A stretch of 37,186 nucleotides of DNA. Source: Capnocytophaga periodontitidis (GTDB lineage Bacteria > Bacteroidota > Bacteroidia > Flavobacteriales > Flavobacteriaceae). Where the stretch lies: positions 1 through 37,186 of the forward strand of contig NZ_JAEFDB010000017.1 of assembly GCF_016126015.1 (NCBI RefSeq). Reading direction: 5' to 3'. This document shows positions 1 through 37,186 of this stretch, in pieces. The translations under genes were made by a program, and so were the position numbers. Each line of letters starts with the position of its first letter. Within the stretch, counting starts at the first letter, position 1. The notes below the pieces were generated by a model, which made no database searches, was not told where the DNA came from, and worked only from the letters and a program-made list of their open reading frames with translations.

Positions 1-180
1 ATATCATCATTTCATCAAATCTCATCACAGCTCCTCACCATTACTCCTTCCCAACAAACTAGATTTCATTCTCCCTATCAATTCTATCCATTCCATCAAC
101 TCCCATCACCTCTTTCTTCCCAATCAGCCTTGTTTGACTTGACTCGTCTGCCTAGTCCGATTTCCTCCTACATTTTAAAA
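1..180. other. G-poor, strand-asymmetric non-coding stretch
   Basis: The plus strand here is almost free of G: only two G residues in the first 120 bases. It is built from C, T and A with many TCATCA/CCATCA-like words, so the minus strand is purine-rich with frequent GATGG/TGATG words. It lies just downstream of the tracrRNA terminator. One plus frame is open across it (bases 1-204), but the translation is a low-complexity Ser/Pro/Gln/His run, as expected when few stop codons can form, and I do not call it a gene. No promoter or RNA gene was recognised. Confidence 0.5.
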
Positions 181-182
181 AT

Positions 183-212
183 AAAAAGAACCCTATCACT
201 AGAATAGGGCTC
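183..212 (-). terminator. tracrRNA intrinsic terminator
   Basis: Read on the minus strand, a 9-bp stem (arms 204-212 and 188-196, one G-T wobble, 7-nt loop) is followed by a run of five T (complement of 183-187). It sits at the 3' end of the predicted tracrRNA and doubles as its last hairpin. Confidence 0.8.
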
Positions 213-267
213 CTTTAAATGTTTTCACAACGGAATAATCCTTATTGTGAATTGCTTTCAAATTCTG
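183..267 (-). ncRNA. tracrRNA, type II-C (predicted)
   Basis: The minus strand contains an anti-repeat (245-264) that is complementary over 20 consecutive nt to positions 2-21 of the CRISPR repeat as read on the minus strand. After it come a short nexus-like stem (AAGGATTATTCC), an A-rich linker and a terminator hairpin with a T run. This is the usual tracrRNA order. A promoter of the form TTTG-N20-TACCTTTG lies just upstream (302-271), which puts the 5' end near 264-267 and gives an RNA of about 80-90 nt. It would pair with pre-crRNA, allow RNase III processing and load Cas9. Exact ends are inferred. Confidence 0.85.
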
Positions 268-270
268 CGA

Positions 271-302
271 CAAAGGTAAGTGTAATATTTTTTATAAGCA
301 AA
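271..302 (-). promoter_or_regulatory. tracrRNA promoter (Bacteroidetes type)
   Basis: The minus strand reads TTTG (299-302), a 20-nt spacer, then TACCTTTG (271-278). This matches the Bacteroidetes -33/-7 consensus. It is divergent from the cas9 promoter, whose -33 box starts 15 bp away. Confidence 0.75.
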
Positions 303-317
303 TTTTTCTTAATATTT

Positions 318-347
318 TTTGTTTTTATTTCTTTTTTATTATCTTTG
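318..347 (+). promoter_or_regulatory. cas9 operon promoter (Bacteroidetes type)
   Basis: TTTG (318-321), an 18-nt spacer, then TATCTTTG (340-347), 22 bp before the cas9 ATG. This fits a short leader and supports the start at 369. Confidence 0.7.
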
Positions 348-368
348 CCTCACCAAAATATAAAAAGA

Positions 369-3300
369 ATGAAACGTATATTAGGCTTAGATTTGGGCTC
401 AAACTCTATCGGTTGGGCTCTTGTACAACAAGATTTTGAAAACAAACAAGGAAAAATTATTGCTACTGGTAGTAGGATTATTCCTATAGATCAGGGTATA
501 TTAGGTGACTTTGAGAGGGGAAATACAGTTTCTCAAACTGCCGAAAGAACTACTTATCGCAGTACACGTCGTCTGAGAGAACGGCATTTACTTCGCCGTG
601 AGCGACTTCATAGAGTACTTCACATATTAGGTTTTTTACCTCCTCACTATGATGCTCAAATAGACTTTACCAAAAGATATGGTAAATTTATAGATAATGC
701 TGAACCCAAAATAGCTTATAACAATGGGAATTTTATCTTTATGAATAGTTTCAATGAGATGATTGAGGATTTCAAAAAATACCAACCTCAGTTATTTTAC
801 AAGAAATCTAATGGCGAAGAGAGTAAAATCCCTTATGATTGGACAATTTATTACCTTCGCAAAAAAGCTCTTTCACAAAAAATTACCCAGCAAGAATTAG
901 CTTGGCTTATACTTCATTTCAATCAAAAAAGAGGGTACTATCAGTTGCGTGGCGAAGAAGAAACAGAAAACCCTAACAAGGAAGTTGCTTTTCACTCCTT
1001 AAAAGTTGTAGATGTAGAGGCTGAAGCCCCTAATAAAAAAGGAGAGATTTGGTATACAATCCGTTTAGAAAATGGTTGGATATACCGTCGCACGAGTAAA
1101 AATCCATTGGACGACTGGAAGGGAAAAAGACGTGATTTCATTGTTACTACCGACCTTAATGACGATGGGACAATTAAATTAGACAAAGAAGGGAAAGAAA
1201 AACGTTCCTTCAGAGCCCCTGATGAAAATGATTGGAATTTACTCAAAAAGAAAACAGAGCACGATATTGATTTTTCTGGAAAAACTGTAGGCGCTTATAT
1301 CTACGACCATTTGTTGCAAAACCCCAATCAGAAAATTAAAGGAAAATTAGTTCGTACTATTGAAAGGAAGTACTATAAAGACGAGCTAAAGGCTATTTTG
1401 GCTAAACAAATAGCTCTTCAACCAGAATTGTTCACTGAAACCCTATTGGCAGACTGTATAAGAGAATTATACCGAAAAAACGAGACACAACAACAAAATC
1501 TACTATCAAAAGATTTCCTTCATCTGTTTGTAGAAGATATCATTTTCTACCAACGCCCATTGCGTAGCAAAAAATCTACTATTGCCAATTGTACCTTAGA
1601 AAAGCGTTCGTATATAGATAAGGAAACTAATGAGCGCAAAGACACTCCTTTAAAAGTATGTGCCAAATCTAATCCTTACTACCAAGAGTTTAGAGTGTTG
1701 CAATGGCTACAAAACTTGAGAATTTACGAAATAGAAACCGACCGTGAGGTAACTGCTGAGTTTATCGAAACAGCCGAAGACTATGAGGCTCTCTTCAACT
1801 TCTTGATGTCTCAAAAAGAAATAGATAATGAAGGTTTACTGAAATACTTTTTGTTTGCAAAAAATCCTCAAATTAAAGACAAAGTAGCTAAAAACGAGCT
1901 TAAAAAATGGCTCACTACTTATCGCTGGAACTATGTGTATGATGTGGCAGATAATTCTTCCAAAAAATACCCTATGAATGAAACAGGCTATGACCTTCAG
2001 CGGTACTTGCAGAAAGTAGAAGGACTCCCTGCCAACTTTCTAACCTTTGATACAACGTATCAATTGTGGCATTTGTTATATTCGGTGAAGGACAAAGTTG
2101 AATTTGAGAAAGCATTAAAGAGATTTGCTAAAAAGAAGCAATTAGACGAAACATCTTTCGTAGAAAGTTTCAAAAACTTCAAACCCTATCCTAATGAATA
2201 TGGTAGTTTCTCCGAAAAAGCAATTAAAAAGTTACTTCCTCTGATGCGTTTTGGCAATCATTGGGACTTTAATCGCATTGATGTATCTACTCAAAAACGT
2301 ATAGACGACCTCATCAATGGAGTGGCGAATGAGGATATCCGTACCATCATTAGAGAAAAAGCAGAGAAGTATCAGCTCAATAGTGAGACCTGCTTTCAAG
2401 GCTTACCGCTTTGGTTGGCACAGTATGTAGTCTATAACCGTCACGCCGAAGCTACCGATATAGAAAAATGGACTTCAGTAAATGATTTAGAAGCATATTT
2501 AGAAGATTTCAAGCAACATTCACTGAGAAATCCTATAGTAGAGCAAGTAGTTACCGAAACTTTACGCGTAGTAAGAGATATTTGGCAACAATACGGCGGG
2601 GGACAAGCGAATTTCTTTGATGAAATACATATAGAACTGGGTAGAGAACTCAAAAAAACAGCCGAAGAAAGAAAACAACTTTCCAATAAAAATCAGGAAA
2701 ATGAAAATACCAACCTACGCATTAAGAAATTACTTGCCGAATTAAAAGAAGATACAAGCATACAGAACGTACGCCCGTATTCGCCTGTACAGCAAGAACT
2801 GCTTAAAATCTATGAAGAAGGTGTGTTTAGTGCTACCGATGAAGTAGAGGAAGATATTCAGAAAATCCGCAAAAAAGCTGAACCTACCACCCCTGAGATA
2901 CAACGCTACAAACTGTGGTTGGAGCAAAAATACAAATCGCCTTATACGGGAGAGGTGATTTCACTTACAAAACTATTTACTGAGGAGTATGAAATAGAAC
3001 ATATTATTCCGCAAAGCCGTTATTATGATGATAGTTTATCCAATAAGGTAATATGTGAATCGGCTGTAAATAAGCTAAAAACAAATCAATTAGGATTGGA
3101 ATTTATCCAGAATCACCACGGTGAGAAGGTGCGCATAACAGGTAATAAAGAAGTTACTATCTTCACAGAAGAACAATACAAAGAGTTTGTGAAGAAACAT
3201 TACGCTAACAATTCAGCTAAACAGCAAAAGCTTCTTTTGAATGAGATACCTGAAAAAATGGTCGCTCGCCAGCTGAATGACACTCGTTACATCAGTAAGT

Positions 3301-4739
3301 ATGTTTCAGAAATACTTTCTAAAATAGTGCGTTCAGATGAAAAAGATGAGGGGGTAAACTCTAAAAATATAATACCTTGTACAGGTAAAATTACTACTGC
3401 CCTCAAACAAGATTGGGGACTTAATGATGTGTGGAATGAGCTTATACTTCCTCGTTTTGAGCGAATGAACCAGCTTACCCAAACACAGCTATTTACCTCA
3501 TATAACGACAGACTTCAAAAAAATCTCCCTACTGTTCCAATAGAATACAGCCAAGGTTTTCAAAAGAAACGCATAGACCACCGTCATCACGCTATGGACG
3601 CCTTAGTGATTGCTTGTGCTACGAGAGAGCACATCAATTATATGAATAACCAACACGCATTGGATAAGAATAAGGATAAAGAAGAAAAACAACAATCTCG
3701 CATAGACCTTCGCACTATCCTCTGTGAGAAAAAGAATAATAACTGGCAGTTCAAGAAACCTTGGAGTACTTTCACTCAAGAAGCCAAAGAAGCCCTCGAA
3801 CATATAGTAGTAAGTTTTAAACAAAACCTAAGAGTGATTAATAAGGCTACCAACTATTATGAAAAATGGGAAGAGAAAAATGGTGTACTTGTAAAAAAGA
3901 AAATAAAACAAGAAGGGACTAATTGGGCTATCAGAAAGCCTTTACACAAAGAAACTGTTTCAGGTAAAATTGTATTGGATAGAAAAATAGGTAAAGATAA
4001 AATACTTACAGCTACCCGAAAAGCAGTAGATATAACCTTTACAGAAAAGATTATCAGTAGTATTACCGATACGGGCATTCAGAAAATATTGCTCAACTAT
4101 CTGAAATATAAAGGAAGTCCAGAAGTAGCTTTTTCAGCAGAAGGATTAGAAGAACTCAACAAAAATATTGCCCAATACAACGATGGCAAGAAACATCAGC
4201 CCATTTATAAAGTGCGTATTTTTGAGGAAGGAAGTAAATTTCCTCTTGGAGAAAAGAGTGCTAAAGCTACTAAATATGTAGAAGCAGCCAAAGGAACGAA
4301 CCTCTTTTTTGGAGTATATCAAGGCAAAGGAAAACGCACTTATGCAACAATCCCTCTCAACGAAGTAATTGAACGACAAAAACAAGGACTTCCTTCTGTT
4401 CCCGAGCGCAATGAAAAAGGAGAACCATTGTTGTTTAGCCTTTCGCCTAACGATTTGGTATATGTGCCTATGGAAGGAGAAATAGCAGAGACAATAGACT
4501 TCAATAATCTCAGCAAAGAACAGAAAGAAAGGATTTACAATGTAAATGATTTTTCTTCTACCACTTGTTATTTTACACCTAATAGAGTTGCAAAAGCTAT
4601 TTGTCCTAAAGAGATTGATAAAAAGGGGAAAGATTCTGGTTCTTTTGATACTAAAACAGCGAGTATAGAAGGGGTGCAAATAAAAGAAGTCTGTATCAAA
4701 CTAAAAGTAGATCGCTTAGGAAACATCATCAAAGCATAG
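369..4739 (+). CDS. cas9: Type II-C CRISPR RNA-guided endonuclease Cas9
   Basis: 1,456-residue Cas9, the crRNA:tracrRNA-guided DNA nuclease. Seen: RuvC-I with LGLDLGSNSIGWAL (Asp8); an Arg-rich bridge helix at about 64-85; RuvC-II with HIELGRE (Glu756); an HNH domain with EHIIPQS (His878) and an Asn at 901 in the expected NK position; RuvC-III with HRHHAMDA (His1074, Asp1077). All catalytic residues are present, so an active nuclease is expected. The C-terminal 350 or so residues would be the PAM-interacting region. The frame stays open upstream to 219, but that extension runs antisense through the tracrRNA and through the promoter at 318-347, and homology begins at MKRILGLD, so I choose 369. 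cas1 follows after 29 bp. The length places it among the large Bacteroidetes II-C Cas9 proteins; there is no csn2 or cas4. Confidence 0.97.
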   Translation: MKRILGLDLGSNSIGWALVQQDFENKQGKIIATGSRIIPIDQGILGDFERGNTVSQTAERTTYRSTRRLRERHLLRRERLHRVLHILGFLPPHYDAQIDFTKRYGKFIDNAEPKIAYNNGNFIFMNSFNEMIEDFKKYQPQLFYKKSNGEESKIPYDWTIYYLRKKALSQKITQQELAWLILHFNQKRGYYQLRGEEETENPNKEVAFHSLKVVDVEAEAPNKKGEIWYTIRLENGWIYRRTSKNPLDDWKGKRRDFIVTTDLNDDGTIKLDKEGKEKRSFRAPDENDWNLLKKKTEHDIDFSGKTVGAYIYDHLLQNPNQKIKGKLVRTIERKYYKDELKAILAKQIALQPELFTETLLADCIRELYRKNETQQQNLLSKDFLHLFVEDIIFYQRPLRSKKSTIANCTLEKRSYIDKETNERKDTPLKVCAKSNPYYQEFRVLQWLQNLRIYEIETDREVTAEFIETAEDYEALFNFLMSQKEIDNEGLLKYFLFAKNPQIKDKVAKNELKKWLTTYRWNYVYDVADNSSKKYPMNETGYDLQRYLQKVEGLPANFLTFDTTYQLWHLLYSVKDKVEFEKALKRFAKKKQLDETSFVESFKNFKPYPNEYGSFSEKAIKKLLPLMRFGNHWDFNRIDVSTQKRIDDLINGVANEDIRTIIREKAEKYQLNSETCFQGLPLWLAQYVVYNRHAEATDIEKWTSVNDLEAYLEDFKQHSLRNPIVEQVVTETLRVVRDIWQQYGGGQANFFDEIHIELGRELKKTAEERKQLSNKNQENENTNLRIKKLLAELKEDTSIQNVRPYSPVQQELLKIYEEGVFSATDEVEEDIQKIRKKAEPTTPEIQRYKLWLEQKYKSPYTGEVISLTKLFTEEYEIEHIIPQSRYYDDSLSNKVICESAVNKLKTNQLGLEFIQNHHGEKVRITGNKEVTIFTEEQYKEFVKKHYANNSAKQQKLLLNEIPEKMVARQLNDTRYISKYVSEILSKIVRSDEKDEGVNSKNIIPCTGKITTALKQDWGLNDVWNELILPRFERMNQLTQTQLFTSYNDRLQKNLPTVPIEYSQGFQKKRIDHRHHAMDALVIACATREHINYMNNQHALDKNKDKEEKQQSRIDLRTILCEKKNNNWQFKKPWSTFTQEAKEALEHIVVSFKQNLRVINKATNYYEKWEEKNGVLVKKKIKQEGTNWAIRKPLHKETVSGKIVLDRKIGKDKILTATRKAVDITFTEKIISSITDTGIQKILLNYLKYKGSPEVAFSAEGLEELNKNIAQYNDGKKHQPIYKVRIFEEGSKFPLGEKSAKATKYVEAAKGTNLFFGVYQGKGKRTYATIPLNEVIERQKQGLPSVPERNEKGEPLLFSLSPNDLVYVPMEGEIAETIDFNNLSKEQKERIYNVNDFSSTTCYFTPNRVAKAICPKEIDKKGKDSGSFDTKTASIEGVQIKEVCIKLKVDRLGNIIKA

Positions 4740-4768
4740 AACAAAAACCAATAAACGCCCTTTAAACT

Positions 4769-5997
<1,229 letters not shown>

Positions 5998-6013
5998 GAA
6001 GAATAGGAAAGAG

Positions 6014-6061
6014 AAAACCTCCTCTTTAGCCTTTGTTTATAAGGTAAAAGAGGAGGTTTTT
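6014..6061. terminator. Bidirectional terminator between cas2 and the CRISPR array
   Basis: A perfect 14-bp stem (6014-6027 with 6047-6060) ends in five T on the plus strand. On the minus strand it is followed by TTTTCTCTTT. It can stop the cas operon from one side and the pre-crRNA from the other. Confidence 0.85.
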
Positions 6062-6114
6062 CAGTACTGTTTTTCAGTAAAACTGATTGATACTAAAACC
6101 TTTAAAAGATTGAG

Positions 6115-6860
6115 GTTGTTATCAATCACAAAACTACAAAATTTGAAAGCAATTCACAACAAGAAAGGAACTGATTATGATCAAATCATCGTTGTTATCA
6201 ATCACAAAACTACAAAATTTGAAAGCAATTCACAACAGTTCGCTCATAGAAGTTTCGGACTTTGACGTTGTTATCAATCACAAAACTACAAAATTTGAAA
6301 GCAATTCACAACAACTGCTTTGTTGTTGCGTCTTTTGTAACGGTTGTTATCAATCACAAAACTACAAAATTTGAAAGCAATTCACAACCAAAAAGCATCA
6401 CTCAATAAATTTCCTTTAGTTGTTATCAATCACAAAACTACAAAATTTGAAAGCAATTCACAACTAAACTATCACGAATAATATTACCATTGTCGTTGTT
6501 ATCAATCACAAAACTACAAAATTTGAAAGCAATTCACAACCAGAAAACTGGTCTCCAAATATGTTCCAAAGTTGTTATCAATCACAAAACTACAAAATTT
6601 GAAAGCAATTCACAACTTCCGTTCAAAGCACGTTCATACCAAGCTAGTTGTTATCAATCGCAAAACTACAAAATTTGAAAGCAATTCACAACTATAAATT
6701 AGCAAATTTGAGAATTAGCAAATTTGGAAATTACCTAAGTTGTTATCAATCAAATAGCTACAAAGTTTAAAAGCAATTCACAACGGCTTGTTTCCAGTCC
6801 TTACTGAATGTTTTGTTGTTATCAATCGCAAAACTACAAAATTTGAAAGCAATTCACAAC
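6115..6860 (-). CRISPR. Type II-C CRISPR array, 10 repeats, 9 spacers
   Basis: Repeats of 46 nt lie at 6115, 6191, 6267, 6343, 6419, 6495, 6571, 6647, 6739 and 6815 (start positions). R1-R7 are identical. R8 and R10 carry one A-to-G change at plus position 14. R9 is a variant with several changes. Eight spacers are exactly 30 nt; S8 (6693-6738) is 46 nt, AT-rich and repeat-like. The anti-repeat of the tracrRNA requires crRNA to be read on the minus strand, starting each repeat with GTTGTGAATTGCTTTC. A leader promoter lies at 6900-6934, and transcription would run toward the terminator at 6014-6061. In minus orientation each normal repeat contains TTG at positions 2-4 and TAGTTTTG at 25-32, a full Bacteroidetes promoter. 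Confidence 0.97.
6693..6738. repeat. 46-nt AT-rich pseudo-spacer, copy 1 (S8)
   Basis: Lies between R8 and variant R9. It contains two AATTAGCAAATT cores 16 bp apart. All 46 bases are identical to 8155-8200. Its length differs from the 30-nt spacers, so it is probably not a normal acquired spacer. Confidence 0.85.
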
Positions 6861-6899
6861 ATAAATGTTTAATTTATCAAATAGAGCAACAATAAAGCG

Positions 6900-6934
6900 C
6901 AAAGATACAAAAAAAATATTTTATAAGTAACAAA
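6900..6934 (-). promoter_or_regulatory. CRISPR leader promoter
   Basis: The minus strand reads TTTG (6931-6934), a 23-nt spacer, then TATCTTTG (6900-6907). Transcription would start near 6893, cross about 33 nt of AT-rich leader, and enter repeat R10. The 23-nt spacing is at the long end for this promoter class. Confidence 0.6.
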
Positions 6935-6938
6935 GCAT

Positions 6939-6970
6939 AAAAAAGGTTGCCCAGACTTCTGAGCAACCTC
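6939..6970 (-). terminator. Terminator of the 145-residue membrane protein gene
   Basis: The minus strand forms a stem GGTTGC/GCAACC (6963-6968 with 6945-6950), extended inside by CAGA/TCTG, then six T. It separates the gene at 6992-7429 from the CRISPR leader. Confidence 0.75.
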
Positions 6971-6991
6971 TTTCTATATTCTATTAGATGA

Positions 6992-7429
6992 TTAACTTCC
7001 TAAGGTATACCAATGTACGCCTATCAAATATTGAAACTCCGCTGAAAACGACAACCGTACGGCAACTACCAGCAGAAAAGCCAACACGGATAAACCTATC
7101 TTTTGGTACGTCTTGCTCACAGTAGCAATGCACATTCCCAATAGGAAAGCCACCGCAGTGCTAGCAATATAACCGAGTGCCAAGCTCGTATTCGCATCTT
7201 GCAGGCTGCCAGCGATGAGCATTAGCACTGCAAAAGGACTCACCACACGCAAGAAACTACCCCACTTCTGTTGAGGTCTCTCTCTTACAAAGAGATAACT
7301 CATAATCACTACCCCTGTTAAGTACAGCGGTAGGGTTACCAAATGATCTCCATAGGCTATTGAACTTATAAACAAGTAAATTGCAATAGCTGAGATAAGC
7401 TCTAAAAAGATTTGCACTGATTTTTTCAT
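6992..7429 (-). CDS. Small integral membrane protein, function unknown
   Basis: 145 residues with about four hydrophobic segments (near 8-25, 32-48, 64-110 as a pair, and 113-130) and a short soluble C-terminus; no signal peptidase site. I do not recognise the family. The gene has its own promoter (TTG-N20-TAACTTTG at 7485-7455) and its own terminator (6939-6970), so it is a free-standing unit and not part of the CRISPR locus. It is intact and lies in the interval between the two repeat clusters, with a broken sulfatase upstream. No evidence ties it to CRISPR function beyond position. Confidence 0.75.
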   Translation of the reverse strand: MKKSVQIFLELISAIAIYLFISSIAYGDHLVTLPLYLTGVVIMSYLFVRERPQQKWGSFLRVVSPFAVLMLIAGSLQDANTSLALGYIASTAVAFLLGMCIATVSKTYQKIGLSVLAFLLVVAVRLSFSAEFQYLIGVHWYTLGS

Positions 7430-7454
7430 AATTAAATATTTTAGAATTTTGCGA

Positions 7455-7485
7455 CAAAGTTATAAGATATTCTCTTCTCTGTCAA
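7455..7485 (-). promoter_or_regulatory. Promoter of the membrane protein gene
   Basis: The minus strand reads TTG (7483-7485), a 20-nt spacer, then TAACTTTG (7455-7462), about 25 bp before the ATG. Confidence 0.7.
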
Positions 7486-7580
7486 GTAAGTTAACAAAGT
7501 TTAAGATTGTTTTAACTTTTAATTGTAGGCTTTGTATTGTTTTTAACAAATTCTAAATAACAACCTTTAAGAATAAAATG

Positions 7581-8108
7581 CTAATGCCTTCCTCTCTCTC
7601 CTCTGATCACTGCCTCAAACTCCTTAACTAATGCAGGCTGCCGCCCAGCGATATTGTGTCTCTCAGCAGGGTCTACGCTCAGGTCGTAGAGCTGAGGAGC
7701 GCCCTCAAAGCCTGTTTCGATGCCCGTCTCCCAAGCCCGTTTCATAGTTTGGGCGGTAGGCTCGATATACTTGTATTTGCCTTTCAGCACTGCCAGCACA
7801 TTGCGCAGCCCTTCCTGCACCGCATAAGTACGACCCTTCTTGTCCTTACCTACCCACGAAGCCCAATGCGGCTGCGTGTCGCGTGCAGGTGCTACCTCAT
7901 AAGGCACGCGGTCAGAGGTCGCTGGCATAATAAAGCTCTCGTCAAAGCCAATATCATTAGGCGTATGAGGGATCGGCTTATTCCAATCGATACCGCCCCT
8001 ATCGCCTAAGCCTAAGTGCCACTTGCCGATGGCAGCCGTAGCGTAGCCCGCCTTCTTAAAAATAGTAGCCACCGTCTGATGCCTCGCAGGGATGAGCGCA
8101 AAGGCATC
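7581..8108 (-). pseudogene. Sulfatase remnant, lacking its N-terminus and middle
   Basis: The open frame encodes sulfatase sequence: the segment with TVATIFKKAGYATAAIGKWHLG, then GFDESFIMPATSDRVP, then a C-terminal part with PQLYDLSVDPAERHNIAG. Sulfatases of this type are usually near 450-550 residues; only about 175 remain. The N-terminal part with the CxPSR formylglycine motif is absent, and the frame changes from sulfatase to CRISPR repeat sequence exactly at 8108/8109. A second, in-frame loss seems to join residues after SDRVPYEV to RDTQPHWASW, removing the central region. The frame continues into the repeat only by chance (a GTG inside it). The DNA is visibly richer in G and C than its neighbours, which suggests transfer or a different codon history. 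It cannot be an active sulfatase. Confidence 0.85.
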
Positions 8109-8154
8109 GTTGTTATCAATCACAAAACTACAAAATTTGAAAGCAATTCACAAC

Positions 8155-8200
8155 TATAAATTAGCAAATTTGAGAATTAGCAAATTTGGAAATTACCTAA
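8155..8200. repeat. 46-nt AT-rich pseudo-spacer, copy 2
   Basis: Identical over 46 bases to S8 of the main array (6693-6738). It lies between a perfect repeat and a variant repeat. Confidence 0.85.
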
Positions 8201-8246
8201 GTTGTTATCAATCACATAGCTACAAAGTTTGGAAGCAATTCACAAC

Positions 8247-8292
8247 TATAAATTAGCAAATTTGAGAATTAGCCAATTTGAAAATTACCTAA
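8247..8292. repeat. 46-nt AT-rich pseudo-spacer, copy 3
   Basis: Differs from copies 1 and 2 at two positions (AGCCAATTTGAAAAT against AGCAAATTTGGAAAT). It lies between variant repeats B and C. Confidence 0.85.
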
Positions 8293-8409
8293 GTTGTTAT
8301 CAACCAAATAGCTACAAAGTTTGAAAGCAATTTACAAAATGTATAAGTAAATAATCTAAACAATAGCGTTAAGCAAATCGAGCGAATCCTCTCCTATTGA
8401 TGATTTTTA

Positions 8410-8441
8410 TTTGTTTTTTTAGATGATAATTCTTACCTTTG
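8410..8441 (+). promoter_or_regulatory. Promoter of the GlsB/YeaQ-type gene
   Basis: TTTG (8410-8413), a 20-nt spacer, TACCTTTG (8434-8441). It decides the start of the next gene: an upstream TTG in the same frame lies inside this promoter. Confidence 0.75.
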
Positions 8442-8465
8442 TGCCCTAATTTAAAATTAAAAATT

Positions 8466-8714
8466 ATGGGTATTATCGCAACACTTATTATTGGAGCCAT
8501 CGCTGGATGGTTAGGAGGAACTATCTACAAAGGTAGTGGATTAGGTCTTATCGGCAATATCATTATTGGTATCCTTGGAAGTGGCGTGGGATATTGGCTT
8601 TTAGGAGAGGTGTTTCATATCTCTCTTGGAGGAGGATGGATTGGCGCTATCTTAACCGGAGCTATTGGAGCTATCGTTATTTTATTCTTGATAAATTTGA
8701 TATTTAAGAAGTAA
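8466..8714 (+). CDS. GlsB/YeaQ/YmgE family stress-response membrane protein
   Basis: 82 residues, very Gly- and Ile-rich, with three hydrophobic segments (about 2-20, 28-46 and 54-78). The pattern IIGAIAGWLGGTIYKGSGLGLIGNIIIGILG is diagnostic of the 'transglycosylase-associated' small membrane family, linked in other bacteria to envelope stress. The exact biochemical role is unknown. The ATG at 8466 is chosen because the upstream in-frame TTG overlaps the promoter. A strong terminator follows. Single-gene unit. Confidence 0.9.
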   Translation: MGIIATLIIGAIAGWLGGTIYKGSGLGLIGNIIIGILGSGVGYWLLGEVFHISLGGGWIGAILTGAIGAIVILFLINLIFKK

Positions 8715-8740
8715 TAAGGAAGAGCTCATATTAAAAATCA

Positions 8741-8777
8741 AAAAAACCTCGAAAATTATATATTTTCGAGGTTTTTT
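8741..8777. terminator. Bidirectional terminator
   Basis: A perfect 16-bp stem (8741-8756 with 8762-8777), 5-nt loop, flanked by A and T runs. It serves the plus gene ending at 8714 and the convergent lipoprotein gene ending at 8799. Confidence 0.9.
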
Positions 8778-8798
8778 AGTGCTTCTTTTTTAGAATTA

Positions 8799-9176
8799 TT
8801 ACCTACTTGCGTTAGCAATCCAGGTCTTTCCATCTGTAGTATACAGAATGTACAATGAAGAGGCGTTAATTCTGATTACTTTTAAACCATCTTGCAAATC
8901 AACATTTATTAAAGTGTTATCTCCTTCTTTTTTGAAGCTAACACCTTTTAGGTCTTCAATACCATCTGAAAAACGGAAATAATAATCATTTCCTGTTTTA
9001 ACAACTGTTACTGAACCATTGTCAACAGATTTTTTCTCTTCTCCTTTCAAGAAAGAAATTTTACCTTTGTAGGTTCCTACAAAAAGGTCATTGTCTGCTG
9101 GGTCATCATTCTTGCTGCAAGAAAAAGCTATTAGTGATAAACAAATCACTGATACTAAAGCAATAATTTTTTTCAT
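8799..9176 (-). CDS. Small exported lipoprotein, function unknown
   Basis: 125 residues. It has a type II signal peptide with the lipobox IAFSC (Cys20). The mature end, CSKNDDP, has a Lys and acidic pair close to the lipid-carrying Cys. This resembles the lipoprotein export signal described in Capnocytophaga and other Bacteroidetes (Lys followed by acidic residues), so surface exposure is possible; this is inference. The rest (GTYKGKISF..., GNDYYFRFSDG..., LYILYTTDGKTW) looks like a small beta-rich domain. I do not recognise its family. It ends at a bidirectional terminator. Confidence 0.8.
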   Translation of the reverse strand: MKKIIALVSVICLSLIAFSCSKNDDPADNDLFVGTYKGKISFLKGEEKKSVDNGSVTVVKTGNDYYFRFSDGIEDLKGVSFKKEGDNTLINVDLQDGLKVIRINASSLYILYTTDGKTWIANASR

Positions 9177-9325
9177 AGTTGATTCAATTTAAAAAATTAA
9201 TATTAAAGTTTGTTGCAATAATTATGCCATTCGAATGCTTTACGCAATTTTTAATACATTAATTGTGAGATTTTTAGTTATAATCTTGTTCGAAATTTGT
9301 AAATACATATCTTAATATTTTCAAT

Positions 9326-9394
9326 ATGAAAGATGAAGATGAAGCAAAAAATATTCAAGAATGGTTGAGTGACGACCCTAAAATAGAAGAGTAG
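9326..9394 (+). CDS. Possible 22-residue acidic small ORF
   Basis: ATG to TAG, 22 residues beginning MKDEDEAKNIQEWLSD, strongly acidic. It lies in the otherwise empty 9177-9417 interval and converges on pdxH. No clear promoter was found, and no family is recognised. It could be chance or a gene remnant. Confidence 0.2.
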   Translation: MKDEDEAKNIQEWLSDDPKIEE

Positions 9395-9417
9395 GGTAGG
9401 GATAATGTTTCAGTTCA

Positions 9418-10059
9418 TCACGGGGCTAATCGCTCTATTTTCCAGTCGTAATCTTCAGTGAGGGTGTAGCGCAGGCGGTCGTGTAGGCGGTTGGGACGTC
9501 CTTGCCAGAACTCTATGCTCAGAGGGCGCACTAAGTAGCCACCCCAATGAGGAGGGCGTGGTACTTCTTTGCCTTCGTATTGGGCTTCTAAGGTGTGTAG
9601 ACGTTCTTCTAAGTACTCACGTGTGGGGATTACTTCGCTCTGTGGCGATACCACAGCTCCTAACTGACTGCCTAATGGGCGCGATTCGAAATAACCATCA
9701 GAGGTATTGGCAGCTACACGTTCGGCGATACCTTTGATGATAATTTGTCGCTCAAGAGATGGCCAAAAAAACGATAAACACAAGTGCGGATTGGCTTCTA
9801 TAGCTCTACCTTTTTCGCTGTGGTAGTTGGTGTAGAATATAAATCCTTCGTAAGTGTATTGTTTGAGTAGTACAACGCGTGTTTTTGGAAATCCATCAAG
9901 CCCTATGGTGCTGACCGACATAGCGTTAGCTTCGTCAATGCTATCAGCTTCATCGGCTTCATAAAACCACGTTTGAAAGAGCTGCATTGGGTTTTCGGGT
10001 GCGTCTTTCTCTAAAAGTTCCTGTTTGTTATAGGTTTTTCGATAATTACTTAAGTCCAT
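9418..10059 (-). CDS. pdxH: Pyridoxamine 5'-phosphate oxidase
   Basis: 213 residues, normal length. This FMN enzyme oxidises pyridoxine/pyridoxamine 5'-phosphate to pyridoxal 5'-phosphate in vitamin B6 synthesis and salvage. Family segments in order: N-terminal DLSNYRKTY; NAMSVSTIGLDGFPKTRVVLLK; GFIFYTNYHSEKGRA (phosphate/FMN binding); SLERQIIIKG; SRPLGSQLGA; and the C-terminal substrate-binding FWQGRPNRLHDRLRY. It appears as a single gene with a good promoter at 10101-10072. No regulator is visible nearby. Confidence 0.97.
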   Translation of the reverse strand: MDLSNYRKTYNKQELLEKDAPENPMQLFQTWFYEADEADSIDEANAMSVSTIGLDGFPKTRVVLLKQYTYEGFIFYTNYHSEKGRAIEANPHLCLSFFWPSLERQIIIKGIAERVAANTSDGYFESRPLGSQLGAVVSPQSEVIPTREYLEERLHTLEAQYEGKEVPRPPHWGGYLVRPLSIEFWQGRPNRLHDRLRYTLTEDYDWKIERLAP

Positions 10060-10071
10060 TTATTTTTTTTG

Positions 10072-10101
10072 CAAATATACTAATAATTTATCAATTCACA
10101 A
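10072..10101 (-). promoter_or_regulatory. pdxH promoter
   Basis: The minus strand reads TTG (10099-10101), a 19-nt spacer, then TATATTTG (10072-10079). The -33 region, GTTGTGAATTG, is identical over 11 nt to the start of the CRISPR repeat (minus orientation), with the TTG in the same register. Confidence 0.75.
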
Positions 10102-10209
10102 CCGTATTTTTTGTAACAGATTGAATAATATTGCGTTGTTTTTTTGGTGGTATGCTTTTTGTGGCTTATTTTGGTAGTTCTAATTCAGATTAATTGTTGT
10201 GCTGATTTT

Positions 10210-10497
10210 ATGGCAAAAGAAGGGTTTTTTACTATGGAAACTTCTTTAAATATTCTTAAAAATCTTTTTAAAGAAGAGCTTATCAGTTTTGATAAACAAT
10301 ATGATGAACTTACTTTAAAGTTTAAAGGCTACTATTTATGATGTTATGTATATAAAGATACTAAAGAGGATATATTGGAAGAGGAAATAGGAAAATTAAA
10401 TTTAAACATTAAGTATGAAGCAGAAACTCCACTACAAGTGATTGCTGATTTTAAGAAAAAGGCTTTAATGTTAGGACTTAAAGAAAGATTATTATGA
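10210..10497 (+). pseudogene. Small gene interrupted by an in-frame TGA
   Basis: From ATG 10210 the frame reads 43 residues, hits TGA at 10339-10341, and then stays open in the same frame for 51 more codons to a TGA at 10495. The second half (KDTKEDILEEEIGKLN..., ADFKKKALMLGLKERLL) has normal protein character and ends in an ATGA overlap with the next gene, as expected for a real 95-residue first gene of an operon. The simplest reading is a nonsense mutation (for example Trp TGG to TGA) or a base error. The frame extends upstream to a TTG at 10144, but that part looks non-coding. Selenocysteine is unlikely: no SECIS-like hairpin was evident. No family is recognised. A start at Met 10234 is also possible. 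Confidence 0.5.
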
Positions 10498-10877
10498 TAT
10501 TAACACTCAGGAAACCTAAGAAATATGAAGAATATATAATTAATTCTCTAGACGAACTCATACAAAAATTGATTCCTTTTTCACAAATTGAAGAGGCTAA
10601 AATTCGTTTAGCAATAGATGATACTTGGGATGCTGATAGCCTTTCTTGTCAAATAGATAATGGCAAGTATTTGTTGCTCTATTATACTACAGACCTTGAT
10701 AATACTGGAGAGAAATATCCTCGTAGTTATAGTAGAAAACTTGCCACCCACAATAAGATAGAGATTAATGGTGATTTGTATGACGAGAATACTATTTGCT
10801 ATGATTTTGGATTTGTATTGATGCTATTTAAAGAGTTTTTTCAGCAGAAAGATATCCCTTTATATATTCTTGATTAA
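10494..10877 (+). CDS. Hypothetical protein, 127 residues
   Basis: Soluble, mixed alpha/beta composition, no signal peptide or membrane segment. It overlaps the interrupted upstream frame by ATGA, so the two were probably co-translated. The sequence has a YYTTDLDNTGEKYPRSYS segment and ends YDFGFVLMLFKEFFQQKDIP. Size, pairing and acidic character recall immunity-type proteins of contact-dependent toxins, but no toxin gene is adjacent and I do not recognise the family, so no function is assigned. dtd starts 29 bp downstream. Confidence 0.7.
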   Translation: MILTLRKPKKYEEYIINSLDELIQKLIPFSQIEEAKIRLAIDDTWDADSLSCQIDNGKYLLLYYTTDLDNTGEKYPRSYSRKLATHNKIEINGDLYDENTICYDFGFVLMLFKEFFQQKDIPLYILD

Positions 10878-10906
10878 TAAAATAACCAATTAAAAAATGA
10901 AAGAGT

Positions 10907-11362
10907 ATGAGAGTAGTTATTCAAAAAGTAACCCACGCTTCAGTGGATATAGAGAAGCAAACGGTAGCCTCTATCAATAGAGGCTTATTAGTATTGGTAG
11001 GGATAGAAGATAGCGATAGCGATGAGGATATTGCGTGGCTATCGGCGAAGATAGTGAATTTACGCGTTTTTGAAGATGAAAATGGTGTGATGAACCTCTC
11101 GGTGAAGGATGTGGAAGGCGAGGTGCTTATAGTGTCGCAATTCACTTTGCACGCTGCAACTAAAAAAGGTAATCGCCCCAGCTATATCAGAGCGGCACGC
11201 CCTGAGGTGGCAATTCCTATCTATGAGGCGTTTGTAAAGCAAGTGGAAATATTGCTTGGCAAACGAGTGCCTACGGGGCAATTTGGAGCGATGATGCAGG
11301 TAAATCTCTGTAACGATGGACCAGTAACGATTTTGATAGATACAAAAAATAAAGATTTTTAA
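10907..11362 (+). CDS. dtd: D-aminoacyl-tRNA deacylase
   Basis: 151 residues, typical length. It hydrolyses D-amino acids wrongly attached to tRNA, as a cytosolic homodimer. Both signature motifs are visible: SQFTL (77-81) and the cross-subunit Gly-cisPro motif in NDGPVT (137-141, Gly138-Pro139). MRVVIQKVTHASV is the usual N-terminus. An ATG ten bases upstream (10897) is in another frame and is not used. It follows the 127-residue gene by 29 bp and may be co-transcribed with it. Confidence 0.96.
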   Translation: MRVVIQKVTHASVDIEKQTVASINRGLLVLVGIEDSDSDEDIAWLSAKIVNLRVFEDENGVMNLSVKDVEGEVLIVSQFTLHAATKKGNRPSYIRAARPEVAIPIYEAFVKQVEILLGKRVPTGQFGAMMQVNLCNDGPVTILIDTKNKDF

Positions 11363-11449
11363 ATGTTGGTAATTACTTTTTATCTTTGGTTAGGATGTTT
11401 GTTAGAATAGCAAAATTACATCTTTTTTTGAATAGTTGTAAATTGTTGG

Positions 11450-11479
11450 TTGTAAATTGTTAATTATTTTGTACTTTTG
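11450..11479 (+). promoter_or_regulatory. surE promoter
   Basis: TTG (11450-11452), a 19-nt spacer, TACTTTTG (11472-11479), 31 bp before the surE ATG. The -33 region, GTTGTAAATTG, resembles the CRISPR repeat start. The 12-mer TTGTAAATTGTT occurs twice just upstream (about 11435-11461). Confidence 0.7.
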
Positions 11480-11510
11480 TGCGCTTAATATTTTTTACGT
11501 TTTTTTGAAT

Positions 11511-12281
11511 ATGCAAAAACCTTTGATATTAGTAACAAACGACGATGGTATTACCGCTCCTGGTATCCGTTATCTGATAGACATAATGAAAGAATTAGGT
11601 GAAGTGGTGGTAGTAGCTCCTGATTCACCACAGAGTGGTAAAGGGCACGCCGTTACCCTCGATACTACGATGTACTGCGACCCTGTGCCGTCACATAACG
11701 GAGCTACTCGCGAATACGCTTGTAGTGGTACTCCTGCCGACTGTGTGAAAATAGCCAAACACGAAGTGCTGAACGGTCGTCTGCCCGATTTGTGTGTGAG
11801 TGGTATCAATCACGGTTCCAATGCTTCTATCAACGTGATATATTCAGGAACGATGAGTGCGGCTATTGAGGCGGGTACTGAGGGAATTCCTGCTATTGGT
11901 TTTTCGTTGTTAGACCCGAGTTGGAATGCTGATTTCTCTCAAGCGCGCTCTTATATCAAAAATATTGCTGAGAAGGTGCTTGCTAATGGCTTGCCTAAAG
12001 GAACAGTGCTGAACGTAAACATCCCTAATATCAAGAAGGAAGAAATTAAAGGGGTGAAAATATGCCGACAAGCACGTTCTCGATGGATAGAGAGTTTTGA
12101 CAAACGCGTGAACCCACAGGGAAGAGTATACTATTGGATGACAGGTACTTTTGTGAATGAAGATGAAGGTACTGACACCGACCAATGGGCGCTTGAAAAT
12201 GGCTATATATCGGTTGTACCTATTCAGTTTGACCTTACTGCTCACCAAAATATTGAACCGCTAAAACAATGGGATTTATAG
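11511..12281 (+). CDS. surE: 5'-nucleotidase SurE
   Basis: 256 residues. A metal-dependent phosphatase acting on nucleoside 5'- (and 3'-) monophosphates. The metal-binding NDDG (10-13) follows the first strand, as in all SurE proteins. SPQSGKGHAVT, SGINHGSN and YSGTMSAAIEAG supply the other active-site segments. The frame is open upstream to a TTG at 11457, but that part lies over the promoter and homology begins at MQKPLILVTNDDG, so the start is 11511. A small membrane protein gene starts 2 bp after the stop. Confidence 0.96.
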   Translation: MQKPLILVTNDDGITAPGIRYLIDIMKELGEVVVVAPDSPQSGKGHAVTLDTTMYCDPVPSHNGATREYACSGTPADCVKIAKHEVLNGRLPDLCVSGINHGSNASINVIYSGTMSAAIEAGTEGIPAIGFSLLDPSWNADFSQARSYIKNIAEKVLANGLPKGTVLNVNIPNIKKEEIKGVKICRQARSRWIESFDKRVNPQGRVYYWMTGTFVNEDEGTDTDQWALENGYISVVPIQFDLTAHQNIEPLKQWDL

Positions 12282-12283
12282 AT

Positions 12284-12571
12284 ATGAACTACAACCGAAA
12301 AAATCAACTTATAGGTTTTACAATAGGGATATTGGCTAATGCAATTGGGATATTAGCTTATATCCTTATTTTTTCTAAAAACAGTATTGGTGTAACCCTT
12401 GAAGATGCTTACTACAGAGGCTATTTGGGAAAACTCATTCTGTTGGGCGCCTTGTTAGACCTTGCTGTTTTCTTCTTTTTTATCAATCGTTATGAAAACG
12501 AACGCGCCAGAGGGGTGCTTATCGCTTCGGCAGTGCTTACCATCATTATTTTAATATTACAATTCATTTAA
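12284..12571 (+). CDS. Small three-helix membrane protein, unknown
   Basis: 95 residues with three hydrophobic segments (about 10-31, 48-67 and 76-94) and a charged RYENERAR loop. I prefer ATG 12284, two bases after the surE stop; an ATG at 12269 in the same frame lies inside the end of surE. It sits between surE and the LTA-synthase-like gene with gaps of 2 and 13 bp, so the three are probably one operon. The family is not recognised; by position it may be a membrane partner of the downstream transferase. Confidence 0.75.
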   Translation: MNYNRKNQLIGFTIGILANAIGILAYILIFSKNSIGVTLEDAYYRGYLGKLILLGALLDLAVFFFFINRYENERARGVLIASAVLTIIILILQFI

Positions 12572-12584
12572 AAAACTAAATACA

Positions 12585-14507
12585 ATGAGAATTAGAGAAT
12601 ATATAGTTTTTTTATACCGTATCTTCTTGGTATATTTGTTTTATGCTATTGCCCGTGGTTTGTTTATCTATTTCAATCACGGAGAAATGGGTGATTATAA
12701 CTTATCAGACCTTTTTTATTATGGATTAGCGTTTGATAACTGTGCTATAATGTACACTAACTTGCTGTTTATACTGCTCAGCTTACTACCTTTGTGGGTA
12801 AATACCCATAAGAAGTTTCAGAAAGCAGTTTTTTGGTCGTACTTTATACCTAATACGATTGCTTATGCCACCAATTTTATTGATATGGCATACTACCCTT
12901 TTAGCAAGTCTCGCCTTACCTCGGCATCGTTTGCTGTTATTGAACACGAAAACAACAAAATGAAAATATTCAGTAGCTTTTTAGGAGGCTATTGGTATAT
13001 GTTCGTAGGCTTCTTTTTACTGATAGCTCTTTGGGTTTTCCTTTATAAACGCGTGAAAAACGTCGAAGTGCCTATTGCTCAAAAGAAATCTTACTTTGGA
13101 TGGTCAATCGTATTTTTTTTAGGTTTTGGCACTTTGATAATGATGGCTATTCGCGGAGGAGGTTTTACTTCGGATACTCGTCCTATCAATATGCTTGATG
13201 CTAGCCGACACGTGAATATTACAGCACAAGCTGATGCAATTCTCAATACGCCTTTTTGCCTTATTCGCAGTATGGGAAAAAATAAAGGTTTTAAAGAATA
13301 TCACTTTGTAGATGAAGCTTACATTAATGAGAATTTAAAACCTATTAAACAATATAACCGCGAAGTAACTACCCAACCCAATGTGGTTCTCTTTATTTTA
13401 GAAAGTTTTGGCAAAGAGTATTGGGGTTGTATGAACACTAAAACGCATATCCCTGATTTTAAATCGTATACGCCTTTTTTAGACTCGCTCTCTCAACATT
13501 CTTATGTGCTCGATAACGCTTATTGCACAGGTCGCCAGTCGATACACGGAATGTCATCAATGTTAGCGGGAATCCCTTCTTTTCAAGTGGCTTATACCTC
13601 ATCACCTTATGTGAAACAACCTACACAATCATTGGTGTCTATCGCCAAAGAAATGGGGTACGATACTTCTTTCTTCCATTCAGCACCTAATGGGTCTATG
13701 GGATTCTTAGGTTTTTCTAATATCTTAGGTTTCGACCATTATTATGGTAAAAATGAGTACAATAACGATGCTGATGACGATGGACACTGGGGGATTTGGG
13801 ACGAACCTTTCTTCCAATATATGTGCAGAACTTATTCTCAAAAGAAACAACCTTTCTTAGGCACTATTTTCACACTCTCCTCCCACCACCCTTTTCAAAT
13901 TCCTAAGCAATATGAGGGCAAATTCCCTAAAGGCAACTTAGAAATTCACAAATGTATTGGCTATACCGATTACGCTCTCAAACAATTCTTTGAGTGTGCT
14001 AAAAAACAACCTTGGTATAACAATACTATCTTTGCTTTCGTCAATGACCACCCTAACCAAATCTATTACGACCTCTACAAAGAGCCTATTACAGGCAAAG
14101 GAGCGGCAATTATGTTCTACAGCCCTAATCCTAATTTGGTGCCAAAGGGGGTAAATTCAGATATTACTCAGCAAATAGATATTTATCCTTCGTTAGTAGA
14201 CCTAATGGGTTACCATAAGCCTTTCCGCTCTTGGGGGCGCAGTGTGTTTGCCAATCTTCCTGATGAAACGCCTCGCGCTTTTATCTCCGATGCGCTTATG
14301 TACCAAATGATGCAAGGTAATTATATCTATATCATCGACGAAACAGGTAAGGTAAACGGGGTGTACAAGAAAGAAGATGGTGCTCTCAAAAACAATCTCT
14401 TGGGCAAAGAAGACAATGCCGAAATACAAAAAGGTATTAAAGATTTAAAAGCCTTTATGCAAGACTATATGGATAGAATTATCAACCATAAGCTTAGTTT
14501 AAAATAA
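12585..14507 (+). CDS. LTA synthase/MdoB-like phosphoglycerol transferase
   Basis: 640 residues. Five N-terminal membrane segments (about 8-28, 55-75, 82-102, 136-155 and 171-190) carry an extracytoplasmic alkaline-phosphatase/sulfatase-fold domain (about 262-580). Visible active-site parts: PNVVLFILESFG (metal-ligand Glu273), YCTGRQSIHGM (315-323, region of the nucleophile, here probably Ser319 or the nearby Thr), HWGIWDEPFF, FTLSSHHPF and FVNDHP (Asp488-His489). Enzymes of this family transfer phosphoglycerol or similar groups to envelope glycans or lipids. The substrate in a Gram-negative Bacteroidetes is not known from the sequence. It is not a secreted sulfatase, since it lacks the CxPSR motif. 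Confidence 0.9.
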   Translation: MRIREYIVFLYRIFLVYLFYAIARGLFIYFNHGEMGDYNLSDLFYYGLAFDNCAIMYTNLLFILLSLLPLWVNTHKKFQKAVFWSYFIPNTIAYATNFIDMAYYPFSKSRLTSASFAVIEHENNKMKIFSSFLGGYWYMFVGFFLLIALWVFLYKRVKNVEVPIAQKKSYFGWSIVFFLGFGTLIMMAIRGGGFTSDTRPINMLDASRHVNITAQADAILNTPFCLIRSMGKNKGFKEYHFVDEAYINENLKPIKQYNREVTTQPNVVLFILESFGKEYWGCMNTKTHIPDFKSYTPFLDSLSQHSYVLDNAYCTGRQSIHGMSSMLAGIPSFQVAYTSSPYVKQPTQSLVSIAKEMGYDTSFFHSAPNGSMGFLGFSNILGFDHYYGKNEYNNDADDDGHWGIWDEPFFQYMCRTYSQKKQPFLGTIFTLSSHHPFQIPKQYEGKFPKGNLEIHKCIGYTDYALKQFFECAKKQPWYNNTIFAFVNDHPNQIYYDLYKEPITGKGAAIMFYSPNPNLVPKGVNSDITQQIDIYPSLVDLMGYHKPFRSWGRSVFANLPDETPRAFISDALMYQMMQGNYIYIIDETGKVNGVYKKEDGALKNNLLGKEDNAEIQKGIKDLKAFMQDYMDRIINHKLSLK

Positions 14508-14556
14508 AGGTAAAAAGTAAGAAACAAATCCAGCGATAGCTGGCAGGTTAAATAGC

Positions 14557-14592
14557 AAAGCGCGATGTTTATTATTCTAAACATCGCGCTTT
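14557..14592. terminator. Bidirectional terminator
   Basis: A 14-bp perfect stem AAAGCGCGATGTTT (14557-14570) with 14579-14592, 8-nt loop, between convergent genes (the LTA-synthase-like gene and trxB). Confidence 0.85.
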
Positions 14593-14620
14593 CTTATCTC
14601 TTATCTCTTACCTCTTACCT
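14593..14620. repeat. Short tandem repeat, 9-bp TCTCTTAYC-type units
   Basis: CTTATC/CTTACC words repeat about three times directly before the trxB stop codon. Low-complexity intergenic sequence; no function is seen. Confidence 0.5.
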
Positions 14621-15560
14621 ATTCAAGAGTAAGAAGGTATTTCTCTGCGTCCAACGCTGCCATACAGCCTGAACCTGCGGCTGTAATAGCTTGACGGTAA
14701 CGGGTATCGGCAACGCCGCCCGCAACGAATACACCTGCTACATTGGTAAGAGAAGTGTCAGGTACATTTTTGATATAACCTACTTCATCAGTATCGATAT
14801 AGGGTTTAAACACATCAGTATTAGGTTTGTGACCGATAGCTACAAAGAAACCTGTGATAGCTATTTCGCTTATCTCCCCTGTCTTGTTGTTGCGTACTTT
14901 AATGCCCGTAACTACTTGTCCGTCACCTAATATCTCTTCAGTTTCAGTATTGAAAAGCACTTCTATTTTTGGCGAATTGAGCACGCGTTCCTTCATAATT
15001 TGTGAAGCGCGGAACTCATCGCGACGCACGAGCATTGTTACTTTCGAGCAAATGTTCGCTAAGTAAAGCGCTTCCTCACAAGCCGAGTCGCCTGCCCCTA
15101 CAATAGCCACGTGTTGATTGCGGTAGAAAAAACCGTCGCACACAGCACAAGCCGATACGCCTCCTCCTGTTTGCAAGTAGTGCTGTTCTGAGGGTAAACC
15201 TAAGAATTTAGCTGAAGCACCTGTAGCAATGATTACTGCATCGGCGTGGAGTTCTTTGTCGTCTACCCATACTTTGTGTGGGCGAGCCGAAAAATCTACC
15301 TTAGTCACCAAGCCGTTGCGAATGTCTGTGCCGAAACGTTTAGCTTGTTGTTCTAATTGCATCATCATTTCTGTACCCATTACTCCCTCAGGATATCCGG
15401 GGAAATTCTCTACTTCGGAAGTAGTAGTAAGCTGTCCGCCAGGTTGTTCGCCTTGGTAAAGCACAGGGTTAAGATTGGCGCGAGAGGCATAAATAGCGGC
15501 TGTGTAGCCAGCAGGGCCTGATCCTATGATCAGGCATTTTATTTTTTCAATGTTTGCCAT
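14619..15560 (-). CDS. trxB: Thioredoxin reductase
   Basis: 313 residues, typical length. This NADPH- and FAD-dependent enzyme keeps thioredoxin reduced. Seen: FAD-binding GSGPAG (13-18), redox-active CAVC (138-141), NADPH-binding GAGDSACEEA (about 155-164), and the C-terminal ADTRYRQAITAAGSGCMAALDAE FAD segment. The frame extends 11 codons upstream, but MANIEKIKCLIIGSGPAG is the normal start and the extension reaches toward the promoter. The promoter lies at 15622-15591 and its -33 box is inside a tandem repeat array. Confidence 0.96.
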   Translation of the reverse strand: MANIEKIKCLIIGSGPAGYTAAIYASRANLNPVLYQGEQPGGQLTTTSEVENFPGYPEGVMGTEMMMQLEQQAKRFGTDIRNGLVTKVDFSARPHKVWVDDKELHADAVIIATGASAKFLGLPSEQHYLQTGGGVSACAVCDGFFYRNQHVAIVGAGDSACEEALYLANICSKVTMLVRRDEFRASQIMKERVLNSPKIEVLFNTETEEILGDGQVVTGIKVRNNKTGEISEIAITGFFVAIGHKPNTDVFKPYIDTDEVGYIKNVPDTSLTNVAGVFVAGGVADTRYRQAITAAGSGCMAALDAEKYLLTLE

Positions 15561-15590
15561 AGTGATTTTTCCTTTTTTAAATTTAGGCTG

Positions 15591-15622
15591 CAAAAGTACG
15601 AAATAATTAGCAAATTAGCAAA
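15591..15622 (-). promoter_or_regulatory. trxB promoter, overlapping the tandem repeat
   Basis: The minus strand reads TTTG (15619-15622), a 20-nt spacer, then TACTTTTG (15591-15598). The TTTG is part of the AATTTGCTAATT repeat, which offers further TTTG copies upstream. Confidence 0.7.
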
Positions 15623-15735
15623 TTGGGGAATTAGCAAATTAGCAAATTAGGGAATTAGCAAATTAGGGAATTAGCAAATTGGGGAATTAGCAAATTGGGG
15701 AATTAGCAAATTAGCAAATTAGCAAGTTAAGAAAT
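15605..15735. repeat. Tandem AATTAGCAAATT array
   Basis: Units of 16 bp (AATTAGCAAATT plus GGGG or AGGG) and 24 bp (with one extra AGCAAATT), at 15605, 15629, 15653, 15669, 15685 and 15701, then decaying copies to about 15735. The same core occurs in the CRISPR pseudo-spacers and at the end of htpG (22821-22856). It overlaps the trxB promoter at one end and the last codons of the zinc-ribbon gene at the other. Confidence 0.9.
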
Positions 15736-16682
15736 TCATTGGCGGGGAGTAACTTTTCGCTAATACTGATATATAGACTATTGGGGGTGTTTTCTTGTAG
15801 GTAGTGTTGTAGAAAGGTTTTTAGTATGTTTTGGACATCGTTGAAAGTATCGTAGTAATGATATAGGTAGATGGTTTTTACTTCAAAAGGGATTTGCGCT
15901 AACCATTCCTTAGTAAATGCTCTCTTTATACGATTGTATTTGTAGAAACACACCCATTGATACCCGTTTTTATGCGAATATACTCGGGTGTAATTTACCG
16001 AACTTGTTATTTTGTGAGAAATATTTTTTAAATAATCGCTAATAGTTACTTTATCATCGGCAAAAAACAAGTGAATTTGCTCGGTAGCAATGGAAGGAGG
16101 GAGCTTATAATCGGGGGTTGATACTTTTTCTTTCCATTTGCGCAAGATTTTTAGTAGTAACTCGCGGTTCTTTTTGCTTTTTACAAAGGTGGGGAGCTTG
16201 GCTACCATTGTCATTCCCTCACGTTCGCGTAGGTCAGAGGCGATGTAATCTTCCATTACCTCTAAATGGCTCATATTTCTTGCCCAAAATAGGTTGCCGC
16301 GCACATTCTCTTGGAAAAAATAGGGCAACCCGAAAGTACTATCGCATTTCAGTCCGTTAGAGGGAGTGGGGTTGGGCTGTCGGTAGGATTCGTATTGGGG
16401 TTTTACGAGATATTCTTCGTTGCATTTGGGGCATTTCACTTGCCGGAATTCATTGGTTTCTTTCAGTCCGCCTTGTCGTTGTTCAATAAGTGTGCCACAA
16501 TTGGGGCAATTGAGTTTTACGATAGCTGCAAACAACTCTAATTCTTCAGCTTTCTTTTCAAAACCGCAGTGTGGGCAATGTACTTGGCAATTGGTAACAA
16601 CGGCGATTTTTTGGCACTCGGGACAGGTTACCCAAGTATCGTCTTTCCAAAGAATAATATGTTTTTCGGTATATCGTTTCAT
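15711..16682 (-). CDS. Zinc-ribbon protein, function unknown
   Basis: 323 residues. The N-terminus holds two probable zinc ribbons: Cys20/Cys23 with Cys36/Cys39, and Cys59/Cys62 with Cys84/Cys87 (CPEC, CPHC, CPNC, CPKC). The rest is a soluble domain with GLPYFFQENVRGNLFWARN and EDYIASDLRERE, a pattern I associate with uncharacterised 'TFIIB-type zinc ribbon' proteins of Bacteroidetes; there is no catalytic motif. Its start overlaps the stop of the upstream BNR gene by one base (TAATG), so it is probably translationally coupled. Its final codons (ending NLLIC) lie within the tandem AATTAGCAAATT array, so the C-terminus may vary between strains. Confidence 0.8.
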   Translation of the reverse strand: MKRYTEKHIILWKDDTWVTCPECQKIAVVTNCQVHCPHCGFEKKAEELELFAAIVKLNCPNCGTLIEQRQGGLKETNEFRQVKCPKCNEEYLVKPQYESYRQPNPTPSNGLKCDSTFGLPYFFQENVRGNLFWARNMSHLEVMEDYIASDLREREGMTMVAKLPTFVKSKKNRELLLKILRKWKEKVSTPDYKLPPSIATEQIHLFFADDKVTISDYLKNISHKITSSVNYTRVYSHKNGYQWVCFYKYNRIKRAFTKEWLAQIPFEVKTIYLYHYYDTFNDVQNILKTFLQHYLQENTPNSLYISISEKLLPANEFLNLLIC

Positions 16683-19417
16683 TAGAATATATCAAGAGTT
16701 CTCTCTTCCTCAAAGCCATCGGGGAGGGTGAAAACTACAGTGTAGCGCCCTTTGGGGAGATAGACTTTGCCATCGGTAGCGGTGGATAGGAATATCTTTT
16801 GAAGACTTTTTTCATAAGCTAATTTACCTTCGGGCGAGATGCTCAGGTCGTAAGGAATATAGTTAAAACCTTTGTTGCTTTTGTACTTGAAAGTTTGTAG
16901 TGTTACTCTGCCTTTCATTATTTTAATAGGCACTTCCACATTGTCGTTGGCAGCAAAAGCATAGAAATACACTTTAGGTTGTACGGGATCATCCCATTCA
17001 CTTGTAGCATTGCCCCAATTGGGTGAATAGGGGATTGTGATGGGGGTTTCTAACGGGAAAAAGGCTTGAGTTACAATGGCAGCACGGAGCTCTTGCATCA
17101 TTTTCACTGAAGTGCGATAGATGCCACGTCCTAAAGTAGCGACGGTCATTTCACCATTTGAGTCATCGATATAAATATCATTCACACCTGTTTCGGGTAG
17201 TCCTTGGCTGAACGGTTGCCAGCTTTCGCCTAAATTGAAGGTGATATACAAGCCGTTATCGGTTCCGGCATAGAGAATTTGCTCGTTCTTAGGGTCTTCT
17301 TTAAGAACGTTCACTTTGGCATCGGGGAGGTTAGAGTGAATATCTGTCCAGCTTTTTCCGTTGTCGTTACTCATAAAAATAATGGGGTCGCCTTGAGTTT
17401 CATCGGTGCTGATGAGGGTTGCCAATACGCGGTTGCGTTGGTGCTTAGAGGCGATAAGGTTGTTCACTTTTAGGGCGCGAGGGAAGGCGTTGTATATCTG
17501 TTTCCACGATACGCCCCCATTATCGGTGGTGTAAATCATACCGTCATCACTACCTGTGTAGAGCAAGCCAAACATAAAAGGCGATTCGGCAATAGCCGAA
17601 ATAGTGCCATAAGCCTTGTTACCTTGCTTGTTACCGTTAGTTACATCGTCGGAAATAGTGCGCCAATTGCGACCTTTGTCCATTGAGATATGTAGCTTGT
17701 TGCTCCCGATGTAGATGATATCTTTATTTTGAGGGGATATGAGCAGTGGTGCTTTTTCACCGAAGCGCAAAGGAGCTTTATTTTCGCCATAGTAAGCACT
17801 TCCGAGAGGGAAAAGTTGGTCTCTATCGGGGAAGAAAGTGAAGAATTTGCCATAAGGTTCGGCGGCATAGCTGTCGTTGCCAAACGAAAGGGAATGTATG
17901 TTTCTTTTGAAAGTATTCCAATGGCTGTTGTTCTGAGCCAATACAGCTTGATCACTCACATAATAAGGCGTTTTGCTCGCTTGGTCGTAACACAACTGAT
18001 TGAAGGCTATAGCTTGAGGTACGTTTTTAGTAGCAAAACTTTTACCATTGTCGTAAGAGAGTTGTAGTCCGTTAGGGGTAGTACAGAACAAAGTGCCTTG
18101 CTGTAAGTAGAGTTGTTCATAACTATTTTGTAAAGAGAGCGGCTGTTTGCTTCTCCACGTTTTGCCACCATCGCCAGATTCAAGCAGAGGATACCCCCCT
18201 ATAAACAAGTGGTTTTTATTGGTAAGGTTTACGGCAATGCCTCCGAATTGTTCTCCATTTTGATAGTACATATCGTTGAGAGGTTGGCTGTTAGCTTTTT
18301 GCCAAGAGTTACCGCCGTCGTTAGTTACATACACTTCAGCACCTATAACCTCTTGAGTGCTAACGCCTAAATAACTGAGAATTTTAGCAGGCGAAGTAAC
18401 CTCGGCGGCTATCATATCCTTGAGGTTTTGTGCAGTATATTTCTTATCCTGACCGATATTATGCAGGAAGATGTTCAATCGGTTGTTGTCTAAAGCAAGA
18501 AAATCGGCTTTGCTCATCGCATCAAAATCCTGAGCAGTAAGGTGGATGCGTGCTGTTTTTTGCAGACTGTTATTGTTTTCTTTTTTCTTAGGATTGCGGT
18601 TATCAATCACGGCATAATAAATTTGCGAATTGAAACAAGTAACCCCTATTTTTCCGATGTTATTTCCTTTGATAAATCCGTTGTTTGCAGTGATTTTTGT
18701 CCACGAATTTCCGCCATCAACACTCTTGTAAACAGCGCTATAGCTGCCATAAGGGAGGTCGTCCCACTGGCTGCTGTTCACATCCCAAGCAACGGCTAAA
18801 AGCACACTGCCATCGGGGGAGGGGGTGATTTGGCTAATACCAGCACGAGTGCTCACAAATAGCTTTTGTTGCCAAGTTTTACCACCATCGGTAGTTTTGA
18901 AGATACCGCGTTTTTCGTCGGCTTTGTAGGGGTTGCCTAATACTCCGGCGATAATTTCTTGAGGGTTGAGAGGATTGATATACAAACTGCTGATGTGCTG
19001 TGCGTTAGCCAATCCGCTGAATTTGGTTGTTTTGCCTTTATCAGCAGAGATGAAGATGCCGTAGGGGGTAGCAAGTGCTAAAGTGCCTGAAGTCCAGTCC
19101 ATAGCGATAGCGCTGATAGATTGGGTGGGAAGGGTAGGGCAGAGGGGAGTATAGGTCTCGCCGCCATTTTGGGTGAGCCAGATACCTCCGTTTTCAGGAG
19201 CGACGAGAAACTCGTTACTGTTTTTAGGGTTTACATTCAGCGCACTGATGCGGTTGCCTATTTCTTTTACGATTACCTGTTCAAAAGGGGTTTCACGCAC
19301 CCACGAATGCGCTTTGAGCTCTTCTTTTTGGCGTAAAGGCAGAGGGAGTAACTCTTGAGCGGTAAGGGTTACACTGCTTATTAATAAGGATATAGTACAA
19401 AAGATATTGTTTTTCAT
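16682..19417 (-). CDS. Secreted BNR/VPS10-type beta-propeller protein
   Basis: 911 residues with a Sec signal peptide (cleavage after about residue 20, TLTA|Q). At least nine Asp-box (BNR) motifs are spread over the protein: TTDGGKTW, SVDGGNSW, TNDGGNSW, SGDGGKTW, SYDNGKSF, SMDKGRNW, TTDNGGVSW, SNDNGKSW, and weaker ones near the start and end. This gives the multi-bladed propeller of the sortilin/VPS10-like or WD40/BNR-repeat exported proteins common in Flavobacteriia. The last 150 residues form a different beta-rich domain. There is no Por sorting domain of the type I know and no catalytic sialidase Arg triad. It is likely periplasmic or surface-associated; ligand unknown. It is the first large gene of a unit with the zinc-ribbon gene. 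Confidence 0.85.
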   Translation of the reverse strand: MKNNIFCTISLLISSVTLTAQELLPLPLRQKEELKAHSWVRETPFEQVIVKEIGNRISALNVNPKNSNEFLVAPENGGIWLTQNGGETYTPLCPTLPTQSISAIAMDWTSGTLALATPYGIFISADKGKTTKFSGLANAQHISSLYINPLNPQEIIAGVLGNPYKADEKRGIFKTTDGGKTWQQKLFVSTRAGISQITPSPDGSVLLAVAWDVNSSQWDDLPYGSYSAVYKSVDGGNSWTKITANNGFIKGNNIGKIGVTCFNSQIYYAVIDNRNPKKKENNNSLQKTARIHLTAQDFDAMSKADFLALDNNRLNIFLHNIGQDKKYTAQNLKDMIAAEVTSPAKILSYLGVSTQEVIGAEVYVTNDGGNSWQKANSQPLNDMYYQNGEQFGGIAVNLTNKNHLFIGGYPLLESGDGGKTWRSKQPLSLQNSYEQLYLQQGTLFCTTPNGLQLSYDNGKSFATKNVPQAIAFNQLCYDQASKTPYYVSDQAVLAQNNSHWNTFKRNIHSLSFGNDSYAAEPYGKFFTFFPDRDQLFPLGSAYYGENKAPLRFGEKAPLLISPQNKDIIYIGSNKLHISMDKGRNWRTISDDVTNGNKQGNKAYGTISAIAESPFMFGLLYTGSDDGMIYTTDNGGVSWKQIYNAFPRALKVNNLIASKHQRNRVLATLISTDETQGDPIIFMSNDNGKSWTDIHSNLPDAKVNVLKEDPKNEQILYAGTDNGLYITFNLGESWQPFSQGLPETGVNDIYIDDSNGEMTVATLGRGIYRTSVKMMQELRAAIVTQAFFPLETPITIPYSPNWGNATSEWDDPVQPKVYFYAFAANDNVEVPIKIMKGRVTLQTFKYKSNKGFNYIPYDLSISPEGKLAYEKSLQKIFLSTATDGKVYLPKGRYTVVFTLPDGFEEERTLDIF

Positions 19418-19432
19418 AGTAATGAATATACT

Positions 19433-19634
19433 TTATTGATTTGAAGTAATAGGGAATGCAATATATTCTTTCATCACTTCGTTATAATGATTGTAACACT
19501 CATATACAAAGGCAGTTATTTGAGGTTTGAGTTCTTCAAAGCGCCCTTCAGCTATCAGCATCGTATTGTATATGTTCATCTGTTATAGAAATTTTTCGAT
19601 ATGTTTTTATGCTTTGTATAAATTCTTGAAGCAT
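19433..19634 (-). CDS. Small ORF pair, possibly one frameshifted gene
   Basis: In the 303-base gap before the BNR gene, two short frames overlap on the minus strand: 28 residues (19634-19548, starting MLQEFIQSIKTYRKISITDE) and 48 residues (19579-19433, with LIAEGRFEELKPQITAFVYE). Joined by a frameshift in the 19550-19579 overlap they would give one helical protein of about 65 residues. The second frame ends 15 bp before the BNR gene. A TACTTTTG -7 box lies upstream (19705-19698), but no good -33 box. It could be a real small protein with a frameshift, a remnant, or chance. Confidence 0.3.
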
Positions 19635-19720
19635 TTTATCTTTTTAGCCATCTTCTTTTTCAATTTTCGGCTATTGCATAATTTGGTTTTACATCTGCAA
19701 AAGTACAATAATTTATTGAA

Positions 19721-20725
19721 TTATAATAGCTGAATACCGTTTTCTTCGCAAAGTTGCAGCATATCGTCTGTCCAGATAGAGGCTTGAACTTCGCCTATAT
19801 GCGCTTTTTGCATCAGTAGCATACAAATACGCGACTGACCGATACCCCCACCGATGGTGAGCGGGAGTTCACCTTTGAGCAACATTTGGTGATAGTCTAA
19901 GGTTTTGCGGTGTTCGGCATTAGCGAGTTGCAATTGGTGTGCTAATGATTTTTCGTCTACTCGTATACCCATAGACGAGAGTTCTAACGCGCTGTTTAAC
20001 ACGGGATTCCAGATGATAAGGTCGCCGTTGAGTTCCCAATCGTCATAGTCGGGGGCACGGTTGTCGTGTTTTTTACCTGAGCGCAAGGTTTTACCTATCT
20101 GAGTGATAAAAATAGCCCCCTTTTCTTTGGCAAATACTTCTTCGCGTTTTTGAGGCGATAGAGTAGGGTAGCGGTCTTCTAACTCCTGCGAACTGATGAA
20201 GGTTATTTCTTTGGGCAAAAAAGCCTTACATTTAGGGTAGTGAGCAACGAGAGCAGCTTCAGTTTCTAAAAATGCGTTATAAAGCTGGTTGACTGTTTGT
20301 TGTAAGTATTCCAAGGAACGGTCGGAAGGAGCGATAACTTTTTCCCAATCCCATTGGTCAACGTAAATAGAATGGGTATTATCTAAAGTTTCATCGCGAC
20401 GGATGGCGTTCATATCGGTATAGATGCCTTCGTGTAGTGCGATGCCATAGCGTTTCAGTGCCAAGCGTTTCCATTTGGCAAGAGAGTGAATGATTTCGAT
20501 AGTTTGACCTTCGGCGTCTTTCATTTCGAAACTCACGGGTCGTTCTACTCCGTTGAGGTCGTCGTTGAGACCTGTATTGCGTTTTACGAATAGAGGAGCG
20601 GAGATACGAGTGAGGTGTAAAGCTTCAGCTAAAGCTTTTTCGAAAGTATCTTTGATGAGCTTGATCGCGCGCTCAGTGTCCATAATGCCATAAGGCGATG
20701 AGTAGTTTTTAGGAATGATAATCAT
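19721..20725 (-). CDS. asnA: Aspartate--ammonia ligase (asparagine synthetase A)
   Basis: 334 residues, typical length. It makes asparagine from aspartate, ammonia and ATP; class II aminoacyl-tRNA-synthetase-like fold. Conserved segments: EIIHSLAKWKRLAL, GIYTDMNAIRRDE, HSIYVDQWDWEKV, RAPDYDDWELNGDLIIWNP, LELSSMGIRVD and the C-terminal motif 3 TIGGGIGQSRICMLL. It is divergent from htpG with about 230 bp between them. No clear TANNTTTG promoter was found upstream. Confidence 0.97.
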   Translation of the reverse strand: MIIIPKNYSSPYGIMDTERAIKLIKDTFEKALAEALHLTRISAPLFVKRNTGLNDDLNGVERPVSFEMKDAEGQTIEIIHSLAKWKRLALKRYGIALHEGIYTDMNAIRRDETLDNTHSIYVDQWDWEKVIAPSDRSLEYLQQTVNQLYNAFLETEAALVAHYPKCKAFLPKEITFISSQELEDRYPTLSPQKREEVFAKEKGAIFITQIGKTLRSGKKHDNRAPDYDDWELNGDLIIWNPVLNSALELSSMGIRVDEKSLAHQLQLANAEHRKTLDYHQMLLKGELPLTIGGGIGQSRICMLLMQKAHIGEVQASIWTDDMLQLCEENGIQLL

Positions 20726-20811
20726 AATGAGTTGATTTTCTGATTTGGTGAATTGGTGGTGAAGAGATGCACAAAATTTGTACCAATATTAATGATTAAG
20801 AGCTGGCTTTT

Positions 20812-20844
20812 TGTTCGATACGTGTTCGATGTGTGTTCGAATAG
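20812..20844. promoter_or_regulatory. Three 11-bp direct repeats between asnA and htpG
   Basis: TGTTCGATACG, TGTTCGATGTG and TGTTCGAATAG follow one another without gaps. The 11-bp period puts the TGTTCGA cores on the same face of the helix, as in operators. The repeats lie 112 bp before htpG and 87 bp upstream of the asnA start. No canonical -33/-7 pair is clear for htpG, so these may be regulator sites. Confidence 0.45.
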
Positions 20845-20955
20845 AGGCGAAGTTTTATTATTTTGGTATTAGTATAGAGGGTCTGCCATTTTGTCACCTT
20901 TCCCTACTTTGGTATTCTTTTCGCTATTACGCTAACACTAAAAAATTAAATAAAA

Positions 20956-22851
20956 ATGAAAGGAAATATAAACGTCTCTGTGGAAAATATCTTTCCACTT
21001 ATTAAAAAATTCTTGTACAGCGACCACGAGATATTCTTACGCGAACTCATCTCCAACGCTACCGATGCCACCCTTAAACTGAAACACCTCACTACTATAG
21101 GCGAGGCAAAAGTGGAATATGGTAACCCTATCATCGAAGTGAAGGTCGATAAGGACAATAAAACCCTCCATATAATCGACCAAGGTATCGGTATGACGGC
21201 TGAAGAGGTCGAAAAGTACATCAACCAAATTGCTTTTTCAGGAGCTGAGGAGTTTTTGGAGAAATATAAAGATACAGCCAAAGACGCCGGAGTGATAGGT
21301 CATTTTGGATTGGGCTTCTACTCTGCTTTTATGGTAGCCAAACAAGTGGAAATCATCACCAAATCCTATACCGATGCTCCAGCCGTACGCTGGGTATGCG
21401 ACGGTAGTCCTGAATTTACCTTAGAGGAAACCGACCTGCGCACCGAACGTGGTACTGAAATTATCTTGCACATCGCCGATGACTCTACTGAGTTTTTGGA
21501 GGACTTCCGTATCGAAGAGTTGTTGCGCAAGTACAACCGCTTTATGCCTATCCCAATTAAATTTGGTACGAAACAAGAGCCATTACCTCGCCCTGAAAAT
21601 GCCCCTGAGGATTATAAAACGGAATATGTAACGGTCGATAATATTGTAAATAACCCTAATCCTGCTTGGACAAAACAGCCAGCCGATTTGAAAGATGAGG
21701 ATTACAAGGCGTTCTATCACGAACTCTATCCAATGCAGTTCGATGAACCTCTTTTCTACATTCATCTGAACGTAGATTATCCGTTCCACCTTACCGGTAT
21801 TCTCTATTTCCCTAAGCTTACTAACGATATGCAGTTACAGAAAGACCGCATACAGTTGTATCAAAACCAAGTATTTGTTACCGATAACGTCGAAGGTATA
21901 GTGCCCGAGTTCTTAACAATGCTCAAAGGGGTGATAGATTCGCCAGATATTCCGCTAAACGTATCGCGTTCTTACCTCCAATCCGATGGTAATGTAAAGA
22001 AGATTGCTAATTACATCACTCGTAAGGTAGCTGATAAGCTGAAATCACTCTTTACTAATAATCGCGACGACTTCCAAAACAAGTGGAACGACATCAAGAT
22101 AGTGCTCGAATATGGTATGCTTACCGATGATAAATTCTACGAAAAAGCAGCCGATTTTATGTTGTACCCCACTACCGATGGCAAGTATTACACTTTGGCA
22201 GAACTAAAAGAAGCAATAAAAGCTGAACAAACCGACAAAAACGGTACTTTGGTAGTGTTATACGCTCAAAATAAAGAACAGCAATACACAGCTATTGAGC
22301 AAGCCAAAGAAAAAGGCTACGAAGTGTTATTGTTGGATAGCCCTATCGTATCGCACTTGGTACAGAAGTTAGAAAGTGATAATGAGAAACTTACTTTTAC
22401 CCGTGTAGATGCTGCTCCTGTAGCTAAGCTGATACAAAAAGAAGAACCTATTATTGCCAAACTTTCCGACGAAGAGAAAAACACGCTAAAAGCCGAAATC
22501 GAGAAGGTAATTCCTAAAGAAGGCTATATGGTGCAGTTAGAAGACTTAGACAGCGATGATACGCCGTTCGTTATCAATCAACCCGAGTTTATGCGCCGTA
22601 TGAAGGAAATGAGTGCTACCGGAGGAGGTGGTATGTTCGCTATGGGAGGCTTCCCCGAAGTGTATCACGTAGTGGTAAATAGCAATTCTCCTTTAGTCGA
22701 TGCTATTATGAAAGCTGAAGGTGAAACCGCCAAAGAAGCTCTCATCAAGCAAGCCTTCGATTTAGCACGACTCTCACAAGGTCTCCTTAAAGGTAAAGAA
22801 CTTGCCGACTTTGTAAAGAGAAATTGGGAAATTAACAAATTAGCAAATTAG
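20956..22851 (+). CDS. htpG: Molecular chaperone HtpG (Hsp90)
   Basis: 631 residues, normal length. ATP-dependent chaperone. The N-terminal GHKL ATPase is clear: FLRELISNATDA, IIDQGIGM and GVIGHFGLGFYSAFMVA. The middle domain has NVSRSYLQSD with the catalytic-loop Arg, followed by the dimerisation domain. The gene body ends normally; the final residues (NWEINKLAN) are encoded by a copy of the interspersed AATTAGCAAATT sequence, which supplies the stop codon. Stand-alone gene; a 15-bp inverted repeat follows. Confidence 0.97.
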   Translation: MKGNINVSVENIFPLIKKFLYSDHEIFLRELISNATDATLKLKHLTTIGEAKVEYGNPIIEVKVDKDNKTLHIIDQGIGMTAEEVEKYINQIAFSGAEEFLEKYKDTAKDAGVIGHFGLGFYSAFMVAKQVEIITKSYTDAPAVRWVCDGSPEFTLEETDLRTERGTEIILHIADDSTEFLEDFRIEELLRKYNRFMPIPIKFGTKQEPLPRPENAPEDYKTEYVTVDNIVNNPNPAWTKQPADLKDEDYKAFYHELYPMQFDEPLFYIHLNVDYPFHLTGILYFPKLTNDMQLQKDRIQLYQNQVFVTDNVEGIVPEFLTMLKGVIDSPDIPLNVSRSYLQSDGNVKKIANYITRKVADKLKSLFTNNRDDFQNKWNDIKIVLEYGMLTDDKFYEKAADFMLYPTTDGKYYTLAELKEAIKAEQTDKNGTLVVLYAQNKEQQYTAIEQAKEKGYEVLLLDSPIVSHLVQKLESDNEKLTFTRVDAAPVAKLIQKEEPIIAKLSDEEKNTLKAEIEKVIPKEGYMVQLEDLDSDDTPFVINQPEFMRRMKEMSATGGGGMFAMGGFPEVYHVVVNSNSPLVDAIMKAEGETAKEALIKQAFDLARLSQGLLKGKELADFVKRNWEINKLAN

Positions 22852-22856
22852 TAAAT
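22821..22856. repeat. AATTAGCAAATT-type copy at the end of htpG
   Basis: Contains AAATTGGGAAATTAACAAAT and then TAGCAAATTAG, related to the tandem array at 15605-15735. It covers the last codons and stop of htpG. Confidence 0.7.
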
Positions 22857-22868
22857 GAACACCATTAC

Positions 22869-22918
22869 ACTTTGCCAAAGGTCTTAATAGCTTGCCGTGC
22901 TACGACCTTTGGCAAAGT
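22869..22918. terminator. 15-bp inverted repeat after htpG
   Basis: ACTTTGCCAAAGGTC (22869-22883) pairs perfectly with 22904-22918 across a 20-nt loop. There is no T run, so it is an atypical terminator or an RNA-stabilising hairpin for htpG mRNA. Confidence 0.5.
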
Positions 22919-22943
22919 TGAATATAATGATAATCAGGTATTT

Positions 22944-22986
22944 TTACAATATATTTTGTAGAAACGTTTTGTAAAATTCCTTACAA
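22944..22986. promoter_or_regulatory. Two TTACAA/TTGTAA inverted repeats upstream of the EthD gene
   Basis: TTACAA-N6-TTGTAG (22944-22961) and TTGTAA-N6-TTACAA (22969-22986), with the same half-site and the same 6-bp gap. They lie 49-91 bp before the ATG at 23035 and may be operator sites. Confidence 0.3.
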
Positions 22987-23034
22987 TTTTTTTTAGACAA
23001 TCTTTTAATTATTCTGATAACTACTTATATTGAT

Positions 23035-23772
23035 ATGTTTAAGATTATAATGTTTGTGCGCAAGAAACAGCATCTTAGCACAGAAGAATTTATAAAACTA
23101 TGGGAAGCACATTCTCAAAAAGTAATAAACTATAAAGAAGCCCTGCTGATAAAAGATTATGCTAAAACATTTCCTTTTCAACCTACTGATGAAAAATCGT
23201 CTACACAACGAGAAACCCTCCCTTTTACCTTTGATGCTATGGGCGAATTGTGGTATGAAAGTAAAGACGATTTTCTCAGAGCCCGCAACACTCCTGAGGG
23301 ACAAAAAGCCTTAGCCGACCTCCGTGCCGATGAACTCAAATTTGTAGATATGGCAAACTCCGTAATGTGGCTCGGTACTGAGGAAAAAATATTTGATAAA
23401 TTACCTTTTGAAGTTAAGAGTTGGACAGTTCTCGATGAGTATTTCTATTTGTCAGATTATGCAGGAAATAGTGTAGCAGACTTTGATAAGTTAATAGCTT
23501 TGTTTTCTGAAGATATTACAATGTTAAGTGCCGATGGTTCACAAATGAAAGGGAAAACTGCAGTAATCTCCTTTTTTAAACAATTCTTTGAAAGAAATAA
23601 AACTACAAAACATCTTTGGGAAACCATTAAAGTTGCTGAAAATACTCTTGAGACTCATTGGGCTGTCTCAGGGAAACGAAAAGATGGTACTTTCTTTGCC
23701 TTTAAAGGTAAAGATACAGCAAAACTAAATTCAGAAGGTAAAATCAATTATTTAAAAGTAGAGTTTTTATAA
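23035..23772 (+). CDS. EthD domain - SnoaL-like domain fusion protein
   Basis: 245 residues. The N-terminal part (1 to about 112) reads FKIIMFVRKKQHLSTEEFIKLWEAHS, the start of an EthD-type dimeric alpha/beta barrel, and closes with ELKFVDMANSVMW. The C-terminal part (about 130-245) is an NTF2/SnoaL-like domain: LIALFSEDITMLSADGSQMKGKTAVISFFKQFFE, then THWAVSGKRKDGTFFAFKGKDTAKLNSEGKI. Both folds bind small hydrophobic molecules, but neither shows a clear catalytic residue set. A fused arrangement is unusual and no pathway genes adjoin. Function unknown. A terminator follows at 23791. Confidence 0.75.
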   Translation: MFKIIMFVRKKQHLSTEEFIKLWEAHSQKVINYKEALLIKDYAKTFPFQPTDEKSSTQRETLPFTFDAMGELWYESKDDFLRARNTPEGQKALADLRADELKFVDMANSVMWLGTEEKIFDKLPFEVKSWTVLDEYFYLSDYAGNSVADFDKLIALFSEDITMLSADGSQMKGKTAVISFFKQFFERNKTTKHLWETIKVAENTLETHWAVSGKRKDGTFFAFKGKDTAKLNSEGKINYLKVEFL

Positions 23773-23790
23773 TAAAAATCATCACACGCC

Positions 23791-23823
23791 GGCACAAGCT
23801 ACAAGCTCGTGCCTCTTTTTTTT
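23791..23823 (+). terminator. Terminator after the EthD-SnoaL gene
   Basis: Stem GGCACAAGC/GCTCGTGCC (one mismatch) at 23791-23813, followed by a run of eight T. The run is shared with the -33 box of the next promoter. Confidence 0.8.
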
Positions 23824-23851
23824 GTAGTTTCTAAGAAAAACTTTATTTTTG
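23821..23851 (+). promoter_or_regulatory. Promoter of the outer-membrane barrel gene
   Basis: TTTG (23821-23824), a 19-nt spacer, TATTTTTG (23844-23851), 23 bp before the ATG. Confidence 0.7.
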
Positions 23852-23874
23852 CAGAGAATATACGATAAACTATT

Positions 23875-26259
23875 ATGAAGCCTTTACTTCTATATTCCTT
23901 TTTCTTATTCAGTTATTCTCTCTTTTCTCAGTCAATAAAAGGGAAAGTTACTGATATGTACCAGCTCCCTATTGAATTTGCTGAAGTGATATTATATGAG
24001 GATAATAAACCTTTTTTAAGTGAATTATCCGGAAATAAAGGTGATTTTACATTGTCTGTAAATAAGAAAGGAAACTTTACCCTTGTGATAAGATATTTAG
24101 GTGAAATACTATACCAAAAAACAATAGTACTTAATGAAAATACAGACTTAGGGGTGCTGAAGGTTGATAATGCACATCAGTTATCAGAAGTAACCCTCAC
24201 AGCAAAGAAACAACTAATTGAAAAGAAGTCGGATAGGTTGGTGTATAATGTACAAAATAGTCTACTCTCTACAGGGGTCAGTAGTGATGAATTGCTCAAA
24301 AACATTCCTCGAATCGACCCCACCAGCGACGGACTAAAAATTATCGGGAAAAGCAATGTATTAGTAATGATAGACGATAGACTGCTCAATATTTCAGGAG
24401 ATGATTTAAAGAACTACTTAAAAACATTAAGGTCTGAGAATATCGACAAAATAGAGATTATAACTAATCCATCAGCAAAGTACGATGCAGCGGGGAATAC
24501 GGGTCTTATCAATATCAAACTAAAGAAAAAACTAAATGCAGGCTTTGATGCCAATATCTCTTCAACTTCTATACTCAGAACCAAAGCAAGCGTAAATAAC
24601 GCTTTAACACTCAATTATTCCAACGAGAAACTAATCCTCAATTACAATTTGTTTTATGGTGATGAAAATAGGAATTTTGAGAATAAAAACAAACTACTTT
24701 TCACTGATGAGCAAAGAGAGTCCATTGAAAATACTGAGAGAATAGACAAAGGATTAAGTCATCAGCTCAATGCCGACTATCAGTTAGTAAAAGCTATTAA
24801 TTTGGGTTTCTACCTCAATTACAGCAACTGGGATAACAATGCTTACGGGCATTCTGAGGTTAAATTCTATAATAATGCCCAAAGTGTATTAAAAACTCAA
24901 CAATTGTCTACTAATACTTTGGGTAATAATAAAGGTCTCTCATTTTCTCCTTATTTAGATATCAAATTAGATACTTTGGGTAGCCAATTAAAGTTTTATT
25001 TTAATCATAATAGAAATACGAATAATTCCACCTCTGTATTCAAAGCTAATAATTACAGAGAAGATGGACAAATATTAGAGAGTTCTTTTGAAAATAAGAA
25101 TAATGTAGACTATATTTTTAAAATCAATGCTTTTGGTGCCGACTTAGAAACAACTCTTTTGAATACAAAAATTGAAATAGGTGGTAAAGGTACTTATTTT
25201 AGTAATGATAACGGAGTGAATTTCTACAATAAAATAGGCGGATTAGATGTTTTTGACACTTCAAAATCCAATGATTTTCTTTACAAAGAACGCTTATGGG
25301 CAATGTACTTAAATCTCTTTCGCAATCTTACTGAAAAACTCTTTTTAAGTGCTGGTATAAGATATGAACATACCCAAACAGAAGAAACATTAATAACCCA
25401 AAATATTACCAATGAAAAACGTTATTACAATTGGTTCCCTACCGTATCTCTTTCTTATGAGCCAAATAATAATCATTCTTATGCTCTCTCTTTCAACCAA
25501 CGAATTGCAAGACCAAGTTTATATGATTTGAATCCTTTTAGGAATTACAAAGACGCCAATAATTACGAAATAGGCAATCCAGATTTATTGCCTAATATCA
25601 CCACCAATGTAGAGTTTGGTTATGTGTATAAAGGAAACCTATCGTTTTCTTTATATGGTTCTAAAATAGCTGATAATTGGGCTTTTGTAGTTTCTACTGA
25701 AAATAATAACAATGTAGTAGTAACACAACCAAAGAATGTATTAACTACTTATAGTCTAGGTTCTGAGTTGGCTTATAATTGGGAGATTTCTAATCGTATA
25801 TCTAATTATAGCAGTGCCAATGTTTCCTATCAACAATCTAAATCGGCAGAAGAAAGTTTGCCTGATAAGAATTTAAGAGGCATACACGGCACTTTGTTAT
25901 CAAATTTCACCATAACCTTGAATAAGGATAAAACTAATAAACTGTTTTTGAATATGCTGTACAACACCAAAGGAGTTGAAGAAATGTATGTCTCTAAGAA
26001 CACTTTCCTAATGCGGTTAGGAGCTTCTCTATCGTTCTTACAACAGAAATTGAATCTAAATATCTACTTAACCGACCCTTTTAACACAACAATAGCAAGG
26101 AATAGCGTCGATTATAGCACTTATAAATTTGAAAATAGAATTTTCAATGATAATCGCAGTGTACATTTTTCTGTAATCTATAAGTTTGGTAATAATCAAT
26201 CTAAAACAAATGAAATACAAGTAGATAATTCAGAAAAAGATAGATTAATAAAAGAATAA
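23875..26259 (+). CDS. Outer membrane beta-barrel protein (TonB-dependent-receptor-like)
   Basis: 794 residues. A signal peptide ends near SLFSQ (19). About 20-100 is a carboxypeptidase-regulatory-like Ig domain (GKVTDMYQLPIEFAEVILYE), common at the N-terminus of Bacteroidetes TonB receptors. About 125-215 is plug-like (SSDELLKNIPRIDPTSDGLKI..., ITNPSAKYDAAGNTGLINIKL). The rest is a beta-barrel rich in Asn, Tyr and Ser (RIARPSLYDLNPFRNYKDANNYEIGNPDL). This layout fits the 'outer membrane beta-barrel family' without a SusD partner; no susD-like gene adjoins. The substrate is unknown. It does not end in the usual terminal aromatic residue: the last 20 residues are hydrophilic. Confidence 0.9.
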   Translation: MKPLLLYSFFLFSYSLFSQSIKGKVTDMYQLPIEFAEVILYEDNKPFLSELSGNKGDFTLSVNKKGNFTLVIRYLGEILYQKTIVLNENTDLGVLKVDNAHQLSEVTLTAKKQLIEKKSDRLVYNVQNSLLSTGVSSDELLKNIPRIDPTSDGLKIIGKSNVLVMIDDRLLNISGDDLKNYLKTLRSENIDKIEIITNPSAKYDAAGNTGLINIKLKKKLNAGFDANISSTSILRTKASVNNALTLNYSNEKLILNYNLFYGDENRNFENKNKLLFTDEQRESIENTERIDKGLSHQLNADYQLVKAINLGFYLNYSNWDNNAYGHSEVKFYNNAQSVLKTQQLSTNTLGNNKGLSFSPYLDIKLDTLGSQLKFYFNHNRNTNNSTSVFKANNYREDGQILESSFENKNNVDYIFKINAFGADLETTLLNTKIEIGGKGTYFSNDNGVNFYNKIGGLDVFDTSKSNDFLYKERLWAMYLNLFRNLTEKLFLSAGIRYEHTQTEETLITQNITNEKRYYNWFPTVSLSYEPNNNHSYALSFNQRIARPSLYDLNPFRNYKDANNYEIGNPDLLPNITTNVEFGYVYKGNLSFSLYGSKIADNWAFVVSTENNNNVVVTQPKNVLTTYSLGSELAYNWEISNRISNYSSANVSYQQSKSAEESLPDKNLRGIHGTLLSNFTITLNKDKTNKLFLNMLYNTKGVEEMYVSKNTFLMRLGASLSFLQQKLNLNIYLTDPFNTTIARNSVDYSTYKFENRIFNDNRSVHFSVIYKFGNNQSKTNEIQVDNSEKDRLIKE

Positions 26260-26260
26260 A

Positions 26261-26293
26261 TTTGTGTAGTTTGGAGAAAACTCTCTATATTTG
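26261..26293 (+). promoter_or_regulatory. Promoter of the PhnA/YjdM gene
   Basis: TTTG (26261-26264), a 21-nt spacer, TATATTTG (26286-26293), about 38 bp before the ATG. Confidence 0.65.
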
Positions 26294-26330
26294 CACATTA
26301 ATTAATTGAAAATCGACAAATTAAATTAAG

Positions 26331-26903
26331 ATGTTACAAGAACTAAAATCTCGTAGTAGTAATTGTTGTGAGCTCTGTGGAGCTACTGAAAGCCTAAGTG
26401 TATATACAGTACCTCCCGTTAGAAACGAAAGTACAGATGATAGCCTTTTGGTATGTGGTACTTGTCTTAGCCAAATACAAAATCCCGAAACGATGGATAG
26501 CAACCATTGGCGTTGCCTCAACGATAGTATGTGGAGCGAACACCGTCCTGTAAAGATAATGGCGTGGCGTCTCCTCAACCGACTCAAAAACGAAGGCTGG
26601 TCGCTCGACCTTCTAAATATGATGTATTTAGATGAGGAAGAATTCGCTTTTGCCCAAGCTTCCGACGACCATTTGGAAGAGAGCGAAAAGGTAATCCACA
26701 AAGATAGCAATGGGGCAGTACTCGCTAATGGTGATAACGTTGTGCTTATCAAAGACCTAAAAGTAAAAGGCACTAGTATGACAGCTAAACAAGGTACTGT
26801 TGTGCGCAAAATCACTCTCGACCCCGAAAACGCTGAATATATAGAAGGCAAAGTTGATGGACAACAAATCGTTATCCTCACTCAATACGTGAAAAAGGCA
26901 TAA
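26331..26903 (+). CDS. PhnA/YjdM-like zinc-ribbon protein
   Basis: 190 residues. The N-terminal zinc ribbon has CELC (Cys13, Cys16) and CGTC (Cys42, Cys45). The C-terminal PhnA domain (about 125-188) is clear: NGAVLANGDNVVLIKDLKVK, GTVVRKITL, EGKVDGQQIVILTQYVKKA. The family name comes from an early link to phosphonate use that was not supported, so no catalytic role is claimed. Between the two domains lies a helical segment longer than in the E. coli protein. Stand-alone gene with its own promoter. Confidence 0.92.
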   Translation: MLQELKSRSSNCCELCGATESLSVYTVPPVRNESTDDSLLVCGTCLSQIQNPETMDSNHWRCLNDSMWSEHRPVKIMAWRLLNRLKNEGWSLDLLNMMYLDEEEFAFAQASDDHLEESEKVIHKDSNGAVLANGDNVVLIKDLKVKGTSMTAKQGTVVRKITLDPENAEYIEGKVDGQQIVILTQYVKKA

Positions 26904-26965
26904 TATTGTATGAATTTACATCACAACTATATTAATAATCAATTTCTAAATCAACAAATTAACAA

Positions 26966-28513
26966 ATGAAACAACTATTTACTATTATTGCACTATGTTT
27001 TCTTAGCTTTGGCTATGCCCAAAAAGGAATGACTTTTACTCAAGCCCAAATGCCTTTGGCTACTGATAAAGATAATCTTATTACCTCATTTGTACTACCT
27101 GTAAAGCAAGGAACAGAGGTAAAAGAAATTTCTTTGCAGTTTAAAAGTAAAAATCTCAATCTTTCAGAACTCTCTGTTTATGTAGGTGCTAACGCTAAAA
27201 GAGAACAAGCAACACTTTTTGCTAAAACTTCAAATCTCAGTTGTAACACCAAACTGCAAGGAAAATTCAAAGCTACTAATGATACCCTTTTTGTTTGGGT
27301 TTCTGCCCGTACTACTCAAAAACCAGACCTCTTACAAAAACTCTACTTATCAAAGATAAAACTCACCACTAATGAGGCTAAATTCACGCTTAATAATGCT
27401 AAAAAAGAAGGACAGCGTTTTGCTATTGCTCTTCGTCAGCGTAAACAAGACGGCATAGAATGCTACCGTATACCAGGGCTTGTAACCACTAATAAAGGTA
27501 CGCTGATAGCCGTTTACGACAATCGTTACAACAACTGCAAGGATTTGCAAGAAGATATCGATGTAGGAATGAGTCGTAGTACTGATGGTGGACAAACGTG
27601 GGAGCCAATGAAAAAAGTGATTGATATGGGCGAATGGGGAGGAAAACCTAACCGCCTTAATGGGGTAGGAGATCCTGCAGTTTTGGTAGATAAGCAAACC
27701 AATACTATTTGGGTGATGGGCTTGTGGCAACACGGCTTAGATCCTAAAACAATGAGTTGGTGGGGCTCTAAAAGTGGAATGACTCCTGAGGAAACAGGAC
27801 AAATAGTACTAGTAAAAAGTGAAGACGATGGCAAAACGTGGAGTGAACCTATTAATATCACCTCTCAAATCAAAAATCCCGAATGGAGACTCTTTTTCCA
27901 AGGACCTGGAAGAGGTATCTCGATGAGTAATGGTACCTTGGTATTTGCAGGTCAGTTTAAGGATAAAGACCAAGTGCCTCATTCTACTATTATTTACAGC
28001 AAAGACCACGGCAAGACGTGGCACGTAGGTACAGGAGCTAAGACACACACTACTGAATCTCAAGTGGTAGAACTCTCCGATGGTTCACTAATGCTCAATA
28101 TGCGCGACGACCGCAATCGCACCAACTATAAACTCTCTGATAACTATCACGGTCGTTCCGTAGCCGTTACTGCCGATATGGGCAAAACGTGGATAGAGCA
28201 CAACACCTCTCGCACTGCCCTCACCGAGCCCAATTGTATGGCAAGTATCATTTCTTATAAAGATAAAAAGGGAAAACAGTATTTATTCTTCTCTAATCCT
28301 AATGATGCAAAAGATAGAATAAAAATGACTATCAAAACAAGTAATGACGAAGGGAATACTTGGGATAAACTACCTTCAATATTGTTGTATGAGCAAGCAG
28401 CTATGGGTTATTCCTGTCTTACGGTAATAGATAATAAATACATAGGTATTCTTTACGAAGGTGACGGTGATTTGCTCTTCCAGAAAATACCTATCAAAGA
28501 ATTTATAAAATAA
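26966..28513 (+). CDS. nanH: Secreted sialidase, GH33
   Basis: 515 residues. The signal peptide ends at about residue 18 (FGYA|Q). An N-terminal beta domain (about 20-150) with KQGTEVKEISLQFKSKNLN resembles the sialidase BNR-associated N-domain. The catalytic six-bladed propeller starts with YRIPGL (Arg168 of the Arg triad) and LIAVYDNRYNN (acid/base Asp region). Asp boxes: STDGGQTW, SEDDGKTW, SKDHGKTW, TADMGKTW and SNDEGNTW. A later Arg lies in LNMRDDRNR, and a Glu in GILYEGDGD. It cleaves terminal sialic acid from host glycans, and resembles SiaC of C. canimorsus by organisation. There is no lipobox or sorting domain, so it is probably periplasmic or soluble. No sialic-acid catabolic genes are adjacent. 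Confidence 0.93.
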   Translation: MKQLFTIIALCFLSFGYAQKGMTFTQAQMPLATDKDNLITSFVLPVKQGTEVKEISLQFKSKNLNLSELSVYVGANAKREQATLFAKTSNLSCNTKLQGKFKATNDTLFVWVSARTTQKPDLLQKLYLSKIKLTTNEAKFTLNNAKKEGQRFAIALRQRKQDGIECYRIPGLVTTNKGTLIAVYDNRYNNCKDLQEDIDVGMSRSTDGGQTWEPMKKVIDMGEWGGKPNRLNGVGDPAVLVDKQTNTIWVMGLWQHGLDPKTMSWWGSKSGMTPEETGQIVLVKSEDDGKTWSEPINITSQIKNPEWRLFFQGPGRGISMSNGTLVFAGQFKDKDQVPHSTIIYSKDHGKTWHVGTGAKTHTTESQVVELSDGSLMLNMRDDRNRTNYKLSDNYHGRSVAVTADMGKTWIEHNTSRTALTEPNCMASIISYKDKKGKQYLFFSNPNDAKDRIKMTIKTSNDEGNTWDKLPSILLYEQAAMGYSCLTVIDNKYIGILYEGDGDLLFQKIPIKEFIK

Positions 28514-28935
28514 TAAGGATTAATACAGGTCGTCTTGATATTCTTGTGATCAATCAATAAATTATTTGTTACAATATTTGCTACCAATTCATAGTATTCT
28601 TGCAACTATTGAATTGGTAGCTTTACATATTATAACCACCAAACACGTCTTCTTTGAAAATGCACCTATTGCAAACGCCAATTCTCAATCCTTTAAGCCT
28701 CTTAATGGAAGGTATGTAATGAATAAATATCGTATTACAAAAACGTAAAAGAAATCTTTTCTAAAGGTGTTTAACTAAAAGATTTTCTAAAAACTCAATT
28801 GTAAAAATCATTTATATTTGCTAATTATTGTTATTTAACAATGTATTAACAAGATTTAACTTTGTTCTAAAACGCTGATAAACAAATGTTTATTTAAGAA
28901 AAATTCTTCTGTAATGCTAAGTGTGTGTAAAACTA
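28514..28935. other. Non-coding gap between the sialidase and adhesin genes
   Basis: AT-rich, no supported gene. It holds an inverted repeat at 28580-28621. An ORF of about 60 codons (28566-28748) overlaps that inverted repeat and has no protein character; it was not called. Confidence 0.5.
28580..28621. terminator. 12-bp inverted repeat after the sialidase gene
   Basis: GCTACCAATTCA (28580-28591) pairs perfectly with TGAATTGGTAGC (28610-28621), 18-nt loop; weak T run. Possible terminator of the sialidase mRNA. Confidence 0.45.
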
Positions 28936-28966
28936 TTGTTACTTTCATAAAAAAAATATACTTTTG
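28936..28966 (+). promoter_or_regulatory. Adhesin gene promoter
   Basis: TTG (28936-28938), a 20-nt spacer, TACTTTTG (28959-28966), about 45 bp before the ATG at 29012. Confidence 0.7.
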
Positions 28967-29011
28967 TGAATCATTTTACGTTTTTTCAGAACAAAAGTAC
29001 TCATTTCAATT

Positions 29012-32000
29012 ATGAAAAAGTTTCTAATAGCAATTGTATTATTTGTGGTAGGTTTATCAGTATCAGCACAAGAATGTTTTGATGTCCAACTAACTCCTAC
29101 CGCTGGGCAGTGTAAGTCGGATGCGAAGTTACGTGTAACAGCACAGCCTAAATCACCTATGCCTGCAGGTTGTACTTCTTCAGGTAACTACTCTGTTGAA
29201 CTGACAAAACCTTCAGGAAGCCCAAGTCTACAAGCTCTTTCGGGTACTCCAGCCTCCTATGAGTTTGCCGATTTGCAACCAGGAGTTTATACGGTTACAG
29301 TCTATGATAACAACGCAGTAGGGGTAAAACCAATTGTAAGAACTGTTACCATTACTACTACCTATAAAACTATGAATATCACAGCTGAAGGTATAGCACC
29401 TACTTGTGCGGGAGTGATTGATGGACAAATACAGTTCAAAATTCCTTCTGGTGGTACAGGTCCTTTTGAAGTAACAGTTACTGATGAAAGTGGAAATATA
29501 TTAATTCCTATGCAAACTTTCAATCGTCCTTCACCTGCTACGAAATTTATTACCATACAAGGAGGCCCTGGTAAAGAATTGCGTACAGGTAATGTAGTAT
29601 TAGTAGTGCACGACAAAACAAATATAAGTAATGTTTGTGGAGAAACACAATACGTCCCTGTAGAAATAAAAGAACCTGAGGATCCTTCTTGTTTTGAAAT
29701 TCAAATGTATCAGACCCGTTTTTCTATGGGGGCTAATTGTAAGTTCAAACTCTATTTTATAATTAGAAAAAAAGATGGGGGGTATGTATTTGCTGAGCCT
29801 TATCGAGCAGCAGCTAACAATTATTTTAAAGGAAAAGCAAAAGTAGAGATTCTCAATAGAGTTCAACCTGTTGCTACACCTCGTTTTGTAGATGAAAACT
29901 TCTATGTAGATGATTATATCTTTCAAAAAGGTGACCAAATACGCATAACCGTAAATGGAGGTAAAAATACAATTGTTCAAACTGTTGAATTAGACAATGG
30001 TATTGATATACCCCAATGTCCTTCTGACCCCCGCTATCAAATAGGATTGTATCACAATGATGCTTCTACTTATCAGTGTGGTACTGCTTCCTATACATTG
30101 TATATGTATTTTCAATATGCAGATCGTCAAGTTAAAGATGTAATCAATGGAGGTACAAGGAGAATACAAGTCAAATATAATAATGAACAAGTAAAGCCTA
30201 CATTTATTGTAGAAAAAGAAACGTCTCCAGGGGTTTGGTCTACCATTACACCTGCTTGGCATACCTTTGCAGCTGATAACAATAGTGCCAGAGTAAATCT
30301 TCCCTCTTCTGGTAAATACCGTATCCGTTACCAACACCCTAATGGTTGCTCTGAACTCTGTAGGACAGTGGAATTAACGCCTCCTGCAAGCATTGACCCT
30401 GCTCAGGCTTTTAGAAATATAAGGTATGCCTATGGTGTTTATGAAAATACAGGGGCGTTCTATAGATATATTTACCGTCGTAACAAAGAAGTAATCTTTC
30501 CAATTACAGTGAAATTGACTCCTACCGATGGTCGTTCTGCAATTTCTTTCCAAACACGCTTGCCTTTTGAAACCGCTACTTATACTAAAACTATAGTTTT
30601 CCCTTTGGTACAGACTTGGAATGATGAACATTATTATGGTTGGGGCGATTTGCCAGCAGGTACTTACTCCCTTTCTATCACTGATGCTTGCGGCAATATA
30701 GCTACCACAACTGTTCAAATCGCTTTACTGCGCAAAATTACTGATTCCATTAAAGTAGAAACAACTTGTAATAGCGGAAAAGTGACTTATGATTTAGGTG
30801 AAATGTATGGCTCAACTCCTAAAGTGTACTTGACTCGTGAAACTTTTCCTGGAAATTATGTAGATATCGATACAAAAACCCCAAAAGGATATAGTCAGCA
30901 GCCTGTAGGAAGTTTTTCTAACTTATTTCCAGGTAATTACGCCTTGAAATATAGGAATTTATATTACCAAGCTACAGACAATAGCCCAGTCCATTGGCAG
31001 GTAGAGACTGCTTTACCCACTGCGGCGGGTAAATACCCTCATAGTCAAATCTATTACCATCCATTTACAGTAAAACCTCAACCCTCTTTAGATCCTGTGC
31101 TCTCGGCTTCTGCTTGTAGTGCTTCAAGCGGTTCTGGTATCATTTCTGTAGATCTAACAGGACAGCAAATTTCTTATCCACTTACCTTTACACTATTTAA
31201 AAAACCTAATCTCACCACTCCAGTGAGAGCGATCACTTTCCAAGCTACTGATCCTAACAACACTTATGCTGTCTTTAATAATTTGGACGATGGTAGTTAT
31301 ATGGTGCGTACTACTCATGCCTGTCAGTCAGTGCAAAACGATATTAAGGTGAAAATCAATACTGCTTTTACTCCTAATGTGGTGATAACAGCTACAGCCA
31401 ATTGTCGCGGAGATCAAGCTAAATTATACTTTAGTCTATCTGATTTCTTATTCGATATTCGTTGGTATCAACTCAATGCAGCAGGACAACGTACTACCAG
31501 CACTCCTCTTGGTACACAGCGTACTTTTTCTCGTGCTATCTCCGAAACTACTACTTTTGAGGTAGAGTACCAACTCAAAAGTAATATAGGCTGTGGTGGT
31601 TCTACTACCCCTATGACCAAAACAGTAACAGTTTCTCTGCCTAAGGATACAACACCCCCAGTAATTTCAGGCTGCCCTTCTGATATTACGGTAATAGCCG
31701 ATGCTGGCAAATGTAGTAAAAAAGTATCGTGGATTGAACCTACTGCTACCGATACTTGTTTCGATACAACTCGCACTACACGTTCTCATACTCCTAATAC
31801 CGAATTTGGTATAGGTACACATACCGTAGTGTATACTTTCTCCGATATTTATGGTAATACCAGCACTTGTACTTTCAAAGTAATTGTAAAATCGCGTGCT
31901 TTGGAAATGACTGTAAATGCTCGCTATACCAATAACGCAGGGGTAGCAGTAACACAACTCAATCCTAATGATGAGTTTATATACGAAATTTCTTATCAAA

Positions 32001-35000
32001 ATACAGGTCAGAATGCTATTAGTACAGCTTCTCTCACCGTGAAATTGCCCGCAAATGCAAGAGTAATCACCAATGGTAATCCTATTCTAACAGGAGCTAC
32101 CCAAGGAGGAATTGCTCCAGGACAAAGCTATGACCCTATCACTAAAACCTACCTATTTAATATACCTGGTACTACTATTCCTTTGGGTGGAGCTACTAAG
32201 GTAATCAAAATCCCAATGAAACATATAGGAGGATGTGCCGAAGCGTCTAAACCTTGTGGCAATTACTTCACTATGAGCTACCAAATGAATTATGGTAGTA
32301 TAACTCCTGGTTGTAATATAGCACCTCAAGCTAAAGAAGGAACTCACTCTATGACTATTAATACAGCAGGTTGTTCTCGCCAAGAAGTGTTCTGTGTAGG
32401 TAGTACACTCAACCTCACTGCAGAACAAGGTTTTGATACCTATAAATGGTTTGTTAATGGCACGCTCCAACCTACTTATACTACCTATCAATATACAGGT
32501 GCAGGAACTGCTGGCACTTACAGAGTAGAAAAAACTAAAATCTGCGATGGCGTACAAATCACAAGTGAAGAGGTAATCAACTTCCAAACAGCAACTACGG
32601 CTACAGATCCTATTCGATCTCAAGCAAACAATGTTGGAGTAACCTGTGCCGATAATAATACTTGGACAAGCCACTTTTATTTGTGTGATGGCAAAAGCAA
32701 AACTATTAGTGTGAACTATGTGAACACTACTTTCCAATGGCAACAATGGAATGGCTCTTGTACCGAATCCTCTTCTGATTGTAGAAATTCAGACGACCAA
32801 TGTTGGACACCTTTGCACTCCAATAGTATTTTCCAACTCAATACCTCAGGTAAATACCGCTTAAAAGTACAAAGTGGTAGCTGTGCTAATTTCTTCTATT
32901 TCGAAGCCTTTACAGCTGGCTTAGGAGGTACTGTAACTGATGTAATTCATCAAACTGATTTTACACAAGGTTCCGTGAAAATATCAATGAATACTAATGG
33001 AATCAATTATAATATACAGATATTTGATGCAAGTGGTACAAGAGTCAAAAATATCACTACTTCTAATAGTGAAACTCTTGTAGATGGACTTTCACAAGGT
33101 ACTTATACCGTAAAAGTAACCTCTCCTCAAGTAGTAGGTTGTGAACTCAACGACTCTTTTGAGATTAAAAAACTCAATAAGATGACAATGACGGCTACTT
33201 TCAAAGGTTTCAAACAGTGTAATACAGCAACCTTTGAGCTTAAAGCCGAAGGGGGCGAAGCACCTTATCATTTCTTCTTATGGTCGATAGATGGCGTACA
33301 ACAGCATGCTAATGAGTCTGCAGCTTTGAATTCCACCCCTATTGCTACTCAAAGCGTGAGTGAAAGTTCTAAAACCATAGATGTGCCTAATATCACTCAA
33401 GTAGGGGAATATGTATTCTTAGTAGGTGATGCACGTAACGGAGCATTTGCTCTTTCTAATAAGGTGACAGTTACACCTCCTAATCCACATAACTTTACTG
33501 TATCGGCAACTACCGAAATTGCTTGTGCAACCCAATCTAATACCGGAATCATCAATACTATATTTGGTGTTCCTAATCAAAAACGCAAAGTAACCCTTTA
33601 TACACTCGATGCTAATGGTAACCGCTTGCCTAATCCACGTACTAGTGTAGGTGGCCTGTTCACTGGCCTAACTGCCGGTACTTACGAAATATTCATCGAA
33701 GCAAAAGTAGGAGTTACTACTTGTACTTATAGCAAAAAACCTGTAGTAATTCTTCCTACTCAAAAACCATTACAAGGCTTTGCTACCATACTAGCCGATA
33801 AGTCTTGTGATACAAACAACCCTAAACAGTACAAAGTAGCTGTAGCTAATATTTCAGGCGGAACGACTCCTTATCGTTATAGTTTTGATGGAGGAGCTAC
33901 TTTTGGTTCAACTGCTATAGGTTATATGGGAGCTTCAGGTAATATATTTGTTGAAGATAGCAAAGGATGTCGTATCTCATTGCCCATCAAGGTGGCTCCT
34001 GATGTAATTCCTTCAGTAGGAATAAGCTCTATTACCTATCGTTGTGATAGTGGCAATGGGGTTGTAACCCTCACTGTTTCAGCTACTGCTTCACAAACTT
34101 ACGAATATAGCATTGATGGTGAAACTCCTCAATCGATGAGTGGAACCACCGTAGTGCGTGAGCTTACACCTGGGGTACACTCACTCACAATATACTACAA
34201 AACTGTAGTGACCGATACTACTACCAATGTGCTCTTTAGAGAAGATTTTGGAACAGGAAACAATGGTTGTCTCTCTGATGCTACCACAGCGTTCACTTGT
34301 GCAGCTACGGGAACCCTTTCCGATGGTAACTATATCCTCACTAAAGCAGTAACCCTCCAATCTGGTTGGGTAACAACTCCTCCTGCCGATGCTTCAGGTG
34401 GTCGCTATATGGCGATAGCAGGTAGCGGAGGCAATGAAATGGTATATGAAAAACGTTTGAACGGAATAGAACCTAACAAACCACTTTTTGTGAGTTTAGA
34501 TGCAATGAGCTTGATTCCTACAGCAGGAATTGCACCTCGCTTTAATATAGAAGTTCGTAAAAGTGATGGTTCGCTACTCCTTAGCAGATATGCAGGTACG
34601 GCTACTAATGGAGCAGGGTGGACAAGCCTAAAAGCAGATTTCTTAGCTACCGAAATAACTGGATTTAGCGATAATCAACTTATTATAAGAATCGTAAATA
34701 TAGCAGTTAATACCTATAACAATTTAGGCAACGACTATGTAATCGATAATATAACAGTATTCCAACAACCTAAAATCTGTAACAATAGCATCACTCAGCT
34801 CATCAATATAGAAGCTAATAAGCAAATGCGTGTTGAAAAATACGGAGCTGAGAAAAATGTAAGTTGTTATGGTAACCACGATGGTGCTGTAGCTATAAGG
34901 GTCGTAAATCCTGTTTCTAATCAAGTGAAATACACTACCGATCCTTATCAAACTACTTGGACAACCACTACACTCAACGCCCAAGGGGTCTTTACAATAA

Positions 35001-37186
35001 CGGGGCTCTCAGCTACTCAAAACGGAGTACTTACCGTACAAGATGCTACTCAAAATACTTGTGTGATATCTCTTGCAGGTGGTTATAAAATAGGTGAACC
35101 TGGAGTGATTACACCTACTGTAATAGTAACCGATAAAGCTACTTGTTTCAATAATCAAAAAGCAAAAGTGAGAGTTTCGGCTACAGGGGGTACTCCTAAC
35201 TATCGTTTCCAAGTAGGACTCATAACAGGTACCCTTAGTGCGATGTCAGCTCCTTCTATTAACCCGATAGAGTTCTCTAACCTATCACCTGGCACTTATA
35301 GTTTGGTAGTAACCGATAATAACAATTGTACTACTCAAACTACTTTCGAGATTGTAGCTCCTGATACTATTTCGGCTACTGCCGAACCGGCTTCATATTG
35401 CTATCAATTTAGTGATGCCAAATATGTAGTAATTAATATCTTGAGTGGTAATGGCAACTACAAAGTACAAAAACAAGGTAGTACAAGCATTTATGCGTTC
35501 TCTTCAGGTAGCTTCACTTACCCTGAAGAAGTAGCTTCAGGTACTCACACCTTTATGATTACCGATGGTTATGGTTGTACAACAAGTGTAACTACTAAAG
35601 TGTTTGAGGCACTTAGCTTGCAAGTATCGCCTACCTATCAACAGTATGCAAATTGTAAAGGTAATTTAGTAACCTATATGCTTACAGCAAAAGGTGGAGA
35701 CCCAGCCGCTATCAAAGAATTTAGAGTGAGCACCGATAGTGGAGCTACTTATAGTACGATAGGTTCGGCAACAAGCCAAGTCGAATATGGTGCCAATGCT
35801 ACTACTCATACCGATTTCAAATTCCAAGTGCGTTACTATCCTGATGGTAGCGAGTGTAAAGCTGAACAGTATATAACCTTGCGTAGTGATCCTCCGCGTT
35901 TGCTTGTAGGTACACTCACCGTTACAGCAGCTACTTGTGGTCGTGCTAATGGAGCTCTATTGCTCTCCCCGTCCGATTATCACGTTGGAACCTCTTCACA
36001 CACAGTACAAGTGTTAGATGCTTCTAATGCAGTACAAACAATGACGGCTTTAGCTCCAGGAGTTTATACCTTAAAAATCACTGACGATAGAGGTTGTGAG
36101 TTTACACAAAACTTTACTGTAAATGGAGTGCCTCAACTTACCGCTACAGTCACAGTTACTAAACAAATTAGCTGTAACTCCCCTACTGCCGATTTAGCAG
36201 TGAAATTGATTACAGGAGGTAAAGCTCCTTATACAGTTAAGGTAGAAAATACAACTCATAACACTACGCAAAGTGCTACTCACAATAGTCAGGCCGCTAA
36301 TACTACACTGCCATTTACAGGATTGAACTATGGTAATTACAATATTACTATTGTCGATGCTAATGGTTGTGAAACTCACTTGCAAACTGTAGTGAATGCA
36401 AATACAACCTCTATTACGGTACGTTATGATACACCTACAAATTGTAGTACTACCCATAATGCTTACGTAAAAGCAGCAAGTACAGCCTCATTCACTACTA
36501 CTGCTAATGCTTACTTTGCTGTATATCGCACAGGTATCCAAAATCCAATAGCTCCTTGGATAACACCTAAGGTTGTTCCTAATAGTACAGGAGGTAGTGA
36601 TACTTGGTACAAAGGTAATCCGGTAACAGGAGGTGTGGAAGCTAATATACCTAACCTTACTTCAGGGGTACGTTATACCTTTGTAGTATACAATGCCGAT
36701 ACAGGTTGCCGTTATACACATGAGGCTACTATACCAGTGCCTACACTTTCTACCTTAGCGGTAACTTTATCTCAAACGCCTACAACCTCTTGTGCTGAAG
36801 GTAATGATGGTAAAGTAAATTACACCCTTAGCGGTTGGCAAGCAGGTAGCACTATTAGCTGGAAAATATTCAATAATAGTACCCATCAGCAAGTAGATAC
36901 AGGTACGGCGGCAGCAGTAACTACACCACAAACAGCCGGAAGTGCTTTAGCAGCAGGTCATTATTATATTGTATTTACCGAAAGCCCAAGCAATTGTACG
37001 CAAGTACTTCACTTCGAAGTAAAAAAATCTCATTTGCAAATGCAGATATCTGCAACAGCTACCCAAAAAGCTTCTTGTAATACTCAGGGTGAAGCGTGGT
37101 TGAATATCACAGGAGGTACAGCTACTTATACTTATGGATATGTAGCTTCAGGAACAGCCTACACATCATCTGTAATGACTCGTACG
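29012..37186 (+). CDS. Giant SprB-like secreted surface adhesin (partial, C-terminus beyond window)
   Basis: An open frame of 2,725 codons runs to the window edge. I read it in frame at the start, middle and end without finding a stop. It has a signal peptide (MKKFLIAIVLFVVGLSVSAQ). The body is made of Ig-like modules, each typically opening with a Cys and closing with a SprB-repeat-like phrase: NLSPGTYSLVVTDNNNC, LAPGVYTLKITDDRGC, LNYGNYNITIVDANGC. A HYR-like module (CPSDITV..., GTHTVVYTFSDIYGN) lies near residues 880-960. A DUF11-like module lies at about 965-1075. A FREDFGTG jelly-roll-like domain ends in DYVIDNITVFQQ, at about 1740-1915. In flavobacteria such proteins leave by the type IX system and act as gliding or surface adhesins, usually ending in a type B sorting domain, which would lie downstream. 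Confidence 0.88.
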   Translation, partial: MKKFLIAIVLFVVGLSVSAQECFDVQLTPTAGQCKSDAKLRVTAQPKSPMPAGCTSSGNYSVELTKPSGSPSLQALSGTPASYEFADLQPGVYTVTVYDNNAVGVKPIVRTVTITTTYKTMNITAEGIAPTCAGVIDGQIQFKIPSGGTGPFEVTVTDESGNILIPMQTFNRPSPATKFITIQGGPGKELRTGNVVLVVHDKTNISNVCGETQYVPVEIKEPEDPSCFEIQMYQTRFSMGANCKFKLYFIIRKKDGGYVFAEPYRAAANNYFKGKAKVEILNRVQPVATPRFVDENFYVDDYIFQKGDQIRITVNGGKNTIVQTVELDNGIDIPQCPSDPRYQIGLYHNDASTYQCGTASYTLYMYFQYADRQVKDVINGGTRRIQVKYNNEQVKPTFIVEKETSPGVWSTITPAWHTFAADNNSARVNLPSSGKYRIRYQHPNGCSELCRTVELTPPASIDPAQAFRNIRYAYGVYENTGAFYRYIYRRNKEVIFPITVKLTPTDGRSAISFQTRLPFETATYTKTIVFPLVQTWNDEHYYGWGDLPAGTYSLSITDACGNIATTTVQIALLRKITDSIKVETTCNSGKVTYDLGEMYGSTPKVYLTRETFPGNYVDIDTKTPKGYSQQPVGSFSNLFPGNYALKYRNLYYQATDNSPVHWQVETALPTAAGKYPHSQIYYHPFTVKPQPSLDPVLSASACSASSGSGIISVDLTGQQISYPLTFTLFKKPNLTTPVRAITFQATDPNNTYAVFNNLDDGSYMVRTTHACQSVQNDIKVKINTAFTPNVVITATANCRGDQAKLYFSLSDFLFDIRWYQLNAAGQRTTSTPLGTQRTFSRAISETTTFEVEYQLKSNIGCGGSTTPMTKTVTVSLPKDTTPPVISGCPSDITVIADAGKCSKKVSWIEPTATDTCFDTTRTTRSHTPNTEFGIGTHTVVYTFSDIYGNTSTCTFKVIVKSRALEMTVNARYTNNAGVAVTQLNPNDEFIYEISYQNTGQNAISTASLTVKLPANARVITNGNPILTGATQGGIAPGQSYDPITKTYLFNIPGTTIPLGGATKVIKIPMKHIGGCAEASKPCGNYFTMSYQMNYGSITPGCNIAPQAKEGTHSMTINTAGCSRQEVFCVGSTLNLTAEQGFDTYKWFVNGTLQPTYTTYQYTGAGTAGTYRVEKTKICDGVQITSEEVINFQTATTATDPIRSQANNVGVTCADNNTWTSHFYLCDGKSKTISVNYVNTTFQWQQWNGSCTESSSDCRNSDDQCWTPLHSNSIFQLNTSGKYRLKVQSGSCANFFYFEAFTAGLGGTVTDVIHQTDFTQGSVKISMNTNGINYNIQIFDASGTRVKNITTSNSETLVDGLSQGTYTVKVTSPQVVGCELNDSFEIKKLNKMTMTATFKGFKQCNTATFELKAEGGEAPYHFFLWSIDGVQQHANESAALNSTPIATQSVSESSKTIDVPNITQVGEYVFLVGDARNGAFALSNKVTVTPPNPHNFTVSATTEIACATQSNTGIINTIFGVPNQKRKVTLYTLDANGNRLPNPRTSVGGLFTGLTAGTYEIFIEAKVGVTTCTYSKKPVVILPTQKPLQGFATILADKSCDTNNPKQYKVAVANISGGTTPYRYSFDGGATFGSTAIGYMGASGNIFVEDSKGCRISLPIKVAPDVIPSVGISSITYRCDSGNGVVTLTVSATASQTYEYSIDGETPQSMSGTTVVRELTPGVHSLTIYYKTVVTDTTTNVLFREDFGTGNNGCLSDATTAFTCAATGTLSDGNYILTKAVTLQSGWVTTPPADASGGRYMAIAGSGGNEMVYEKRLNGIEPNKPLFVSLDAMSLIPTAGIAPRFNIEVRKSDGSLLLSRYAGTATNGAGWTSLKADFLATEITGFSDNQLIIRIVNIAVNTYNNLGNDYVIDNITVFQQPKICNNSITQLINIEANKQMRVEKYGAEKNVSCYGNHDGAVAIRVVNPVSNQVKYTTDPYQTTWTTTTLNAQGVFTITGLSATQNGVLTVQDATQNTCVISLAGGYKIGEPGVITPTVIVTDKATCFNNQKAKVRVSATGGTPNYRFQVGLITGTLSAMSAPSINPIEFSNLSPGTYSLVVTDNNNCTTQTTFEIVAPDTISATAEPASYCYQFSDAKYVVINILSGNGNYKVQKQGSTSIYAFSSGSFTYPEEVASGTHTFMITDGYGCTTSVTTKVFEALSLQVSPTYQQYANCKGNLVTYMLTAKGGDPAAIKEFRVSTDSGATYSTIGSATSQVEYGANATTHTDFKFQVRYYPDGSECKAEQYITLRSDPPRLLVGTLTVTAATCGRANGALLLSPSDYHVGTSSHTVQVLDASNAVQTMTALAPGVYTLKITDDRGCEFTQNFTVNGVPQLTATVTVTKQISCNSPTADLAVKLITGGKAPYTVKVENTTHNTTQSATHNSQAANTTLPFTGLNYGNYNITIVDANGCETHLQTVVNANTTSITVRYDTPTNCSTTHNAYVKAASTASFTTTANAYFAVYRTGIQNPIAPWITPKVVPNSTGGSDTWYKGNPVTGGVEANIPNLTSGVRYTFVVYNADTGCRYTHEATIPVPTLSTLAVTLSQTPTTSCAEGNDGKVNYTLSGWQAGSTISWKIFNNSTHQQVDTGTAAAVTTPQTAGSALAAGHYYIVFTESPSNCTQVLHFEVKKSHLQMQISATATQKASCNTQGEAWLNITGGTATYTYGYVASGTAYTSSVMTRT

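Follow-up and report, generated by a model that had tools for sequence, protein, structure and literature searches.

A candidate Bacteroidota-type promoter in the repeats of a type II-C CRISPR array of Capnocytophaga periodontitidis

The stretch of DNA that we analysed, referred to here as the window, comprises 37,186 nt of the genome of Capnocytophaga periodontitidis and contains a CRISPR-Cas locus of type II-C. It encodes cas9 (219–4739, plus strand, with Cas9 domains, when the open reading frame is read from ATG 219), cas1 (4769–5659, plus strand) and cas2 (5656–5997, plus strand), and neither csn2 nor cas4 was found among the genes scanned. The array (6115–6860, crRNA sense on the minus strand) consists of ten repeats of 46 nt, which are separated by eight spacers of 30 nt and one spacer of 46 nt. 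The only further gene scanned (6992–7429) gave a match to DUF1275 below the Pfam cut-off, and no family reached the gathering score in an Rfam scan of the whole window. A copied fragment of the array lies 1.2 kb from it (8109–8338). This fragment holds a canonical repeat as well as two diverged copies without the TAnnTTTG box discussed below, has near-identical 46-nt "spacers" with a period of 92 nt, and is 97% and 92% similar to the array piece 6647–6784. The window ends within an open reading frame (29012–37186) that has at least 2725 codons. At one of the other loci that we surveyed (L103), cas9 lies in an open frame of 3021 codons (measured between stops), roughly double what is usual.

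A tracrRNA gene with predicted ends at 183 and 266 is located on the minus strand, with an anti-repeat at 245–267 and a terminator hairpin at about 184–215. For an RNA from 268 to 183 (ends chosen by us) pairing with repeat positions 1–25 was predicted, with −34.5 kcal/mol, together with a 3′ hairpin followed by a T-run; the predicted pairing would stop at repeat position 23 if transcription starts at about 266. Predicted pairing of the anti-repeat with the 5′ part of the repeat is as in a type II-C tracrRNA, and since the anti-repeat sits in the RNA that pairs with repeat positions 1–25, the minus strand is the crRNA strand. Ahead of this gene we found the promoter TTG-N20-TACCTTTG (271–301, minus strand; TTTG at 302–299, box TACCTTTG at 278–271). 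Read from ATG 219, the cas9 reading frame overlaps the tracrRNA gene. ATG 369 is more likely to be the true start: it lies 21 nt downstream of a TATCTTTG box at 340–347, and the corresponding methionine (residue 51) is invariant across 15 Cas9 proteins. A cas9 start at ATG 369 behind TATCTTTG would imply divergent promoters for tracrRNA and cas9.

In crRNA sense, the canonical repeat starts with GTTG (TTG at positions 2–4), followed after 20 nt by TAGTTTTG at positions 25–32. The earlier note had described this arrangement and had pointed out that the tracrRNA promoter has the same spacing; both observations hold, with the exact TTG-N20-TAGTTTTG pair in nine of ten repeats and N20 in both places. 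The candidate −7 box of the leader-proximal repeat is at 6129–6136 and its candidate −33 element TTG at 6157–6159, both on the minus strand and 20 nt apart, as in the other canonical repeats. The remaining exact TAGTTTTG boxes, also on the minus strand, have their lowest plus strand base at 6205, 6281, 6357, 6433, 6509, 6585, 6661 and 6829. In the diverged tenth repeat (6739–6784, minus strand), which has the 46-nt spacer on its low-coordinate side, the TAnnTTTG box is lost. At the sequence level the array thus looks like one with repeat-borne promoters, with elements in crRNA sense ahead of each spacer that are lost in one of ten repeats. The consensus for Bacteroidota promoters was given as TAnnTTTG at −7 and TTG or TTTG at −33 (PMC7366714; this and the other publications are cited for the parts consulted), and the repeat pair, which also has the spacing preferred by the genome itself (see below), would be a promoter for the housekeeping sigma factor of this phylum. 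In Flavobacterium psychrophilum the TAnnTTTG box is numbered −12 to −5 (PMC9723704). According to this numbering the predicted start is near repeat position 37 (plus strand 6124 in the leader-proximal repeat) and not at positions 38–41, as had been suggested, and would leave about 10 nt of repeat ahead of a 30-nt spacer. A scan of 5900–7050 for E. coli-type sigma-70 promoters gave five sites versus 4.4 expected. When the 3′ part of the window repeat was shuffled, TAnnTTTG arose in 8.6% of trials and the pair at a gap of 19–20 nt in 1.8%; since the pair is also obtained from shuffles, the window repeat on its own is only suggestive.

In order to get an idea of the likely promoters of this genome, we compared intergenic and coding copies of the box in the window and in 400 kb of the same genome. 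TAnnTTTG occurred 2.13 times per kb and strand in intergenic sequence versus 0.79 times inside genes. TTG was found 19 nt ahead of it in 18% of the intergenic copies and 20 nt ahead in another 18%, versus 2–3% for the coding copies. Taken together, 71 of 191 intergenic and 34 of 617 coding copies had TTG at one of these two gaps (ratio 6.7, p 2e-25), and the ratio for the best one-mismatch form of the box was 2.8. TAnnTTTG was also the top word 18–21 nt behind TTG. Because the intergenic boxes show TTG at a gap of 19–20 nt, the repeat carries the genome's own likely promoter form and spacing. At the other loci the TTG signal was weaker (6–9% per gap from 18 to 21 nt versus 1–3% in coding sequence), and at the loci with box-bearing repeats TAnnTTTG was eighth in the word test, after words that possibly stem from repeated elements. 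We also considered TAnnTTTA as a general promoter in those genomes whose repeats contain it. This was not supported, as TTG preceded 32 of 273 intergenic and 65 of 728 coding copies at a gap of 18–21 nt; at these loci neither TAnnTTTA nor TAnnTTTG was among the ten top words.

We then collected repeats across the phylum. A RuvC_III domain identified Cas9 loci in 63 of 395 genomes sampled over Bacteroidota, and in a sample of the genus 11 of 20 genomes matched the Cas9 of the window. Within the class, a pattern search of 395 genomes added loci from 51 (L132–L161, selected by pattern alone), and named genomes added 80 loci, the best 80 of 567. Our script retrieved 135 arrays with 118 distinct repeats, 92 long and 26 short; distinct repeats may differ by a single base, and all were trimmed to a common start for the box counts. 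These counts include the truncated repeat of L236, the 57-nt consensus of L156, L166, the consensus of which was given one extra leading base, and L178, which was kept in the wrong orientation and counts as a miss. L166 and L178 were excluded from the anti-repeat, polarity, worn-first-repeat, flank-box, box-loss and erosion, internal-repeat, terminator and short-repeat analyses. The probable duplicates L149 and L151–L155 were retained for the box counts and for the spacing, anti-repeat, polarity, worn-first-repeat and flank-box analyses, and were excluded from the box-loss and erosion, internal-repeat, terminator and short-repeat analyses. Removal of redundancy on the 3′ half left a non-redundant set of 51 repeats.

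The exact box was present in the 3′ part of 41 of the 92 distinct long repeats (3.75 expected from shuffles) and absent from 51, and its reverse complement was present in one. In the non-redundant set 22 of 51 repeats contained it (2.03 expected), more than any other word of the form XXnnXXXX. The full pair was found in 36 of 92 long repeats (1.45 expected) and in 17 of 51 non-redundant ones (0.76 expected), and 35 of 41 exact boxes sit 18–21 nt from the TTG at positions 2–4. A variant, TAnnTTTA, which is little favoured by intergenic sequence, is present in 12 of 51 non-redundant repeats. The published repeat of Prevotella intermedia strain ATCC-25611F (PMC5608340), when reversed, reads TTG-N19-TATCTTTG; the pair is not remarked on in the consulted part of that paper.

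Such an excess could also arise in AT-rich repeats by chance or through shared ancestry, with no function of the box. The 1.8% of shuffles of the window repeat that yield the pair speak for this, and the long repeats look homologous because their 5′ part is common to them: in the 48 of 51 repeats used for this comparison, the first 17 bases are nearly invariant (except for position 8) and the end is conserved (ACAAC-like), with a poorly conserved middle. When all 28 templates with six of eight letters fixed were counted, GTAnnTTT and TAnCTTnG occurred in 23 of 51 repeats each, thus as commonly as TAnnTTTG (22 of 51), so common descent accounts for part of the box signal. However, the excess extends across many genera at a fixed spacing, and the rest of the 3′ part is poorly conserved except for its end. 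We therefore consider it most improbable that chance or descent alone explains the pair.

The position of the box relative to the tracrRNA pairing region was determined from the anti-repeats. An anti-repeat-like match was obtained for 77 of 95 loci; for 22 it was on the other strand, and several of these are full-length array remnants (the window included). We took the anti-repeats of 54 of the 95 loci as genuine. At these 54 loci with a clear anti-repeat, the pairing ended at a median repeat position of 24 (range 14–34). Relative to the end of the pairing, the box started at −3 to +15 nt, and at −3 to 0 in 29 of 52 cases. In 31 of the 54 loci TAnnTTTG was also found 9–18 nt ahead of the anti-repeat in tracrRNA sense.

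Decay of CRISPR arrays affects the end opposite to spacer entry. In the window array, mismatches number 1, 5, 1 and 0 in the four repeats at the crRNA 5′ end, and the four repeats at the opposite end are free of them. Sufficient flank was available for 64 of 87 long-repeat arrays, among them L155, whose repeats mark it as a probable duplicate of the array in the window. Of these 64, 48 had the more degenerate repeat at the crRNA 5′ end, none had the less degenerate one there, and in 16 both ends were equal. This polarity implies that new units are added at the crRNA 3′ end and that crRNA transcription runs from the old to the new end. Repeat decay and anti-repeat orientation agree that transcription would head toward the end at which spacers enter, and the same direction was reported for other II-C systems (PMC8092290, PMC12080349). 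Since the leader is the downstream end, an ordinary leader promoter would be unable to make these crRNAs, and we discarded this candidate on the basis of the array polarity (48 versus 0 of 64). For the same reason a single start site in the leader, which the earlier note had named as the alternative, does not fit.

The hairpins that flank the array agree with this direction. In the leader, a hairpin with T-tracts on both strands (6014–6060, minus strand; −24.0 kcal/mol in crRNA sense, −25.1 kcal/mol on the other strand) is likely to act as terminator for transcripts leaving the array as well as for the cas mRNA. Terminator-like leader hairpins of −12 kcal/mol or lower were found in crRNA sense in 41 of the 62 arrays with enough flank, versus 2.5 expected from shuffles, and in cas sense in 26 of 62; the trailers had them in 7 of 62 versus 3.5 expected. 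A palindrome between cas2 and the array has been noted for Riemerella (PMC5006608) and Prevotella (PMC5608340). In the window trailer, a hairpin resembling an intrinsic terminator (6939–6974, minus strand) is located upstream of the array, before the gene at 6992–7429. Leader and trailer hairpins support the direction of transcription, not the number of promoters.

A single promoter in the trailer could transcribe the whole array toward cas2, with all crRNA ends generated by processing. The window trailer does contain TATCTTTG (6900–6907, minus strand), which follows the trailer hairpin and precedes the first repeat by 39 nt. Among 65 arrays with enough flank (L153 and L155 included as probable second copies), 20 had a box in the 250-nt trailer in crRNA sense and only 10 in antisense; for the leader the number was 7 on either strand. 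Nevertheless, the full TTG-N18-21 pair was present in the repeat of 21 of 65 arrays versus the trailer of 4 of 65, and the trailer box of the window has no TTG at 18–21 nt. The exact box alone was in the repeat of 25 of 65 arrays; 30 of 65 had it in neither repeat nor 250-nt trailer, and many of these have one-letter variants. A trailer promoter leaves the conserved pair in the repeat unexplained, although both promoters could act together. We regard it as improbable that all crRNAs derive from a trailer promoter.

The first repeat is of special interest: its handle is used by no spacer, and transcription of the first spacer would be all that it is needed for. We analysed 46 worn first repeats, with 1–20 mismatches and a box of five or six letters. 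Mismatches affected 5 of 276 cells in the box and 210 of 644 in the tracrRNA handle. The two free positions of the box had 7 mismatches in 92 (p 0.013 versus the six fixed positions), and the tail behind the box was as well kept as the box itself (5 of 453). TTG was lost in 63 of 138 cells; therefore worn first repeats, if they fire, would do so without a −33 element. This pattern lends slight support to a promoter role of the box, since loss from the outside in would look similar. For the extra repeat of II-C arrays, a concentration of mutations in the first 15 nt had already been reported, along with a possible need to keep its promoter (PMC12080349). Erosion of the first repeats had its limit between positions 2 and 33 in 38 cases, of which 33 were at position 22 or below (p 0.003 versus a uniform distribution), and the box was apparently lost in 7 of 42 box-bearing arrays. 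These limits also weakly favour retention of the box, as short remnants are harder to find and loss of the outer half looks alike. For mutations inside arrays there was no clear difference between the box (4 events in 468 positions) and the handle (14 in 1326), so sparing of the box was not apparent there.

The worn first repeats also bear on another conceivable function of the box, namely as a landmark for Cas1-Cas2, by which it would be an integration ruler and no promoter. Its distance from the leader-side end of the repeat is fairly steady, with 14–17 nt in 68 of the 87 long repeats that have five or six of the six box letters, and the ends of the long repeats are conserved, probably for integration. 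Such a landmark would predict neither a sigma consensus on one strand only (41 versus 1 of 92) nor the TTG spacing of the genome, and the box is kept in worn first repeats, distant from the end at which integration takes place. We consider a role as landmark very unlikely.

Taken together, it is very probable that the canonical repeats act as promoters, each for the spacer that comes after it in crRNA sense. The pair, its spacing, its excess in relatives, its adjacency to the tracrRNA pairing region, the decay polarity and the leader hairpin are visible in the sequence. As to the statement that every canonical repeat carries a complete Bacteroidetes promoter, its core is supported by the pair, the phylum-wide excess and the genome's own spacing, and the start position assigned to it needs to be revised. 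With about 10 nt of repeat predicted ahead of the spacer, the further suggestion that the crRNA 5′ end requires no processing is more than the sequence can support. In our reading, the housekeeping sigma factor of Bacteroidota would direct RNA polymerase to TTG (positions 2–4) and TAGTTTTG (positions 25–32), with a start near repeat position 37, and the resulting RNA would comprise the last 10 nt or so of the repeat, then the spacer, then the next repeat. The tracrRNA is predicted to pair with positions 1 to about 23–25 of this next repeat, and RNase III would then generate the 3′ end of the crRNA together with Cas9. Transcripts that read through would end at the hairpin between array and cas2. 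Promoters in the repeats would suit an array that gains spacers at the cas2 side, the downstream end, from which a leader promoter could not produce RNA in crRNA sense.

The short repeats may give a hint on the length of the long ones. Among the 36-nt repeats, 14 distinct ones (some of them nearly identical) end in a half box, [TG]AnnTT, at positions 31–36, and all 14 have TTG 19 nt ahead of it. Of the remaining 12, 11 contain a full or nearly full inner box starting at positions 21–26, and L192 belongs to neither kind. Both kinds occur among Bacteroidota II-C arrays, for example in L054, L081 and L087. The repeat of Campylobacter jejuni is likewise 36 nt long. In 8 of 92 long repeats the longer 3′ end completes [TG]AnnTTTG in about the same register; most long repeats that contain the exact box have it at a more internal position, adjoining the tracrRNA handle (the 35 of 41 with a gap of 18–21 nt from TTG). 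It is conceivable, though we hold it for rather doubtful, that the long Bacteroidota II-C repeats (about 45–50 nt versus 36 nt) owe their length to the eight-base box of the host sigma factor: the 3′ end of a 36-nt repeat would fit a six-base box, not the eight-base TAnnTTTG. The extra length is not strictly needed, because 11 of the 12 remaining 36-nt repeats hold a full or nearly full inner box. Should this reading be true, repeat length would be set by transcription rather than by the Cas proteins, which would provide a testable reason for the unusual length of these repeats. We also considered that the spacer supplies the TG missing from the terminal half box. This was not supported, as TG starts 33 of 625 spacers versus 6.7% expected (p 0.17). 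In the 13 other short-repeat arrays, whose repeats have an end other than [TG]AnnTT, spacers starting with TG are in excess (47 of 380 versus 7.5%, p 0.0008).

Promoters in repeats are known from other II-C systems. Campylobacter jejuni (Dugar 2013, PMC3656092) shares with the window locus, as we read it, a small number of cas genes, a promoter for each crRNA in the upstream repeat and a single RNase III cut per crRNA. Its repeat ends in an extended −10 box, GGTAAAAT, and transcription starts at spacer position 5, whereas the 46-nt repeat of the window has an inner Bacteroidota −7 box and a predicted start about 10 nt ahead of the spacer. Repeat-borne promoters of Neisseria meningitidis are related in PMC5006608. 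Within the phylum, the II-C array of Flavobacterium columnare (Hoikkala 2021, PMC8092290) is also transcribed toward the leader and a repeat-encoded promoter was proposed, but the one element noted was TTG, located 33 bp before the spacer, and eight reads covered the array; the parts of that account consulted mention no −7 box. For the Fp2Cas9 locus of F. psychrophilum (PMC10309648), the array was reported to be transcribed on either side of an insertion element, and a promoter per repeat was likewise proposed; again TTG alone was named, and TAnnTTTG was assigned to the cas9 promoter. CRISPR1 of Riemerella anatipestifer (PMC5006608) resembles the window locus in its 47-nt repeat, its cas1, cas2 and cas9 genes and an anti-repeat, TGAAAGCAATTCACAA, upstream of cas9. 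In contrast to our reading, its authors found no promoter in the repeat and, with BDGP applied to the leaders, placed the promoters there. A study of more than 650 II-C systems (Feussner 2025, PMC12080349) likewise described first repeats mutated mostly in the first 15 nt and terminators upstream of arrays, but its main text contains no word beginning with "Bacteroid-", and no sigma-specific box was found in the parts consulted. TAnnTTTG was not named for a II-C repeat in the literature that we searched, a search with most subscription journals outside its reach. As far as these sources go, the principle of the repeat-borne II-C promoter and its proposal for Flavobacterium by means of TTG are known, and the full pair of Bacteroidota type is apparently new.

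If our reading is true, the production of crRNAs from one promoter per spacer extends to many genera that use a different promoter language. It would supply a promoter of two elements, where the Flavobacterium papers had named just one of the two, and the report that the 47-nt repeats of Riemerella contain no promoter would merit re-examination. The pair would also offer a start point for the expression of guides in Bacteroidota, and the arrays would have to be read in the direction opposite to that of the leader.
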